Shown: piece after piece, positions 1 to 64,000 of the stretch | Layout of the letters: every line of letters starts with the position of its first letter | Position numbering within the stretch: the first letter of the stretch is position 1 | NCBI GenBank assembly: GCA_023958095.1 | Contig: JAMLGJ010000009.1 | Span: 1 to 64,000 of the forward strand | Direction: 5' to 3' | DNA length: 64,000 bases | Source of the DNA: Microthrixaceae bacterium | GTDB lineage: Bacteria; Actinomycetota; Acidimicrobiia; Acidimicrobiales; Microtrichaceae | Notes under the pieces: model-generated | Seen by the model: the letters and a program-made list of their open reading frames with translations, nothing else | The model's database searches: none | Told to the model about the DNA's origin: nothing | Program-made: the position numbers and the translations under genes

Positions 1-7
1 GCCCGGG

Positions 8-20
8 CCCCCCCCCCCCC
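8..20. repeat. poly-C homopolymer run
   Basis: Thirteen consecutive C residues lie just beyond the coaE stop, at the very edge of the window. I see no gene or hairpin in it. Such runs are prone to slippage and to sequencing error. Confidence 0.9.
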
Positions 21-25
21 GACGA

Positions 26-682
26 TCAGTTCGGCGGGTTGGGTTCAGCAGGGTTGGGTTCAGCAGGGTTGGGTTCGGGAGCGACCGCGTCCGGGAGGCC
101 CCGGATCCACTCCCAGGCCCGGTCCAACTCGGATCCCAGCTCCTCGGGTGTGCCCCCGTTGTCGATCACCAGGTCCGCGAAGGCGAGCCGCTCCTCGCGC
201 CCGATCTGGGCCTCCACCCTTGCCCTGGCGTCCTCCTCGGTGAAGCCGCGGTGGGCCACCAGACGTCCGATCGCCACCTCCGGGTCGAGGTCCACCACGA
301 TCGTGCCGGCGATGCCCGGCCAGCCGGCTTCCCCCAGCAGTGGTATGTCGAGCAGCACGACGTTGTCGGTGTCCGCCTGCTCGGCGACCCGCCGCTGGAT
401 CTCCTCGTGCACCCGCGGGTGCACGATCGAGCCCAGCGCAGCGAGCGCATCGGGGTCGCCGAAGACGATGTCCGCCACCGCCTTGCGGTCGAGCGTTCCG
501 TCACCGGCGACGATTCGCTCCCCGAAGCGTTCACGCATCTCGGAGAACACGACGGTTCCGGGCTGCTGGAGTTCGTGCACGATCGCGTCGGCGTCGATGA
601 GGACCGCCCCGCGGTCGACCAGCCCTGCCGCGACCGTGGACTTCCCCGACCCGATGCCTCCGGTCAGGCCGATGAGAACCAT
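26..682 (-). CDS. coaE: dephospho-CoA kinase
   Basis: This 218-residue protein phosphorylates the 3' hydroxyl of dephospho-CoA with ATP, the last step of coenzyme A synthesis in the cytoplasm. A P-loop GGIGSGKST sits at residues 8-16, followed by the LIDADAIVHEL stretch and a C-terminal LID-type region with conserved arginines. The core length of about 200 residues is normal for CoaE. The last fifteen or so residues are an unusual NPAEP pentapeptide repeat, encoded by a 15-bp tandem repeat at 36-78, so the extreme C terminus is probably disordered. The ATG start is followed directly by the beta strand leading to the P-loop, as is usual. It is divergent from the sensor kinase gene that starts at 821. 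Confidence 0.95.
   Translation of the reverse strand: MVLIGLTGGIGSGKSTVAAGLVDRGAVLIDADAIVHELQQPGTVVFSEMRERFGERIVAGDGTLDRKAVADIVFGDPDALAALGSIVHPRVHEEIQRRVAEQADTDNVVLLDIPLLGEAGWPGIAGTIVVDLDPEVAIGRLVAHRGFTEEDARARVEAQIGREERLAFADLVIDNGGTPEELGSELDRAWEWIRGLPDAVAPEPNPAEPNPAEPNPPN
36..78. repeat. 15-bp tandem repeat inside the coaE 3' end
   Basis: The unit GGGTTGGGTTCAGCA occurs twice in full (36-50 and 51-65), and a third, partial copy runs to 78. Read on the minus strand it encodes the NPAEP repeats at the CoaE C terminus. Confidence 0.9.
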
Positions 683-820
683 GGGTGAACCCTACCGGCA
701 GCTCGGGGCCCCGGACCCGGGCGGCATGGGCCAAAAGGTTCAGCCCCACCGGGCCGCTGCCGATGGTGAGCGCAGACCCCCTGACCGGGAGCATCCGCGC
801 ACCATGACCAGGAAGACCAG

Positions 821-2797
821 ATGAGTTCTCCCCTCGAGCAGCACGGGTTGTCCCCTGCGTTCGCGCCACCGCCCGGGGAACCCGGGAGCTTCGCCGAACC
901 GGGAGCACCGGCACCCGCCCAGGAGCCCGACGACGACCAGCCCACCGGCAAGGAGGGATGGCGCAGCAGACTCCGGTCGCGTCTGTCGCGCGAGATGCGC
1001 GACGCCATGATCGACCCGAGCGTCAAGCCGACCGGCGACTTCGACATCGTGGCCGAGCAGATGCCCTCCGGGGGCGGTGACCGGGTGGCGGGCTTCTCGA
1101 GCCTCATCACCGCGATGCGCCTGGCGACCGTGGCGATCTCGCTGCTGCTCGCCGCCAGCAACAACCAGCTCAGCACCGCCACGCGCATCTGGACCGCCGT
1201 GATCGTCGGTTATGCGGTGTTCCGGGCCTTCAAACCGGTTACCTACGACGACGACGTGGCATCCCTGGTGCGGGTCATCGGCGAGGTCGCGCTGCACGTG
1301 CTGGCGATCACGTACACCGGCGGCTGGGACTCACCGCTGGTGTTCACCCTGTTGACCCCGATCGCCCTCGCAGGGCTGGCACGGGGATTCGGGTTCTCCC
1401 TCCGAGTGGCCGTGGCGGCCGTCATCGCCACGAGTTGGCCCTACGTGCTCGGGGCAGCCGACAGCCGGGAGGCCCTCACGACGTCCGCCTCGTGGGGTTC
1501 GATCGTGATCATCGTCGCGGTGATCGCGGGCTATGCCCGCCGCATCTCCGGGGAGGCGGTGCGCGAACGGGAGCTGGCGCTCGACCGCCTCAGCCGGCTC
1601 TCGGATGCCAACACGTTGCTGTTCTCGCTGCACCGGGTCACCCAGACCCTTCCCGCCTCGCTCGACCTGGACGACGTGCTCGACTCGACACTCGGACGCA
1701 TGAAGTCGCTCGTGTCCTACGACAGCGTTGCGGTGTTGCTCTTCGACGAGACCGACGGCCGCTGGGCCGTGGCCCGCCACCACGGCCTGCACGTGCCGCG
1801 CCGCTTCGGGGCCACCGACCTGGCGCCGGGTCTGCGCCGCGCCCTCACCGAGAGCCGCCCCGTGTACGTCGCGGACGTCCCCTCGATCGGCGGTGGACTC
1901 AACCCCCGGGCCGGATCCGGGATCTACACGGTGATGCCGGCGCGCGGTTCGGTGATCGGGTTGATCGCGATCGAGCACACCGATGTGGACCACTTCAGTG
2001 CCCGCGACGTGGAGCTCATCGAGGGATTCGTGGCCCCTGCCTCCCTGGCGGTCGACAACGCCCGTTGGTTCGCGAGGCTCCGCACGGTCGGAGCCGACGA
2101 GGAACGCACCAGGATCGCCCGCGACCTGCACGACCGGATCGGCCAGAGCCTCGCCTACCTGGCCTTCCAGCTCGACCACATCGTGGAACGCGAGGCGGCG
2201 GGCGAACCGGTGGCTGCAGAGATCGGCGAACTGCGCGAAGACGTGCGCGGGGTCATCCGCGAGGTGAGGGACACGTTGTATGACCTTCGCACCGACGTCT
2301 CCGACAGCGTCGGGCTCGGCGAGGTGCTCGAGCAGTTCGTGGACCGGGTGAGCGAGCGCAGCGGCCTGAAGATCCAGATCGACGCGGACCGCAACGCCCG
2401 CCTGCCCCTGCTGCAGGAGCGCGAGATGTGGCGGGTCGCCCAGGAGGCGCTCGCGAACGTCGAGCGGCACGCCCAGGCGACCGCGGTGCGCATCGTGTGG
2501 CGCTGCGACGGCCAGCGTGCGCTGATCGAGGTGACCGACAACGGGGTCGGCTTCGAATCGGGCCGGGCCGGGCGTCTCGACTCCTACGGGATGCTCGGCA
2601 TGCGCGAACGCGCTTCGAGCATCGGGGCGTCCCTCGAGATCCTCAGCGCACCGGGCAGGGGCACTCGTGTCCGCTGTGTGCTGGACCCCTCCGCCGAGGA
2701 GGAGAACGGCGAGGTCTCGGGTCCGGCTGGGGCCATCCAGCAGGAGGGCGCCGGTGCACCCGCACCGAGCGCCGTAGGTACAGGAAGGCAGGCATGA
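821..2797 (+). CDS. membrane sensor histidine kinase with GAF domain (NarL/LuxR-type system)
   Basis: This 658-residue kinase probably autophosphorylates on a histidine and passes the phosphate to the regulator encoded by the next gene. After a proline-rich cytoplasmic N terminus come several hydrophobic segments at about residues 90-240. A GAF-like domain follows at about 255-405, then a HisKA_3 dimerisation helix with DLHDRIGQ (His437), then a HATPase with the N-box EALANVERHA, DNGVGFE and the GMLGMRERA box. The start is supported by GGAAG five bases upstream of the ATG. Its stop overlaps the regulator ATG (ATGA at 2794-2797), which implies coupled translation. The signal it senses cannot be told from the sequence. 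The neighbouring Flp pilin gene is a possible target, but that is only inference from proximity. Confidence 0.9.
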   Translation: MSSPLEQHGLSPAFAPPPGEPGSFAEPGAPAPAQEPDDDQPTGKEGWRSRLRSRLSREMRDAMIDPSVKPTGDFDIVAEQMPSGGGDRVAGFSSLITAMRLATVAISLLLAASNNQLSTATRIWTAVIVGYAVFRAFKPVTYDDDVASLVRVIGEVALHVLAITYTGGWDSPLVFTLLTPIALAGLARGFGFSLRVAVAAVIATSWPYVLGAADSREALTTSASWGSIVIIVAVIAGYARRISGEAVRERELALDRLSRLSDANTLLFSLHRVTQTLPASLDLDDVLDSTLGRMKSLVSYDSVAVLLFDETDGRWAVARHHGLHVPRRFGATDLAPGLRRALTESRPVYVADVPSIGGGLNPRAGSGIYTVMPARGSVIGLIAIEHTDVDHFSARDVELIEGFVAPASLAVDNARWFARLRTVGADEERTRIARDLHDRIGQSLAYLAFQLDHIVEREAAGEPVAAEIGELREDVRGVIREVRDTLYDLRTDVSDSVGLGEVLEQFVDRVSERSGLKIQIDADRNARLPLLQEREMWRVAQEALANVERHAQATAVRIVWRCDGQRALIEVTDNGVGFESGRAGRLDSYGMLGMRERASSIGASLEILSAPGRGTRVRCVLDPSAEEENGEVSGPAGAIQQEGAGAPAPSAVGTGRQA

Positions 2798-3447
2798 CGG
2801 TACGACTTCTCTTGGCTGACGACCACCGGCTCCTCCGGGAGGGGCTGCGTCGTTCGATGAGCGACGCAGGCTTCGACGTGGTGGGCGAGGCATGCGACGG
2901 CGTCGAGGCGATCCAGCTGGCCGGCGAACTCTCACCGGACGTGATCCTGATGGACGTCACCATGCCGAACTGCGACGGCGTGGAGGCGTGCAGGCAGGTC
3001 ATCGACTCCGGGGTGGGTTCCAGGGTCGTGATGCTCACGATGCACGCCGACCAGGAGGTGCTCGCGGACGCCATCCGTGCGGGCGCCGCCGGGTACCTGA
3101 CGAAGGACTGCTCGACACGCGAGATCGCCGAGGCGGTGCGCATGGCCGCCGAGGGCGACACGGTGCTGTCACCCCAGCTGGCCCGCTCGATGCTCGACGA
3201 GGTGCGAAAGCTGGATTCACACGCGGAGGTCGACCCCTCCCAGGAGCGTGTCGTGTCCAAGCGCGAGGAGGAGGTGCTGCAACTCATCGCGGATGGCTGC
3301 AGCACCCCGGAAGTGGCCGCACAGCTCTACATCTCACAGAAGACGGTCAAGAACCACCTGGCATCCATCTACCAGAAGCTCGACGCACGGGACCGGACCC
3401 AGGCGGTCCTCCAGGCGGTGCGCATGGGCATCGTCTCCCTTTCCTGA
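2794..3447 (+). CDS. NarL/FixJ-family response regulator
   Basis: This 217-residue regulator has a receiver domain (residues 1-120) with the acidic pair D9/D10, phosphoacceptor D54 in VILMDVTMPN, a Thr (VVMLTMH) and Lys (GYLTKD). A LuxR-type helix-turn-helix at about residues 155-215 follows, with SKREEEVLQLIADG and the recognition region AAQLYISQKTVKNHL. I chose the ATG at 2794 because it overlaps the kinase stop and gives the normal N terminus of the family. The frame stays open upstream, but inside the kinase gene. It is the obvious partner of the preceding kinase. Its DNA targets are unknown. Confidence 0.93.
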   Translation: MTVRLLLADDHRLLREGLRRSMSDAGFDVVGEACDGVEAIQLAGELSPDVILMDVTMPNCDGVEACRQVIDSGVGSRVVMLTMHADQEVLADAIRAGAAGYLTKDCSTREIAEAVRMAAEGDTVLSPQLARSMLDEVRKLDSHAEVDPSQERVVSKREEEVLQLIADGCSTPEVAAQLYISQKTVKNHLASIYQKLDARDRTQAVLQAVRMGIVSLS

Positions 3448-3485
3448 GGCGTTCCGTCGGGACGGGCACCACCCCCCGACGCGCC

Positions 3486-3501
3486 GGTGTGCGCGCACAC
3501 C
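3486..3501. terminator. perfect palindrome after the response regulator
   Basis: GGTGTGCGCGCACACC is a perfect 16-bp palindrome 39 bases after the regulator stop. It could be a weak terminator or a protein-binding site. No T-run follows. Confidence 0.4.
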
Positions 3502-3647
3502 AGGGGCGGACGACCCACCAATTGGGCCTTCCGACCTATTCAGGATCCGCCACCCCGGCGCCGATGCACACGGTGAGGTCAACGCCTCACAGCACCAGCG
3601 AAACAAGCACATTCCCCCAGCAACGAGAAGCACACAAGGAGCACACA

Positions 3648-3833
3648 ATGATCACCCAGTTCGAGTACATCCGTGCATGGCTCACCGCACAGGCACGCAC
3701 CGAGCGTGGCGCCTCCCTCGTGGAGTACGCACTGCTGGTCGCCCTGATCGCCGTGGCATGCATCGCCGCGATGCAGTTCCTCAAGGGCGGCATCGACGAC
3801 AAGTTCTCCGAGGCGGGCAGCGAACTCAGCTGA
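3648..3833 (+). CDS. Flp/Fap-type pilin subunit, orphan
   Basis: This small protein of 61 residues looks like a Flp-family type IVb prepilin. A short basic leader is followed by GASLVEYALLVALIAVACIAAM, and the glycine/alanine-Ser-Leu-x-Glu-Tyr signature is that of Flp pilins, in which the prepilin peptidase (TadV/CpaA type) cuts just before the hydrophobic helix. The helix spans about residues 21-43 and a short polar tail ends in SELS. AAGGAG lies seven bases before the ATG, a strong ribosome site. A hairpin (GTGAGG/CCTCAC, 3573-3590) lies in the leader. No tad/cpa ATPase, secretin or peptidase gene is present in this window, so assembly genes must lie elsewhere or be absent. It is followed by a strong terminator, so it is probably a monocistronic, highly expressed gene. 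Confidence 0.85.
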   Translation: MITQFEYIRAWLTAQARTERGASLVEYALLVALIAVACIAAMQFLKGGIDDKFSEAGSELS

Positions 3834-3861
3834 CCGTCCGGGGATTTCTCCCCCAACAACC

Positions 3862-3893
3862 CGGAACAGGGGCCCCTCGGGGCCCCTGTTCCG
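3862..3893 (+). terminator. strong intrinsic-type hairpin after the pilin gene
   Basis: A perfect 15-bp inverted repeat with a two-base centre lies 28 bases after the pilin stop. The arms are CGGAACAGGGGCCCC and its complement. It is followed by CGCG and no long T-run, as is common in high-GC actinobacteria. It separates the pilin from the aconitase gene. Confidence 0.8.
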
Positions 3894-3967
3894 CGTTCGG
3901 GTGCCGATGAACCCGGCGGTAGGGTTCAACCAGGAGACACACGACAGAACGCACGAAAGAGGACACA

Positions 3968-6241
3968 GTGGCAGTCACCGCATCCACGCCGATCAGCCTG
4001 GTGAACGAGGCATACGCTCGCTTCGAGGAGCGGATCGACGCCGCAAGGGAGCGCCTGGGGCACCCGCTGACCCTGGCGGAGAAGATCCTCATCGCCCATC
4101 TGGATGACCCGGAGGCACCGGTCGAACGCGGCCGGACCTACAACGACCTGCGTCCCGACCGGGTCGCCATGCAGGACGCGACCGCGCAGATGGCGCTGCT
4201 GCAGTTCATGACCGCCGGCCTCGACGAGGTGGCGGTGCCGAGCACCGTGCACTGCGACCACCTGATCCAGGCCAAGGAGAACGGCCGGGTCGACCTCCTG
4301 GCGGCCGAACAGGGCAACTCCGAGGTCTACGACTTCCTCGAGTCGGTCTCGGCCCGCTACGGCATCGGCTTCTGGAAGCCCGGCTCGGGGATCATCCACC
4401 AGGTCGTGCTGGAGCAGTACGCGTTCCCCGGCGGCATGATGATCGGCACCGACTCCCACACCCCGAACGCGGGCGGTCTCGGCATGGTCGCCATCGGCGT
4501 GGGTGGTGCCGACGCGGTGGACGTCATGACCGGCTTCCCGTTCAACGTGCGCTGGCCGAAGCTCATCGGCGTGGAGCTCACCGGCTCGCTGTCCGGGTGG
4601 TCCTCCCCCAAGGACGTCATCCTCAAGGTGGCCGACATCCTCACCGTCAAGGGCGGCACGGGAGCGATCGTGGAGTACTTCGGCGAGGGCGCCAACTCCA
4701 TCTCGGCGACCGGCAAGGGGACCATCTGCAACATGGGCGCCGAGATCGGTGCCACGACCTCCCTGTTCGCCTACGACGACGCCATCGCCCGCTACCTCGA
4801 GAGCACCGGACGCGAGGAGATCGCCGATGCGGCCACCGCGATCGCCCACCACCTGCGCGCCGACGACGAGGTGCTGGCGGATCCCCGCTCGCACTACGAC
4901 CAGGTGATCACGATCGACCTCGACACCCTCGCGCCGCACATCAACGGTCCGGCCACGCCCGACCTGGCACGTCCGGTCGGTGAACTGGGTGCCGAAGCAC
5001 GTGAGAACGGCTGGCCCATGGAGCCCTCCGCGGCGCTCGTGGGTTCCTGCACCAACTCCTCCTACGAGGACATCACCAGGGCGGCGTCGATCCTGCGCAA
5101 GGCCGCCGCGGACGGATTGAAGGTGAAGACACCCCTGCTGATCACCCCCGGATCCGAACAGGTCCGAGCGACCATCGAACGCGACGGTCTGCTCGAGGTG
5201 TTCGAGGCCGCGGGAGCGACGGTGCTGGCCAACGCCTGCGGTCCGTGCATCGGCCAGTGGTCACGCCCGGAGTCGATCACCTCGGAGCCGAACACGATCG
5301 TCACCTCCTACAACAGGAACTTCCCCAAGCGCAACGACGGATCGCCCAACACCCTCGCATTCGTCACCTCGCCCGAGACGGTGGTGGCCCTGGCCCTGGC
5401 CGGCACACTCGACTTCGACCCGCTGCACGACACCCTCACCAACGGCGACGGTGAGCAGGTGAGCCTCGCCGAACCGGTGGGTGAGGAGCTCCCCGCGGCC
5501 GGTTTCACCCCCGGCGAGTCGGGCTTCATCGCCCCGCCCGAGAGCGGCACCGGGGTCGAGGTCGTGGTGTCCCCCGACTCCGACCGCCTGCAGCTGCTCA
5601 CCCCCTTCGAGCCGTGGGACGGCGAGGACCTCACCGCTCTGCCGGTGCTGCTCAAGGCAAAGGGCAAGTGCACCACCGACCACATCTCGATGGCCGGTCC
5701 GTGGCTCAAGTACCGCGGCCACCTCGAGAACATCTCGGGCAACCTCTTCCTCGGCGCCGTCAACGCCTTCACCGGCGAGGTCGGCGAGGGCAAGGACCAC
5801 CTGGACGGCACCACGAAGCCGTTCCCCGAGATCGCACGCCACTACCACGAGGCGGGCCAGCCCTGGGTGGCGGTGGGTGACGAGAACTGGGGAGAGGGCT
5901 CGAGCCGCGAACACGCCGCCATGGAACCCCGCTTCAGGGGCGCCCGGGCGATCATCGTGCGCAGCTTCGCGAGGATCCACGAGACCAACCTCAAGAAGCA
6001 GGGCGTGCTGGCCCTCACGTTCGCGGATCCCGCGGCCTACGACCTGATCGAACAGGATGACCGCATCAGCGTGCTCGGCCTCGCCGACCTCGCTCCCGAC
6101 CGCCCGGTGTCGTGCGAGGTAGTGAAGCCCGACGGCACCACCGTGGCCTTCGAGTGCACCCACACGATGAGTCCCGAACACATCGAGTGGTTCCGTGCCG
6201 GGTCGGCGCTGAACATCATCCGCCAGCGTTCCGCCGGCTGA
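3968..6241 (+). CDS. aconitate hydratase, mitochondrial-type
   Basis: This 757-residue enzyme interconverts citrate and isocitrate in the TCA cycle through a 4Fe-4S cluster. The cluster cysteines are C361 ([10 protein letters not shown]) and C424/C427 (ACGPCIGQW), almost at the positions of the mitochondrial enzyme. The swivel-domain motif [18 protein letters not shown] carries the catalytic serine. The length and motifs match the mitochondrial aconitase (ACO2) family rather than the roughly 900-residue AcnA/IRP family usual in actinobacteria. The GTG start follows AAGAGGA. It stands alone between the pilin terminator and a bidirectional terminator at 6246-6275. Citrate synthase is encoded 2.8 kb downstream, so both early TCA steps are close together. 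Confidence 0.95.
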
Positions 6242-6245
6242 CACC

Positions 6246-6275
6246 GGCACCGGGGCGGGCCGGCCGGCCGGTGCC
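6246..6275. terminator. bidirectional terminator between convergent genes
   Basis: GGCACCGG (6246-6253) pairs with CCGGTGCC (6268-6275) around a GC-rich loop that can itself pair. The hairpin fills the gap between the aconitase stop and the stop of the convergent acyltransferase gene. Confidence 0.6.
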
Positions 6276-7751
6276 TCAGTCGCTGCCCGGCCGGCGCTCG
6301 CCCTCGTGGGACGCAGCGGTGTCGAGGTCCTCGGGCACCTTGCCGTTGGGATAGGTCATCGCCAGCTGCTCGGGTGTCGGGTCCTGGTGGACGCGGGCCA
6401 CGTCGGGCAGCAGGTCGACGATCGCGGACATCATCGTGGCGGTGTCCTCGTCGAGGTCCTCGCCCTTGACCTCCACCGGCTCCCCGACTCGCATCCACAC
6501 CGTCGGGGGTGACAGCACGTTGGTCACGTTCGGCAGCTTCGCGCTGCGTGGCCAGACGCGCTCGGTTCCCCATATGCCGACCGGGATCACCGGTGCATCC
6601 GTGGCATGTGCGAGCTTCATGGCACCCCAGCGCCCCTTGAGCTCGGGATCGAAGAACGCCGGTCCCCTCGGAATCGTGCCCTGGGGCATGAGCGCGACCA
6701 TCTCACCGGCCCGCAGGGCATCCTCCGCGGCCTTGAGCGGTTCGTCCGAACCGGTGCCCCGATCCACCCGGATGCCGCCCATGGCGGAGGCGAAGTCCCC
6801 GATCACCGGTGCGTCGAAGACCTCCTTCTTGCCGAGGAAGCGCACCGGCCGGCCGGCGTTGGCCACCAGGTAGCCGATCGCGAGGGGATCGAAGTAGCTG
6901 CGGTGGTTCGCCACGAGGATGGCACGTCCGTGCCGGGGTATCCGATCCACGCCGTCGAGCTGGAAGCGCACATATGGGAACACCTGGGGCCGAGCGAGCA
7001 TCTGCACGGCCTCCTGGGGCTCGACCCCGAGGATCTTGGGCACACCGTTGGGCACGTCCAGGTGCAGCACGGGCCAGCGCCGCAGGGCAGCGACACCCAT
7101 CATGCGCGGGTCCGGGTTGACCGCGGTCGGGTGGCCGACCATCGACAGCAACGGCACGTCGTAGAAGCTGTCGGAATAGGCATACGAGGCGTCCAGGTCG
7201 ACTCCGTGCCGATCGGCCCACTCGGCCACCGCACGTGCCTTGTCCTTGCCCCACACGAACAGCCCGTCGATCGTGCCGTCGTAGCGTCCGTCGGCGACGC
7301 CGTAGCGGGTCGCGACCACGTCGTCGAAGCCGAGGGCATCCGCCAGTGGCCGCACGAGGTCCTCGGGGGTGGTGGTGGCGATGACCAGCCGACGCCCGGC
7401 CTCGCGGTGCTCCTCGAGGATCGCCCGGGCATAGGGCGCGACCGCATCGGCAAGTGGTTCGGCCGCCATGTCAGCGGCGCTGCGCACCAGGTCGAGGCTC
7501 CAGCCCTTGGCCATCCGGGCACCCTGGCGGGTGATCAGCATCGCCGGACGCGTCTCGCCGATGGTGTTGAAAACCCGGAACACGATCGATTCGAGCGGGC
7601 TCGGGGCACCCGAGATCAACCCGACGTGGCGCAGGGCCTCACCGATGATCGGACCCGACGCACCGGTGAGCAACGTCCGGTCCAGATCGAAGAAGGCAGC
7701 GGAGCGGTGTGCGGAGGCAGACTCGTTCTCGCTGCTGGTCTCGGTGTCCAT
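6276..7751 (-). CDS. fused HAD-family phosphatase and lysophospholipid acyltransferase
   Basis: The product (491 residues) has two enzymatic halves. The N-terminal half is a HAD-IB/SerB-like phosphatase with FFDLDRTLL near residue 20 and a TTTPEDLVRPLADALG segment. The C-terminal half is a PlsC-type 1-acylglycerol-3-phosphate acyltransferase with the catalytic NHRSYFD (NHx4D) box near residue 284 and the MPQGTIPRG block that binds glycerol phosphate. Such fusions occur in actinobacterial lipid metabolism. A role in making or trimming phosphatidic acid-type lipids at the membrane is likely, but the substrate of the phosphatase half is unknown. A GTG codon lies immediately before the chosen ATG and could also start translation. 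No clear ribosome site is seen. The gene is monocistronic, with a 242-base gap to the divergent lysR gene. Confidence 0.88.
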   Translation of the reverse strand: MDTETSSENESASAHRSAAFFDLDRTLLTGASGPIIGEALRHVGLISGAPSPLESIVFRVFNTIGETRPAMLITRQGARMAKGWSLDLVRSAADMAAEPLADAVAPYARAILEEHREAGRRLVIATTTPEDLVRPLADALGFDDVVATRYGVADGRYDGTIDGLFVWGKDKARAVAEWADRHGVDLDASYAYSDSFYDVPLLSMVGHPTAVNPDPRMMGVAALRRWPVLHLDVPNGVPKILGVEPQEAVQMLARPQVFPYVRFQLDGVDRIPRHGRAILVANHRSYFDPLAIGYLVANAGRPVRFLGKKEVFDAPVIGDFASAMGGIRVDRGTGSDEPLKAAEDALRAGEMVALMPQGTIPRGPAFFDPELKGRWGAMKLAHATDAPVIPVGIWGTERVWPRSAKLPNVTNVLSPPTVWMRVGEPVEVKGEDLDEDTATMMSAIVDLLPDVARVHQDPTPEQLAMTYPNGKVPEDLDTAASHEGERRPGSD

Positions 7752-7940
7752 CACCGGTGACGCTACCCGGCGCGACGGGACCTCTGGCCAAAAAGGGCCG
7801 AAGGACTGGCGGGGGGCACCAGTCCTTCAGCATGTGCGCCTGGGTTGGGGGGGCAACTCCAGTGCGCTGTCCCGGGGGAGCTGGTTGGGGGGAACCGTTC
7901 TCAACCCCGGGCGTTATGTTGTGATGGTCACGATAGACAG

Positions 7941-7993
7941 TTGCAAGCAATCAGTCAACGACATACGTGTGATATCTACTATCATTCGTTCCG
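7941..7993 (+). promoter_or_regulatory. AT-rich promoter candidate of the lysR gene
   Basis: A locally AT-rich stretch precedes the LysR ATG, and no Shine-Dalgarno is present. TACTAT at 7977-7982 could be a -10 element. Transcription would then start at or within a few bases of the ATG, giving a leaderless message. The -35 match is weak. This is inference from position and composition. Confidence 0.35.
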
Positions 7994-8911
7994 ATGGATC
8001 GTAAGCAGCTCAGAACCCTTCTGGCCGTGGCAGAACACCGCTCCTTCTCCGGGGCCGCAGCGGCGCTCGGCACGGTGCAGTCGAACGTGTCGGCACACGT
8101 GCGTCGCCTCGAGGACGAACTGGGTGTCGAGCTGATCGACCGGAGCACCACCGAACCCACCGAGGAGGGGCGCGTGGTCCTCGACCGGGCCCGCCGCATC
8201 GAGGGTGAGTTCGACTCCCTCGCGTCCGACCTCGCCTACCTGCGTGACGTCGTGGTCGGCACGGTCCGGCTCGGTGCGATCGGCACCACTGCCCGGTGGC
8301 TGGTTCCCAAGCTGCTGCGGGCGGTCTGGAGCGAGTATCCCGAAGTGCGGGTGATCGTGCTGGATGCCCCCTCCAGCGCGCTGATCACCGGCATCACCGC
8401 CCGGAGCCTCGACCTCGCGGTGGTGAACCTGCCCATCGAGCATCCCGACATCGACGTCGAACCGCTGTTCACCGAGGACCGGGTCCTCATCGCCCCGGAG
8501 GGGCACCCCCTGCACGACCTCGAGGAGGTGGGCCTCGCCGAACTCGCCGAACACGAGCTGCTGCTCGAAGCACGCGGAACCTCCTTCCGCGACGTGCTCG
8601 ACACCGCTGCCGAGGAGGTCGGTGTCACCCTCAGGGCGCGGGCCGAGTTCGATGGCATGCGTCTGCTCACCTCCCTGGCCTTCGCAGGGTTCGGCGCCGG
8701 AGTGGTGCCCGCCTCGGCGATTCCCAGCGGCATGGACGGCCCCTGGAGGATCGTGCCGGTCGTCGGTGTCCCGCTGAGGCGGGTGGGGCTCATCAGGGCC
8801 CACCGTGCCATGCCCTCAGCAGCAGCGCGTGCCATCGGCGAGGTGACGGCACGTGTGGTGAGGGAGAGCACGGATCACGCTCCGGGGATCGTGCCCGAGC
8901 AGCTGCCCTGA
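7994..8911 (+). CDS. LysR-family transcriptional regulator
   Basis: This 305-residue regulator has the LysR winged helix at residues 1-60 (AVAEHRSFSGAAAALG, then SNVSAHVRRLEDELGVELI). The two-lobed periplasmic-binding-protein-like effector domain follows from about residue 90 (VVGTVRLGAIGTTARWLVP). It acts as a DNA-binding tetramer in characterised family members. It points toward the citrate synthase gene 124 bases downstream, so control of that gene is possible but not shown. A hairpin (CCCGCC/GGCGGG at 8924-8943) just after the stop probably terminates it. The effector is not recognisable. Confidence 0.9.
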   Translation: MDRKQLRTLLAVAEHRSFSGAAAALGTVQSNVSAHVRRLEDELGVELIDRSTTEPTEEGRVVLDRARRIEGEFDSLASDLAYLRDVVVGTVRLGAIGTTARWLVPKLLRAVWSEYPEVRVIVLDAPSSALITGITARSLDLAVVNLPIEHPDIDVEPLFTEDRVLIAPEGHPLHDLEEVGLAELAEHELLLEARGTSFRDVLDTAAEEVGVTLRARAEFDGMRLLTSLAFAGFGAGVVPASAIPSGMDGPWRIVPVVGVPLRRVGLIRAHRAMPSAAARAIGEVTARVVRESTDHAPGIVPEQLP

Positions 8912-8923
8912 CCGGCACCGGTC

Positions 8924-8943
8924 CCCGCCACCACTGCGGCGGG
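8924..8943 (+). terminator. hairpin after lysR gene
   Basis: CCCGCC and GGCGGG form a 6-bp stem with an 8-base loop, 13 bases after the LysR stop. It is plausible as a terminator ahead of the citrate synthase promoter. It has no T-run. Confidence 0.45.
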
Positions 8944-9003
8944 TGGATCTGCTCCCCGGGCGGCAGATACCGGGCCTGTGCCGACCACCTCCCCCGTGAC
9001 CCC

Positions 9004-9030
9004 TACAATGTGGGTGACGCCCCCAGGAGA
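9004..9030 (+). promoter_or_regulatory. -10 box and ribosome site that fix the citrate synthase start
   Basis: TACAAT (9004-9009) matches the -10 consensus at five of six positions, and AGGAGA lies at 9025-9030, four bases before GTG 9035. If TACAAT is the promoter, the upstream in-frame GTG 8978 and ATG 9008 are outside the message. The -35 region is poor. Confidence 0.5.
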
Positions 9031-9034
9031 AGAC

Positions 9035-10303
9035 GTGCCCGAGACGATCACGATCACCGACAACCGCACCGGCGACAGCATCGAGATCCCGATCGACCAG
9101 GGAGCCGCGGATGCCACTCAGTGGGCGAAGTTGCTCCCCGGGGTCTGGTTTCACGATCCTTCCTTCGGAGCCACCTCAGCAGCTTCCTCGTCCATCACCG
9201 AGTTGGACGGAGCGAACGGCATCCTCAGGTACCGCGGATACCCGATCGAGCAGCTGGCCGAGCACTCGAGCTACCTCGAGGTGGCCTACCTGCTCATCCA
9301 CGGTGAGTTGCCCACCGCCAAGGAGTTCGAGGCCTGGCGCTACGAGATAACGCATCACACCTTCATCCACGAGAACGTGCGCAAGCGCTTCATGGAGGGG
9401 TTCCACCACGACGCGCACCCGATGGGAATCCTGGTCTCCACCGTTGCGGCCCTGTCGACCTTCTACCCTGGGGCCAAGGACATCGACGACCGCGACGTGC
9501 TGATGAAGCAGGTCGTGCGCCTGATCGCGAAGATGCCCACCCTCGCCGCCGGGGCCTACCGCCACAGCGTGGGCATGCCCTTCGTGTACCCCGACAACAG
9601 CCTCGACTTCGCAGCCAACTTCCTGTCGATGATGTGGAAGACCGCCGAACCCCGATACGAGGCCAACCCGGTGCTCGCGAGGGCTCTCGACGTGCTGTTC
9701 ATCCTCCACGCGGACCACGAGCAGAACTGCTCCACCACCGCCATGCGCACGGTGGGGTCCTCCCATGCCGACCCCTACATCTCGACCGCGGCGGCCGCCA
9801 GCGCCCTCTACGGGCCCCGCCACGGAGGAGCCAACGAGGCCGTCATCAGGATGCTCAACGAGATCGGGAGCATCGAGAACGTCGCCCCCTACGTGGAGAA
9901 GGTCAAGCGCGGCGAGGCCCGCCTGCAGGGATTCGGTCACCGCGTGTACAAGAACTACGACCCGCGGGCGAAGATCATCAAGCGCACCGCCTACGAGGTG
10001 TTCGAGGTGACCGGCAAGAGCCCGATGCTCGACCTGGCTCTCGCGCTCGAGGAGGTCGCGCTCAGCGACGAGTACTTCATCAGCCGCAAGCTGTACCCGA
10101 ACGTGGACTTCTACTCGGGCCTGATCTACCAGGCGATGGGTTTCCCGATGGACATGTTCACCGTGCTGTTCGCCATTCCCCGCACCGCCGGGTGGCTCTC
10201 GCACTACATGGAACTGCTCGACCAGGGCAGCCGCATCTACCGGCCCCGACAGGTCTTCACCGGTGCGGCCGAGCGCGACTACGTGCCGATAGTCAACCGC
10301 TGA
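9035..10303 (+). CDS. gltA: citrate synthase
   Basis: This enzyme of 422 residues condenses acetyl-CoA with oxaloacetate to citrate, the entry step of the TCA cycle. Catalytic and substrate histidines are visible in LHADHEQNCSTT, RHGGANEAV and GFGHRVYKNYDPRA. The catalytic aspartate lies in NVDFYSGLIYQAMG. The length and the N-terminal beta domain (ETITITDNRTGDSIEIPI) are typical of the larger type of bacterial citrate synthase. I chose GTG 9035 because AGGAGA precedes it and family members begin at this point. Two upstream in-frame starts are less likely. It ends in an imperfect hairpin shared with the convergent oxidoreductase gene. Confidence 0.95.
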   Translation: MPETITITDNRTGDSIEIPIDQGAADATQWAKLLPGVWFHDPSFGATSAASSSITELDGANGILRYRGYPIEQLAEHSSYLEVAYLLIHGELPTAKEFEAWRYEITHHTFIHENVRKRFMEGFHHDAHPMGILVSTVAALSTFYPGAKDIDDRDVLMKQVVRLIAKMPTLAAGAYRHSVGMPFVYPDNSLDFAANFLSMMWKTAEPRYEANPVLARALDVLFILHADHEQNCSTTAMRTVGSSHADPYISTAAAASALYGPRHGGANEAVIRMLNEIGSIENVAPYVEKVKRGEARLQGFGHRVYKNYDPRAKIIKRTAYEVFEVTGKSPMLDLALALEEVALSDEYFISRKLYPNVDFYSGLIYQAMGFPMDMFTVLFAIPRTAGWLSHYMELLDQGSRIYRPRQVFTGAAERDYVPIVNR

Positions 10304-10345
10304 GCGCCTCCGCCCTGGCTCCCTGCTGCGCGGAGCTGCTCAGCG
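10298..10345. terminator. bidirectional imperfect hairpin between convergent stops
   Basis: The 15-base arms 10298-10312 and 10331-10345 are complementary at 12 positions and embrace both stop codons. This fits a shared terminator for citrate synthase and the oppositely oriented oxidoreductase. Confidence 0.5.
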
Positions 10346-11323
10346 AACCTCCAGCAACACCTTGCCGACGTTCGCGTTGGAGGCGACGTACTCGTGGGCC
10401 TCGGCCACGTCCCACAGCGACATCCGGCGGTCGATCACAGGATTCAGCAGGCCGCCCTCGAACGCTCCGAGGAGGTCTGCAGCACACCGCTGGGTGATTG
10501 CGATCTTCTCCTCCAGGGGCCGTGCCCTCAGAACCGTGCCGATGAGCGACACCCGACGGGGAAGCATCTCGCCCACCGGCACCGTGGCCTTGCCACCTCC
10601 CATCACACCCACCTGCACGATCCGTCCACCGACGGCACAGCAACGGATGTTGCGGCCCACGTAGTCCCCGCCGACCAGGTCCAGCACGACGTCCACGCCG
10701 TCTCCCCCGGTAGCGCGGTCCACCGCCTCCACGTAGTCCTCGGATCCGTAGTCCACCACCACGTCGGCACCGAGTGCCTCGCAGGCGGCGACCTTCGCCG
10801 CCGAGCAGGTGACCACCACACGTGCTCCGACGAGGGCGCAGAGCTGGATCGCCGCGGTCCCCACCCCTGATGCCCCCGCATGCACCAGCGCCCATCCCCC
10901 AACCCGGAGACCGCCCTGCAGGACCAATGCGTCGTACGCGGTGACGAACACCTCGGGCAGGGCCCCCGCGTCGGGCAACCCGATGCGTTCCGGGACCGCC
11001 ATCGCCTGGCGTTCGTGCAACACCGCGGCCTCCGCGTAGGCACCCCCGGCCACCACGCCCATCACGGCATCGCCGGGTGACCAGAGCTGCACCCTGTCCC
11101 CCACGGCCGAGACGACCCCCGCCAGCTCCAGGCCCGGGACCTCGTGGGCACGCGGTGGCCCGGGTTCGGGGTAGAGGCCCATGCGCTGGAGCAGGTCCGC
11201 CCGGTTCACCGCGGTTGCCGCGACGTCGATGAGCACTTCCTCGGGACCGGGGACCGGTTCGGGAACCTCGCGTGCCGTCAGCACCTCGGGTCCCCCGTGG
11301 CTTTCCAGGACGATCGCTCGCAT
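10340..11323 (-). CDS. zinc-independent NAD(P)H:quinone oxidoreductase, MDR family
   Basis: A 327-residue medium-chain dehydrogenase/reductase of the quinone oxidoreductase (PIG3-like) group. The start MRAIVLESHGGPEVL and the VNRADLLQRMGLYPEP segment are characteristic. The Rossmann fold shows the nucleotide-binding AGASGVGTAAIQL stretch. The cysteines that bind structural and catalytic zinc in alcohol dehydrogenases are not present. It probably reduces quinones or enones with NADPH in the cytosol; the true substrate is unknown. The ATG at 11323 gives the standard N terminus. The acyl-CoA dehydrogenase gene is divergent, starting 70 bases away. Confidence 0.88.
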   Translation of the reverse strand: MRAIVLESHGGPEVLTAREVPEPVPGPEEVLIDVAATAVNRADLLQRMGLYPEPGPPRAHEVPGLELAGVVSAVGDRVQLWSPGDAVMGVVAGGAYAEAAVLHERQAMAVPERIGLPDAGALPEVFVTAYDALVLQGGLRVGGWALVHAGASGVGTAAIQLCALVGARVVVTCSAAKVAACEALGADVVVDYGSEDYVEAVDRATGGDGVDVVLDLVGGDYVGRNIRCCAVGGRIVQVGVMGGGKATVPVGEMLPRRVSLIGTVLRARPLEEKIAITQRCAADLLGAFEGGLLNPVIDRRMSLWDVAEAHEYVASNANVGKVLLEVR

Positions 11324-11393
11324 GCACCGGACTGTACCGGCCGCCCGGCGGCGGACAGGATGGTCGGGTGCCACGCTCACGGAGTGCACCAGG

Positions 11394-12509
11394 ATGAGCC
11401 TCGACTTCGCCCTTCCCACCGAGGTTGCCGAGCTGCGCGCCGAGGCCCGCGAGGTCGCCGCGACGGCGGTGGCCGACCTGCCGGTGAAGGAGGACTCGTG
11501 GATGGTCGGCACCTCTCGGGAGTTCTCACTTGAGCTCGCGGAACGAGGCTGGATCGGGATGACCTGGCCCCGGGAGTGGGGTGGACACGGCCGAAGCCCC
11601 CTCGAACGCTTCGTGGTGGTCGAGGCCCTCGTGTCAGCCGGTGCCCCGATGGCCACCAGCTGGTTCGCGGACCGACAGATCGGTCCGACATTGCTGCAGT
11701 TCGGCACCGACGAGCAACGCAGGCGTTGGCTGCCCGAGATCGTCCAGGGCCGCTCTGCCTGGTGCATCGGCATGAGCGAACCCGATGCGGGCAGTGACGT
11801 CGCCTCGATCCGCACCCGTGCCCTGGAGTGCCGCGACGGGAGCGGTCAGTGGCGCATCACCGGCACCAAGGTCTGGACCTCGGGCGCCGCAGAGGCCGAC
11901 TGGTGCTACCTGGTCGCCCGCACCGACCCCGACGCGCCACCCCACGCAGGGCTCTCGGAGTTCGTGGTTGACATGCGCTCTGCGGGCATCGAGGTGAACC
12001 GGATCACCGACGCCACCGGCAACGAACACTTCTGCGAGGTGCACTTCGACGACGTCGCGGTACCGGCGGACAACCTGGTGGGCAGACCCAACGGGAGCTT
12101 CTCCCAGGTCATGCGCCAGATGGAACACGAACGGGGTGGGATCGACCGCCTCGTGTCGAACCGGGCGCTGTACGCGGACGCGATCGCGAACCTGGGCGAC
12201 CCCACACCCCTGGTCAGACAGGAGGTGGCCCGACTCGAATCCGGCTACCTCCTCGGCCGGCAGATGGTCATGCGCGAGGTGATGGGCCAGGCTCCGAGGG
12301 GTTGGTCGGCGATCACCAAGACGTACTGCACCGAGTTCGAACAGCGCGTGGCGGAGTTCTGCGTCGCCCACGCCGGCCCCGAGGCGATGCTGTGGAACCG
12401 GCTCTCGAGGGGCATCTGCTACGCCCCGGCCTACACGATCATGGGCGGGACCACCCAGATACTGCGCAACGTGATCGCCGAGCGGTACCTCGGACTGCCG
12501 CGGGACTGA
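11394..12509 (+). CDS. acyl-CoA dehydrogenase family protein
   Basis: This flavoprotein of 371 residues belongs to the acyl-CoA dehydrogenase family, which oxidises acyl-CoA thioesters at the alpha-beta bond and passes electrons to ETF. The N-terminal helical domain, the family signature GMSEPDAGSDVASI, the FAD-contacting KVWTSGAAEADW strand and the C-terminal GGTTQILRNVIAERYLGLPRD helix are visible. These are also features of the steroid and CoA-ester degradation subgroups found widely in actinobacteria. The chain is slightly shorter than the usual 380-390 residues. AGG precedes the ATG. The substrate is unknown, and no other beta-oxidation gene is adjacent. Confidence 0.88.
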   Translation: MSLDFALPTEVAELRAEAREVAATAVADLPVKEDSWMVGTSREFSLELAERGWIGMTWPREWGGHGRSPLERFVVVEALVSAGAPMATSWFADRQIGPTLLQFGTDEQRRRWLPEIVQGRSAWCIGMSEPDAGSDVASIRTRALECRDGSGQWRITGTKVWTSGAAEADWCYLVARTDPDAPPHAGLSEFVVDMRSAGIEVNRITDATGNEHFCEVHFDDVAVPADNLVGRPNGSFSQVMRQMEHERGGIDRLVSNRALYADAIANLGDPTPLVRQEVARLESGYLLGRQMVMREVMGQAPRGWSAITKTYCTEFEQRVAEFCVAHAGPEAMLWNRLSRGICYAPAYTIMGGTTQILRNVIAERYLGLPRD

Positions 12510-12537
12510 GGCCCGCGCCCCCACCGGACTGCGGGAG

Positions 12538-15270
12538 TCAGTCCAGGTGCCTCACACCCAGGTCCTCCGCGGGGATGGCCACCTCCACGCGCACGTCGGC
12601 CACCCAGGCGCCCCCGACGGAGGCGACCACCGGGTCGGCCACCAGCGAGGTGATCTCCTCGGTGCGTTCCACCAACGACGCGAGACGCTGGACGACACCG
12701 ACCAGGGCGACACGGTCGAGGGGATCCGAGAGCGCACGGCCCAGGGCGCTCGAGGCCACCAGTGACTGCGCGTCGGTGAGCGTCAGCGGCAGGTACCCGA
12801 CCTCGGGGGTGTCCATTGCGGTCACCGGCCCTCCGAGGCCCACATGAATCGTCGTGGCGGAACGGGTGCGTCGGATGCTGATGGCTGCGTCCACCCCTCT
12901 CTCGATGAAGCGCTGCACCACCACCGGGTGCATGTCGGCTCCCAGCGCTCCCTGCATCCGGGCCCATGTCTGGCGCAGGTCGATGGCATCCGCGAGGTCG
13001 ATGGCGACACCGGAGATCGCCGAGCGGGTCCGCCTGTCACGACGCGCCGCCTTGAGCGCCACCGGCCAGCCGATCCTCTCGGCGGCGGCGACCGCCTCGT
13101 CGGGATCGGCGACCACCACCCGTTCGGCCACCGACACGCCGTAGGCGTCGAGCAGCGCCTCCTGGGCGGCGAGGTCGAGCGGCACAGGGGTGTCGTCGGC
13201 CACACCCTCGAGGGCACGTCGCACGACCTCGCCCACCCGGGACTGGTCGTGACCCTCGCCCTTGTCGAAGTCGACACCGCGGTTGGCGTCGACCCACTCC
13301 CGGTACCTGGCGAGGCGCCCCAGCGCACGCGCCGGATGCTCCGGGAAGGCGAACACGGGCACCTGCTCGTCGCCCTCTGCGACCCTTGGCGCCTCCGCCA
13401 CACCCAGCATCGCAGCGACGAAGCACTTCCCGGGGTGCGCCGCGGAACGCTGCGCGACGACCTTGGAGACCTCCTCGGAGCGCTCCAGCCTGGGAGGCGA
13501 GTGCACCACGAGCACGCTCGACACCGAGTCGTCGGCACAGACGTCGTCGATCGCCTCCTCGTAGTCCCGGGCGGTGGCCCTGAACGACAGCGTCACCGCC
13601 CCCGGCGCGCCGTTGGACCCCAGGAGCAGACCGGCCCCGTTGCATGCAGCTGCGGCCAGGGCCACCGCGCCCTCGGAGTTGCCCACCACCGCCACCCCAC
13701 GCCCCGCGGGCACCGGCTGGTCCGCCAGGATCCTGCCGATGTCCATGAGCTGTTCGAGGGTTCCCACGCTGATCACACCCGTCTGGCGCTCCAGGGCGGC
13801 GATCCTGTGGCGGATCATGTCGCGGTCCCCGTCGGGGCCCACGAGCAGCTCGCCCAGCACGGCCACCGGCTTGGACAGCGACACCGCACGCGCCGAACGC
13901 AGCATCCGTGGCCGCAGGTCCGTGGAGCGCAGGTAGAGCAGCACCGCGTCGGTTGCGGCGTCCTCGCCCCAGAACGACAACATGTCCCCGAGGCCCACAT
14001 CCAGGTGGCCTCCACCGGCCACGAAGGTCGACACGCCCATCTCGCGCCGCGCCGACTCCTCGAGGATCGCAGCGGCGAGCGTGCCCGACTCGGCGAGCAT
14101 CGCGACCGAACCCGCTGTGGGCAGCACCGGTGCCACGGTTGCGCGGAGGCTCACCGCCGGGTCGGTGTTGAGGATGCCGAAGCAGTCCGGTCCGAGCAGG
14201 CGCACGCCGTGGCGGCGAGCTGTGAGCACGATCTCGTGTTCCAGGGGCCTGCGCTCGGCCTCGGTGCCGAACCCCGAGGACATGATCATGATCGCCCCGA
14301 CGCCTGCACGTGCACAGTCGGCCACCACCGATGGCACCAGCTCTGCCCGCACCGCGACGATGGCGAGGTCGGTCCCCTCCGGGACCTCGTCGGAGACAAC
14401 CGGCTCCGGTTCCCCACCGGAGCCCACGTCCGCACCCGTTCCGGCGTCGGCACCGGCATCGGCATCGGCAGGTCCGGGGGCGCCATCACGTGCCACCAGG
14501 CTGAGCTCGCCGGTGAATCCCCCGCGGCGCACGGCGCGGGCCACCGCCGCTCCGAGGCCCGACTCGCGCGATCTGGCCACCACCGCCACCGACTGCGGAC
14601 ACAGGAGTCGCTCCACGGTGGCCGCGGCGGCGACACGTTCCCGACCGTCGGCTGCCGCGGTGGATGCATCGGTCGGTGCGATGCTGAACGAGAGCGCCAC
14701 CAGACCGTCCTCGATCCGGGACTTCACGTCGTAGCCGGCGCGGGCGAACACGTTCAGCATCTTGCGGTTGTTGGGCAGGGTCGAGGCGGTGAAGCGCCTG
14801 ATGCCCCGGTGCCGCGCGGCCGCTGCGAGGTACTCGAGCATCACGGTTGCCAGCCCGCGACCGTGGTGGCGGTCGTCCACGAAGAAGGCGACCTCGGCGG
14901 TGTCGCTGTCGGAGTAGCGCTCGTAGCGGGCGACGGCCACGATCTCGGCGTCGACCTCGGCGACGAAGGCCACCCGGTTGTGGTAGTCGATCTCGGTGAA
15001 GTAGCGCAGGTCCTTGTGGCTGAGTCGTGGACGCGGTGAGAGGAACCGGAAGTACACCGACTCGGGCGACTGGCGTTCGTGGAAGGCCAGGAGCGCCTCC
15101 TGGTCGTCCGGGCCGATCGGACGCATGTGCACGGTGCGCCCGTCCCGCAGGACCACGTCGGTCACCCAGGATTCGGGATAGCGGGGAGCCGCCCGATGCG
15201 CATCCCCCTTCGGCGACTCACCGTCCCGCCCGGCGGACACCCCGGGGGCATCGGTCCCGGGTGAGCTCAC
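12538..15270 (-). CDS. GNAT acetyltransferase fused to NDP-forming acyl-CoA-synthetase-like domains (Pat-type protein acetyltransferase)
   Basis: The product of 910 residues starts with a GNAT acetyltransferase domain (about residues 35-190, including the acetyl-CoA loop HHGRGLATVMLEYL). CoA-binding, flavodoxin-like and ATP-grasp domains follow, resembling ADP-forming acetyl-CoA synthetases. Actinobacterial Pat enzymes have this order, with GNAT first; enterobacterial PatZ has GNAT last. They acetylate lysines of acyl-CoA synthetases and other proteins. The phosphorylated histidine expected in the SHTGAL-type motif of true synthetases is missing: the aligned stretch reads LGELLVGPDGDRD. The synthetase half is therefore probably a sensor rather than an enzyme. 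Its GTG start overlaps the stop of the upstream hydrolase (GTGA), so the two are likely co-translated. A low-complexity Asp/Ala/Gly linker lies near residue 275. Confidence 0.85.
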   Translation of the reverse strand: MSSPGTDAPGVSAGRDGESPKGDAHRAAPRYPESWVTDVVLRDGRTVHMRPIGPDDQEALLAFHERQSPESVYFRFLSPRPRLSHKDLRYFTEIDYHNRVAFVAEVDAEIVAVARYERYSDSDTAEVAFFVDDRHHGRGLATVMLEYLAAAARHRGIRRFTASTLPNNRKMLNVFARAGYDVKSRIEDGLVALSFSIAPTDASTAAADGRERVAAAATVERLLCPQSVAVVARSRESGLGAAVARAVRRGGFTGELSLVARDGAPGPADADAGADAGTGADVGSGGEPEPVVSDEVPEGTDLAIVAVRAELVPSVVADCARAGVGAIMIMSSGFGTEAERRPLEHEIVLTARRHGVRLLGPDCFGILNTDPAVSLRATVAPVLPTAGSVAMLAESGTLAAAILEESARREMGVSTFVAGGGHLDVGLGDMLSFWGEDAATDAVLLYLRSTDLRPRMLRSARAVSLSKPVAVLGELLVGPDGDRDMIRHRIAALERQTGVISVGTLEQLMDIGRILADQPVPAGRGVAVVGNSEGAVALAAAACNGAGLLLGSNGAPGAVTLSFRATARDYEEAIDDVCADDSVSSVLVVHSPPRLERSEEVSKVVAQRSAAHPGKCFVAAMLGVAEAPRVAEGDEQVPVFAFPEHPARALGRLARYREWVDANRGVDFDKGEGHDQSRVGEVVRRALEGVADDTPVPLDLAAQEALLDAYGVSVAERVVVADPDEAVAAAERIGWPVALKAARRDRRTRSAISGVAIDLADAIDLRQTWARMQGALGADMHPVVVQRFIERGVDAAISIRRTRSATTIHVGLGGPVTAMDTPEVGYLPLTLTDAQSLVASSALGRALSDPLDRVALVGVVQRLASLVERTEEITSLVADPVVASVGGAWVADVRVEVAIPAEDLGVRHLD

Positions 15271-16190
15271 GACCGGCCGCGGGCCTGCAGCTCCGCCTCC
15301 AGGAGCCGTGCGAGCTCCACCGGCCGGTCACCCTGGATGCTGTGACCGGCACCCTCCACGACGCTCACCCTCGCGTCCGGGCGACGCCGGCGCAGCTCCG
15401 CCACGTCTGCTTCGTCGGTGACCGGGCTGTCCGCCCCGCGCACGAGGTGGTAGGGGGCCTGGAGCGATGAGATGTCGTCCCACATCGCTTCACGAGTCGC
15501 GAAGGCTGCACGGTCGGGTTCGGCGCGGTGGTAGTTCCACTGCCAGGTGCCGTCGGGGTTCCGGTGTGCGTTGTGGAGGATCCCGCGACGCAACGAGGGG
15601 ACGCTGCGGGTGGGGTTGAACTCGACGGTGCGTTGGAGGATCTCCTCGAAGCTGGCGAAGGTCTGGGGGCCCGCGATGAAGTCGTGGATCGAGCGCCCCT
15701 TGTCCTCGGTCACCCCGGGGGTGATGTCCACCACCACGACCCGCGCCACGAGGTCGGGCCGCAACGTGGCGAGTCGGTTCACCGTGAGCCCGCCCAGCGA
15801 CATGCCGAGCATGACCACCGGGCGTGCCAGAAGGCCGTCGAGGGCCTCGGCGAGCGTGTCGGCATTCGTGTGCGGGTCGTAGCGGGCGTCATCACGCCAG
15901 GCCGACCGGCCATGGCCCGGAAGGTCGAGGGCCAGCGCGGGTGTCCCTCCGAGGGCCAGCACCACGGTGTCCCAGGTGTGGGCGTTCTGGGCGGTGCCGT
16001 GAACCAGCACGACCTCGGGATGCTCCTCGCCCCAGCTCAGTGCCGACACCCGGCCGTGGCGGCTCTCCACCTCGACACGGCGCACCATCACATCGCCGGT
16101 CGCGTCGAGTCCGTGCTCGGAGATGTTCTCGTGCAGGTAGTCGAACTCCTGGTAGGAGAACTCGGGTGAGTCGGGATCGAGCTGGTGCAT
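15267..16190 (-). CDS. alpha/beta hydrolase
   Basis: A 307-residue alpha/beta-hydrolase-fold protein. The oxyanion strand VVLVHGTAQNAHTWD, the nucleophile elbow GMSLGG and the C-terminal histidine in GAGHSIQGDRP form a complete catalytic set, with an acidic residue after the LVRGADS strand. The class includes esterases, epoxide hydrolases and C-C bond hydrolases; the substrate cannot be told. I chose the ATG at 16190 because AGGA lies just upstream and the fold begins soon after. Two earlier in-frame starts (16274, 16352) would add a low-complexity extension. It is the first gene of a two-gene unit with the protein acetyltransferase. Confidence 0.8.
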   Translation of the reverse strand: MHQLDPDSPEFSYQEFDYLHENISEHGLDATGDVMVRRVEVESRHGRVSALSWGEEHPEVVLVHGTAQNAHTWDTVVLALGGTPALALDLPGHGRSAWRDDARYDPHTNADTLAEALDGLLARPVVMLGMSLGGLTVNRLATLRPDLVARVVVVDITPGVTEDKGRSIHDFIAGPQTFASFEEILQRTVEFNPTRSVPSLRRGILHNAHRNPDGTWQWNYHRAEPDRAAFATREAMWDDISSLQAPYHLVRGADSPVTDEADVAELRRRRPDARVSVVEGAGHSIQGDRPVELARLLEAELQARGRS

Positions 16191-16380
16191 GGTCCTGGCT
16201 GGGTCGGGGCCCTCCGAACACACCCACGCAGTGCGTTCGGGGTTGCCCACGGGTCCCGATTCTGCCAGAGACATCCCGCCCGACGGCGCCATTCCCGACC
16301 CTCTCGGCGGGCGGTCCCCCGACTTGCCACACGATGTTTGAACCGAGTTCACTTGGCGCCATCACGACTTCCCGGGGGAC

Positions 16381-18756
16381 ATGATGACCAGCACCAGCCG
16401 GACACCTCATCTGCGGGTGGTCCTGGCCACCCTTGCCGCGGTGGCCCTGCTCGGCAGTGGATGCACCACGAATGACTCCGCGGACGCCTCCGAGGTGCCA
16501 ACACTCTCCCCCGATGCCACAGCGGCCGGGTTCGAAGCGACCACCAGCGTCGGACAGATCACCGTCACCGGGGCTCCCGAGGCTCAGGAGCTCCTGTTGT
16601 TCTCCGACGACGAGATCGTCGCGGAAGCCGAGACCGATTCCAATGGTGCTCTCATCTTCAGGGACCTCGATCCCGGTGAGTACACCGTTGCCACGCCCTC
16701 CGGGGACGAACAGCAGGCCACCGACGCCCTGCAGGTTCCGACCGAAGCGGAGTCCCTGCCCGAACAGGACTTCTACGAGGGCCAGACCCTCGAACCCGGC
16801 TACACCTACATCGAGACACGCGACGGCACCCAGCTCGCGGCATCGGTCTACCTTCCCGGACCGGTCGAGGACGGCCCGTACCCGACCGTGGTGGAATACT
16901 CCGGGTACGACCCGGCCAAACCCGGCAACAACCTCCTGGAGGACAACGCCGAGGCCATCGAGGAACTCGGACTCGACGCGGAGGAGCTCTGCGGCATGCT
17001 GGCGTTCCTGTGTGACGCACCTGCGCAGCCCAGCTCCATCATCTCCCTGGCAATGGGCTACGCGGTGGTAGCCGTGAACGTGCGGGGCACCGGCTGCTCC
17101 GGCGGCGCGTATGACTACTTCGAACCGCTCCAGGTCCTCGACGGCTACGACGTGATCGAGACCGTCGCCGCCCAGGACTGGGTCCGGGGCAACACCGTGG
17201 GCATGGTCGGGCTGTCCTATCCGGGGATCAGCCAGCTGTTCGTGGCACGGTCCCAGCCACCGAGCCTGTCGGCGATCACGCCGCTGTCGGTGCCCGACGA
17301 CACGGTGCGGGGCCTGCTGTCGCCCGGGGGCATCTTCAACAAGGGATTCGCCCTCACCTGGGTCGACGAGGTGCTCGCCAAGGCCGAGCCGTACGGCCAG
17401 GGCTGGGAACAGGAACTCGTCGACGACGGCGACGAGACCTGCGAGGCCAATCAGGAGCTGCGCGGACAGAACGTGGACGTCACCGAGTACGCGCTGAGCT
17501 TCGACCACTACCCCAAGGAGCTCGGGGACTGGTACAACCCGTCGGTGTTCGGCGAGGACATCGAGGTGCCGATCTTCCTGTCGGGATCCTTCCAGGACGA
17601 ACAGACCGGTGGGCGTTTCGCCCGCCTCTGGGGGAAGTTCCCCAACTCCCCGCTGGTGCGCTTCAACCTCTTCAACGGGGCGCACGCCGACGGGTACGCG
17701 CCGATGAACCTCTCGGAGTGGAAGGCCTTCCTCGACCTCTACGTGGCCGACGAGGTGCCCTCCATGCCGCCGATGATGAACCTGCTGGCACCGGTGCTCA
17801 TGGAGGATGTCTTCGGCGCATCGCTCGCGGTGGAACCGGTGCCCTACGCCCAGTACGCAACTCCCGATGAGGCACGCGCCGCCTACGAAGCCGAGAAGCC
17901 GGTGAGGCTCGTGCTCGAGTCGGGTGCCGGTGACCCCGAGCAACCCGGTGCCCCCGGCGGCAGTGCGCAGGTGCGCCTCGACCAGTGGCCCCCCGCCGAT
18001 GTCGAACCCAGCGCCTTCTACCTGGGAGCCGATGGCACTCTCTCACCGTCCGAACCCACCAACGACGACGATGCCGCCACGCGCTACGGCTTCGACGCGG
18101 AGATCGCCGAGACCGTCACCCTGCCGGGTGACAGCACCTCGGACGCGTTCAAGGCGCTCCCGGACTACGACTGGCCACAGGAGCCCGCCGGTTCCGCAGC
18201 GGTGTTCCTGAGCGACCCGCTCGAGGAGGACCTCCCGCTCGCCGGTGGGGCCTCGGCGGATCTGTGGATCCGTTCCAGTGTTCCCAACGGAGACATCGGG
18301 GTGACCCTCAGCGAGGTCCGGCCCGACGGCAAGGAGACCTACATCCAGTCCGGTGTGCTGCGCCTCGACGGGAGGAAGCCCGGCCCGCAGGCCACCGAGC
18401 TGTTCCCCGATCAGACCGGCTACGAGGAGGATGCCGAGGCGATGCCGGTCGACGAGTACGAACTGGTGCAGGTGGAGGTCTTCCCGTTCGCCCACGTGCT
18501 CCGCGAGGGCTCACGGATCCGCCTGTCGATCCACACCCCGGGAGGCGACCGGCCGCGTTGGTCCTACATCCTCACCGGGGGCCAGGAGGGCGCCACCTTC
18601 GACGTGGGCCATTCCACCGCCACACCGTCTCGTCTGGTGCTGCCGGTGACCGGGGAGCTGGATGGGTTCCCCGCGGCGCTTCCCCCGTGCCCGGGGCTCA
18701 GGGGGCAGCCGTGCCGTGAGCACGTGCCCTACGAGAACACCCCGAGCCCCGACTGA
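16381..18756 (+). CDS. CocE/NonD family (X-Pro dipeptidyl-peptidase S15-like) lipoprotein hydrolase
   Basis: A secreted hydrolase of 791 residues. The N terminus has a basic stretch, a hydrophobic helix and LLGSGC at about residues 24-29, a slightly atypical lipobox, so it is probably anchored to the outer face of the membrane. An N-terminal beta-sandwich is followed by an alpha/beta hydrolase domain with nucleophile GLSYPG (Ser279) and an HxDG-type segment (NGAHADGYAPM). A C-terminal jelly-roll PepX_C domain follows, ending with SIHTPGGDRPRWSY. The family contains cocaine esterase, glutaryl acylases and X-Pro peptidases; the substrate here is unknown. ATGATG offers two possible starts three bases apart. 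It has no partner gene. Confidence 0.85.
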   Translation: MMTSTSRTPHLRVVLATLAAVALLGSGCTTNDSADASEVPTLSPDATAAGFEATTSVGQITVTGAPEAQELLLFSDDEIVAEAETDSNGALIFRDLDPGEYTVATPSGDEQQATDALQVPTEAESLPEQDFYEGQTLEPGYTYIETRDGTQLAASVYLPGPVEDGPYPTVVEYSGYDPAKPGNNLLEDNAEAIEELGLDAEELCGMLAFLCDAPAQPSSIISLAMGYAVVAVNVRGTGCSGGAYDYFEPLQVLDGYDVIETVAAQDWVRGNTVGMVGLSYPGISQLFVARSQPPSLSAITPLSVPDDTVRGLLSPGGIFNKGFALTWVDEVLAKAEPYGQGWEQELVDDGDETCEANQELRGQNVDVTEYALSFDHYPKELGDWYNPSVFGEDIEVPIFLSGSFQDEQTGGRFARLWGKFPNSPLVRFNLFNGAHADGYAPMNLSEWKAFLDLYVADEVPSMPPMMNLLAPVLMEDVFGASLAVEPVPYAQYATPDEARAAYEAEKPVRLVLESGAGDPEQPGAPGGSAQVRLDQWPPADVEPSAFYLGADGTLSPSEPTNDDDAATRYGFDAEIAETVTLPGDSTSDAFKALPDYDWPQEPAGSAAVFLSDPLEEDLPLAGGASADLWIRSSVPNGDIGVTLSEVRPDGKETYIQSGVLRLDGRKPGPQATELFPDQTGYEEDAEAMPVDEYELVQVEVFPFAHVLREGSRIRLSIHTPGGDRPRWSYILTGGQEGATFDVGHSTATPSRLVLPVTGELDGFPAALPPCPGLRGQPCREHVPYENTPSPD

Positions 18757-18798
18757 GCCCACTGCAGCGCCATCCGGCACGCACACGCTTCGCCTCGG

Positions 18799-18815
18799 GT
18801 GAACCCATGGTTCAC
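18799..18815. promoter_or_regulatory. palindromic operator candidate upstream of GH65 gene
   Basis: GTGAACC (18799-18805) and GGTTCAC (18809-18815) form a perfect inverted repeat around CAT, 75 bases before the GH65 start. The size and symmetry suit a dimeric repressor such as a LacI- or GntR-type sugar regulator. None is encoded nearby. Confidence 0.45.
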
Positions 18816-18889
18816 GCCTCATTCACCGGATTGGCTGCGTGCGTAGCTATCCTCCGCGCAACGATTCGAATGGTGGTGCCCCTGTGGCG

Positions 18890-21289
18890 ATGAACGAGTG
18901 GATCTGGACCTACGAGGGCTACGACCCCGACCAGGCGGGCCAGCGCGAGGCGCTGTGCACGCTCGGCAACGGCTATGTGGCCTCCCGGGGTGCGCTCCCG
19001 GAGTGCGACGCCGACGACACCCACTACCCGGGCACCTACATCGCCGGCGTGTTCAACCGGCTCACCACCGAGGTCGCCGGCCGGGACGTCGTCAACGAGA
19101 GCATCGTCAACGCACCCAACTGGCTTCCGCTCGCGGTGCGCCCCGCCGGCGGCGAGTGGTTCACCCCGGACAGCACCGAGGTGCTGGAGCACTGCCTCGA
19201 CCTGGACATCCGGCGCGGTGAGCTGACCAGGCGCACGCGGATGCGTGATTCGCAGGGGCGTGTGCTGTCGCTCACCCAGCGCCGGTTCATCAGCCTGCGT
19301 GACCCGCACCTGCTGGCCCTCGAGTCCACGATCGTGGCGGAGAACTTCGAGGGCTCCCTCGAGGTGCGTTCCGCCCTCGATGGCCGGGTGACCAACTTCG
19401 GGGTGGAGCGCTACCGCAGCCTCGACAGCGACAACCTCGAACATGTCCGCTCCACCGGCGATGGTGAGGTGATCCGACTCGAGGTGCGCACCAACGACTC
19501 CGGTGTGGCCATCGCCGAAGCAGCCCGCACCCGTGTGCGGCGTGGCGGGCAACACATCGACCCGGCGCGCACGACCGAGGCGTCCGACCGCTACGTCGAA
19601 CAGTTGATCCGACTCGACTGCACCGCCGGGGAGGAACTGATCGTCGAGAAGGTCGTGGCGGTGCACACCTCGAAGGACCTCGGCATCTACTCCGCGTCGG
19701 TGGCGTCCGACGAGGCGGTGCGAAACGCAGGATCCTTCGATGAACTGCTGGCACGCCACGTGACCACCTGGGCGCACGCATGGAACCGCAGCGGCCTGCG
19801 CCTCGCGGGCGACGTGGGCCACACCGCGCGCGTGCTCAACCTGCACCTGTTCCACCTCTTGCAGACGGTGTCGAAGAACGCCACCGAACTCGATGTCGGC
19901 GTGCCCGCCCGAGGGCTGCACGGAGAGGCCTACAGGGGCCACATCTTCTGGGACGAGCTGTTCATCTTCCCCTACCTGACGATCCGGGTTCCCGAGATCA
20001 CCCGGGCGCTGCTGCGCTACCGGGCGAGGCGCCTCGATCGGGCCCGCCAGGTCGCCCGGGAAGCCGGCTTCGAGGGGGCCCTGTACCCCTGGCAGAGCGG
20101 CAGCGACGGCCGCGAGGAGACCCAGACCCTGCACCTGAACCCCGAGTCGGGCCACTGGCTGCCGGATGCCTCACACCTGCAGCGACACATTAACGCTGCG
20201 GTGGTGGTCAACGTGTGGCGCTACTGGCAGGCCACGGGTGACCTCGAGTTCCTGCGCTTCTGGGGAGCCGAGATGATCCTCGAGATCGCCCGCTTCTGGG
20301 CCAGCGCAGCCACCTACAACCACGCTCTGGACCGCTACGAGATCAAGGGTGTGATGGGCCCCGACGAGTACCACGAGGGGTACCCGGATCGCGACGAACC
20401 CGGTCTCGACAACAACGCCTACACCAACGTGATGGCGGTGTGGTGCCTGTGCAGGGCCTTCGACGTGCTCGAGGTGCTGCCCGCCAGCCGGCGCCGCGAA
20501 CTCGAGGAGAAGCTCGGGATCACACGCGAGGAGATGGACCGCTGGGACGACATCTCCAACAAGATGCGCCTGTGCTTCCACGGGGACCGGATACTCAGCC
20601 AGTTCGAGGGCTACGAGCAACTCGAGGAACTCGACTGGGACGCCTACCGGGAGCGCTACGGCAACATCGGGCGCCTCGACCGGATCCTCGAAGCCGAGGG
20701 TGACTCCCCCAACCGCTACAAGCTCTCCAAGCAGGCGGACACGCTGATGCTCTTCTACGTGCTCTCCGCCAGCGAGTTGGTCGAGATCTGGGACCGACTC
20801 GGCTATGACCGCGACGACGACTTCTTCGCCCGCAACATCGAGTACTACGAGTCCCGGACCTCCCACGGTTCCACACTGAGCCAGATGGTCCATTCCTGGC
20901 TGCACAGCCGTCTCGACCGTGCGAAGTCCTGGAGCCTGTTCCGCGACACCCTCGCCTCCGACATCAACGACGTGCAGGGTGGCACGACCGCCGAGGGGAT
21001 ACACCTCGGGGCGATGGCGGGCACCGTCGACCTGGTCCAGCGCTGCTACGGGGGTGTCGAGGCGCGCGAAGACGTGCTCTACCTGAACCCGCGCCTGCCC
21101 GCCGAGCTGCACGAACTGAGCTTCTCGGTCATCTACCGGGGACAGCCCGTCGACATCGAGGTGAGCGCCACCGACATCGGGATCCACCTGCCCGCCGACA
21201 GCGGCAACGGCTCAGCGGTGGCGCTCGAGGTCACCGGGCAGTTCGCCCTGTTGGAGCCGGGTGACACGCTGCGTGTTCCGCTCGACTAG
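18890..21289 (+). CDS. glycoside hydrolase family 65 phosphorylase/hydrolase
   Basis: This 799-residue protein belongs to GH65, the family of maltose, trehalose and kojibiose phosphorylases and some trehalose hydrolases. It begins with the N-terminal beta-sandwich (YDPDQAGQREALCTLGNGY). The (alpha/alpha)6 barrel follows, with FWDELFIFPYL, the catalytic acid Glu493 in MGPDEYHEG and the KQADTLML strand seen in the phosphate/substrate pocket. The C-terminal beta domain carries SHGSTLSQMVHSWL and the GTTAEGIHLGAMAG loop. Phosphorylase against hydrolase activity cannot be decided here. A GTG six bases upstream is an alternative start. No beta-phosphoglucomutase or sugar transporter gene is adjacent, although those often accompany GH65 phosphorylases. 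Confidence 0.9.
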   Translation: MNEWIWTYEGYDPDQAGQREALCTLGNGYVASRGALPECDADDTHYPGTYIAGVFNRLTTEVAGRDVVNESIVNAPNWLPLAVRPAGGEWFTPDSTEVLEHCLDLDIRRGELTRRTRMRDSQGRVLSLTQRRFISLRDPHLLALESTIVAENFEGSLEVRSALDGRVTNFGVERYRSLDSDNLEHVRSTGDGEVIRLEVRTNDSGVAIAEAARTRVRRGGQHIDPARTTEASDRYVEQLIRLDCTAGEELIVEKVVAVHTSKDLGIYSASVASDEAVRNAGSFDELLARHVTTWAHAWNRSGLRLAGDVGHTARVLNLHLFHLLQTVSKNATELDVGVPARGLHGEAYRGHIFWDELFIFPYLTIRVPEITRALLRYRARRLDRARQVAREAGFEGALYPWQSGSDGREETQTLHLNPESGHWLPDASHLQRHINAAVVVNVWRYWQATGDLEFLRFWGAEMILEIARFWASAATYNHALDRYEIKGVMGPDEYHEGYPDRDEPGLDNNAYTNVMAVWCLCRAFDVLEVLPASRRRELEEKLGITREEMDRWDDISNKMRLCFHGDRILSQFEGYEQLEELDWDAYRERYGNIGRLDRILEAEGDSPNRYKLSKQADTLMLFYVLSASELVEIWDRLGYDRDDDFFARNIEYYESRTSHGSTLSQMVHSWLHSRLDRAKSWSLFRDTLASDINDVQGGTTAEGIHLGAMAGTVDLVQRCYGGVEAREDVLYLNPRLPAELHELSFSVIYRGQPVDIEVSATDIGIHLPADSGNGSAVALEVTGQFALLEPGDTLRVPLD

Positions 21290-21358
21290 CCACTCGGCCA
21301 CACAGCCTCGCTCCGTGGCGCAGGCGCGGCACCCCGAGTACCCACCCGGGGCCATGGA

Positions 21359-21435
21359 TGGTGGGCGTAACAGGACTTGAACCTGTGACCTCTTCCGTGT
21401 CGAGGAAGCGCTCTAGCCAACTGAGCTATACGCCC
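21359..21435 (-). tRNA. tRNA-Val (GAC) with C33
   Basis: A full cloverleaf can be drawn: 7-bp acceptor GGGCGTA/TACGCCC, D arm, anticodon stem CTTCC/GGAAG, T arm ACAGG/CCTGT with loop TTCAAGT, and an encoded 3' CCA. The seven-base anticodon loop reads TCGACAC, so the anticodon is GAC (valine). Position 33 is C in place of the nearly invariant U. The two other tRNAs in the window have T33. Confidence 0.93.
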
Positions 21436-21500
21436 GGGATCGATGACAGTAGCAGCACCGCTGCCCTCCACACGATCTCCGCTCCGGGCGGTTCCGGGGC

Positions 21501-22037
21501 TCAGCTGTCGGACCCCACGGGCAGGACGCTTCCCAACAGGACCATCAGCACCATCCCGCTCACGAGCATCACCCAGAGCCCTATCCCGGGACCGCTTCGC
21601 ACCCCGCGGTCCCCGAAGGCCCACTCGAGCATCGGGCCGATGATCAGCGCCGTCGAGCCGATCCTGGCCCACACCCGGCCCGCAGTGCGTCGCCCCGAGG
21701 CGATCAGCACCCCGCCCACGGCCAGGGTGACCGCCACCGCCACCGCGACCCAGCCACGGCCGAAGGCGCCGTCAGCGAGGTGCCAGCCGTTCTCGTCGGG
21801 ATTCAGTGCCGGTCCGTAGTCACGCCAGGACATGAGGCTCGCAACCGCGGTCAGCACCGACACCGCCAGGAGGGCGGCGACCACCAACAGGTCGCGCCAC
21901 GACGAACGGCGGGGGGAGGCCTCGGGCTCGGCCACCGGGGACCCACCGAGGGGAGTGCTGGCCACGAAGCGTTGCGAGCCCTGCGACGCGGTTGCGGGCA
22001 GCTCGGCGTTGGGGGGCACCCACGACTGTTGTTGCAC
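21501..22037 (-). CDS. hypothetical membrane protein between tRNA genes
   Basis: I do not recognise a family. The product of 178 residues has a polar N terminus rich in Ser, Pro and Gln, and about four hydrophobic segments: DLLVVAALLAVSVLTAVASLM, WVAVAVAVTLAVGGVLIAS, IGSTALIIGPMLEW, and the C-terminal IGLWVMLVSGMVLMVLLGS. It is likely an integral membrane protein. The GTG at 22037 was chosen because anything earlier runs into the tRNA-Cys gene; GGGGGAG lies directly before it. It sits between tRNA-Cys and tRNA-Val on the same strand. Confidence 0.6.
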   Translation of the reverse strand: MQQQSWVPPNAELPATASQGSQRFVASTPLGGSPVAEPEASPRRSSWRDLLVVAALLAVSVLTAVASLMSWRDYGPALNPDENGWHLADGAFGRGWVAVAVAVTLAVGGVLIASGRRTAGRVWARIGSTALIIGPMLEWAFGDRGVRSGPGIGLWVMLVSGMVLMVLLGSVLPVGSDS

Positions 22038-22145
22038 TCCCCCAGCATGCCAGAGCGGCGCACCGACGAGAGGGCGCCGGAGTCGGCCTCGGTGAGCCGG
22101 GCTGGCCGTACCGGGCGAGTCCCCGCCCGGTACGGCCCCCTGCGG

Positions 22146-22216
22146 AGGCGACGACGGGAATCGAACCCGTGTACACGGCTTTGCAGGCCGCTGCCTAACC
22201 ACTCGGCCACGTCGCC
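22146..22216 (-). tRNA. tRNA-Cys (GCA)
   Basis: A 71-base cloverleaf with acceptor GGCGACG/CGTCGCC, anticodon stem GCGGC/GCCGT around the loop CTGCAAA (anticodon GCA) and T arm ACGGG/CCCGT. The following bases read CCG, so the CCA end is not encoded and must be added by the nucleotidyltransferase. Confidence 0.97.
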
Positions 22217-22352
22217 GTCGACACGAGGATAGGTGATCCGGCGACGCTCACCTCAACGAGGCCGAAGCCGCCGGCCCATGCCGGATCCGGCTGGAGCGGC
22301 GGTGGCTCCCGTGACGGGGCCACCGCAACACTCCGGTGTGCCGGTCATCGAA

Positions 22353-22428
22353 TGGAGCGGACGACGAGATTCGAACCCGCGACCTCAACCTTGGCAAGGT
22401 TGCGCTCTACCAACTGAGCTACGTCCGC
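22353..22428 (-). tRNA. tRNA-Gly (GCC)
   Basis: A standard cloverleaf with acceptor GCGGACG/CGTCCGC, anticodon stem CAACC/GGTTG, loop TTGCCAA (anticodon GCC) and an encoded CCA. It is first in the transcription order Gly-Cys-Val. Confidence 0.98.
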
Positions 22429-22494
22429 AAGGCGAATGACTCTACCAGCCCGGCGCGGCAGTGCCACATCCTGTGGCCAGTACCCGAAATGCGC

Positions 22495-23499
22495 TCAACC
22501 CGGGCCGGCACCCTCGGCGAGCCTTCGGATCCGATCGCTCAACTCGACGGCCCCCGCAACGTCGGAGATGCCGTCGAGGGTGGTCAGGCGGGGCCCCTGC
22601 ACGATGGTGAGCGACGCGATGTCACGGTCGTGGCGCAGGTGCACGCCGAGGTCCGCGGCCGGTATGAACTGGTCCAGCACCGGCTTCCAGCGACGTGAGT
22701 TCGCCATCAGCACCCGCGAGCTCGTCACCACGAGCACCGAGGGATGGCCCATGAGCTGGCCCGCGAGCACGCCGATCACCAGCTCCTGGTCGCCCAGCAG
22801 CGCGCCGCAGACGCCTATGGGCACCGCGCAGCGCTCCTGTTCCCGGGGGCCCAACTGGGAGACCGCCACGGACAGGCCGTTCTCGTCGGGTGTCACGTGT
22901 TCGTGCGGCGGTGCCTCCGAGACGGTCGGCGCCGGGCCCGCAGCACCCGCCGGTGGCTCGGGTTGCGACGCCGGTGCCTGTCCGGCCAGGCCACCGCCCT
23001 GCCCGTCGACAGATGCGTGGCGTTCCGTGCCCGCCGGTCGCGGACCGAAAGGCGTTGCAGATGTGGGCGGTTCGCCCCCCGGTGTCGCCGAGGACCGTTG
23101 GGAACCCGCGGGACCGAAGGCCCCGGGGTTGTCGGCGCCCACCCGACCGGGGGACTCCGGGGAGAACGGTCCCGCGGCCTGCGGGGCAACGGGTGTCCCG
23201 GGTGGCATCGTTCCCGGTTGGGCACCCCCCGCGAACGGATCGGGCTCGTGGACCTCCTCCACGACCAGGTCCTCCGGAGGAGCCTCGGTGCTCCAGAGCA
23301 CCTCCCTGATCCGGGGGGCATCCGGGTCGACCATCTGCGCGTTGTCGGTCGCAACGGTGGTGAAGAGGTCATCCTCCTCGGGGTCACGAAGCTGTGCGCG
23401 GCACCCCACACACACCGCGGACTCGAGCGCGTTGGAGGTGCCGCAGTACGGACAGGGCCAGGCCCAGGCGTCCTCGTGCGTGTCGTGGGTTGTCGCCAA
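22495..23499 (-). CDS. zinc-ribbon protein with C-terminal PH-like domain
   Basis: This protein of 334 residues starts with a zinc ribbon, CPYCG followed after ten residues by CVGC, within its first 35 residues. A long Pro/Gly/Ala-rich linker (about residues 80-210) follows, then a folded C-terminal domain (AVSQLGPREQERCAVPIG to SDRIRRLAEG) of the bacterial PH-like type that includes the LVVTSSRVLMANSR strand pair. Function is unknown. Start choice: TTG 23499 is preceded at six bases by AGGAG, a much better site than any upstream codon, so I favour this rare start. The small membrane protein gene 97 bases upstream has the same orientation. Confidence 0.6.
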   Translation of the reverse strand: MATTHDTHEDAWAWPCPYCGTSNALESAVCVGCRAQLRDPEEDDLFTTVATDNAQMVDPDAPRIREVLWSTEAPPEDLVVEEVHEPDPFAGGAQPGTMPPGTPVAPQAAGPFSPESPGRVGADNPGAFGPAGSQRSSATPGGEPPTSATPFGPRPAGTERHASVDGQGGGLAGQAPASQPEPPAGAAGPAPTVSEAPPHEHVTPDENGLSVAVSQLGPREQERCAVPIGVCGALLGDQELVIGVLAGQLMGHPSVLVVTSSRVLMANSRRWKPVLDQFIPAADLGVHLRHDRDIASLTIVQGPRLTTLDGISDVAGAVELSDRIRRLAEGAGPG

Positions 23500-23596
23500 T
23501 TCGGCTCCTAGCCGGTACCTGCCTGCAGATCTCCACACCCAAGGCTATTGGTCGCCGTTGCATCGCGTGCAGCGACGGCGCCGCGGGTCGAAGCGG

Positions 23597-23944
23597 TCAG
23601 TTCCGCGGCTCCGAACGGGCGCCCTCCGCTGCAGCCACCCGCGCCGGGTTGGTGCGACGGTAGAACGCGATCGAGGCGATGGCAACCACCACGGCCAGTG
23701 CCAACAGGGCGATCGTCACCAGTTGCACCTCGTCCAGACCACCCGAGGACTCCGTGGAGTCGCCGACCGGACCCACCACGTCCACAGCGCTGGTCGCGGT
23801 GGTGGGGTCCGGCTGCTCCTGGGCCGACACCCCGCCCGCACTCACCAAGAATGAGGCCATCACCACCAGAGCCACCAGGGGTCCGAAGACGCGACGGCAC
23901 CACCGGGTGACCGGCCCGCGTTCCCTCACCGCTCGTTGCTCCAT
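23597..23944 (-). CDS. small secreted/membrane protein of unknown function
   Basis: No family is recognised. The 115-residue product has an N-terminal signal-like helix (FGPLVALVVMASFLVSAGGVSA, with an AxA-type cleavage site at VSA). A polar, acidic Thr/Ser/Asp segment follows, then a second hydrophobic helix (VQLVTIALLALAVVVAIASIAF) and a basic tail RRTNPAR. The predicted topology is one extracytoplasmic loop with a single membrane anchor after signal removal. It lies upstream of the zinc-ribbon gene and in the same direction. Confidence 0.6.
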   Translation of the reverse strand: MEQRAVRERGPVTRWCRRVFGPLVALVVMASFLVSAGGVSAQEQPDPTTATSAVDVVGPVGDSTESSGGLDEVQLVTIALLALAVVVAIASIAFYRRTNPARVAAAEGARSEPRN

Positions 23945-24047
23945 GTGCGCCCGGGCATCCCGCCAAGGCTAACCAGCGCGCAGCACGGTGCTCTCACTGC
24001 CACCTCGCAGGCACCGTCGGTGACCCGGGGGTACCCCATGAGCTGCG

Positions 24048-25271
24048 TCAGGGCGGGGTTCCCAGAGCCGCGTCGAGGTCCGCGAGCAGGTCCTCGGGAT
24101 CCTCGAGACCCACCGACATGCGGATCGTGCCCGCCCCGATGCCCGCTGCGGCGAGTTCCTCGGGCAACAGGCTCACATGCGTGGTCGAGGCAGGATGGGT
24201 GACCAGCGTCTCGGGTCCGCCCAGTGATGTGGCAAGACGGCAGATCCTGGTGGCCTCCACCAGGCTGCTGCCCGCTTCGAGGCCACCCACCACGTCGAAG
24301 GTCACCAGTCCGCCCATCAAGGCCATCTGACGCACTGCGAGGTCGTGCTGGGGGTGCGATGGCAGTCCCGGGTAGCGCACCGACTCCACCCTGGGATCCT
24401 CCTCGAGGGCAGCCGCGATCCGCGCCGCTGACTCGCTCTGGCGGCGGAGTCGCACCCCCAGGGTGCGCAGGCCCCGTGTCGCCGCGGCGGCTTCGTGCGG
24501 ACTCGCCACCGCACCCTGGAGGACCGCGAAGCCCCACAACCAGTCGATGAGGTCCCTGGCACCGGCAGCCACACCGAGGGTGACGTCGTTGTGCCCGCCC
24601 AGGAACTTGGTCACCGAGTGGATCACCAGGTCGCAGCCCAGCTCGAGGGGCCGTTGGGCGAGCGGTGTGGCAAAGGTGGAGTCGACCACCTTCATCGGGC
24701 CCTTCACCTCCCCGAGTGCACGCAGGTCGACCAGGTCGAGGCGCGGGTTCGCCGGCGTCTCCGCGAGCAGCACCATGGTGCGTCCGGGGATCACCGCCTC
24801 GGCCCATGCCCCGGGATCGGTTCCGTCGACGAAGGTCACCTCGATGCCCATTCGCGGACAGACCGAGTTCAACAGCATCTGGGTGCCCGCATAGAGCTGC
24901 TTCTGGGCCACGATGTGGTCGCCGTTCGAGCACAACCCCAGGACCGCCGCTGCGATCGCTCCCATGCCGGAACCGAACGCGCGTGCGGCCTCGGCGCGCT
25001 CCAGATCCGCAACGGCCTCCTCGAAGTCGTTGACCGTGGGATTGCCGTAGCGGCTGTAGAACGCCGTGGCCTGCGAGGAGAGCGCCATGCGCCGTCCTTC
25101 CTCCACCGAGGACAGAGCGAATGTCGAACTCGCGTTGACCACCGGAGCGAGGCTCGCCCCGTTGTGGCGCCGTCCGACGGTGATCAGGTCGGTCTCGATC
25201 GAGGTGGGCAACCGGCCCTGCTCCGGTGCTGTGCCCTCACCACCGGGTGTGTCCTGCCCTGGTCGTGTCAT
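24048..25271 (-). CDS. trans-sulfuration PLP enzyme (cystathionine gamma-synthase / O-acetylhomoserine sulfhydrylase family)
   Basis: This 407-residue PLP enzyme of the Cys/Met metabolism family has the pyridoxal lysine in HSVTKFLGGHNDVTLG, the YSRYGNPT motif that binds cofactor phosphate across the dimer, and AETPANPRLDLVDL. Family members join an activated homoserine to cysteine or sulfide, or cleave cystathionine. Its ATG overlaps the metX stop (ATGA at 25268-25271), and MetX makes O-acetylhomoserine. The likely reaction is therefore O-acetylhomoserine to cystathionine (MetB) or homocysteine (MetY), and I cannot separate these. It is the second gene of the unit behind the riboswitch-like leader at 26.6-26.8 kb. 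Confidence 0.85.
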   Translation of the reverse strand: MTRPGQDTPGGEGTAPEQGRLPTSIETDLITVGRRHNGASLAPVVNASSTFALSSVEEGRRMALSSQATAFYSRYGNPTVNDFEEAVADLERAEAARAFGSGMGAIAAAVLGLCSNGDHIVAQKQLYAGTQMLLNSVCPRMGIEVTFVDGTDPGAWAEAVIPGRTMVLLAETPANPRLDLVDLRALGEVKGPMKVVDSTFATPLAQRPLELGCDLVIHSVTKFLGGHNDVTLGVAAGARDLIDWLWGFAVLQGAVASPHEAAAATRGLRTLGVRLRRQSESAARIAAALEEDPRVESVRYPGLPSHPQHDLAVRQMALMGGLVTFDVVGGLEAGSSLVEATRICRLATSLGGPETLVTHPASTTHVSLLPEELAAAGIGAGTIRMSVGLEDPEDLLADLDAALGTPP

Positions 25272-26587
25272 CGTCGCTCCCTGTGGTTCCGAGCGTCTGG
25301 GGGTTCCGCCAGCGCCCGGGAGACGAGCTTCTCCATTGCCGGCGCCAGCTGGTCGGTGTCGATGAGGAAACCGTCGTGGCCGTGGGGGGAGTCGACGTCC
25401 ACGAACGTGCTGTCGATGCCGGTGGCCACGAGTGCCTCGTGCAGTTCACGCTGCTGGTAGGGCGGGTAGAGCGCATCGGAACGCACCGCTGCGACCACCG
25501 TCGGACAGCACAACTGTGCGATCGCGGGCGCCAGCCCCCCGCGCCCACGCGCCAGGTCGTGCAGGTCCATCGCCCGGTTCAGGCGCAGGTAGCTGTTGGC
25601 ATCGAATCGCCGTACGAGCTTGTCACCCTGGTAGTCGAGGTAGCCCTCTATGTCGAAGGTGCGCCCCAACGAGAAGTCCAGCTGGTTGAGCACAGTCCGT
25701 CCGAAGCGTGCGGAGAACACCTCGTCGCTGCGGTAGGTGACCATGGCCACCATGCGTGCCACCGCAAGACCACGGTGCGGGCCCTCACCCGGTGCGGCGT
25801 CGTAGTAGTCGCCCCCGTGGAACCCGGCGTCGGCCTCGACTGCCATCCGCCCGATGTGGCTCCAGGCGATCTGTTGTGCCGAGGCCGCGGCGGTGGTCGA
25901 TGCGAGGAACAGCGACGCCACGCGCTCGGGGTACATGACACCCCACTCCAGGGCCTGCATGCCGCCCATGGAACCGCCGATGACCGAGGCCCAGCGCCGG
26001 ACCCCCAGGGCATCCGCGAGTGAGGCCTGGGCGCGGACCATGTCCCGTATCGACACGACCGGGAAGGAGGATCCGTAGGGCCGTCCGGTGGCCGGGTTCC
26101 TCGATGCGGGGCCGGTGGAACCCTGGCATCCCCCCAGCACGTTGACCCCCACCACGAACAGCCGGTCGGTGTCGAGGGTCCGTCCCGGACCGACGAGTTC
26201 GTTCCACCACCCCGGCGTGGCGTGACCTTCGCCGCTCGTGCCGGCAACGTGGCTGTCACCGGTGAGCGCGTGGCACACGAGCACCGCGTTCGACCCATCT
26301 CCGTCGAGCTCACCCCAGGTCTCGTAGGCCAGCTCGACCTCGGCTAGGTGACCTCCGCCCTCCAGCAGGAACCGGCGGGAAGGATCCAGGCGATGGAACC
26401 TGCGGTTGCCGGGCGGGTCACCCTGCATCCACGCACCGGTGACCGGTTCGCCCCGGGTGGCTTGCGACCCGCTGCGCGAACCCCGCGACGAATCGACCGG
26501 ATCCCCCTCCGGTGTGACCGGGGGCGACACGTCGGGCACCTCAGCAACCGGCTCGGGCTCGGGTCGGTTGTAGGCGCTGTGTTCCAC
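25268..26587 (-). CDS. metX: homoserine O-acetyltransferase
   Basis: This 439-residue alpha/beta-hydrolase-fold enzyme transfers acetyl from acetyl-CoA to homoserine, the first committed step of methionine synthesis. The catalytic triad is visible as GGSMGGMQALEWG (Ser), RSDALYPP (Asp) and DSPHGHDGFL (His). The VNVLGGCQGSTGPAS block and the LVCHALTGDSHV oxyanion strand are standard MetX features. The first 55 or so residues are low-complexity Pro/Glu/Ser sequence. I chose GTG 26587 because GGAAG lies eight bases upstream and that site is the target of an upstream anti-Shine-Dalgarno. Starting at ATG 26427 would drop the extension. The open frame continues upstream through the riboswitch region but is not considered coding. 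Confidence 0.88.
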   Translation of the reverse strand: MEHSAYNRPEPEPVAEVPDVSPPVTPEGDPVDSSRGSRSGSQATRGEPVTGAWMQGDPPGNRRFHRLDPSRRFLLEGGGHLAEVELAYETWGELDGDGSNAVLVCHALTGDSHVAGTSGEGHATPGWWNELVGPGRTLDTDRLFVVGVNVLGGCQGSTGPASRNPATGRPYGSSFPVVSIRDMVRAQASLADALGVRRWASVIGGSMGGMQALEWGVMYPERVASLFLASTTAAASAQQIAWSHIGRMAVEADAGFHGGDYYDAAPGEGPHRGLAVARMVAMVTYRSDEVFSARFGRTVLNQLDFSLGRTFDIEGYLDYQGDKLVRRFDANSYLRLNRAMDLHDLARGRGGLAPAIAQLCCPTVVAAVRSDALYPPYQQRELHEALVATGIDSTFVDVDSPHGHDGFLIDTDQLAPAMEKLVSRALAEPPDARNHRERR

Positions 26588-26594
26588 GGTACGT

Positions 26595-26657
26595 GCTTCC
26601 GGTAGGGCAGACCCGACGGCGAAGGGCGTCGGCCGCGAGGACCGGTGTCCCGGAAGC
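26595..26657 (-). promoter_or_regulatory. anti-Shine-Dalgarno expression platform of metX
   Basis: On the minus strand GCTTCCGG (26657-26650) is perfectly complementary over 8 bases to CCGGAAGC (26602-26595), which contains the metX ribosome site. It lies directly after a GCACC/GGTGC hairpin (26671-26658). Pairing would block metX initiation. A hairpin CCGACG/CGTCGG lies between the two arms. Confidence 0.6.
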
Positions 26658-26673
26658 GCACCCGGAGGTGCAT

Positions 26674-26778
26674 CGGACACGTCGTTGCTGCCACTAGGGC
26701 TGCCACATCCCCGCTGTCGCAGGTAGGCACCTTGGGTGTCCGTCCCAGGTTGCCGGACCACTTGGGTCACTCCTGATG
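26674..26778 (-). ncRNA. SAM-clan riboswitch candidate (SAM-IV or SAM-I/IV-like) in the metX leader
   Basis: Read on the minus strand, the conserved SAM-I/SAM-IV core is visible: CATC, AGGAGTG, a short P2 (GACC/GGTC with loop CAAGT), CGGCAACC, P3 (TGGG/CCCA with loop ACGGACA), AAGGTGCC, P4 (CCTGC/GCGGG) and GATG closing P1. After P1 a P5-like stem GCAGCC/GGCAGC (26703-26687) is followed by GTGTCCG (26680-26674). That strand is complementary to the P3 loop CGGACA, the pseudoknot known from SAM-IV and SAM-I/IV. P2 lacks the kink-turn and the long arm of SAM-I. It precedes metX by about 90 bases and would lower metX translation when S-adenosylmethionine is plentiful. The class is inferred from motifs only. 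Confidence 0.72.
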
Positions 26779-26813
26779 ATTCGCAACAGTGAAACCCAAC
26801 GCGACCTGCGAGG

Positions 26814-28448
26814 TCAAATGTCCCGCGAGCAGACCCTCGTCGGGAGCCGCTGCACCCACCAGGACACCACCGCCGGGTCGCCGGGGAACCCCACCAACTC
26901 ATCCAGCGAGCTGCCCAGCTCCTCCCACTGGCGAAGCGCCGCGCGTCCGGCTGCGAGCTCCTCGAGGCGACCCCAAAGGTCACATGCACGGTTCTCGAAA
27001 CCGGGATCCTCGGGACGTTCCAGCATCGCGAACACCAACTCCGAGAGCTTCGCCGCGCCCACGCGCAGCGATCCGGAGCTGCGTCCGGTGCCTGCCGAGC
27101 GCGACCACAACAACGCACTGTTCGACGGTGCGCTCAGCACAGCCGCGAGCACCTCGGGTGCCAGTCCGTGGCGTGGTTCCACCGACACCACCGGGGTGAG
27201 GGGCACGAACCCGCCGCCACGGTCCACCGTTGCCTCGATGACCTTGGTCTGGGAGGCCACCAGCACCTTCGGCACCCGGCGCCGTTCGACCCACTCGGCC
27301 ACCCGGGGTGAGCGTCGGGCGAGCTCCTCGGCAGGCACCACCGGTGAGCGCCACCTGACACCCGCCATCCTCCACGCGCCGGTGCCCCACCGCAGCACAC
27401 CGGGGTCGATCATGCCGCTGCTCACCAACGGCACCTCGCGGTCGCCCTCGGAAGGGACGACCAACCCCCGGAGCACCTGTTCGGCCTCCCGGGCGAGGGG
27501 GGCCAGGGCATAGAACTCGTCGCGGAAACCGGCGGTGCACCTCGCCACCTCGCAGACCCGTGCGACCCGGCCCCTGTCCTGCACCAGCGGCACACCGGAC
27601 ATCGCTGCCAGCAGCGACGCCCAGGCCTCCGGGCCGGGGTCGTCGAGTGCTCGTGGGGGCTCGTTCCGCCACATTGCACCGACCCGACCGCGTGCAGCCG
27701 CTCCGGGTGCAGCCACGACCCGTTGCCGCGCCGCCGCGGTCCCTGGTGGCGGTTCCTCCCGGCGCCTCAGCAGCGGGGCACACACACGTACCGATGCCCC
27801 ATCGAAGAACTCCTCGTCGCTGCCCCAGAGGGCATCGAGTGTTGCCAGGTCGTCCAGCTCGCGCCGCAGCGTCGCGGAGTCGCGCGCCGCGAGCACCGAC
27901 TGCGGTTGGAGCATGCACACGATCCCCCCGGGTGGGGTCGCTCGGACCGCTGCCAGCAGGTGCACCGCAGCCAGGTCGACGTACGCCCCGACGGGAGCAC
28001 CCTCCGGACGCTGCACCTTCGCCGAGAGTGGGCTGGAGAACGGCGGGTTTCCCACAACCACGTCGAAAACGCCCTCGACAGCCGGGACCGCGAGCGCGTC
28101 GGCCGCTGCCAATCGGAGTCGCGGTGCCGGATCCACTCCCCTGGCCCGGCCCCACTCCAACAGCGCCTCCCGCGCGCTCACCAGAGCGGCCGGGTCGATG
28201 TCGAACCCCACCAGATGCTCCTCGAGCACGCGCCGGGGGGACAACCCGGACTCCACGAGTGCCTCCGCGGCGGCCAACAGGATCGAGCCGGCACCGCAAC
28301 TCGGATCACAGACGACCGGAGCGCTGGCCTCACCGCCGAGCAGGGGTGCGTCGGTTCCACGGTGTTCCAGGGCGAGGCGCACCAGACGGCGCGCCAGCCG
28401 CTCGGGGGTGTAGTGCGCCGCCAGGGCGCGACGCCTGGCGGGATCCAT
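26814..28448 (-). CDS. orphan N6-adenine DNA methyltransferase-like protein
   Basis: The 544-residue product has a class I SAM-dependent methyltransferase core. Motif I is DPSCGAGSILLAAA near residue 50, an acidic FDIDPAAL follows, and motif IV NPPF (GNPPFSSPLS) marks the amino-methyltransferase group that modifies adenine or cytosine N4. The C-terminal half resembles the target-recognition region of Eco57I/N6_Mtase-type enzymes. No endonuclease or specificity subunit gene is adjacent, so it is an orphan as far as this window shows. ATG 28448 was chosen for the GAGG upstream and the canonical ARRRALAAHYTPERLARRLV start. It lies just upstream of the riboswitch and on the same strand, so met transcripts may partly arise by read-through. 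Confidence 0.75.
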   Translation of the reverse strand: MDPARRRALAAHYTPERLARRLVRLALEHRGTDAPLLGGEASAPVVCDPSCGAGSILLAAAEALVESGLSPRRVLEEHLVGFDIDPAALVSAREALLEWGRARGVDPAPRLRLAAADALAVPAVEGVFDVVVGNPPFSSPLSAKVQRPEGAPVGAYVDLAAVHLLAAVRATPPGGIVCMLQPQSVLAARDSATLRRELDDLATLDALWGSDEEFFDGASVRVCAPLLRRREEPPPGTAAARQRVVAAPGAAARGRVGAMWRNEPPRALDDPGPEAWASLLAAMSGVPLVQDRGRVARVCEVARCTAGFRDEFYALAPLAREAEQVLRGLVVPSEGDREVPLVSSGMIDPGVLRWGTGAWRMAGVRWRSPVVPAEELARRSPRVAEWVERRRVPKVLVASQTKVIEATVDRGGGFVPLTPVVSVEPRHGLAPEVLAAVLSAPSNSALLWSRSAGTGRSSGSLRVGAAKLSELVFAMLERPEDPGFENRACDLWGRLEELAAGRAALRQWEELGSSLDELVGFPGDPAVVSWWVQRLPTRVCSRDI

Positions 28449-28585
28449 GGAAGCCTCGTGGTCCTCCACCCTGCGCCTGGCGCGGTCTGCCCTCACGGTG
28501 CCTGGACCCCCAGGTGGCCCGGCACCGTGGTGCGGGTGGTGTCCATGGATGCAGTCGGGAGGGTTGCCCGCTGCAGGACCCGGGG

Positions 28586-29755
28586 TCAGGAACCCTGGTC
28601 GGCCGGATCGGCGAAGCGTCCGGGATCCGCGAGGCGGTCGTCGTTGGAGAACACCTCGATGGGGGCGATGTCGAGTCCGAGCCGCTTCTGGAGATGTTTC
28701 GCCTCCAGTTCCTGGTTGTACAACAACAACGACACCACCACCCCGGACTCCCCCGCCCGTGCGGTTCGGCCCGAACGGTGCACATAGGTCTTGTGGTCCT
28801 GGGGCGGGTCGTAGTGAACCACCACGTCGACGTCGTCGACATGGATGCCCCGGGCCGCCACGTCGGTCGCCACCAGTGCCTGGACCTTTCCCTTGGCGAA
28901 GTCCGACAGGGAGCGTTCACGCATGTTCTGGCGCAGGTCGCCGTGGATCGCACGCGCGTCCACGCCCTCCCCGGCGAGCTTCTTGGCGAGCCTGTCGGCT
29001 CCGTGCTTGGTGGCGGTGAACACGATCGTGCGATCCGCCCCCTTGATGAGCGACGCCGCGACCTTCGCCTTGTCCATCTCGTGGACCTGCAGGAACACGT
29101 GTGTCATCGACTCGATCGACACACCCTTCGACTCCACCTCGTGGCGCGCCGGGTCGTGTTGGTAGCGCCGCACCAGCGAGTCCACCACCCCGTCGAGCGT
29201 CGCGGAGAACAGCAGCGTCTGGTGGCGCCCCTCGACGTTGCGCAGGATCCACTCCACCTGTGGGAGGAATCCCATGTCGGCCATCCTGTCGGCCTCGTCG
29301 ATGACCACCTTGGTCACGTCCGCGACCGAGAGGTCACCCCGCTCGATGAGGTCGATCGCACGTCCGGGTGTGCACACCGCGAAGTCGACTCCGGAGCGCA
29401 GCGCCTTGATCTGCTTCTCTATCGGGTCGCCACCGTAGATCGCACCGATCGAGACACCCTTGGCATGGGCGGCCGCGGTGAGTTCGTCGCGCACCTGGGT
29501 GGCGAGCTCGCGGGTGGGCACCAGGGCCAGCGCGGTCGGGCGGCCCGGCTTTGCCCGTTCGAGCATCTGCACGATGGGCAGGCCGAACGCGAGGGTCTTG
29601 CCGGACCCGGTGCGGGCCTTGCCGCACACATCTCGCCCCGCGAGGATGTCGGGGATGGTCATTGACTGGATGGGAAACGCGGTTTCGATCCCGCGTTCGC
29701 GCAGGGCCGCACAGATCTCGTCGTCAAGGCCCAGTGATTCGAAGCTCTTCGTCAT
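28586..29755 (-). CDS. DEAD-box RNA helicase
   Basis: This 389-residue ATP-dependent RNA helicase shows the Q motif (AFPIQSMTIPDIL), motif I ARTGSGKT, Ia PTRELATQ, GG, TPGR, motif II DEAD (VVIDEADRMADMG), motif III SAT, and motifs IV-VI (TIVFTATKHGAD, DVAARGIHVDDVD, HRSGRTARAG). The last differs slightly from the usual HRIGRTGRAG. It is of minimal length with almost no C-terminal extension, unlike the RhlE/CsdA types with long tails. The role is remodelling of structured RNA in translation, ribosome assembly or decay. GAGGG precedes the ATG. The gene is divergent from the serine hydrolase gene, only 24 bases away. Confidence 0.93.
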   Translation of the reverse strand: MTKSFESLGLDDEICAALRERGIETAFPIQSMTIPDILAGRDVCGKARTGSGKTLAFGLPIVQMLERAKPGRPTALALVPTRELATQVRDELTAAAHAKGVSIGAIYGGDPIEKQIKALRSGVDFAVCTPGRAIDLIERGDLSVADVTKVVIDEADRMADMGFLPQVEWILRNVEGRHQTLLFSATLDGVVDSLVRRYQHDPARHEVESKGVSIESMTHVFLQVHEMDKAKVAASLIKGADRTIVFTATKHGADRLAKKLAGEGVDARAIHGDLRQNMRERSLSDFAKGKVQALVATDVAARGIHVDDVDVVVHYDPPQDHKTYVHRSGRTARAGESGVVVSLLLYNQELEAKHLQKRLGLDIAPIEVFSNDDRLADPGRFADPADQGS

Positions 29756-29779
29756 GTTGCCCTCAGGCTACCGGGGTCG

Positions 29780-30631
29780 GTGCTGAACCCTGAATCCGGC
29801 CTCGACTCCCTGCGGGAGGCGCTGGCCGGCATCGATGCGTGGGGAGCGCGTTTCGCCGCCGTGTCGGTCAGTTCCCCGACGGGGATCCTGGCCAGCCACG
29901 GCGACACGGCCCGGGTGCTGGGGGTTGCGTCGATCACGAAGCTCACCACCGCCTGGACGGTGCTGGTGGCCCTGGAGGAGGGCACCATCTCGCTGGAGGA
30001 CCCCCTGGGCCCACCCGGGTCCACGGTCGCCCACCTGCTCGCCCACGCCGGTGGTTGGGGATTCGACACCGAGGAGGTGCTGGCCGCGCCGGGCACCAGG
30101 CGGATCTACTCGAACACCGGGTACGAAGCCCTGGCTCGCCACCTCGAGGAGCGTGCGGGCATCCCTTTCGCCACCTACCTCCGCGAAGCGGTGCTCGAAC
30201 CCCTCGGAATGCGCTCGAGTGAGCTGCGCGGCTCGGCGGCGAAGGACCTGTTCGCCAGTGTGGACGACCTGATGCTGTTCGTGGAGGAGCTGCGCAGGCC
30301 ACGGCTGGTCGACCCGAGCACTGCCGAGCAGGCCTGCACGGTCAGGTTCGCGGGGCTCGGCGGGGTGCTGCCCGGTTGGGGCCGTCAGGACCCCTGCGAC
30401 TGGGGTTACGGCCCCGAGATCCGAGGCTCCAAGGCCCCCCACTGGAGCGGCACCAACGCCCCCGCGGCGACCCTCGGCCACTTCGGGGGCTCGGGCACCT
30501 TCGTCTGGCTGGACCCCGACAGCGGCATCGGCTGTGTCGCTCTCGGGGACCGTCCCTTCGGTGACTGGGCGCTACGGGTGTGGCCCGCCTTCTCAGACCG
30601 GGTCAGGACCGCTGCCGAGGCCCTCGTCTGA
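29780..30631 (+). CDS. beta-lactamase-fold serine hydrolase (class C / DD-peptidase-like)
   Basis: This 283-residue protein belongs to the serine beta-lactamase-like family that includes DD-peptidases and esterases. The nucleophile motif SxxK is seen as ASITKLTTAW (near residue 54), and the second motif YxN as YSNTGY. The third motif, normally KTG or HxG, appears as HFGGSG. No signal peptide is visible, so it is probably cytoplasmic and more likely an esterase than a wall enzyme. The GTG start has no clear ribosome site and lies 24 bases from the divergent helicase ATG. Its 3' end overlaps that of the convergent lgt gene by 39 bases. Confidence 0.8.
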   Translation: MLNPESGLDSLREALAGIDAWGARFAAVSVSSPTGILASHGDTARVLGVASITKLTTAWTVLVALEEGTISLEDPLGPPGSTVAHLLAHAGGWGFDTEEVLAAPGTRRIYSNTGYEALARHLEERAGIPFATYLREAVLEPLGMRSSELRGSAAKDLFASVDDLMLFVEELRRPRLVDPSTAEQACTVRFAGLGGVLPGWGRQDPCDWGYGPEIRGSKAPHWSGTNAPAATLGHFGGSGTFVWLDPDSGIGCVALGDRPFGDWALRVWPAFSDRVRTAAEALV

Positions 30632-31675
30632 TTCACGGGAGTCCTGCTCGGCCGGGTCCTCCCCGGACACACGGCCACCGACGCTCCCGGCCGGCGGAGC
30701 CTCGGGCTCGACGGGCTCACCGTCCGGTGTCCGAGCAGCCGAATCGCTGTCGGCGGCCACCGCGCCCGTCGGGTGGAAGGAGGTCTCGGCACCGAAGATC
30801 TCCGCCGGATCGGTTCCGGCACGCAGCGCCGCCGTGGCTTCCCGGTCGAGGGGGCCACCGCCCCACAACAACCAGATGAGGCCACCGAGGATGATGACCA
30901 ACGACATCCAGATGTTCACCCTCACACCCCACAGCAGCGTGGCCTCGTCGATGCGCAGGTTCTCCACCCACAGGCGGCCCAGTCCGTATCCCATGACGTA
31001 GACCGCGAACCACCGTCCGGGCTTGAGCACGAAGCGGCGGCCCAGAGCGATGATCAGTCCGGCCAGGGCCAGGTTCCACAGCCCCTCGTAGAGGAACGTC
31101 GGATGGAACGTCGTTCCGGCCGCGTAGTCGGGGTTCTGGAGCGCCAGGATCTCGTCGTCGACCCGAAGGCCCCAGGGCAGGTCCGTGGGACCTCCGTAGA
31201 GCTCCTGGTTGAAGTAGTTCCCGAGCCGTCCGATCGCCTGTGCCACGGGAATGGCCGGTGCCACCGCGTCGGCCAGTCGCCGCCATGAGGGCACGGTCCG
31301 GCGGGCCACGATGATGCCCACGACGGCACCCGCCAGCACACCGCCCGGAATGCCGAGGCCGCCCTGCCAGATCTTGAACGCGTTGGTCCATCGGCCGTCG
31401 TCATAGAGGGTGCCCCAGTCCGTGAGCACGTGGTAGAGCCGGGCCCCGATCAACCCCGCGGGCACCGCCCACACGGCGACCGCAACGATCGTGTCCTCCT
31501 CGCCACCCCAGGCGCTCCAGCGCCGCTGGGCGATCACCACTGCGGCGATGACCCCGAGGGCGATCATCAGGCCGTAGAGGCGGAACGGGCCGATGGAATC
31601 CGACGGCGGTGCCGGCAGGGCGCCCAGGAGGTCTGCCGTGGTCGATGCGAAATGGGTCACCGTTTGGTTCAGCAC
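30593..31675 (-). CDS. lgt: prolipoprotein diacylglyceryl transferase
   Basis: A polytopic membrane enzyme of 360 residues that moves a diacylglyceryl group from phosphatidylglycerol to the lipobox cysteine of prolipoproteins. The Lgt signature GRLGNYFNQELYGGPTDLPW is present, with seven or so hydrophobic segments and the HPTFLYEGLWN block. The last 70 residues form a hydrophilic, acidic, proline-rich tail that is typical of actinobacterial Lgt. GGAG lies nine bases before the GTG. A putative lipoprotein gene lies immediately upstream on the same strand, and the CocE-type lipoprotein is another likely substrate. The gene overlaps the 3' end of the convergent serine hydrolase. Confidence 0.95.
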   Translation of the reverse strand: MLNQTVTHFASTTADLLGALPAPPSDSIGPFRLYGLMIALGVIAAVVIAQRRWSAWGGEEDTIVAVAVWAVPAGLIGARLYHVLTDWGTLYDDGRWTNAFKIWQGGLGIPGGVLAGAVVGIIVARRTVPSWRRLADAVAPAIPVAQAIGRLGNYFNQELYGGPTDLPWGLRVDDEILALQNPDYAAGTTFHPTFLYEGLWNLALAGLIIALGRRFVLKPGRWFAVYVMGYGLGRLWVENLRIDEATLLWGVRVNIWMSLVIILGGLIWLLWGGGPLDREATAALRAGTDPAEIFGAETSFHPTGAVAADSDSAARTPDGEPVEPEAPPAGSVGGRVSGEDPAEQDSRESDEGLGSGPDPV

Positions 31676-31802
31676 CTGGTGGAACTCCGTTGCTGTGCCG
31701 GGCGGGTATCCGCCCCGATCAGGGTCTCACGCCGAGGCTGGTCGGCCCTCGCAGCGTACGGCACCACCGAGGCGACCCGGGAGCCGACGGTCCGGGGTGC
31801 GA

Positions 31803-32543
31803 CTAACCCTCCTCGGTGGGAACGGTCTCGGAGGTGACGGAGTCGCCGGAAGCACCGTCGGCTCCGGGCAACTGCAGACCGTTCCAGAGGAACACGTCCT
31901 CGGGAAGGCACACGTTGGCGTGTGCCATCAGTTCCGCGGCCAGCTTGCCGTCCTCGCCGATCGGGTCGAGCCCGACGCCGTAGACCCACGAGGTGACGAT
32001 CGCCCCCGGCAGTGCGGAGTCCGCCAGGCCACGGGCCATGCAGGCGGCCTCGGAGGGGCGCATCTGGTCGTCGCCGAGGAACAACGAACCGAGCATCTGT
32101 TCGGCGTCCACACACCCGAGGAACAGTTGCACGACCCCGTCACGCTCGGCCGAGGTGAGTGCGATGTCGTTGATTCCGGCTCCCTCCACACCGGGTTGGT
32201 ATCCGAGGTCGGACAGCTTCTCGCCGTTGACCGCGACGATCGCCTCCGCAGCACACCTCGCCTCGGCACCCGTGGGGGTCCACAGCCCGGGGTCCACCTC
32301 GTTGGTGGACAGGTCGTACACGAGGCCCTCCACCAGCAACTCGTCGGGGACACGCCCGGTCTCGGGGAACACCGGCGGTTCGGTGACGACCTCGTCCGCT
32401 CCGCCCACCTCGGTGTGGTTGCTGAGGTCCTTGGGCACACAGCCCGAGAGCACCACGAACACCAACAGCGATGCGAGCAACCACGACCCCCGCACCCGGG
32501 GGGTTGCGGGGCGCCGGCTCGCCGTTGGTCTGCGCGGTCGCAT
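31803..32543 (-). CDS. putative lipoprotein with conserved cysteines
   Basis: This 246-residue product has a basic N terminus, a hydrophobic helix (WLLASLLVFVVL) and the lipobox LSGC, so the mature protein should be lipid-anchored outside the membrane. The mature part has four further spaced cysteines (RCAAEA, LGCVDA, ACMARG, NVCLPE), which suggests a helical, disulfide-bonded domain. Actinobacteria encode many such cysteine-containing lipoproteins, but I cannot name the family. ATG 32543 was chosen because GGAG lies four bases upstream; a GTG three codons earlier is possible. The downstream lgt gene encodes the enzyme that would lipidate it. Confidence 0.7.
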   Translation of the reverse strand: MRPRRPTASRRPATPRVRGSWLLASLLVFVVLSGCVPKDLSNHTEVGGADEVVTEPPVFPETGRVPDELLVEGLVYDLSTNEVDPGLWTPTGAEARCAAEAIVAVNGEKLSDLGYQPGVEGAGINDIALTSAERDGVVQLFLGCVDAEQMLGSLFLGDDQMRPSEAACMARGLADSALPGAIVTSWVYGVGLDPIGEDGKLAAELMAHANVCLPEDVFLWNGLQLPGADGASGDSVTSETVPTEEG

Positions 32544-32591
32544 CCGCTCCACGCTACCGAGCCGCCTGCGACAACGGCCGTCGCTGCACGC

Positions 32592-33038
32592 TCACGACGT
32601 CCCCGGGCGCCGAGGCGAAGCGACGGCTTCGAAGAGCTCACACCAGCGGTCGGGGTCCAACCACGCGTGTTGGAGCATCGCTCCGCGGGGTCGGGGACGC
32701 GCCGCGGGCGCAGCCGGTGAGTCCTCCCGGGGCATCACCACCACCGGCGCACGGCCGCGGGAACCCCCGAGAGCGGCCACGGTGGCGACACGCCGTCCGG
32801 AACAGGCCAGCACGTCACACCAGCGCTGCTCCCGACGCAGTTCCATCACCGCCGCGAACGACCTCGGGGCGGGGGCCAGCACGGGCACCACGGAGTCGAG
32901 CCCCCCATCGCCCCCGGGACCCAGCGCCACGGTCCTCGCTTCGAGCCCGGCGGCACCCAGGGCCCGGTGCAACTCGAGCACACGCTCGTTGTCGGGGCTT
33001 CCAGCGGTCTCGGGCAGCACGAAGAGAACCCGCGTCAT
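32592..33038 (-). CDS. hypothetical protein, glycosyltransferase-like N terminus
   Basis: A 148-residue soluble protein I cannot assign. The opening MTRVLFVLPETAGSPDNERVLELHRALGAAGLEART resembles the first beta-alpha-beta unit of GT-B glycosyltransferases. VVVMPREDSP and a short C-terminal LQHAWLDPDRW segment follow, but the protein is far too short to be an active transferase. It may be a single-domain remnant or an unrelated Rossmann-like protein. It lies between carD and the lipoprotein gene on the same strand, 43 bases from carD. Confidence 0.5.
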   Translation of the reverse strand: MTRVLFVLPETAGSPDNERVLELHRALGAAGLEARTVALGPGGDGGLDSVVPVLAPAPRSFAAVMELRREQRWCDVLACSGRRVATVAALGGSRGRAPVVVMPREDSPAAPAARPRPRGAMLQHAWLDPDRWCELFEAVASPRRPGTS

Positions 33039-33081
33039 GTGTTGCGCGGGCAGCCCGGGTTCACCTGCCTGTTGACCCGGC

Positions 33082-33561
33082 TCAGCTGAGACGGGCCTCG
33101 ACCTCGCCCAGGGCGTCGTCCTCGGGCACGTCCAGGGCGAAGCTCAACTCCGACACGAGCACCGACCGGGCCTTGACGAACATGGACTTCTCCCCGGCGG
33201 AGAGGCCCTTGGCCTGGTCACGCAGCGACAGGTTCCGAACGACCTCCGCCACCTGGTACACGTCGCCGGACTTGAGCTTCTCCTGGTGGTTCTTGAATCG
33301 GCGCGACCAGTTCGCAGGCTCGCGGATGTCACGCTTGGAGAGGAGTTCGAACAGGTCGTCGACCTCGTCCTTGCCGATCGGGGGCCGCATTCCGACGTGG
33401 TCCGCGTTGTCCACCGGGACCGACAGGGTGAGCTCACCGTGGGCCATCTCGAGCACCAGGTACTCGTTCTTCTCGCCCTTCACCTCGCGCTTCTCACGCC
33501 GGACGATGATTGCAGCTCCGTGATGCGGGTACACGACCCGGTCACCTACGTCGTAGGGCAC
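33082..33561 (-). CDS. carD: CarD-family RNA polymerase-binding transcription regulator
   Basis: This 159-residue global regulator binds the RNA polymerase beta subunit and the upstream edge of the promoter bubble and stabilises open complexes, notably at rRNA promoters. The N-terminal Tudor-like RNAP-interaction domain starts YDVGDRVVYPHHGAAII. The helical DNA-binding part contains NWSRRFKNHQEKLKSGDVYQVAEVVRNL, with the tryptophan that wedges the bubble. Length and sequence are typical of actinobacterial CarD. GTG is the start, with GAGGAG six bases upstream. The gene is not followed by ispD and ispF here, which are common downstream neighbours in other actinobacteria. Confidence 0.93.
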   Translation of the reverse strand: MPYDVGDRVVYPHHGAAIIVRREKREVKGEKNEYLVLEMAHGELTLSVPVDNADHVGMRPPIGKDEVDDLFELLSKRDIREPANWSRRFKNHQEKLKSGDVYQVAEVVRNLSLRDQAKGLSAGEKSMFVKARSVLVSELSFALDVPEDDALGEVEARLS

Positions 33562-33664
33562 TTGGGCTCCTCAGGAATCGCTTCTGGGTCCGCCACCGTG
33601 GAGCACGCCATGCGCTCCAGCGACCGATCCACATTAGCAGATCCGCCGGGTTCCACGGCAGCGG

Positions 33665-33701
33665 CCGGTGAGGCTCCGCGGGGGTCGCGGCGGCTCACCG
33701 G
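33665..33701 (-). terminator. terminator hairpin after nrdJ
   Basis: CCGGTGAG (33665-33672) pairs with CTCACCGG (33694-33701), and inside it CCGCG pairs with CGCGG, giving a long interrupted stem 36 bases after the nrdJ stop. It separates nrdJ from carD. Confidence 0.6.
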
Positions 33702-33737
33702 GGAACCGCAACCGGCCCGGTTGTGTTCCCGGCGGGC

Positions 33738-36542
33738 CTAGGAACAGCCGCTCGTGGTACCGCACTCGTTGCACACGTAGCACGATCCGGCCCTGGTCAT
33801 CGCCACGCCGCAGGACATGCACATCGGAGCATCCGAGGCCGACATGGCCGGCTTCGGCAGGGTCGCGCCCAGCGCCGGGGTCGGCGGATCAGGAGCCACG
33901 TCGTGGCCCTGTTCGCTGCCGACCACCGCTTCCTCGACCCCGGGAAGCGCGGGCTGCATGCGTTCGGAGTTGGCGAGCACCCCTAGTGCCTCCCTCACGT
34001 CGCGGTCCAGGTAGTCCACGGCGAGACGCCTGAAGAGGTAGTCGATGAGGCTGTTGGCGATGCGCACCTCGGGATCGTCGGTCATCCCCGCCGGCTCGAA
34101 GCGCATGCCGACGAAGGCGCCGACGAACGACTCGAGCGGTACCCCGTACTGCAGACCATGGCTGACCGATATCGCGAACGCGTCCATGATCCCGGCGAGG
34201 GTCGACCCCTGCTTGGAGACTCGGATGAACAGCTCACCCGGCCGGCCGTCCTCGTACTCCCCCACCGTGACGAAACCCTTGCAGTCCGCTACGCGGAACT
34301 CGAAGGTCCGTGAGCGGCGCGACCTGGGCAACTTCTCGCGAACGGGCCCGGTGGGACCCACAGCATCGGCCACCGCATGTGCCACCGATGCCGCAACCCC
34401 GGCTCCGTCTCCGCTCGAGGACCCGGTTCCCCCGGACTCCGCACCCTTGCCCAGGTTGAGGGGTTGGGAGACCTTGCAGTTGTCCCGGTAGAGCGCGACG
34501 CACTTGAGGCCACCCTTCCAGGCGTCGATCAGCAACCGTTCGATCTCCTCCGCGGAGGTCGACTCCGGCAGGTTCACGGTCTTCGACATCGCCCCCGAGA
34601 AGAACGGCTGGATCGCTACCATCATCGCCAGGTGCCCGGAATGGCTGATCACCGTTCCCGACTCCAGGTCGTCGCCGAAGGCGCATGCGAACACCGGCAG
34701 GTGGGACGCAGCGAGGTGGGGGGCGCCCAGGACGCTGTGGTGTTCGGCCACATGGGCAACGACCTCGGCGATCTGCGCCTCGTCGTAGCCCAGGCGTCGA
34801 AGGGCACGGGGCACCGTCTGGTTGACGATCTCGATCGTGCCGCCACCGACGAGCTTCTTGTGCTTCACCAGGGCCAGCTCGGGTTCGATCCCTGTGGTGT
34901 CGGCACCCATCATGAACGAGATCGTGCCCGTGGGGGCCGCGACGGTCAGCTCCGCGTTGCGCGCCCCATGGACCGCTATTCGGGAGTTGGCCTCCTCCCA
35001 GAGCTGCACCAGCCACTGATTCAGGTCGCTCTGGTGCTCCACGGCGTCCACCGCACGAGCTGCATCGAGGTGCTTGGCGTAGACGTGGGACCAGCCCTCG
35101 GAGTCGGTTGCGAACAGCGGCGCCGGTTCCAGCGCTTCGGCGAGCTCGGTGGAGCGCACCGCGGCCGCGCCGGTGAGGATGCCGGTCACCGCGGCCGCCC
35201 ATGCCCGGCCGTCCTCCGAGTCGTACGCCAGCCCCTGCGCCATCAGGGAGGCTCCGAGGTTGGTGTACCCGAGACCGATGTCGCGGGCCCGCCGGGACTG
35301 CTCCGCGATCGCATCCGTGGGATAGTCCGAGCCGCCCACGAGGATGTCCTGGGCGGTCACGAGCACACGACAGGTGTGGATGAAGCCCTCCACGTCGAAC
35401 TGGCCGTCCTCCCCGAGGTAGGGCAACAGGTTCACCGATGCGAGGTTGCACGCGCTGTTGTTCAGCCTGAGGTGTTCCGAACAGGGGTTGCTGGCCTCGA
35501 TGCGACCTGCGTTGGGTGTCGTGTTCCAGTCGTTGATGGTGGTGTCGAACTGCACCCCGGGATCAGCGCACTCCCAGGCGGCTGCGGCGATCTGACGCAG
35601 CAGCGAACGCGCCGGCACCTTGCGCACGACCTCACCGGTGGTCCTGGCGCGCAGCTCCCACTCACCGTCGGCGAGCACCGCCTCCATGAAGTCGTCGGTC
35701 AGGCGGACCGAGTTGTTCGCGTTCTGGTACTGCACCGAGAACGAGTCCGCACCGTCGATGTCCATGTCGAACCCGGCGTCGGCCAGCACGTGTGCCTTGC
35801 GCTCCTCGATGGCCTTGCACCAGATGAACTCCTCCACGTCCGGATGGTCGACGTCGAGGATCACCATCTTCGCGGCCCTACGGGTGGTGCCCCCCGACTT
35901 GATCGTGCCCGCGGAGGCATCAGCGCCCCGCATGAAGCTCACGGGACCCGAGGGGGTCCCGCCGTTGCCCAGCTCCTCGCTCGCCGAGCGGATCCGCGAG
36001 AGGTTCGTGCCGGCTCCCGACCCGCCCTTGAAGATCACGCCCTCCTCGGCGTACCAGTTGAGGATCGAGCTCAGCTCGTCGTCGACCTCCAGGATGAAGC
36101 ACGCTGCGGCCTGTTGGGCCACTCCCGGAACACCGATGTTGAACCAGACCGGGGAGTTGAACGAGGCACGCTGGTTGACCAGCAGGTACCGGAGCTCCTC
36201 CGCGAAGGTCTCGGCCTCCTCGGCGCCACCGAAGTGCCCGGCCTCGGTGCCCCAGCGCGTGATCGTGTCGACCACGCGGTCGATCACCTGGCGCAGCGAG
36301 TGCTCGCGCCTGTCGCTGCCCAGGGGTCCGCGGAAGTACTTCTGGGTCACGATGTTGGATGCCGTCACCGACCAACTGGTCGGGAACTCCACACCGTTCT
36401 GCTCGAACGCGACCGAGCCGTCCCGGTGGTCGACCAGCCTCGCGTCGCGCCTCGACCACTCCAGTTCCTCGTAGGGCGAACGTCCTGGCTCGGTGAACCA
36501 GCGCGTCAGCGTGGCGCTGCGGGTGACGTCGAGAGTGCTCAT
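33738..36542 (-). CDS. nrdJ: adenosylcobalamin-dependent ribonucleotide reductase (class II)
   Basis: This 934-residue enzyme reduces ribonucleotides to deoxyribonucleotides with an adenosylcobalamin-derived radical, without oxygen or a second subunit. Active-site features include FNSPVWFNIG, NPCSEHLRLNNSACNLASVNL, a GLGYTNLGASLM block and the PTGTISFMMGADTTGIEPE loop. The C-terminal tail has a zinc-ribbon-like cluster (CMSCG and CYVCNECG), as is usual for long class II enzymes. AGGAGA lies eight bases before the ATG. The nrdR repressor gene is 1.2 kb away. No class I reductase genes (nrdAB) occur in the window. The leader of about 460 bases has DnaA-box-like sites, but I found no cobalamin riboswitch in it. 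Confidence 0.96.
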   Translation of the reverse strand: MSTLDVTRSATLTRWFTEPGRSPYEELEWSRRDARLVDHRDGSVAFEQNGVEFPTSWSVTASNIVTQKYFRGPLGSDRREHSLRQVIDRVVDTITRWGTEAGHFGGAEEAETFAEELRYLLVNQRASFNSPVWFNIGVPGVAQQAAACFILEVDDELSSILNWYAEEGVIFKGGSGAGTNLSRIRSASEELGNGGTPSGPVSFMRGADASAGTIKSGGTTRRAAKMVILDVDHPDVEEFIWCKAIEERKAHVLADAGFDMDIDGADSFSVQYQNANNSVRLTDDFMEAVLADGEWELRARTTGEVVRKVPARSLLRQIAAAAWECADPGVQFDTTINDWNTTPNAGRIEASNPCSEHLRLNNSACNLASVNLLPYLGEDGQFDVEGFIHTCRVLVTAQDILVGGSDYPTDAIAEQSRRARDIGLGYTNLGASLMAQGLAYDSEDGRAWAAAVTGILTGAAAVRSTELAEALEPAPLFATDSEGWSHVYAKHLDAARAVDAVEHQSDLNQWLVQLWEEANSRIAVHGARNAELTVAAPTGTISFMMGADTTGIEPELALVKHKKLVGGGTIEIVNQTVPRALRRLGYDEAQIAEVVAHVAEHHSVLGAPHLAASHLPVFACAFGDDLESGTVISHSGHLAMMVAIQPFFSGAMSKTVNLPESTSAEEIERLLIDAWKGGLKCVALYRDNCKVSQPLNLGKGAESGGTGSSSGDGAGVAASVAHAVADAVGPTGPVREKLPRSRRSRTFEFRVADCKGFVTVGEYEDGRPGELFIRVSKQGSTLAGIMDAFAISVSHGLQYGVPLESFVGAFVGMRFEPAGMTDDPEVRIANSLIDYLFRRLAVDYLDRDVREALGVLANSERMQPALPGVEEAVVGSEQGHDVAPDPPTPALGATLPKPAMSASDAPMCMSCGVAMTRAGSCYVCNECGTTSGCS

Positions 36543-37008
36543 GTCTGTGGTCTCCTGGGCATGCGCGCCCGGGCCGGGTTGAAGGCCACGGGCTCGGGGG
36601 GTCGGGCGCGTACACGGTCGACGCAGGTGGCCGGGCGGGAGCCGATTGTACGAACGCCCAATTTGTCGACTGGGAACCCAACCCCCAGGCGGGGCTCGCC
36701 ACCTGTGCGGAGGCTCACCCCTGCCACCGTTCCGACCACCTGCGTCGAACCGTTGCGGTCGAACGCTACGAAATCCACCTTGTGGGACGAAAGGGGAAAG
36801 GCATGTGAATTGCTGTGAACAACTGGGGATGAACAACGACTCGACCGCACCCCGGGGCACGCCCGGACACCCATCGCGCTCCCATGGACACACTGCGCAT
36901 TCAACGCTGCCGACCCCTCATGGCGTTTCGGATATTTTCGCACCACGTCTCCGTCCACATGGCCTGGGCCCACCTGTGGAGAACCCGTAGTGACTATTTT
37001 CGCGGAAC
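36543..37008. promoter_or_regulatory. divergent control region between nrdJ and the RibD-like gene, with DnaA-box-like sites
   Basis: This 466-base gap has no convincing gene. On the minus strand GTTGTTCA occurs twice, 14 bases apart (about 36815-36837). TTGTTCACA (36822-36814) and TTCTCCACA (36983-36975) each differ by one base from the actinobacterial DnaA box TTGTCCACA. CCGTCCACA on the plus strand (36951-36959) differs by two. TATTTTCGC occurs twice on the plus strand (36933 and 36995). The sites could tie nrdJ expression to replication. No cobalamin riboswitch and no clear NrdR box pair were found. Confidence 0.35.
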
Positions 37009-37749
37009 ATGCTGCGTCTACAAGGGTCAGGGCCGCCACTGGACACACCTTCCGCGCTCGATGCGCTGACCGGTGGTGAGCGACCCTCCACGCCGGGGCG
37101 GCCGTGGGTGAGCACCGACATGGTCATGAGCATCGACGGCGCCTACTCCGTCGCGGGGCGCTCGGCAGGACTCAGCTCCACCGCCGACCACGAGCTCTTC
37201 CTCGCTCACCGCAATGGCGCCGACGCGATACTCGTCGGGGCCGCCACCGCCCGCACCGAGCGATACCGGCGCCCCAGACCCGACCCGGAGGCGGCGCAAC
37301 GGCGCTCGGCCAGGTCCCAGTCGCCCACCCCGCTGCTCGTCATCGTGTCGAAGAGCCTGGACCTCGGCCGGGACACACCGCTGCTGCAGGGTGAGCCACC
37401 CAATCCGATCCTGGCGCACCCGGCCACCTCCGACACCGCGATGGCTCCCGAGGGACTGGAGCTCCTCGAAGCCGGCCGGTCCGAGGTCGACCTCCATGCC
37501 CTGCTGGCCGAGCTCGCCCGGCGCGGCGTGAACCGGGTCGCCTGCGAGGGTGGCCCCGCACTGCTCGGCCAACTCGCGCGGGCCGACCTCATCGACGAAT
37601 ACCTCGTGACCCTCGCTCCGCGGCTCGCTGGAGGTCAGGACGTCGGCCTCCTGGGCGGCCTCAGCACGCCCACGCGCGACTACCGACTCCACGCCGTGCT
37701 GCGCGACGGGGACCACATGATGTGCTCCTACCGCCGGATCCGGGCCTAG
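37009..37749 (+). CDS. RibD C-terminal-domain (pyrimidine reductase-like) protein
   Basis: This 246-residue protein resembles the reductase half of RibD and dihydrofolate-reductase-fold enzymes that use NADPH. The start of the fold is STDMVMSIDGAYSVAGRSAGLS, and later HRNGADAILVGAATARTERYRRP and the CEGGPALLGQLARADLIDEYLVTLAP block match RibD_C proteins. No deaminase domain is fused. It may act in riboflavin synthesis or reduce a related substrate; no other rib genes are adjacent. No ribosome site precedes the ATG. A possible -10 (GACTAT at 36992-36997) would give a nearly leaderless message. The ends of this gene and nrdR converge. Confidence 0.8.
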   Translation: MLRLQGSGPPLDTPSALDALTGGERPSTPGRPWVSTDMVMSIDGAYSVAGRSAGLSSTADHELFLAHRNGADAILVGAATARTERYRRPRPDPEAAQRRSARSQSPTPLLVIVSKSLDLGRDTPLLQGEPPNPILAHPATSDTAMAPEGLELLEAGRSEVDLHALLAELARRGVNRVACEGGPALLGQLARADLIDEYLVTLAPRLAGGQDVGLLGGLSTPTRDYRLHAVLRDGDHMMCSYRRIRA

Positions 37750-37752
37750 GTC

Positions 37753-37773
37753 AGCCGGGTCACTCCCCCGGCT
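37753..37773. terminator. bidirectional hairpin between convergent stops
   Basis: AGCCGGG (37753-37759) and CCCGGCT (37767-37773) form a 7-bp stem that spans the gap between the reductase and nrdR stop codons. Confidence 0.5.
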
Positions 37774-38236
37774 CCGGGCGCTGGATGTCGGCTTCCTCGA
37801 GGAGCCGGATCTCCGCTTCGAAGTCCCCGGGGTTCTCGAATCCCTTGTAGACCGAGGCGAAACGCACCGCGGCGACGCCGTCCAGGGGCCGCAGCCCCTC
37901 CAGTGCGAGGGCCCCGATGCGAGCCGTCTCCACCTCGCCGCCGAGCATTCGCACACCCTCCTCGATGTCGTGCACGAGGGAGTCCAGGTCCTCCTCGGAC
38001 ACGGGCCGCCCCTTGCACGCAGCACGGATGCCGGCCTCCACCCGCAGGCGGTCGAAGGGTTCGATGCGCCCATCCCGCTTGACCACCGAGAGCTGTTGCT
38101 CCTCGACGCGTTCGAAGGTGGTGAATCGTTCGCCGCAGCCCTCGCAGAGCCGCCGCCTCCGTATGGCCTCGTCCCGGTCGGCCGACCGGGAATCGACCAC
38201 ACGGTTCTCGATGGAACCGCAGATCGGACACCGCAC
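37760..38236 (-). CDS. nrdR: transcriptional repressor NrdR
   Basis: This 158-residue repressor of ribonucleotide reductase genes opens with a zinc ribbon (CPICGS to CEGCGERFTTFE) and the DSR motif that binds DNA. An ATP-cone domain (VVKRDGRIEPFDRLRVEAGIRAAC) follows and senses ATP/dATP. It has the usual length. GTG 38236 gives the standard MRCPICGS start, with GAGG just upstream. The order lexA, LysM protein (divergent), nrdR matches that in mycobacteria. The likely target nrdJ is 1.2 kb away. Confidence 0.96.
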   Translation of the reverse strand: MRCPICGSIENRVVDSRSADRDEAIRRRRLCEGCGERFTTFERVEEQQLSVVKRDGRIEPFDRLRVEAGIRAACKGRPVSEEDLDSLVHDIEEGVRMLGGEVETARIGALALEGLRPLDGVAAVRFASVYKGFENPGDFEAEIRLLEEADIQRPEPGE

Positions 38237-38264
38237 GGCCTCGAGCGTACTGTGCCCGGGGCCA

Positions 38265-38699
38265 TCAGCCCGCTGTCGGCAGCTCCACGACCTGCCCGAC
38301 CTCCAATGAGCGCTCACCGCCGTTGAGCGCAACGATCCCGTCCACGTACCGGGCGACCTCATCGGTCGGGGCGAGCTCCGCCGCCAGGGAGGTGACGGTG
38401 TCACCCGGACCGACCACCACGTACTCCCCGGCGGACTCCGGGATCGCCGACCCGCCAGCGGACCCCAGCGGTCCGAGGAACATCGCGGCCACCCCCGCGA
38501 CAACTGCGCATGCAGCACTCAGCGCCACCCACCGCGGCCCGGCGAGGCCCCTCCGCTCCGGGGCACGCCCGGCGTCTCCACGACGACCGGCTCCGAGCCG
38601 CGCCGCGAGGCGTTCGCCGCCGTAGCGGGAGCCTCCAGCGGGCACCACGAGCTGCTGCTCCGCGTCGCCCAGGGATGTGAACTCGAGTACTGCTGCCAT
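38265..38699 (-). CDS. membrane LysM protein, probable SOS cell-division regulator
   Basis: The 144-residue protein has a cytoplasmic N terminus, one transmembrane segment (WVALSAACAVVAGVAAMFLG) and an extracytoplasmic LysM domain (EYVVVGPGDTVTSLAAEL to LEVGQVVELP) that should bind peptidoglycan. It is divergent from lexA and followed by nrdR, the position of ChiZ (Rv2719c) in mycobacteria and of DivS/YneA-type SOS division inhibitors elsewhere. LexA boxes lie in the shared control region. I infer a role in slowing division after DNA damage. The homology is by position and architecture only. Confidence 0.75.
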   Translation of the reverse strand: MAAVLEFTSLGDAEQQLVVPAGGSRYGGERLAARLGAGRRGDAGRAPERRGLAGPRWVALSAACAVVAGVAAMFLGPLGSAGGSAIPESAGEYVVVGPGDTVTSLAAELAPTDEVARYVDGIVALNGGERSLEVGQVVELPTAG

Positions 38700-38779
38700 G
38701 GATTCGATTCTCCGTCGGGGGTGTGACACCGGCCGTGCCAGCGGGATCCCGTGGACCTGCTTCTGGCCGGCTTCCGGAC

Positions 38780-38795
38780 CGGAACGCCTGTTCGA
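38780..38795. promoter_or_regulatory. degenerate LexA box 1
   Basis: CGGAAC-gcct-GTTCGA, 10 of 12 positions of the actinobacterial consensus TCGAAC-N4-GTTCGA. It is the closest of the four sites to the LysM gene. Confidence 0.45.
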
Positions 38796-38806
38796 TCGAG
38801 TCTCGG

Positions 38807-38822
38807 CCGAACGCACGTTCGA
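38807..38822. promoter_or_regulatory. LexA box 2
   Basis: CCGAAC-gcac-GTTCGA matches 11 of 12 positions of the LexA consensus. It lies in the divergent lexA / LysM control region. Confidence 0.8.
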
Positions 38823-38836
38823 AGTCAAGCATTCTT

Positions 38837-38852
38837 TCGAACAGGTGTTCCG
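38837..38852. promoter_or_regulatory. degenerate LexA box 3
   Basis: TCGAAC-aggt-GTTCCG matches 10 of 12 positions of the LexA consensus and shares its AGGT spacer with box 4. Confidence 0.55.
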
Positions 38853-38882
38853 CCATTGGCCGGCTCGCGGGTGCTACCGTGC

Positions 38883-38898
38883 TCAAACAGGTGTTCGA
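38883..38898. promoter_or_regulatory. LexA box 4
   Basis: TCAAAC-aggt-GTTCGA matches 11 of 12 positions of the consensus and ends 31 bases before the lexA start, well placed for autorepression. Confidence 0.8.
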
Positions 38899-38929
38899 TC
38901 GCCCACGGTCCCATGAGGAGCAACCCGAG

Positions 38930-39592
38930 ATGACAGCTTCCGATGCAACCCCCGAACCCGGCGAGGACCGCTCGCTCACCCAGCGCCAGCGCGACGTGCT
39001 CGAGTGCATCGACGACAGCATCCGCGACCGTGGCTATCCGCCGTCGGTGAGGGAGATCGGCGAGAGGGTGGGGTTGGCCTCCCCCTCCACGGTGCACAGC
39101 CACCTGCGGACCCTGCAGAAGCTCGGCTACCTGCGGCGCGATCCCACCAAGCCCCGCGCGATAGAGGTGACCGCAGACCTCGGCAGCGGGGCGCACGCAG
39201 AGCGCCGCCCGACACGCCATGTTCCGCTGGTGGGCGACGTCGCCGCGGGTACCGGCGTCCTCGCCGACGAACAGGTCGAGGAGTTGGTACCGCTTCCGGC
39301 GGACCTGACCGGGGACGGTGAACTGTTCATGCTCCGTGTGCGGGGTGAATCGATGATCGACGCCGGGATCCTCGACGGTGACTTCGTCGTGGCACGCGTC
39401 CAGGACGTGGTCCGCAACGGCGACACGGTCGTCGCCGGCATTCCCGGTGAGGAGGCCACGGTCAAGACCTACCGGCGCGATGGCGACACGGTGGTTCTGG
39501 AACCGGCGAACGAGGCGCTCGAGCCGATGCGCTTCGAGCGCGGTGGCGTCGACGTGTTCGGAAAGGTCGTCACCGTGTTGCGAAAGCTCTGA
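38930..39592 (+). CDS. lexA: SOS repressor LexA
   Basis: This 220-residue repressor has an N-terminal winged helix (QRQRDVLECIDDSI, then SVREIGERVGLASPSTVHSHL) and a C-terminal S24 self-cleaving domain. The cleavage site is Ala106-Gly107 in GDVAAGTG, the serine is S141 in RGESMIDAG and the lysine is K179 in ATVKTY. It represses SOS genes until RecA filaments trigger its autoproteolysis. GAGGAG lies nine bases before the ATG. It likely controls itself and the divergent LysM gene through the boxes at 38.8-38.9 kb, and recA through the box at 50.97 kb. Confidence 0.97.
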   Translation: MTASDATPEPGEDRSLTQRQRDVLECIDDSIRDRGYPPSVREIGERVGLASPSTVHSHLRTLQKLGYLRRDPTKPRAIEVTADLGSGAHAERRPTRHVPLVGDVAAGTGVLADEQVEELVPLPADLTGDGELFMLRVRGESMIDAGILDGDFVVARVQDVVRNGDTVVAGIPGEEATVKTYRRDGDTVVLEPANEALEPMRFERGGVDVFGKVVTVLRKL

Positions 39593-39601
39593 GCACGCCG
39601 C

Positions 39602-39624
39602 GCCCGGCACACACCGCTCCGGGC
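39602..39624. terminator. hairpin between lexA and dapD stops
   Basis: GCCCGG (39602-39607) pairs with CCGGGC (39619-39624) in the gap between the two convergent genes. It is short and without a T-run. Confidence 0.4.
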
Positions 39625-39659
39625 CCGGTGGCTACGTCGCAGCACCGCGACGGAGTTGC

Positions 39660-40799
39660 TCAGTTGGCGTGAAGTGCCTCGTTCAGGCCCTCGGACCAGG
39701 TGCCCTCCCGCGGCAGCACCTCTACGGCACCGGTGGTCGAGTTGCGACGGAACAGCATCCCGGAAGCCCCGCTCAGCTCGGATGCCTTCACCACCTCACC
39801 CTGTGACGTGGTGACCCGGGTGCCGGCGGTCACATAGAGGCCGGCCTCGACCACGCATCCGTCGCCGAGGGATATGCCGATGCCCGAGTTGGCACCGAGC
39901 AGGCAGTCCCGACCGACCGAGATGACCTCCTTGCCACCACCCGAGAGGGTGCCCATCACGGAGGCACCGCCCCCGAGGTCGCTGTCGGATCCGACCACCA
40001 CACCTGCGCTGATGCGTCCTTCGACCATCGATGCGCCGAGCGTTCCGGCGTTGAAGTTCACGAAACCCTCGTGCATCACCGTCGTACCCTCGGCCAGATG
40101 TGCCCCCAGGCGCACCCGGGAGCCATCTGCCACCCGTACCCCGCTGGGGACCACGTAGTCGAGCATCCTCGGGAACTTGTCGACGCCATTGACCACCAGG
40201 GGGGTGCCGGCCGCCATCGCGCGCCGCTGCGCGACCGGGAACGATGCCACGTCGCATGGCCCCGCGGAGGTCCACACCGTGTTGTTGAGCAGTCCGAACA
40301 GCCCGTCGAGGTTGCAGCCGTGGGGCTTGACCAGGCGGTGCGACAGCAGGTGGAGACGCAGGTAGCCGTCGTGGATGTCGACCGGGGCGTCGCCCAGGTC
40401 GTCGATGAAGGTCACGACCACGACGCGGTGCGTGGGCAGCACACCGGAGCCCGACTCCAGCGACGTCAACCCTGACAGCACCTCGAGGTTCGGATGCGGG
40501 GAGCCGTCCCCGGCGACCACCTCACAACGCCCGAGAACCGATTCGATCACCTCCGGGGCCAGGCGGTGGGTGGCTGGACCCGACCCGTGTCCGACCGCCT
40601 CGGCCAGGAGTGCTGCCATGGCCTGGTTCTCCTGCAGGTTCACCGCAGCGAACCAGGTGTCGAGCACGCTCTGGTCCGCATCCGCGACGGTGGCCACTCC
40701 GATCCCGAACGCGCACGGTGGCCGGTAGCCGCTGCGGTTCATTGCCGCGTCGACCAGCTGGTCGAACTCGGCTCGGTCCTTTGGGGTTCCTTCGTTCAC
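39660..40799 (-). CDS. dapD: tetrahydrodipicolinate N-succinyltransferase, actinobacterial type
   Basis: A 379-residue left-handed beta-helix enzyme that succinylates tetrahydrodipicolinate in the succinylase branch of lysine and diaminopimelate synthesis. The hexapeptide-repeat region runs from about residue 220 ([17 protein letters not shown], then [23 protein letters not shown]). The actinobacterial-type N-terminal domain contains [21 protein letters not shown]. This long form is known from mycobacteria. GTG 40799 was chosen for GGGAG five bases upstream. dapE lies 135 bases upstream on the same strand, so the two are probably co-regulated. Confidence 0.92.
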
Positions 40800-40934
40800 T
40801 GGCACTCCCGTCGGCCGGCCCGAACTGCCTGGCCGATGCTTCTCGTCGGTCGGACACACGGGACCCGGTCTCTCCGGCCGCCCGTATCGACCCAACAGGG
40901 TGGCACAGCACGGGTGCGGTGCCCGCCCCGGGTG

Positions 40935-42032
40935 TCAGAACCCGGAGCGGATCGCCCCGTCGAGCACGGCGTGAGCGGTCTCGATGCTGGCACGCACCAG
41001 GTGTTCCTCCCGGGTGTGGGCAAGGGTCGGGTCACCCGGACCGAAGTTGATCGCGGGGATGCCGATCTCGGCGAAGCGTGCGACGTCGGTCCAGCCGAGC
41101 TTCGCCCGCGCCGGCGACCCCGAACGCTCGAGGATCCCCGCCACGAACGGGTGGTCCAACGCCGGCATCGCAGCTGCGGCCACATCGGTCACCTCCACCC
41201 GGTCGGCCTCGTCCAGGTGCGCGGAGAGCAGCTCGTTGAGGTGTTCGGTCGCCTCATCGGTGGAACGGTCGGGCGCGAAGCGGTGGGCCACATCCAGGGT
41301 GACCTCGTCGGGGACCACGTTGCCGGCCACTCCCCCGTCCACCGCCACGGCCTGCATGGCCTCGTGGAAGTGACAGCCCTGGATCTCCGGCTGGCGCGGT
41401 TCGTAGGCATCCAGTTCCGTCAGGAGCGAACCCAGGCGGTGGATCGCGTTGCGTCCCATCCATGCCCGAGCGGTGTGGGCCCGTTCGCCGCGGAGGTGCA
41501 CGCGGACCCGCACCGAACCCTGACAGCCCGCCTCGACCGCGGCTCCGGTGGGTTCTCCGAGGACCGCCACGTCCCCCGCGAGCAGGTCAGGGCGCGTGTC
41601 GACCAACTCGCCCAGGCCACTGTGGCGCGCCGCCACCTCCTCGCGGGCGTAGAACACGAAGGTGAGGTCAACCGGCGGTTCACGGTGCGCCTCGGCGAGG
41701 GCGAGCATCACCGCGAGGCCCCCCTTCATGTCGGCCGAACCGACCCCCCAGAGGGTGTCTCCGTCGATGCGTGCTGCAGCGTTTCCGTTCGCCGGCACCG
41801 TGTCGGTGTGGCCGCCGAGGACCACCCGGCTGCGCCGTCCGAGGCTCGTGCGGGCCACCAGGTTGTCGCCGACCCTCGTGCACTCGAGGTGCTCCATGTC
41901 GCCCAGACGCTGCGCGAGGAACTCCACGAGCTCCTGTTCCTCGAAGCTCTCCGAGGCGATGTCGACCAGTTCGCCGGTCAGGGCCAGGAGGTCCATCGAG
42001 CCGCCGAGCGGAGTCTCCCGGGAGCGGCTCAC
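40935..42032 (-). CDS. dapE: succinyl-diaminopimelate desuccinylase
   Basis: This 365-residue M20 metallopeptidase-family enzyme removes succinate from N-succinyl-LL-diaminopimelate. Metal-site motifs are VVLGGHTDTVPA, GSADMKGGLAVML and the catalytic glutamate pair in FYAREEVAARHSGLGEL. The dimerisation domain begins near QGSVRVRVHLRGERAHTARAW. The GTG at 42032 overlaps the stop of the membrane-protein gene (GTGA), suggesting coupling. ATG 41996 is an alternative. dapD follows and dapC lies just upstream of the membrane-protein gene, so three steps of the pathway are in order. Confidence 0.9.
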   Translation of the reverse strand: MSRSRETPLGGSMDLLALTGELVDIASESFEEQELVEFLAQRLGDMEHLECTRVGDNLVARTSLGRRSRVVLGGHTDTVPANGNAAARIDGDTLWGVGSADMKGGLAVMLALAEAHREPPVDLTFVFYAREEVAARHSGLGELVDTRPDLLAGDVAVLGEPTGAAVEAGCQGSVRVRVHLRGERAHTARAWMGRNAIHRLGSLLTELDAYEPRQPEIQGCHFHEAMQAVAVDGGVAGNVVPDEVTLDVAHRFAPDRSTDEATEHLNELLSAHLDEADRVEVTDVAAAAMPALDHPFVAGILERSGSPARAKLGWTDVARFAEIGIPAINFGPGDPTLAHTREEHLVRASIETAHAVLDGAIRSGF

Positions 42033-42907
42033 TGCGATGGCGGTGGGGGCGGTGCGCCCGGAGCCGACCCCTCGCCCGGCTGCGCGGGTGGTGGTGGTGG
42101 CTGCTGTGGAGGTGCAGGAGGCGGCTGCTGCTGGGGAGGTGCTGGCGGCGGCTGCTGGGGAGGTGCTGGCGGCGGCTGCGGTGGAGGTGCTGTCGGCGGC
42201 TGCTGGGGTGAGCCCCAGGGACTTCCCGGTGCGGGCGGAACCCCCTGTTGGGGATGTCCCGCTCCCGGCTGCTGGTAACCCTGGGCTCCGGGAACCGGTG
42301 GGGCAGCCGCGTATCCGGCGGTGGTGGCTCCCCGGGCCTGCTTCTTCTTCCAGCTGCTGCGCTGGACCAGCCCGATGATCAAGAGGATCAAGGCGAGCAA
42401 CACGAAGAACGCTCCCGCGAACCCGGCTCCGATCCCGCCGAGGAAGCCCGGGGCACCCTCGACTATGAACGACGGGGCTGTCGTGGCTATGTACGAGCCG
42501 CCAGAGGTCGCATCCCCACAGCGCAGCGTGTAGTCGGCGCCGGTCTCGGTGTCGAACAGGATGAAGCCCTCTATGTTCTGCCCGTTCAACTCGACGTTGG
42601 TCCCGGTGCCGAAGGCCTCGTAGGCCTCGAAGGACACCGATCCCGACGGTCCGTCACCGGTGCACACCGCCTCGTTGCTGAGCAGCGCCACGCCCTTGGT
42701 GCCGTTGGCGGTGAAACTCGTCTCCTCGCCCATCGGCACGACGTCTCCGAACTGGTCCAGGTCGGCCACGAAGTCCACGAGGTCACCCACGAAGGGAACC
42801 ACCCGGGCCACTGCGTACCCGCACCCGCCGATCCCCAGCAACAGGAACACGAGCGCCGCGATCAGCGCCCCCTTCGGCTTCTTCGTGCTCACGGCATCGC
42901 TGGCCAT
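42029..42907 (-). CDS. membrane protein with proline/glutamine-rich tail
   Basis: Unknown function. The 292-residue product has a transmembrane helix near the N terminus (ALIAALVFLLLGIGGCGYAVA), an extracytoplasmic domain of about 100 residues with two cysteines (EAVCTGDG and TLRCGDA), and a second helix (FAGAFFVLLALILLIIGLV). A cytoplasmic tail follows with RSSWKKKQARG and then about 75 residues of PPAPPQQ-type repeats. Similar small membrane proteins with Pro/Gln tails are common in actinobacteria. GAGGAA lies four bases before the ATG. It is inserted between dapC and dapE, overlapping the latter. Confidence 0.65.
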   Translation of the reverse strand: MASDAVSTKKPKGALIAALVFLLLGIGGCGYAVARVVPFVGDLVDFVADLDQFGDVVPMGEETSFTANGTKGVALLSNEAVCTGDGPSGSVSFEAYEAFGTGTNVELNGQNIEGFILFDTETGADYTLRCGDATSGGSYIATTAPSFIVEGAPGFLGGIGAGFAGAFFVLLALILLIIGLVQRSSWKKKQARGATTAGYAAAPPVPGAQGYQQPGAGHPQQGVPPAPGSPWGSPQQPPTAPPPQPPPAPPQQPPPAPPQQQPPPAPPQQPPPPPAQPGEGSAPGAPPPPPSQ

Positions 42908-43002
42908 CGGTTCCTCGCTCGGATCTGTGTCGGGGTCGGGCTCCTGGGAGGATTATTGCCGCTGCACCGGCTCCCGCCGTGGAAATCGTGGGTGCGGTGC
43001 GC

Positions 43003-44148
43003 CTAGCGGAGGCGCTGGGCCACCCGTTCCAGGTCCTCCATCGGGCGAACCATCGCGAGGCGCACATGCGCGGATCCGGCGGAGCCGTAGAACTCCCCCG
43101 GGCTGGCCACCACCCCGAGCCGCTGCGCGAGGTACCGCGTCAGGGCCCAGGAATCCCCGTCCGGAGCCGGCACCCACAGGTAGAACCCGCCACCGGGGAG
43201 CGGCGCCTCGATGCCGATCGAGGCCAGCAACGAAGCCATGAACTCGAGGCGCTCCGCATAGCGGGCGCGCTGCTCCCGGACGTGATCCTGTGAGCCGAGC
43301 GCCACCGCCGCGGCCGCCTGGGTGGGCCCGGGGACCATGAACCCCGCGTGCTTGCGCAGCTCCGAGAGGTAGCCCACGAGCTCCTCGTCACCGGCGTAGA
43401 ACCCCACCCTCAACCCGGCCAGGTTCGACCGCTTGGACAGCGAGTGGACCGCGACCACACCGTCGCTTCCGTGTTCCAGTATCGACGCACCTGGTTCCCC
43501 GCCCGAGGCGACGGGGCGGTGTTCCCAGGTGAACTCCACGTAGCACTCATCGGAGAACACCGGGACTCCATGGCTGCGGCCCCATTGCGCCACGGCGCCG
43601 AGGTCGTCGACGCCTCCGGCGGGGTTGCCCGGGGAGTTGACCCAGAGACACAGCGCCCGTTCGGCATCCTCCTGGGAGATCGAGTCCAGCTCGAGGGTCC
43701 AGTCCGGACCCACCGCGACCGGAACCGCCCTGCAACGGGCCAGGGTCGCACCCATCGCATAGGACGGATATGAAACCGCCGGGTAGAGCACCGTGTCGCG
43801 GGAGGGCTGCCGCAGCGCCAACCAGTGCGGCAGCCCCGCCACGAACTCCTTGGTGCCCACACACGCCGCCAGCGCGGCGGAACCCGGCTGCACCCCGAAA
43901 CGCTCCTCCAGCCACTTCGCAGCTGCGCCGCGCAGCTCCCCGGTACCCACCGACGGCGGGTAGCCGCGCTCGGCCCCCGAGCGGGCCAGCGCGTCGACCA
44001 CCTCGGGTGGGGGCGCGTCCGTGGGGGTGCCGATCGAGAGGTCGACCGCTCCACCGCGGTGATCCGATGCGACCCGAACCATTTCGGTCAGGCGGTCGTA
44101 GGGATACGGCGGAGGGACGAATCCCGGGTCCCCGGCTGCGGCGCTCAC
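43003..44148 (-). CDS. dapC: succinyldiaminopimelate transaminase
   Basis: This 381-residue class I/II aminotransferase uses glutamate and PLP to make N-succinyl-LL-diaminopimelate. The PLP lysine lies in VVAVHSLSKRSNLAGLRVGFY, and cofactor contacts are WVNSPGNPAGGVDDLG and FSDECYVEFTW. The opening PPYPYDRL matches actinobacterial DapC, and its place among dap genes supports the role over a general aminotransferase. GTG 44148 overlaps the hflX stop (GTGA at 44145-44148). Confidence 0.87.
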   Translation of the reverse strand: MSAAAGDPGFVPPPYPYDRLTEMVRVASDHRGGAVDLSIGTPTDAPPPEVVDALARSGAERGYPPSVGTGELRGAAAKWLEERFGVQPGSAALAACVGTKEFVAGLPHWLALRQPSRDTVLYPAVSYPSYAMGATLARCRAVPVAVGPDWTLELDSISQEDAERALCLWVNSPGNPAGGVDDLGAVAQWGRSHGVPVFSDECYVEFTWEHRPVASGGEPGASILEHGSDGVVAVHSLSKRSNLAGLRVGFYAGDEELVGYLSELRKHAGFMVPGPTQAAAAVALGSQDHVREQRARYAERLEFMASLLASIGIEAPLPGGGFYLWVPAPDGDSWALTRYLAQRLGVVASPGEFYGSAGSAHVRLAMVRPMEDLERVAQRLR

Positions 44149-45533
44149 CGACCCGCCAGCCCTGCGGGCACCGAGAACTCCTCGAAGCGTGGGGCGGATG
44201 CCTCCTCCATGCGTGCGGTGATCCGCATGGTCGACTCGCCCGGTTCCTCCACGAGCACCTCGGAGCATCGGTGGATGGCCGCCAGCACGTCGCCACGGTC
44301 ATAGGGCACCTCGAGGACGTAGGTGCTCAGGTGTGCCCGAAGGCGGTCCCCGATCCGTGCCAGCAGGTCAGGGATTCCCTCGCCGGTGGCGGCCGACACC
44401 ACCACCGAGCCCGCCGTGCGCGAGGCGAGCCGCGCAGCATCGGGGCCCAGGTCGGCCTTGTTGAACACCAGCAGCTCGGGGATCCCCGATGCCCCGATCT
44501 CACCCAGTACCGAGCGGACCGCGTCCATGGAGCCCTGCGGGTCGGGTGCCGAGGCGTCGACCACGTGGACCAACAGGTCGGCCTCGTTGACCACGTCGAG
44601 GGTGGTGCGGAACGCCTCGACCAGCTGGTGCGGCAACTTGCGCACGAACCCCACGGTGTCGGTCAGCAGCACCGTCTCACCTCCCGGCAACGACAGCCGC
44701 CGGGTGGTCGCATCCAGGGTTGCGAACAGCCTGTCCTCGACCAGCACCCCGGCATCGGTGAGCCTGTTCAGCAGGGTCGACTTGCCCGCGTTGGTGTAGC
44801 CGACGACGACCACGTGCGGTATTCCCGAACGCTCGCGCGCCTTGTGCTGGTTGGACCGGTGGGACCCGATTCGCTCCAGGTCCGACTCGAGCTTGTGTAT
44901 CTGGCGTTGGATCCGGCGCCTGTCGATCTCGAACTGCGTCTCACCCGGTCCCCGGCGGGCGCCGATGCCACCGGCCTGCTGGGACAGCGCTGCTCCCTTG
45001 CCGCGCAGGCGAGGGAGCCGGTAGCGGTACAGGGCCAGTTGCACCTGCGCCTTGCCCTCCTGGCTGTGCGCGTTCTGGGCGAAGATGTCGAGGATCACCG
45101 CGGTGCGGTCGATCGCGGAACGCCCGAGCGCCCTGGTCAGGTTGTTCTGCTGGGCAGGGCTCAGCTCGTCGTCGAAGACCACGGTGTCGACGTCCAGCGC
45201 CTCGGACAGCGCATGGATCTCCTCGACCTTGCCCTGCCCCACGAAGGTCGCGGGGTCCGGGCTCCTGCGCCTCTGGACGATCCGGCCCACCTCGTCCGCT
45301 CCCGCCGTGTCGACCAGCAGCGAGAGCTCGTCCAGCGAGGCCTCCACGGCTTCGGCGTCGTGAGGAGGCATGTCGACTCCCACCAGCAGGATCCGCTCCC
45401 TGAAGGTGCGCTCGATGAACGCACCGGTCTCACCACCGAAGTCACCGAAGCCTCCGCGGTGCGTGCCCGCTGCTTCCCCGGACACACCCGGGGCAGCGCT
45501 CCCCCGGCGGTCGTCGGGCTCCGGGCCGCTCAC
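44145..45533 (-). CDS. hflX: ribosome-associated GTPase HflX
   Basis: A 462-residue GTPase that binds the large ribosomal subunit and can split stalled ribosomes. The N-terminal HflX domain has VDTAGADEVGRI and the VVFDDELSPAQQNNL motif. A helical linker with SQQAGGIGARRGPGETQFE follows, then the G domain with VVGYTNAGKSTLLN (G1), DTVGFVRKLPHQL (G3) and LVFNKADL (G4). The GTG start overlaps the dapF stop and its own stop overlaps dapC, so it is inside a tightly coupled gene string. The miaA-dapF-hflX order matches that in mycobacteria. Confidence 0.95.
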   Translation of the reverse strand: MSGPEPDDRRGSAAPGVSGEAAGTHRGGFGDFGGETGAFIERTFRERILLVGVDMPPHDAEAVEASLDELSLLVDTAGADEVGRIVQRRRSPDPATFVGQGKVEEIHALSEALDVDTVVFDDELSPAQQNNLTRALGRSAIDRTAVILDIFAQNAHSQEGKAQVQLALYRYRLPRLRGKGAALSQQAGGIGARRGPGETQFEIDRRRIQRQIHKLESDLERIGSHRSNQHKARERSGIPHVVVVGYTNAGKSTLLNRLTDAGVLVEDRLFATLDATTRRLSLPGGETVLLTDTVGFVRKLPHQLVEAFRTTLDVVNEADLLVHVVDASAPDPQGSMDAVRSVLGEIGASGIPELLVFNKADLGPDAARLASRTAGSVVVSAATGEGIPDLLARIGDRLRAHLSTYVLEVPYDRGDVLAAIHRCSEVLVEEPGESTMRITARMEEASAPRFEEFSVPAGLAGR

Positions 45534-46381
45534 CGGGCTCGCTCCCCGGCGGCGTTCCCGGGATCCACGGGCACGACCACGTCGGCCACGAACACCGACT
45601 CACCGGTCAGCAGCACCCGGTCTCCGTCCAGCTGCACCTCGGCGCGGCCGCCGGGCATCGCGACCTCGACGGGCCGGTCCACCGGGTCCACTCCTCCCCA
45701 GCCGGCGGCTGCCACGACGGCCGCAGCCGCGCCCGACCCGCAGGCCCGGGTGACGCCTGCACCTCGTTCCCAGACGCGCAGGTCGAGGTGAGCAGCGTCG
45801 CGGACCGACACGAAGTGCACGTTGATGCCAGCGGGATAACCCGCTTCGAGCTCCGCGCCGTCGCGCTCGACCTGCACCGCATCGACGTCACCGACCTCGA
45901 GCACGAGGTGGGGGTTCCCGATGTCCACCGTCGCGACGTTGGCAGCACCCCACTGTCGCGTCGCCTCGGTGGGGTCAGGGCCTTCGCTGGTCGAACCCAT
46001 GTCCACGGTGAACATGGCGCGCCGCGCAGGATCCCCTGAGGCGAGGGCCACCGGTCGCAGCCCACCGTCGGTCTCGATCAACAGCTTCGAACCCCCGCCT
46101 CCGGAGCCGGCTCGCAGGAGTGCCTGGGCGAGGCACCTGATCCCGTTGCCCGAGATCTCGGCGCGCGACCCATCGGAGTTCAACAGCACCATTGCAGCGT
46201 CATGGGCAGGGTCCTTCGGGGCGAGCCCGATGATGAGTCCATCGGCCCCGACCCCGAGGTGGCGATCACAGAGGTGGCGCGCCAGGTCGGGGTCGGCCGC
46301 GATGTTCGGATTGTGTGCTTCGAGCGCGACCAGGAAGTCGTTGCCCAAGCCGTGGTACTTGCCGAGTCGCATCTGGTCCAT
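45530..46381 (-). CDS. dapF: diaminopimelate epimerase
   Basis: This 283-residue cofactor-free racemase converts LL- to meso-diaminopimelate, the precursor of peptidoglycan cross-links and lysine. The two catalytic cysteines are in SGNGIRCLAQALL and TRACGSGAAAAV. The N terminus RLGKYHGLGNDFLV is typical. ATG 46381 was chosen because AAGGA lies just upstream and it gives the standard start. The GTG at 46450, which overlaps the miaA stop, would add 23 atypical residues. It is coupled to hflX by a GTGA overlap. Confidence 0.94.
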   Translation of the reverse strand: MDQMRLGKYHGLGNDFLVALEAHNPNIAADPDLARHLCDRHLGVGADGLIIGLAPKDPAHDAAMVLLNSDGSRAEISGNGIRCLAQALLRAGSGGGGSKLLIETDGGLRPVALASGDPARRAMFTVDMGSTSEGPDPTEATRQWGAANVATVDIGNPHLVLEVGDVDAVQVERDGAELEAGYPAGINVHFVSVRDAAHLDLRVWERGAGVTRACGSGAAAAVVAAAGWGGVDPVDRPVEVAMPGGRAEVQLDGDRVLLTGESVFVADVVVPVDPGNAAGERAR

Positions 46382-46446
46382 CTCGTCCTTGCCCACCTGC
46401 GCAGGTCCCTTCAGGACCGTAGCTGCGCCGCGGGGCGACTCCACGG

Positions 46447-47430
46447 TCACTTCCGGAACCCGCCCGCGATCCCTGCTGCGACCGAGTCGACCGAGCGGCC
46501 GCCGTCCCCCGGGGGAGCCACCCAGCGGATCCGGGGATCCCGCGAGAACCACCTCACCTGGCGCACCGCGAAGCGCCGCGTGCGCACCTTGGTGTCCTCG
46601 ACGGCCTCCTCGAGGGTCCGACGGCCCTCGAGGTGCGCGATCAGGTCGCGGTAGCCGAGGGCCTGCGAGGCGTTGCGCGAGAGGCCTCCGGGCACCTCGA
46701 GCAGCGAGGCCACCTCGTCGAGGAACCCGGCCTCCATCTGGGCGTCCACCCGCTCGCGGATCGAGGTCGTCATGGACGCACGCGACGGCCCCAGCGCGTA
46801 GAGCTCCACGTCGGTCGCAGGGAAGTCGTCGAAGGAGGAGCCGTGCTCCGAGAACGGGGTGCCGCTCCCGATCGTCACCTCGAGGGCACGGACGATGCGG
46901 CGGCGGTTCCCCGGGGGAATCCGCTCCAGGGCCCGTGGATCGAGCTCCGCCAGCCGCCGGGCGAGCTCGTCGGTGTCGGCAACCGACTCGAGCTCGGCGG
47001 CGACCTCGGGGAAGTGCGGCGGCGGGTCGAACCCGTCGACCAGCCCCCTCACGTACAGACCGGTTCCCCCGACGAGCAGGGCATTGGCCCCTCTCGCGCG
47101 GATCCCCTCCAGGGCTCGGCGCGCCGCTTCGAGGAACCGGGGCAGGTCGTGGTCCTCGGTCGGTTCGGCCACGTCGATCATGTGGTGGGGCACCTCTCGC
47201 CGCTCATCGGCTCCCGGCTTCGCGGTGCCGATGTCCATGCGCCTGTAGACCTGCATCGAGTCACACGAGACGATCTCGGTGCTCCGGCCGGTCGAGTTCC
47301 ACAGGCGGGCGAGGGCCATGGCCACCGCGGACTTCCCCGAGGCGGTGGGACCGAGGATCGCGATCCGGCGAGCTCCGGGCGGATCGCTGCCCGTGGTCGG
47401 GCTCGACCCCTCAGGGGTGCTGCGCGGCAC
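46447..47430 (-). CDS. miaA: tRNA dimethylallyltransferase
   Basis: This 327-residue enzyme adds the dimethylallyl group to A37 of tRNAs that read codons starting with U. The P-loop is ILGPTASGKSAVAMAL near residue 20, DSMQVYRRMDIGTAKP binds the tRNA target and VPHHMIDVAEPTE follows; the GGTGLYVRGLVDGF motif is also present. GTG 47430 is the likely start, overlapping the end of the APH-like gene by 20 bases. MiaB, which modifies the same base further, is encoded two genes upstream. Confidence 0.94.
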   Translation of the reverse strand: MPRSTPEGSSPTTGSDPPGARRIAILGPTASGKSAVAMALARLWNSTGRSTEIVSCDSMQVYRRMDIGTAKPGADERREVPHHMIDVAEPTEDHDLPRFLEAARRALEGIRARGANALLVGGTGLYVRGLVDGFDPPPHFPEVAAELESVADTDELARRLAELDPRALERIPPGNRRRIVRALEVTIGSGTPFSEHGSSFDDFPATDVELYALGPSRASMTTSIRERVDAQMEAGFLDEVASLLEVPGGLSRNASQALGYRDLIAHLEGRRTLEEAVEDTKVRTRRFAVRQVRWFSRDPRIRWVAPPGDGGRSVDSVAAGIAGGFRK

Positions 47431-48046
47431 GGTGGGTACCGGGGTCGTGCTCGGTGGTGAGCTGCCGGGCGAGCAACCACCAGTCGAGGCGTACGGGGTC
47501 GACTCGCACACCGAGGCGCTCGAACAGCTCGGGCACCGTCATCGGGCCCAGTTCCGAGGCGACCGACGCCGCGGCGGCTGCCAGGTCCCGGTGAGGGTCG
47601 GCCAGCGCGACACGCTCCCAGCCCCCGAACCCCACGGACTCTCCCTGCCGGCAACAGAGCGCCCCGAGGCCTGCATCGCCGTGGCTCACCACGAGATGTG
47701 CTTCCGGGGCCTCCCCGATGCGCAGGAGCCCCTCTTCGAGCACCACGAGCAACTCGGGACGGCTCATGTGTGCATAGGCGGGATCGAGTGGTGCATCCGC
47801 GTGTGAGTCGGTGAAGTCACGGGCGTCCTCGAGCACCTCCGCGAGCCGCAGCGGCTGGGGGCGACGCGGGTCTCCGGGGCCGGGCGCCGCGACGGCCTGC
47901 AGCGCTTCGAGTGCGCCTGCGAGCATCGTGACGGTGTGACCCGGGTCGAAGCGGTACTCCGCGGAGTCGGCGGTGTCGTAGGTGCCGGCACCGTCCACCG
48001 CAACCCCTGCGGTGAGGAGGAACTCCGGTGTGTGCCCCGAGCGCAT
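47411..48046 (-). CDS. APH-fold (aminoglycoside phosphotransferase-like) protein with degraded active site
   Basis: A 211-residue protein resembling the C-lobe of APH/choline-kinase-fold phosphotransferases. LLVVLEEGLLRIGE, VVSHGDAGLGALCC and GFGGWERVALADPHRDLAAAAASV align with the family pattern HGDxxxxN and the D-W-G block. The catalytic-loop Asp (HGD) is kept. The Asn five residues later is Ala, and the metal-binding Asp of the second block is Gly, so catalysis by the usual route is doubtful. Its ATG overlaps the miaB stop (TGATG) and its end overlaps miaA, so it is co-translated with two tRNA-modification enzymes. The role is unknown. Confidence 0.6.
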   Translation of the reverse strand: MRSGHTPEFLLTAGVAVDGAGTYDTADSAEYRFDPGHTVTMLAGALEALQAVAAPGPGDPRRPQPLRLAEVLEDARDFTDSHADAPLDPAYAHMSRPELLVVLEEGLLRIGEAPEAHLVVSHGDAGLGALCCRQGESVGFGGWERVALADPHRDLAAAAASVASELGPMTVPELFERLGVRVDPVRLDWWLLARQLTTEHDPGTHRAAQHP

Positions 48047-49539
48047 CAGAGCGCTGCAACGGGGATCTTCGTGCGGTGCTTCGGCGTGGACAGCACCTCC
48101 ACGAGGGATCCGATCAGGTGGGTGGTGGAGGCCGAGGTCACCTCCACCTCTGCGTAGGACCCGGGCCTCAGGGGGCGCTGCGGCTCGAAGTGCACCAGGC
48201 GGTTGTGGCGGGTGCGTCCGGTGAGGCGCCGCGGGTCGCGCTTGGAAGGCCCCTCCACCAGGACCTCCTCGCGCCGACCGACCCTCGCCTCGTTCGCCAT
48301 GCGGCTCGAACGCTCGACCACCGCACGCAACCGCGACATGCGTTCGGTGGCGACGGCCCTGGGCACCTCGGGGGCTTCACTGGCAGCAGCCTCGGTACCG
48401 GGTCGTGGCGAGTAGACGAACGTGTAGGCGTTGTCGTAGGCGGCCTCGGCGGCCACCTCGAGGGTCGCCTCGAAGTCGGCGTCGCTCTCTCCGGGGAAGC
48501 CCACGATGATGTCGGTGCTCACCGCCAGGTCGCCCACGACTGCGCGTGCCTCGGAGAGCCGCTGCAGGTATCGCTCGGCGGTGTAGCCGCGGTGCATGGC
48601 AGCGAGCACCTCGTCACTGCCCGACTGCAACGGGAGGTGCAGGTGTTCACAGACCGCCGCCACGTCGGCCATCGCCGCGATCGTGTCCGAGCGCAGGTCC
48701 TTGGGGTGCGGACTCGTGTAGCGGATCCGCTCGATGCCGGGCACCTCCCCGGCCGCACGCAACAGGTCCGAGAACAGCGGCCGTGGCCTCCGCTCACCCT
48801 GCATCCAGCTACCGCCGACCCGGTGTCTCATGGTCGCGGGTTCCTCACCGTGGGCCGCCTTCAGCTCCGAGCGTGCTGACAGCGTCAGGTCACGGCCATA
48901 GGAGTTCACGTTCTGCCCCAGGAGTGTCACCTCGGTCACGCCCTGCGCGGCGGCCCGCTCGAGTTCGGCGAGGATGTCCCCGAAGGGCCGGCTCACCTCG
49001 GGGCCCCTCACCGCGGGCACGATGCAGAATGCGCAGTTGTTGTCACAGCCGACCTGGATGGTGACCCAGGCCGCCCACGGGTTCTCGCGAACCACCGGCA
49101 GCGCCGAGGGGAACTGCTCGTTGTCCGCGTCCACGGTCGCCTCGAGTATCTCGACGATCGGGCGACCCGACTCGCGGTGGTCCGCAAGCAGTTCAACCGC
49201 GCGCCCGACGTTGTGGGTGCCGAGCACCACATCGACGTGCGGAGCGCGTTCGAGAAGGCTCTCACGATCCTTCTGGGCGAGGCATCCAGCCACCATGATC
49301 TCGAGGTCCGAGCCCTCTGCGGAGCGCCGCTCCTTCAGCCCCTTGAGGTGCCCGAGCGTGCCGTAGAGCCTCGTGTCGGCACCCTCACGGATGCAGCAGG
49401 TGTTCAACACGACCACGTCCGCCTCCGACTCGTCCCGGGCGGGTTCGTAGCCGTCGCCCTCGAGCAGTCCTGCAAGGCGTTCGGAGTCGTGCTCGTTCAT
49501 CTGGCACCCGAAGGTGCGCACCAGGTACCGCTTGGCCAC
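48046..49539 (-). CDS. miaB: tRNA-2-methylthio-N6-dimethylallyladenosine synthase
   Basis: This 497-residue radical-SAM methylthiotransferase converts i6A37 to ms2i6A37 in tRNA. The N-terminal UPF0004 domain supplies three cysteines for the auxiliary cluster (TFGCQMNEHD, NTCCIREGA, VAGCLAQ). The radical-SAM cluster is CDNNCAFCIVPAVRG, and a C-terminal TRAM domain (VGRREEVLVEG to YAEVEVTSASTTHLIG) binds RNA. The start is GTG. It is downstream of recA with no recX between, and upstream of miaA. Confidence 0.96.
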   Translation of the reverse strand: MAKRYLVRTFGCQMNEHDSERLAGLLEGDGYEPARDESEADVVVLNTCCIREGADTRLYGTLGHLKGLKERRSAEGSDLEIMVAGCLAQKDRESLLERAPHVDVVLGTHNVGRAVELLADHRESGRPIVEILEATVDADNEQFPSALPVVRENPWAAWVTIQVGCDNNCAFCIVPAVRGPEVSRPFGDILAELERAAAQGVTEVTLLGQNVNSYGRDLTLSARSELKAAHGEEPATMRHRVGGSWMQGERRPRPLFSDLLRAAGEVPGIERIRYTSPHPKDLRSDTIAAMADVAAVCEHLHLPLQSGSDEVLAAMHRGYTAERYLQRLSEARAVVGDLAVSTDIIVGFPGESDADFEATLEVAAEAAYDNAYTFVYSPRPGTEAAASEAPEVPRAVATERMSRLRAVVERSSRMANEARVGRREEVLVEGPSKRDPRRLTGRTRHNRLVHFEPQRPLRPGSYAEVEVTSASTTHLIGSLVEVLSTPKHRTKIPVAAL

Positions 49540-49591
49540 CGCGCAAGCGTAGGCGTTCGGACCCGCGGCCCGGTCCTCGGCCGCCGCTGTC

Positions 49592-49629
49592 TCCCAGCAT
49601 GGCTCGAGGCTCCCAGCATGGCTCGAGGC
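49592..49629. repeat. 19-bp perfect tandem duplication between recA and miaB
   Basis: The unit TCCCAGCATGGCTCGAGGC occurs twice head to tail (49592-49610 and 49611-49629) in the 142-base gap. It looks like a recent slippage duplication and has no coding role. Confidence 0.9.
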
Positions 49630-49681
49630 TTCCTGCAGGGCCCGAGGGCCGGGCAGGCGGGGCCGCGTCGTCGTGGCGGGT

Positions 49682-50767
<1,086 letters not shown>

Positions 50768-50966
50768 CTCGGATGCTCCTTCGTTCCGGGGTTCTTCGAC
50801 TGTGTGCGTTTCGAGGGGAGGTGGGGTTCCGGGTTCTCGAACCGGGTTCGACCGGCGTGGACGAATCTACGAAGGGGGTGTGACAGGCCCCCTTCGCCCA
50901 TCGGACCCGGGCCCGGCTACCGAGCCCTCGACCCGCTGCCCCGGTGGGGATGACACCAATGTAGTT

Positions 50967-50982
50967 CCGAACGGGTGTTCGA
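50967..50982. promoter_or_regulatory. LexA box upstream of recA
   Basis: CCGAAC-gggt-GTTCGA matches 11 of 12 positions of the actinobacterial LexA consensus. It lies between recA and the upstream thpR gene, 200 bases before the recA start. Confidence 0.85.
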
Positions 50983-51011
50983 TTCAAGCATTTCCCGGGC
51001 GGGACCCGGGC

Positions 51012-51560
51012 TCAGAGGGGGAAGCGGTGCAGTACCTCGTGGAGGGCTCCTCCGGGGTCGGTCACCGAGGCAACCAACTCGAGCCGCGTGGGTCGCCAGC
51101 TCGCCGAGACCCGCTGTCCGAGCACCGCTGTGAGGTCCCGAACGTGATCCTCGTCCGCCCGCCCCCGGATCCTCCCGAGGGTCAGGTGGCCCAGGAAGGG
51201 TCGCTCGAAGGGCTTCTCCGTGAAGGGCTCGAGTGCATGACGAACCGCCTCAGCCAGTGGTTCCAGTCCCTGCACCGGCACCATGACGACCTTCGGGCCC
51301 AGCCGCTGGACACTCGGCCCGAGCGTCGCGGTGCAACTCGGCAACCGGGCACCGGCCAGTGCGGCCGTCACCGGGTCCACCCCGCAACGGCCCAGGAAGG
51401 CCAGCGTCACGTGCAGTTGCTCCTCGGGCAGCCGGCGGAAGCCCGCTGCGGGCGGCAGGTCCAGTACGGCAATCGACTCCCTTGCCGGCCGGGGTGGACG
51501 CAGCGCCACGAAGAGACGGCGCGCATCGCCGGAACGACCGTCGCCGGGGGTCTCAGTCAC
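51012..51560 (-). CDS. thpR: RNA 2',3'-cyclic phosphodiesterase (2H family)
   Basis: A 182-residue 2H-phosphoesterase with both HxTx catalytic motifs, LHVTLAFLGRCG and GHLTLGRIRG, spaced as in ThpR/LigT. The family opens 2',3'-cyclic phosphates at RNA ends; the cellular role is poorly known. The opening RRLFVALRPPRPARESI is typical. The GTG start lies eight bases after the cinA stop, within a 16-bp tandem duplication. recA follows 244 bases downstream under its own LexA-controlled promoter region. Confidence 0.88.
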   Translation of the reverse strand: MTETPGDGRSGDARRLFVALRPPRPARESIAVLDLPPAAGFRRLPEEQLHVTLAFLGRCGVDPVTAALAGARLPSCTATLGPSVQRLGPKVVMVPVQGLEPLAEAVRHALEPFTEKPFERPFLGHLTLGRIRGRADEDHVRDLTAVLGQRVSASWRPTRLELVASVTDPGGALHEVLHRFPL

Positions 51561-51585
51561 CGGGGGTGTCAGTCACCGGGGGTGT
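51554..51585. repeat. 16-bp tandem duplication at the cinA/thpR junction
   Basis: CAGTCACCGGGGGTGT occurs twice in direct succession (51554-51569, 51570-51585). Each copy reads GGTGACTGA on the minus strand. One copy ends cinA and the other supplies the GTG start of thpR. Confidence 0.85.
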
Positions 51586-52846
51586 CATGGTCGAGCAGGC
51601 GCCTCCGCAACATCCCGAGCACCGTGATCACCGTGAACTCCCTCACCTGGCGACGCCGTCCGGGAAGGCGCACCCGGATCGACTCCACGCTGCCCGCAGC
51701 GGATGGATCACCCACCACCACGGCCATGCACACCGTCCCCGGCGGTTGGCCCTCAGCGGGGTCCGGACCGGCCACTCCGGTTGTCGCGACGGCGACGTCT
51801 GCGCCGAGGCGCTCTCGTACACCCACCGCCATGCGACGAGCCGCCTCCTCGGTCACCACCGGACCTTCTGGCACTCCCAGCACGGAGGTTTTCACCGCCG
51901 CCGAATAGCTGATCACCCCGCCCAGGAACACATCACTGGCACCGGGCACGTCACAGATCCTGGATCCGACCATCCCCCCGGTCAGTGACTCGGCGGTCGC
52001 CAGGGTCATGGACCGGTCCCGCAGCATCTGCAGCACCACCGACTCCATGGTGTCGTCGTCGGTTCCGAACACCAGCGGCCCAAGGAGCTCGCGCAGCCGC
52101 GCCTCCTCCTCGGCGAGCATGCGTTCGGCTTCCTCGGCGGTGTCGCACTTCGCGGTGATGCGCACCTTGAGCCCCTCGGCTCCCGACGCGAGGAAGGCCA
52201 GGGTCGGGTTCCCGATCCGATCCAGTTCGAATATCCGGTCGGCCAGCAACTCGGCGAGGCCCGACTCCGATTCACCCCAGGTGCGGAGCACCCGCGAGCG
52301 GATCACGCTGTTCAGGCCCGCCCGTCTTTGCAGGTCCGGCAGCACGGTGCCCTGCAGCATCTCCTTCATCTCCCAGGGCACGCCGGGCACCGCATAGATG
52401 ACCTTCGGGTCGCCCTCGAAGACCATCGGACAGACCAGACCGGGGGCGGTGCCGGGCATCTGCTCGATGAACTCCGCACCCTCGGGTCGCTTCGCCTGCA
52501 ACAGGTTGTTCTCGGGCATGCGCCGGCTCCGGCCCGCGAACCTGGAGATGATGCGCTCCTCCATCTCCTCGTCGGCCTGCAGGCCCACCCCCATGACCTC
52601 GGCGATGGCGACACGGGTGAGGTCGTCCTGGGTGGGACCGAGCCCTCCGCAGCAGATCACCGCATCGCTGCGACCCAGCGCCGTACGCAGGACCTCGACG
52701 ATTCGGGCCGTGTTGTCCCCCACCTTGACCTGGAAATGGCTGTCCAGACCGGCCAACGCGAGCTGTTCACCCATCCACGCGGAGTTCGTGTCGTCGATCT
52801 GGCCCAACAGCAGCTCGGTTCCGATCGCCACCACTTCGACCCGCAT
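51569..52846 (-). CDS. cinA: CinA family competence/damage-inducible protein
   Basis: The 425-residue protein has an N-terminal COG1058/MoCF-like domain (VVAIGTELLLGQIDDTNSAWMGEQLA, CCGGLGPTQDDLTRVAIAEVMG) that can act as an ADP-ribose/NMN-related pyrophosphatase. The C-terminal CinA amidase domain (ATAESLTGGMVGSRICDVPGASDVFLGGVISYS, GVAGPDPAEGQPPGTV) has nicotinamide-nucleotide deamidase activity in characterised homologues. It probably recycles pyridine nucleotides. The name reflects competence-linked regulation in streptococci, not a demonstrated role here. It lies between pgsA and thpR on the same strand, 85 bases from pgsA. Confidence 0.92.
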   Translation of the reverse strand: MRVEVVAIGTELLLGQIDDTNSAWMGEQLALAGLDSHFQVKVGDNTARIVEVLRTALGRSDAVICCGGLGPTQDDLTRVAIAEVMGVGLQADEEMEERIISRFAGRSRRMPENNLLQAKRPEGAEFIEQMPGTAPGLVCPMVFEGDPKVIYAVPGVPWEMKEMLQGTVLPDLQRRAGLNSVIRSRVLRTWGESESGLAELLADRIFELDRIGNPTLAFLASGAEGLKVRITAKCDTAEEAERMLAEEEARLRELLGPLVFGTDDDTMESVVLQMLRDRSMTLATAESLTGGMVGSRICDVPGASDVFLGGVISYSAAVKTSVLGVPEGPVVTEEAARRMAVGVRERLGADVAVATTGVAGPDPAEGQPPGTVCMAVVVGDPSAAGSVESIRVRLPGRRRQVREFTVITVLGMLRRRLLDHDTPGD

Positions 52847-52931
52847 GCCGTGAACCTACAGGGACACGCCCCTGCGAAGGGACCATTCACCCGGGGCTCC
52901 GCCGGTGCCCGGAACGGGGCGGATCGACGCC

Positions 52932-53525
52932 TCAGTCCCCCATCGAGGTCGCCCTCGAACCGGCGCGTATGTACTGGAGCGCGCTGACCCATGCCACCAC
53001 CACGGCCAGCCAGAGGCAGCTCTGGGCCAACCAGTGCAACGAGGCAGTCCAGGGCCAGATCACCAACGAGACCGAGGAGAACTGCAGGAAGGTCTTGGCC
53101 TTCGCCACCTTCGAGGCCTGCACGGCCAGCCCATGTCTCGCCCAGTACGACCGGAACGCCGAGATGACCGCCTCGCGAAGCGTGACCAGGGCGACCGGGA
53201 ACCACCAGAACTCGCCCGCCAGGACCACGGCCCACAGCCCGCCGAGTGCCAGCACCTTGTCGGCGAGCGGGTCGAGGAACGCACCTGAACGCGTTGTGCC
53301 CTGCCGTCGGGCCAGGTAGCCGTCCAGGCTGTCCGAAGCGGTGACGACCAGCCACAGGGCGAACACCCCCCAGCCGGCGCCCTTGTCGATGATCAACCAG
53401 AACACCACTGGCGACAACAGGAGTCGCACCAGGGTGATCACGTTCGCCGGAGTCAGCACCGCGGATGGCCCGAAGGCCTTCTGCGCCTCCTTGCGCACCT
53501 CCACCGGGTCCCCCGTCCCCGTCAC
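52932..53525 (-). CDS. pgsA: CDP-diacylglycerol-glycerol-3-phosphate 3-phosphatidyltransferase
   Basis: This 197-residue integral membrane CDP-alcohol phosphotransferase makes phosphatidylglycerol phosphate, the committed step to phosphatidylglycerol. The metal and substrate motif is complete: SDSLDGYLARRQGTTRSGAF, continuing LDPLADK. The N-terminal amphipathic helix (LTPANVITLVRLLLSP) and about five membrane segments are present. GTG 53525 overlaps the rimO stop (GTGA). PgsA output feeds Lgt, which is encoded at 30.6 kb. Confidence 0.93.
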   Translation of the reverse strand: MTGTGDPVEVRKEAQKAFGPSAVLTPANVITLVRLLLSPVVFWLIIDKGAGWGVFALWLVVTASDSLDGYLARRQGTTRSGAFLDPLADKVLALGGLWAVVLAGEFWWFPVALVTLREAVISAFRSYWARHGLAVQASKVAKAKTFLQFSSVSLVIWPWTASLHWLAQSCLWLAVVVAWVSALQYIRAGSRATSMGD

Positions 53526-54847
53526 GGCACGACCCCCACGAGGTCGGGCCCGACCGCATCGGTGATGCGCACGGCGTGGAACTCGCCCACCGACAGGTGC
53601 TCGGGCACCGCGACGACACCGTCGATCCCGGGCGCCTCGCGGTGGGAACGGGCGACACCCGATTCGTCGACCAGCACCAGCAACTCCTGACCGATGAGCG
53701 AGTCCCGGCGCTCGGCGCTGATCCGGTCGGCCACCGCGCGCAGTTCGGCGAGCCGCTCCGCCACGAGGCCCTCGGGAACCGTGCCGGGGAGACCGGCTGC
53801 GTGGGTTCCGGGTTCCTCGGAGTAGGCGAAGAACCCGCACCAGTCGAGCTGTGCCGCTTCGAGGAATGCGAGCAGCTCGTCGTGGTCGGCCTCGGTCTCG
53901 CCCGGGTAGCCGACGATGAAGTTCGAACGGGTGGCGGCATGCGGTGCCAGGGAGCGGATGCGCTGGATCCTCTCCAGGTACACATCACCGTTGCCGGGCC
54001 GGCGCATCCTCCTCACCAGGGGTTCCGAGACGTGCTGCAGCGACAGGTCGAAGTACGGAACGGGTGACGCGGCGACCGCTTCGAGCAGGTCGTCGCGCAG
54101 TTCGCTGGGGTACAGGTAGAGCAGCCGCACCCACTCCACCCTCTCGGAGACCGCTTCGAACAGCTCGGTGATCCGCCGCTTCCCCCCGGAACCGTCTCGA
54201 CCGTACGCGCCGAGGTCCTGGGCGACCAGCACCGCCTCGCGCACCGCGAGCTGCTCCACCTCCTCGAGCACGGAGTCCACACTGCGGCTCCGCTGCGGAC
54301 CACGAAAGCCCGGGATGGCGCAGAAGCCGCAAGCCTTGTCGCAGCCCTCGGCAACCTTCACATATGCCCACGGCCGCCCGGAGACCGGGCGCGGCAGGTT
54401 GAGCAGGTCGAAGTCCGGAACCTCGGCCGTTGCCGCCACACCGGTGGCCGCCGCGCCTGCTGGCGGTCGCCTGACCGACAGGCTCACGGGCGTCGACACC
54501 GCACCGGCTCCCAGCGCTGCCCCGCCGGTGAGCGAGATCCCGAACCCACTGATGCGGTCCACCTCCGGGAGCGCCTCGGCCAGCTCATCGCCGTAGCGCT
54601 CGGCCATGCAACCCGTCACCACGAGCTCGGAGCCCTCGCGCCTCATGTCGTGCAGTTCGAGGATCGTCGCAACTGACTCCTCACGGGCCTCCTCGACGAA
54701 CGCACAGGTGTTGACCACCACCAGGTCGGCCTCCGCCGCATCGGACGCGGCGGTCAGCCCCTCGGTGGACATGCGCGCGGCCAGCTTCTCGGAGTCCACC
54801 TCGTTCTTCGGGCAGCCGAGGGTCTCGAGCCAGTACGTCCGCGCCAC
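53522..54847 (-). CDS. rimO: ribosomal protein S12 methylthiotransferase
   Basis: A 441-residue radical-SAM enzyme that adds methylthio to an aspartate of ribosomal protein S12. The N-terminal domain has ETLGCPKNEVDSEKL, VNTCAFVEEA and TGCMAERYG. The radical-SAM cluster CDKACGFCAIPGFRGPQRSR is RimO-like (GCxxxCxFC), and a TRAM-type C terminus ends the protein. An Ala/Gly/Pro-rich insert of about 35 residues precedes the radical-SAM domain. The start is GTG. The gene is paralogous to miaB, encoded 5 kb away. Confidence 0.95.
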   Translation of the reverse strand: MARTYWLETLGCPKNEVDSEKLAARMSTEGLTAASDAAEADLVVVNTCAFVEEAREESVATILELHDMRREGSELVVTGCMAERYGDELAEALPEVDRISGFGISLTGGAALGAGAVSTPVSLSVRRPPAGAAATGVAATAEVPDFDLLNLPRPVSGRPWAYVKVAEGCDKACGFCAIPGFRGPQRSRSVDSVLEEVEQLAVREAVLVAQDLGAYGRDGSGGKRRITELFEAVSERVEWVRLLYLYPSELRDDLLEAVAASPVPYFDLSLQHVSEPLVRRMRRPGNGDVYLERIQRIRSLAPHAATRSNFIVGYPGETEADHDELLAFLEAAQLDWCGFFAYSEEPGTHAAGLPGTVPEGLVAERLAELRAVADRISAERRDSLIGQELLVLVDESGVARSHREAPGIDGVVAVPEHLSVGEFHAVRITDAVGPDLVGVVP

Positions 54848-54866
54848 TCCCCCAGCCTAAGACCCC

Positions 54867-54915
54867 GAACTGATCGTGGTGGTGCCGGAGCGGTCCGCAC
54901 CACCACGATCAGTTC
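54867..54915. terminator. 19-bp perfect inverted repeat between the SMP-30 gene and rimO
   Basis: The arms 54867-54885 and 54897-54915 are perfectly complementary over 19 bases, with GGA/TCC able to extend pairing inside the 11-base loop. The repeat contains the stop codon of the SMP-30 gene. It fits a strong terminator for that gene, but without a T-run. Confidence 0.7.
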
Positions 54916-55919
54916 GCCGGGGGTGGGTGCCCGACCGAGTGGGGCAGGCGAAGGCCCGCCACGGGCCAGCGGGCCCTCAACAACCTGCCGGTGCTCGAAG
55001 CGGTGACCCAGGCGGTGCACATGTCGTCGCCGCCGAAGCAGATGTTGGTCGTGACCACGTCGTCCACGGGCACGAGCGCGTACGTGCCACCGCCGGCGGG
55101 GGGAACCACCGAGATCCCTCCCGCCTGGATCGTCGCCACGCACACGTTGCCGTCCCCGTCCACCGCGAGGCTGTCGAAGTAGTCCTGTCCGGGCGCCGCG
55201 TGCAACAGGTCGCCGTGGGGAGGCATCAGGCCCGAACCACTGGCACTCGCGGGCCCGTGCACGTCCCAGGCCCACAGCCGCCCGGTGTAGGTCTCGGCCA
55301 CGTAGAGCCTGTCACCGTCGGGCGAGAGCCCGATGCCGTTGGGGCTCTCGAGTGGGAACACCACCTCGGTCACGCCGGAACCGTCGCAGCGCCCGTAGTA
55401 GGCGCCGCCGCGGTCCGTCGTGCGTTCGAGTCGTAGTCCGTGGTCGGTGAACCAGAAGCCGCCCCTGCCGTCCATGACCAGGTCGTTCGGTGCCAGCAAG
55501 GGATGGTCCCCACAGGTCGTGTACACGGTCTCCACCGACCCGGTCGTGAGGTCCACACGCTGGATGGATCCCTGGGTGTAGGTATCGGGCACCGGACCCG
55601 GTATCAACAGTCCGCCAACCTCGAAGTAGCTGAAGCACCCACCGTTGTTGGCCACCCAGACCGCACCGTCGGGTCCCAGCGCGGCTCCGTTGGGACCACC
55701 ACCGCAGTCGGCGACCACCTCGACGTCGCCCTCGGGGGTCACCCGGGACAGCGTTCCCCGTTCGATCTCGACCAGGAGCACCGACCCGTCCGCCATGGCG
55801 ATCGGGCCCTCGGGAAAACGCAGGCCCTCGGCCACCGTCTCGAAGGTGACCGCCTCGAACGCGGCCGGGTCGAACCGGACCGTTGCACCTGCAGCTGGAT
55901 CGTCGTCGGTGGAGCTCAT
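54909..55919 (-). CDS. SMP-30/gluconolactonase/LRE family protein
   Basis: This 336-residue protein is a six-bladed beta-propeller of the SMP-30 family, which includes gluconolactonases and other lactone or phosphoester hydrolases that use one divalent metal. Features are the metal-binding glutamate in RFPEGPIAMADGSVLLVEIE, the CGGGPNGAALGPDGAVWVANNGG blade, the NDLVMDGRGGFWFTDHG motif and SPNGIGLSPDGDRLYVAET. No signal peptide is evident. The substrate is unknown; no sugar-acid gene is adjacent. It ends inside the large inverted repeat at 54867-54915. Confidence 0.85.
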   Translation of the reverse strand: MSSTDDDPAAGATVRFDPAAFEAVTFETVAEGLRFPEGPIAMADGSVLLVEIERGTLSRVTPEGDVEVVADCGGGPNGAALGPDGAVWVANNGGCFSYFEVGGLLIPGPVPDTYTQGSIQRVDLTTGSVETVYTTCGDHPLLAPNDLVMDGRGGFWFTDHGLRLERTTDRGGAYYGRCDGSGVTEVVFPLESPNGIGLSPDGDRLYVAETYTGRLWAWDVHGPASASGSGLMPPHGDLLHAAPGQDYFDSLAVDGDGNVCVATIQAGGISVVPPAGGGTYALVPVDDVVTTNICFGGDDMCTAWVTASSTGRLLRARWPVAGLRLPHSVGHPPPAN

Positions 55920-55961
55920 CGCTCGAGGTCTACCAGAGCGGCGCCGGCGGCGTCGGGAGGC

Positions 55962-58406
55962 TCAGAGCTCGCCGGATTCGACCGCGTTCTCGAACTCCTC
56001 GACGGTCATGAGCACCTCACGTGCCTTTGAACCCTCCGAGGGTCCCACCACACCGCGTTGTTCGAGCAGGTCCATGATCCGTCCCGCACGGGCGAAGCCC
56101 ACCTTGAGCTTCCGCTGGAGCATCGAGGTGGAACCCAGCTGGCCCCTCACCACGAGCTCCATCGCCTGGATCAGCAGGTCGTCGTCCTCGCCCCCTCCGC
56201 CACCACCGCCGGAACCACCCCCGGCAGGCGCCTCCGCGGCCACTCCCTCGACGTAGTGCGACTCGACCTCGGGGGCCTGTTCCCGCCACTTCGCCACGAT
56301 CGAGCGAACCTCGGACTCCTCGACCCAGGCTCCCTGGATCCTCTGGGGGGCCGAGGAGGCCGGTCCGAGCAACAACATGTCGCCCTTGCCCACCAGGCGT
56401 TCTGCACCCGGTTGGTCGAGTATCACCTTGGAATCGGTGGCCGAGGAGACCGCGAACGCGAGGCGCGCGGGTACGTTCGCCTTGATGACCCCGGTGATCA
56501 CGTTGACCGATGGCCGCTGGGTCGCGATCACCAGGTGTATGCCGACCGCGCGGGCCATCTGGGCGATTCGACAGATCGCATCCTCGACGTCGCGGGGGGC
56601 CACCATCATCAGGTCCGACAGCTCATCGACGACCACGAGGATGAACGGCAGGCGCTCGAACTCCCGGTCGGAGCCCACCGCCTGGGAGAGGTCGCCGCGG
56701 TCGTACGCGGAGTTGTAGCCGGTGATGTCGCGCACCCCGACCTCGGAGAGGAGGTCATAGCGGCGTTCCATCTCCTTGACCGCCCATGCAAGGGCGTTCG
56801 CCGCCTTCTTGGGGTTGGCGACGACCTGGGTCAGCAGGTGTGGAATCCGGTCGTACTGGGTGAGCTCCACGCGTTTCGGGTCGATCAGGATGAGCCGGAC
56901 CTGCTCGGGGGTGGAGCGCATCATGATCGAGGTGATGATCGAGTTGATGCAGCTCGACTTGCCGGCGCCGGTCTGACCTGCGATCAGCAGGTGGGGCATG
57001 GTGGCCAGGTTCATCATGACCGCATGGCCGTTGATGTCACGGCCCACGGCCACCTCCAGGGGGTGGACCGCCCGCTTGGCCTCGGGGGATGTGAGGATGT
57101 CACCCACCGCCACGATCTGGCGTTGTTCGTTGGGCACCTCCACGCCGATCGCCTGGCGGCCCGGGATCGGAGCGAGGATCCTCACGTCGGGCGAGGCCAT
57201 GGCGTACGCGATGTCCTTGTGCAGCGAGGTGACCCGGGCCACCTTCACGCCGGTGCCGAGCTCCAGTTCGTAGCGGGTGACCGTCGGGCCCGCGGTCATG
57301 CCGATGAGGCGCGTCTCCACACCGTGGTCCGCCAGTGCGGACTCCAGCACCAGCCCACGCTGCTCGATCGCGTCGCTGTCCACGTCGTGGTGTCCGCTGA
57401 GGGTCAGGAGCTTGGCCGGAGGGAGCTTCCACGGCGAACCCTCCGCGGCCGGGCCCAGGTCGAGGCCGAGCTGCTCGGACCCGTCGGGCTCGTTGACCAC
57501 CGGGACGTTGACCGACGGACGAGACGGCTTCTTGCGTCGCTTGCGCTTCGGAGCCGCAGCGTTGCCGTCGGAGTCCTGGTCGTACAGCTTGGGCCGTGGC
57601 CGTTCGCTCTCGGCCCCTGCGGTCTCAGCGGACTCCGAGACGCGGAACAACCCGGCCAGCCAGCGCCCCGCAGCCCGTAGGGCCGGAACCGCAGCGTTGG
57701 CCCCGGCCCGGGCCATCTGCCCGATGCTGTGGCCGCTGATGAGGCTGGCCGCGAGCACCGCGAGGCCGATCAGCACCGCAGCGGTACCCCAGGTACCGAT
57801 GACGCTCTGCAGGGTTGCGGCGATTCCGGCGCCCACGAGGCCACCGGCGGAGCGGTAGGCGTCCATCCCGTCGGCGGACACGGTCGCACCGTCGGCCGCG
57901 AACAGGTGTGCGAAGCCCATCGCGACCACCGCCGCCAGGACCACACCGGCGACGATCGCCGTGGTGCGCAGGGCGCTGCGCCCCATCTCCAGCGTCGGCT
58001 CCTCGCCGCCACCCCGGTCGGAGCCGGATGTCGAGGAGGCCGACAGGTCGACGGTCCGTGGACCGCGGATCAGCACCAGCCCAGCCCCTGCCAACAGCAG
58101 CGGCAACAGGTAGCGGGCGATTCCGAACAGTGCAGCTGTGGACGTGTCGACCCAGCGGCCCGCGATCGCTCCCGCCGAGAACCAGATGCCCGCGGCGGCA
58201 ACCGCTGCCGCGACCAGCGCCAGGATGCCCCACACATCGTGACCCCGACCGTCGAAGAGGTACCGCAACGGCGACTGCCCGGACTTCACGGGGCCGCCCT
58301 TCGCAGGCCCGTCGGTTCGCCGGCGAGCCGGCTTGCGCGGGGCAGCACCTGATCCGGAACGTCCGCCGGAACGCGCAGAGCGCCTTGAGGACTGCGAGGT
58401 GGCCAC
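55962..58406 (-). CDS. ftsK: DNA translocase FtsK/SpoIIIE
   Basis: The 814-residue motor pumps chromosomal DNA through the closing septum. It has an N-terminal basic tail, about four transmembrane segments in the first 230 residues, a charged linker, and the motor domain with Walker A LLIAGQTGAGKSSCINSI, Walker B FILVVVDELSDLMM and ATQRPSVNVITGVIKANVP. A C-terminal winged-helix gamma domain (LGSTSMLQRKLKVGFARAGRIMDLLEQRGVV) reads KOPS-type sequences. GTG 58406 was chosen as start; ATG 58445 is possible. The dapA-rnj-ftsK order is conserved in actinobacteria. Confidence 0.95.
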   Translation of the reverse strand: MATSQSSRRSARSGGRSGSGAAPRKPARRRTDGPAKGGPVKSGQSPLRYLFDGRGHDVWGILALVAAAVAAAGIWFSAGAIAGRWVDTSTAALFGIARYLLPLLLAGAGLVLIRGPRTVDLSASSTSGSDRGGGEEPTLEMGRSALRTTAIVAGVVLAAVVAMGFAHLFAADGATVSADGMDAYRSAGGLVGAGIAATLQSVIGTWGTAAVLIGLAVLAASLISGHSIGQMARAGANAAVPALRAAGRWLAGLFRVSESAETAGAESERPRPKLYDQDSDGNAAAPKRKRRKKPSRPSVNVPVVNEPDGSEQLGLDLGPAAEGSPWKLPPAKLLTLSGHHDVDSDAIEQRGLVLESALADHGVETRLIGMTAGPTVTRYELELGTGVKVARVTSLHKDIAYAMASPDVRILAPIPGRQAIGVEVPNEQRQIVAVGDILTSPEAKRAVHPLEVAVGRDINGHAVMMNLATMPHLLIAGQTGAGKSSCINSIITSIMMRSTPEQVRLILIDPKRVELTQYDRIPHLLTQVVANPKKAANALAWAVKEMERRYDLLSEVGVRDITGYNSAYDRGDLSQAVGSDREFERLPFILVVVDELSDLMMVAPRDVEDAICRIAQMARAVGIHLVIATQRPSVNVITGVIKANVPARLAFAVSSATDSKVILDQPGAERLVGKGDMLLLGPASSAPQRIQGAWVEESEVRSIVAKWREQAPEVESHYVEGVAAEAPAGGGSGGGGGGGEDDDLLIQAMELVVRGQLGSTSMLQRKLKVGFARAGRIMDLLEQRGVVGPSEGSKAREVLMTVEEFENAVESGEL

Positions 58407-58491
58407 ACCACAACGGTACTCAGCGGGTGTGACCAGCTGCGGCATGGCCGGCACGGGGCCGGCGAACACGCCCAAGCCGTCTGCACCGGGG

Positions 58492-60174
58492 TCAGGACTC
58501 GAGGACCACCGGGACGATCATCGGGCGGCGCCGGGTACGCTGGGACACGAAGCCCCCCGCTGCCTTGCGCACCGCCCGCCTCACCCGTGGAAGCTCCTCG
58601 TCGTCGGCCAGCGCGGCGGAGGCGGCATCATGGACACGCCGGGACAACTCGGCGAGCATCTCGGCGGACTCGGACTCGTCCACCCAGCCACGAGTGGCGA
58701 TCTCGGGTCCGGCGACCACCTCCCGGCGCTCACGGTCCACCACCACGATCGCCGAGACCATTCCGTCGCCCGCGAGTATCCGGCGCTCGCGCAGCACGTC
58801 GCTGCCGATGTCCCCGACCGTTCCGTGCACGTAGACGTACTCCGAGGGAACCCTGCCGTCGGGACGCAGCCCATCCTCGTCGAGCAGGAGCCTGTCGCCG
58901 TCCTCGGCCACCAGGACGTGGTCCCTCGGGCGGCCCATGGCCTCCGCGATGCGGGCGTGGGCCACCAGGTGCCGGTACTCACCGTGCACCGGCACGAACC
59001 ACTCGGGTTTGATGATCGACTGCAGGAGCTTCAGCTCGTCGGCCTTCGCGTGACCGGTGGCGTGGACGTCCGAGATGCCCGAGTGGACCACCTCGGCGCC
59101 CATGCGGATGAGGTTGCCGATGACCCGCGACACGTCGTGCTCGTTGCCGGGGATCGGGTGCGAGGACAGGATCACCGTGTCGTGCGGAGTGAGCTTGAGG
59201 AAGCGGTTCTCCGACTGCGACAACAGCGTCAGCGCGGACATCGGTTCGCCCTGGGACCCGGTGCAGATCACACACACCTCGCCGGGGTCGTGGTCGTCGA
59301 CCTCCTCGATGTCGATCAAGGAGCCGTCCGGTATTCGCAGCAGCCCCATCTCACGGGCCATGGAGACGTTCCGCTTCATGGAGCGCCCGAGCGGCGCCAC
59401 CTTGCGGCCGAAGGACACCGCCGCATCCGCGATCTGCTGGACCCGGTGCACGTGGCTCGCGAAGCACGCGGTGATGACCCGCCTGCCCTCGTGTTCGTGC
59501 ATGAGGTCGTACAGGACCCGCCCCACGGAGGTCTCCGAACGCGAGAAACCGCGCTCCTCGGCGTTGGTCGAGTCCGCGAGGAGCAGGCGCACACCCTCGG
59601 AGTCGGCGATGGCACCCATGCGGGTCAGGTCCGTCAGCCTGCCGTCCACCGGGGTCAGGTCGATCTTTATGTCGCCCGAGTGCATGACGACTCCCTGGGC
59701 GGTCCGGATGACCGTCGCCACACCTTCGGGAACCGAGTGGGTGACCGGCAGGAACTCGAGCTCGAAGGGACCGACCTTCACCTGCTCGCCGTCGGCAACC
59801 ACCCTCAGGTCGGTGCGTCCGAGCAGCCCGGCCTCCTCGATGCGGCCACGGGCGAGACCGAGCGTCAGGGCGGTGCCGTAGATCGGGAAGCTCGCCTCGC
59901 GCAGCAGGTACGAGAGGCCACCCACGTGGTCCTCGTGACCGTGGGTGGCCACGAGACCGACTATCGATGCGCTGCGCTCCACCAGCCAGCTGAAGTCCGG
60001 GAGCACCAGGTCCACGCCCAGCATGTCGTTGTCGGGGAACATGAGCCCGCAGTCGATGAGCAGGATCGCACCGTCCTGTTCGATCGCGGCGCAGTTGCGG
60101 CCGATCTCGCCGAGGCCGCCGAGGAAGGTGACCGACACGGGCGAAGCACCTCCCGGCACCGCCGACGCGGCCAT
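58492..60174 (-). CDS. rnj: ribonuclease J
   Basis: This 560-residue metallo-beta-lactamase/beta-CASP ribonuclease has both endo- and 5'-exonuclease activity in RNA maturation and decay. The metal motif is VATHGHEDHVGGL, and others are HSGDIKIDLTPVDG, the beta-CASP CTGSQGEPMSALTLL and HATGHAKADEL. The C-terminal RNase J domain ends with RTRRRPMIVPVVLES. ATG 60174 overlaps the dapA stop (TGATG). It is probably transcribed with dapA. Confidence 0.96.
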   Translation of the reverse strand: MAASAVPGGASPVSVTFLGGLGEIGRNCAAIEQDGAILLIDCGLMFPDNDMLGVDLVLPDFSWLVERSASIVGLVATHGHEDHVGGLSYLLREASFPIYGTALTLGLARGRIEEAGLLGRTDLRVVADGEQVKVGPFELEFLPVTHSVPEGVATVIRTAQGVVMHSGDIKIDLTPVDGRLTDLTRMGAIADSEGVRLLLADSTNAEERGFSRSETSVGRVLYDLMHEHEGRRVITACFASHVHRVQQIADAAVSFGRKVAPLGRSMKRNVSMAREMGLLRIPDGSLIDIEEVDDHDPGEVCVICTGSQGEPMSALTLLSQSENRFLKLTPHDTVILSSHPIPGNEHDVSRVIGNLIRMGAEVVHSGISDVHATGHAKADELKLLQSIIKPEWFVPVHGEYRHLVAHARIAEAMGRPRDHVLVAEDGDRLLLDEDGLRPDGRVPSEYVYVHGTVGDIGSDVLRERRILAGDGMVSAIVVVDRERREVVAGPEIATRGWVDESESAEMLAELSRRVHDAASAALADDEELPRVRRAVRKAAGGFVSQRTRRRPMIVPVVLES

Positions 60175-61055
60175 CAGCCGAGACCTTCGATCACACCGCG
60201 GGCACGTGACTCGAGGTCCGGTGGCTCGCCGACCATCGGAGGGCGGCAATGCCCAACCCGCAGGCCCAGCACCCTCATCATCGCCTTGGTGGGTATCGGA
60301 TTCGGGGCGTCGTCGCTGCTCTCGAAGGCGAAGGACTCACCCAGCTCCGCGTTGATCCGGCGAGCCGTCGCCACATCACCCTTGGCATGCGCGTCGATCA
60401 TGTCGCCGAGCTGTGTCGCAGCCCAGTGCGATGCCACACCCACGACACCCACCGCGCCGACCGAGAGGAGCGGGAGGGTCAGGGCGTCCTCCCCGCTGTA
60501 CAGCTCGAAGCCGGGTGGTGCCTGAGCGACGAGCCGCGCGGACTCGCGCACGTCACCCGCCGCGTCCTTGACCGCCACCACGTTCTCGACCTCGGAAGCG
60601 AGCGACAGCAGCGTCTCGGTGGCGACCTTGCGACCGGTTCGCCCCGGGATGTCATAGATCATCACCGGGAGTTCGGTCGCGGCCGCAACCGCGGAGAAGT
60701 GGTGGAGCAGTCCTGCCTGCGGAGGGCGGTTGTAGTACGGCGTGACGGTCAGGATGCCGTCGACACCCGAGTCCGTCGCCATCCGGGCCAGTTCGACCGC
60801 GTGGGCGGTGGAGTTGGAGCCCGCTCCCGCGAGCAGAGGCACCTCGACCGACTCGCGCACCCTCCTGAAGAGCGCGGCCGCCTCGGACTCGCTGAGCACG
60901 GGGCTCTCCCCGGTGGTGCCGGCCAGCACGAGTCCGTCACTGCCGGTCTCGACGAGGAACTGGGCCAGTTCCGCGGCCGCACCGAGGTCGAGTGCCCCGT
61001 CGTCGTCGAAGGGAGTCACCATGGCGGTCAGCACACGACCGAATCGAGGGCTCAC
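60174..61055 (-). CDS. dapA: 4-hydroxy-tetrahydrodipicolinate synthase
   Basis: A 293-residue TIM-barrel aldolase that condenses pyruvate with aspartate semialdehyde, the entry to diaminopimelate and lysine. The Schiff-base lysine lies in VVAVKDAAGDV, the tyrosine in VTPYYNRPPQ and IYDIPGRTGRKV, and the GTTGESPVLSESE loop is standard. GGAG lies about nine bases before the GTG start. It is coupled to RNase J. dapB, often next to dapA, is not in the window. Confidence 0.96.
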   Translation of the reverse strand: MSPRFGRVLTAMVTPFDDDGALDLGAAAELAQFLVETGSDGLVLAGTTGESPVLSESEAAALFRRVRESVEVPLLAGAGSNSTAHAVELARMATDSGVDGILTVTPYYNRPPQAGLLHHFSAVAAATELPVMIYDIPGRTGRKVATETLLSLASEVENVVAVKDAAGDVRESARLVAQAPPGFELYSGEDALTLPLLSVGAVGVVGVASHWAATQLGDMIDAHAKGDVATARRINAELGESFAFESSDDAPNPIPTKAMMRVLGLRVGHCRPPMVGEPPDLESRARGVIEGLG

Positions 61056-61132
61056 GGCTGGTGCTCCGTGTGTTGTGGTGACATCGCTGCGATTCCTCCT
61101 GCGTGCACGACCTGACCCGGTCGCCGTTGTGC

Positions 61133-61885
61133 CTACCCGGCCGGACCCGGCCGTTGCCGGGGACCACCGGCTGTGGTGGGACCGGCAGGGATGCTAGGCG
61201 TTCGGGGGCTCGCACCGGCACGTCCGGGGTCGTCCTCGCCGCGCCGGCGTCCAAGGGTCGCCAACAGGTCCTCGTGCAACTCGAACCAAACCGTGTGGTA
61301 GGAGTCGACCACCGGACGGGTCACCCAGTCGGACTCTCCCCGCAGGGCCGACTCGAGTGCTCCGGCGAGGCGGTCCTGGTAGCCGGCGAACCGCCCGAGT
61401 GCTTCCTCGAGGGCCTCCAGCACCGTCACGGTCCGTGCGTGCAGGGTGACCAGCCGCTCGAGCACCGCGGAGTCGTAGGCGGGATCCGAGTGGTCGTTCA
61501 ACACCGGGGGACTTCCCCCGGGGCGCACCTGCCAGTCCGTGCAGATCACCAGCAGTTCCGGATTCAGCTCGAGGAACCGCGCGTACGCGTCCGCCACGGC
61601 CTCCCTGGCGCCCATCTCATCGAGCTCCGCCGCGAGCAGCTGTTCGCCGCGTGCACGGCCCGAGGCGGTGAGGGACCACCCGGGGAGCGATCCGCCGCGC
61701 GCCAGCACCATCGAGGCCTCCTCGAGATGCCTGAGCGTTGCCGCCGCGGACCGCGGGTTCAGCCCTGCCCTCGCCGCGACCGAATCGGTCGGCAGTACAC
61801 CACCGAGGCGAAGGGCGTGCAGGACCGCTGACTCGACGGCCCCGGCACCGACCCCGGGGCCTCTGCTTCCGGAGTCAACGGGCAC
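61133..61885 (-). CDS. winged-helix regulator-like protein
   Basis: This 250-residue protein has an N-terminal winged helix (AVESAVLHALRLGGVLPTDSVAARAGLNPRSAAATLRHLEEASMVLARG, then a wing and SLTASGRARGEQLLAAEL) of the MarR/PadR-like kind. A helical C-terminal domain with YARFLELNPELLVICTDWQV and ALGRFAGYQDRLAGALES follows. The tail is Pro/Gly-rich. It could be a regulator or an effector-binding protein; I do not recognise a named family. GTG 61885 is the preferred start, though no clear ribosome site exists. Confidence 0.6.
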   Translation of the reverse strand: MPVDSGSRGPGVGAGAVESAVLHALRLGGVLPTDSVAARAGLNPRSAAATLRHLEEASMVLARGGSLPGWSLTASGRARGEQLLAAELDEMGAREAVADAYARFLELNPELLVICTDWQVRPGGSPPVLNDHSDPAYDSAVLERLVTLHARTVTVLEALEEALGRFAGYQDRLAGALESALRGESDWVTRPVVDSYHTVWFELHEDLLATLGRRRGEDDPGRAGASPRTPSIPAGPTTAGGPRQRPGPAG

Positions 61886-61927
61886 CCCGACAGGGTACCC
61901 GAGGCCGGGAGAACGCAAACGGGCGGC

Positions 61928-63061
61928 TCAGGCGTTGGCGCGCTTGAGCTCCTGTTCGTTGAGTGCGAACTGCTCGTACTCGTCACCGGTGTCGACCCAG
62001 TCCTCGAACTGGATGACGCCGATCTCCTCGAAACGGCGGCGCAGCCAGGCGTCGTTGCGGTCGAGCAGCCCCAGCTTCTTGCAGTTGGGCACGATCTTGG
62101 AGAACAGCATCATCTGGAACATCTGGCGGGAGGGGGTGCGCATCACGAGTTCGATGGCATCCTTCACGGGCACTCCCATGCGCTCCCAGACCTCCTGCTG
62201 GAGGAACCGGTCGCGCATGCGCACCGCGGCCTCGAACGCGAACTCCTGGCGCTCCTTCAGCTCCGCGTCGCTCATGTCGGCGTAGTAGTCCTGCAGCGAC
62301 AGCACGCCGAAGGCCACGTGGCGGGCCTCGTCGCTCATCACGTAGCGCAGCAGCTGCTTGAGCAGCGGCTCGGTGCTCATCTGGTGCATGAAGCCGAAGG
62401 CGGCCAGGGCGAGCCCCTCGACCATGATCTGCATGCCCAGGTAGGTCATGTCCCAACGGGAGTCCCGCACGATGTCGTCGAGCAGGAGCTTCAGGTGGGC
62501 ATTCACCGGGTAGTAGCCCGAGAGCTTGTCATCGAGGTACTTGGCGAACACCTCGACGTGACGTGCCTCGTCCATCACCTGGGTGGATGCGTAGTACTTG
62601 GCATCGATCCAGGGAACGGTCTCGACGATCTTCGCGGTGCAGATGAGCGCACCCTGCTCCCCGTGCATGAACTGCGACAGCGTCCAGTTCTGGCTCTCGA
62701 TCATCAGCTCGAGCCACTCCTTGTCGCCCCAGTTGGCGAAGGGCGTCCCGGCCGGATCGAAGTCGACGAGCCCGAATCCCTGCGGGTTGTTCTCGGTCGC
62801 GTTGGCGATGACGACGGACTCCTGGTCGACCTCGGTGTCCCACGGCAGGTCCGTCTCGCCGTTCCACATCGAGGTCTTGGCCTTCTCGTAGAGCTTCTCG
62901 AGCGAGGGCTTCGCCCCCTTGTCGTAGTCCCAGGTGAAAATGACGTCGCAGTTCTGCTCGACGTGGCTGATCGTCTCGTCGCGGTCGGTGTTCGTGACGG
63001 CGAGAATCGCCTCCAGGTCGTTCACGTCGGCCCGGTCGATCATCTCCTCGGTTGATGACAT
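61928..63061 (-). CDS. ferritin-like diiron protein (oxygenase/oxidase-like), substrate unknown
   Basis: The 377-residue protein is a four-helix ferritin-like diiron protein. Two pairs of iron-binding motifs are visible: FMHGEQGAL with MDEARHVEVF, and IMVEGLALAAFGF with MSDEARHVAFG. This is the E, ExxH, E, ExxH pattern of diiron oxygenases and R2-like oxidases. The N-terminal 100 residues are soluble and Trp-rich. The substrate cannot be told; actinobacterial relatives are annotated only as ferritin-like. AGGAGA lies eight bases before the ATG. It is co-directional with, and 72 bases from, a TetR gene that may control it. Confidence 0.8.
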   Translation of the reverse strand: MSSTEEMIDRADVNDLEAILAVTNTDRDETISHVEQNCDVIFTWDYDKGAKPSLEKLYEKAKTSMWNGETDLPWDTEVDQESVVIANATENNPQGFGLVDFDPAGTPFANWGDKEWLELMIESQNWTLSQFMHGEQGALICTAKIVETVPWIDAKYYASTQVMDEARHVEVFAKYLDDKLSGYYPVNAHLKLLLDDIVRDSRWDMTYLGMQIMVEGLALAAFGFMHQMSTEPLLKQLLRYVMSDEARHVAFGVLSLQDYYADMSDAELKERQEFAFEAAVRMRDRFLQQEVWERMGVPVKDAIELVMRTPSRQMFQMMLFSKIVPNCKKLGLLDRNDAWLRRRFEEIGVIQFEDWVDTGDEYEQFALNEQELKRANA

Positions 63062-63133
63062 GTGCTGGTTCTCCTGGTTGTTGACTCTGGGTTCGGGTTC
63101 GCGGCCGCATCGGGCCGATTCGGGGATCGCCGC

Positions 63134-63832
63134 CTAGGCAGCGCCGGCCTCGGCCGGCACCCGGCGCAGACCGGGCAGGATGTGCGACTCGACGAGGGAC
63201 CTCGCAACCGCGGGGTCGGTGAGGTCCCTCGAGGGGTCGGGGATGAGGAAGTACGACACCGCCAGGCGGGTCAGCCACCTCACGAGATCCTGGGCGGTGG
63301 CGGGCTCCACGAAGCGTTCGAGGCGGGGCGACAGGACCCGGGCGGACAACTCCAGGATCCGGTCGAAGTGCCCGAAGCTGAAGAAACGCTTGAGCGTTGT
63401 CGGCTCATGGATCCTCATGTAGGTCACCGCCGGCTGCTCAGCGAGCATGGAGGAACCGGTGGCCAACAGGGTCACCAGGGCGTCCACCAGGTCGACCGCC
63501 TCCTCGGTGCATCTCGACAGGCCCAGGAGCAGCGCGGTGACCTCGCGGTCGGTGGTCATGTCGACCATCGTGGACTTGCCCCCGGGGAACAGCCGGTAGA
63601 CGGTCGCCCGGGAAACCCCCGCTTCGCGGGCGACGTCGTCGACGGTGGTCTTGTCGATCCCCCAACGGGCGGCGCACGCAGCCACCGCATCGAGGACGCG
63701 GGACTCCGCCTCGCTGTAGGCGCGCCGGGTGCAGGTTGGCTCGACGCTCGCGGATTCGGCGTGCGCGGGTTCGCTGCAGCCATGTTCCGTGCGGGCATGG
63801 TGCTCGGAGTTCCCCCCGGAGATACCGGTCAT
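63134..63832 (-). CDS. TetR-family transcriptional regulator
   Basis: This 232-residue regulator has a TetR helix-turn-helix (WGIDKTTVDDVAREAGVSRATVYRLFPGGKSTM) near residues 57-89 after a 40-residue polar leader, and an all-helical ligand domain with MRIHEPTTLKRFFSFGHFDRILEL. It lies upstream of the ferritin-like diiron gene and in the same direction, so the pair may share a promoter. A 9-bp palindrome TTGTTACAA lies just upstream of its start. The ligand is unknown. Confidence 0.88.
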   Translation of the reverse strand: MTGISGGNSEHHARTEHGCSEPAHAESASVEPTCTRRAYSEAESRVLDAVAACAARWGIDKTTVDDVAREAGVSRATVYRLFPGGKSTMVDMTTDREVTALLLGLSRCTEEAVDLVDALVTLLATGSSMLAEQPAVTYMRIHEPTTLKRFFSFGHFDRILELSARVLSPRLERFVEPATAQDLVRWLTRLAVSYFLIPDPSRDLTDPAVARSLVESHILPGLRRVPAEAGAA

Positions 63833-63835
63833 CGG

Positions 63836-63844
63836 TTGTTACAA
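63836..63844. promoter_or_regulatory. small palindrome upstream of the TetR gene
   Basis: TTGTTACAA is a perfect 9-bp palindrome four bases beyond the TetR start codon, in an AT-richer stretch that also holds a weak -10 (TATTGT on the minus strand). It is a candidate autoregulatory half of an operator. The remaining bases to 64000 hold nothing I can support. Confidence 0.3.
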
Positions 63845-64000
63845 TAAGACCGAATCTGTCTCATCGCCACCACCTCGAGCGTGGCGTCCGTCACATCGGC
63901 CCACGGCGAGCGTGAGCGCCGGCAACCGAACGTCGGCGCGGACCGCGGCGAACCGCTGCCACGGCGAGGCGCAACACCGGCGCACGTGCAACTGCAACGA

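Follow-up and report, generated by a model that had tools for sequence, protein, structure and literature searches.

Variant SAM-I/SAM-IV RNAs that have many features of both families, and in which P2 lacks an internal loop, were described by Weinberg et al. 2010 (PMC2864571), and the 'SAM-I-IV-variant' of that study is the Rfam family RF01725. The SAM-I/IV class is further characterised by an undivided P2, the absence of the pseudoknot PK-1 and the presence of P4 (Zhang et al. 2019, PMC6890682), and a SAM-I/IV crystal structure is cited in the same paper. We describe here the metX leader in a 64-kb stretch of actinobacterial DNA (the window; 64,000 nucleotides), in which a covariance-model scan of the whole stretch finds RF01725 at 26784-26671 on the minus strand with 44.9 bits, above the curated gathering cut-off of 41.1 bits. 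This match is the sole riboswitch in the window (E 4.5e-4, or 4.3e-6 when a region of 601 bases is scanned), and the smaller scan also returned one weaker overlapping match of the same clan, which the program suppressed and did not name. Covariance searches of the whole genome gave no SAM-IV (RF00634) match at E<=1 and a single SAM-I (RF00162) match, at another locus (C1:195201-195307). An earlier note on this DNA had placed a SAM-clan riboswitch upstream of metX, which is borne out by the RF01725 score, by covariation and by the downstream metX gene, and had suggested asking which Rfam SAM model scores best, a comparison that SAM-I/IV wins. The same note saw a mix of a SAM-I P4 with a SAM-IV-type pseudoknot; both features are present, but they are not unusual, since this mix is the definition of SAM-I/IV. 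Because each point of the published class description fits, the RNA in the window is, as far as sequence and covariance models can place it, a new member of the already described class SAM-I/IV, and a new hybrid is excluded.

The whole aptamer occupies 26671..26784 of the minus strand, on which all features below also lie, and contains a P1-closed core of 73 nt (26706..26778) in which P1 is formed by CATC (26778-26775) and GATG (26709-26706). P1 is paired in 100% of cells in an alignment with 32 related aptamers. P2 is a continuous helix of four pairs with no internal loop (GACC 26768-26765 / GGTC 26759-26756), and the corresponding five-pair helix of the relatives is 96.9% paired. P3 (GGCAACCTGGG...CCCAAGGTGCC, 26754-26726) carries the loop ACGGACA at 26743-26737 and, within 26726..26754, the SAM-pocket strands CGGCAACC and AAGGTGCC. 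P4 lies between P3 and the 3' strand of P1 (CCTGC/GCGGG, 26723-26710; 89.2% paired in the relatives, with changes on both sides at four of five pairs) and P5 lies beyond P1 (GC-A-GCC/GGC-A-GC, 26703-26687; 87.1% paired, with changes on both sides at five of six pairs); the P5 of the window has a single A.A mismatch. The pseudoknot PK-2 joins CGGACA in the P3 loop (26742-26737) to TGTCCG on the 3' side of P5 (26679-26674), and its six pairs are intact in the window. Directly after it comes the hairpin GCACC-UCCG-GGUGC ('P6', 26658..26671), which is kept in both congeners and shows one G-C to A-U double change in one of them (L023). The elements of the SAM-clan core, GAG, GCAACC, AGGTGC (with a nearly invariant A) and GATG, recur across the 32 aptamers and are intact in the window. 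All motif positions that had been reported for the minus strand were verified, including the P1-to-P1 span of 73 nt.

Within the same family 31 of 33 genomes have an RF01725 match; the figure is 71 of 198 for the order and 32 of 396 at phylum scale. In the alignment of 32 aptamers all helices hold, standard pairs fill 94.6% of the pair cells, and both sides change at 17 of 35 pairs. Doubly changed pair cells number 61, as against 15.3 with shuffling and 8-23 in slid structures, and not one of the five observed values was attained in 500 shuffles. PK-2 alone has double changes at five of its six pairs, its strands changing together as GGACAC/GTGTCC, TGACAC/GTGTCA, GGATA/TATCC, GGACGC/GCGTCC and GGAAGC/GCTTCC, and a search independent of the loop sequence located, where the fold predicts it, a strand complementary to the P3 loop for 85 of 97 leaders. 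The aligned sequences thus indicate that the pseudoknot, P4 and P5 covary strongly among the related aptamers.

Downstream lies metX, encoding homoserine O-acetyltransferase (25268..26587, minus strand; NF001209, the MetX equivalog model, 482.7 bits), which is overlapped by four bases by a second operon gene for a Cys/Met metabolism PLP-dependent enzyme of the trans-sulfuration or sulfhydrylase type (24048..25271, minus strand; PF01053, 380.6 bits); this enzyme reached no NCBIfam equivalog cut-off. Upstream, an N6 DNA methylase-like gene (PF02384, 26814-28496, minus strand) ends 29 bases before the riboswitch match, and no sigma-70-like promoter was found between the two. Most homologous SAM-I/IV copies have metX downstream. 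A downstream metX match is lacking for 19 of the 97 leaders (including L002, L003, L031-L035, L040, L042 and L044-L046), a few of which lie on contigs that simply end, and on visual inspection some of the proteins that follow such leaders look like MetY or homoserine dehydrogenase. In L016, from an incomplete genome of the same genus, the metX reading frame seems to change somewhere from the leader to the conserved part of the gene, and the likely metX start is overlapped by the end of a short frame beginning with ATG; an assembly error is possible. We conclude that in the window the operon of metX and a Cys/Met PLP-enzyme gene, from an Acidimicrobiia bacterium whose relatives are labelled Microthrixaceae, probably has a cis-acting SAM-I/IV riboswitch in its leader. 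Judging by its class, it is very likely that this leader binds SAM and represses metX. At high levels S-adenosylmethionine would occupy the P1/P3 core, the pseudoknot with the P3 loop would close, and metX would be expressed less, translation initiation being the most likely step of control. Platforms in Actinomycetota are reported to be translational as a tendency (PMC12452182), and no terminator-like site was found between the aptamer and metX.

The means by which ligand binding might reach the ribosome site is less certain. The sequence GCTTCCGG (26657-26650, minus strand), a proposed anti-Shine-Dalgarno (anti-SD) strand, is a perfect 8-bp complement of CCGGAAGC (26602-26595, minus strand), a proposed ribosome site that is a weak SD. 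Helices of at least eight pairs occur somewhere in the region in 10% of dinucleotide shuffles, and an 8-nt complement to the CCGGAAGC site specifically in 0.9%, so that the match appears mildly unusual against chance. Both same-genus leaders keep the aptamer, the post-pseudoknot hairpin GCACC/GGTGC and then TTCC, which is part of the anti-SD, and diverge beyond it; the partner CCGGAAGC and the 8-bp helix are absent from both. Because thermodynamic folding forms the helix unconstrained and also with the aptamer and pseudoknot imposed, the helix alone would be no switch but rather a constant block, and a competitor is needed. The anti-SD switch proposed in the earlier note is partly supported: the 8-base match is perfect, but it finds support neither in conservation nor in state-dependent folding. 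The note's claim of a fully readable expression platform is not supported, given a weak SD and a helix that is missing from the congeners and forms in both states.

A candidate for this competitor is GCACCUCCGGGUGCGCUUCCG (26671-26651, minus strand), which contains most of the anti-SD and can form 15 pairs with the 3' half of P3, CGGACACCCAAGGUGC (26742-26727), at -23 kcal/mol. At this energy the helix outranks 97% of shuffles (z -2.5 to -2.8, P 0.02-0.03), and it costs 13.5 kcal/mol above the free minimum-energy fold, so that exchange in the window would be workable only kinetically. In such an exchange, without SAM, 26671-26651 would be engaged with the 3' half of P3; SAM, by holding P3 and the pseudoknot, would free the strand, whose end GCUUCCGG would then cover CCGGAAGC before GTG 26587. 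We advance with considerable reserve a local strand-exchange arm in which 26671-26651 alternates between the P3 3' half and CCGGAAGC, and we take it seriously because the leaders of relatives target the same P3 3' half. A pairing of the pseudoknot 3' strand with GGGACACC, a mimic of the P3 loop that in the window directly follows GCTTCC, was rejected, as such mimics numbered 17 against 22.7 expected from shuffles.

Across 95 order-level leaders, the P3 3' half has an excess of complementarity to the next 70 bases, with a mean z of -1.46 and P<=0.05 in 40% of leaders; for the other seven of the eight aptamer segments the mean z is -0.22 to +0.17, with 5-11% at P<=0.05. An exact complement of the P3 3' half of at least seven bases is present in 25 leaders, mostly as GGGTGTCC, a second copy of the pseudoknot strand. 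This decoy is often followed by CUCC and then by the SD, and examples in which it usually stands just before an anti-SD are L041, L050, L055, L056, L148, L150, L153, L154, L157, L159 and L163. The decoy follows the P3 loop, with GGACGCC accompanied by GGCGTCC, GGACAGCC by GGCTGTCC and GGACAAC by GTTGTCC, and among the 27 leaders with non-standard loops six match their own loop over at least eight bases and none matches the standard loop (permutation mean 0.10, maximum 1 in 300 permutations). That loop and decoy covary supports a strand-exchange model. Of the four GGACGCC leaders that bear a decoy, three include the competitor helix in their minimum-energy free fold, and in the fourth it lies at 0.8 kcal/mol. 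In a small set of leaders fetched later the decoy recurs in L187, L188 and L189 and, with a different loop, in L192; the average signal of that set is weak because many of its matches score under the cut-off or belong to something other than SAM-I/IV. Beyond the order, RF01725 matches that fall below the cut-off resemble for the most part other members of the SAM clan, and they have no decoy. The decoy statistics are strong hints only, because the hypothesis arose from the same order-level data, the sequences share ancestry, and simple rules were used to choose the start codons. We tentatively propose, as a possibility that may well fail, that SAM-I/IV riboswitches of the Acidimicrobiia work by strand exchange at the P3 3' half, with a decoy that usually has an anti-SD CUCC after it, and that 26671-26650 in the window is a diverged decoy. 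Without SAM the decoy would pair with the P3 loop and arm and the gene would be on; with SAM bound the decoy would be free, the SD could be covered, and the gene would be off.

Another plausible if doubtful configuration has the same riboswitch acting without any pairing to the ribosome binding site, the ligand-closed pseudoknot and the next hairpin hindering either ribosome loading or RNA polymerase/Rho. Consistent with such a mode, close relatives mostly have an ATG or GTG start with hardly any SD at 25-85 nt from the pseudoknot, no intrinsic terminator lies near the window leader, and in some members of the order (L167, L168, L173 and L030) the SD immediately adjoins the pseudoknot 3' strand; in the window, however, at least 84 nt separate the start from the aptamer. 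The SD directly follows the pseudoknot 3' strand in L156 too (e.g. GTGTCCGAGGAGTGCCATG for this type of junction), and from its sequence the arrangement in these five leaders would be a direct-occlusion variant of SAM-I/IV. The SAM-I match at the other locus of this genome (L059:1501-1614 in G000), and likewise L180-L182, has a P1 3' strand GATGAGG that runs into the SD AGGAGG and the ATG of a gene for a protein of roughly 140 residues with no Pfam match. The arrangement suggests that an orphan gene is controlled there by direct occlusion of its SD. In L183-L186, from another genus of the same family, a SAM-I match precedes a different cysteine-rich protein, of unknown family.

The identity of the metX start codon, which is uncertain, bears on a further alternative. 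The start implied by the earlier note is GTG 26587, and an in-frame alternative is GTG 26530 with the SD GAGGTG at 26542-26537, which might be covered by GCACCTC (26671-26665), leaving GCTTCCGG/CCGGAAGC as spacer structure in the same riboswitch. The duplex with the 16S 3' end is stronger for GAGGTG (-6.9 kcal/mol) than for CCGGAAGC (-3.5 kcal/mol), and GCACCTC/GAGGTGC is a perfect 7-bp complement, but a 7-nt complement arises in 12% of shuffles and GCACC is tied up in the local hairpin kept in the congeners. The codon-position G+C over 26587-26531 (0.84/0.42/0.79), although drawn from 19 codons only, is coding-like and favours the upstream start, and we consider initiation at 26530 under this control unlikely. 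That the leader is a degenerate relic and metX constitutive is very improbable, since although the window P2 is one pair shorter than that of relatives, P5 has a mismatch and the free-energy z-score of the aptamer alone is an uninformative 0.28, the pocket nucleotides that are invariant or nearly so in relatives are intact, the score is above the cut-off and the six-pair pseudoknot is preserved.

These observations establish a known SAM sensor as the probable, near-universal control of metX in this family and provide a set of homologous leaders. They also yield, as a by-product, a testable model in which exchange of a duplicated pseudoknot strand would couple SAM binding to the ribosome site.

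Comparison with the described classes places the window RNA as follows. With SAM-I it has the binding core and P4 in common, although SAM-I has a kink-turn or P2 internal loop and a pseudoknot with the P2 loop, neither of which is present here, and the pseudoknot of the window is formed at the 3' end instead. It shares PK-2 and P5 with SAM-IV, which contains P2a/P2b and PK-1 and lacks P4 (PMC6890682), whereas the window RNA has P4. It resembles SAM-I/IV in its core, its undivided P2, P4, P5 and PK-2, and in the methionine gene downstream, and differs in that its P2 has four pairs only and in that its pseudoknot strand GTGTCCG contains no SD, with the start codon at least 84 nt downstream; because of these last two features, the expression platform of the window would be separate from the aptamer.
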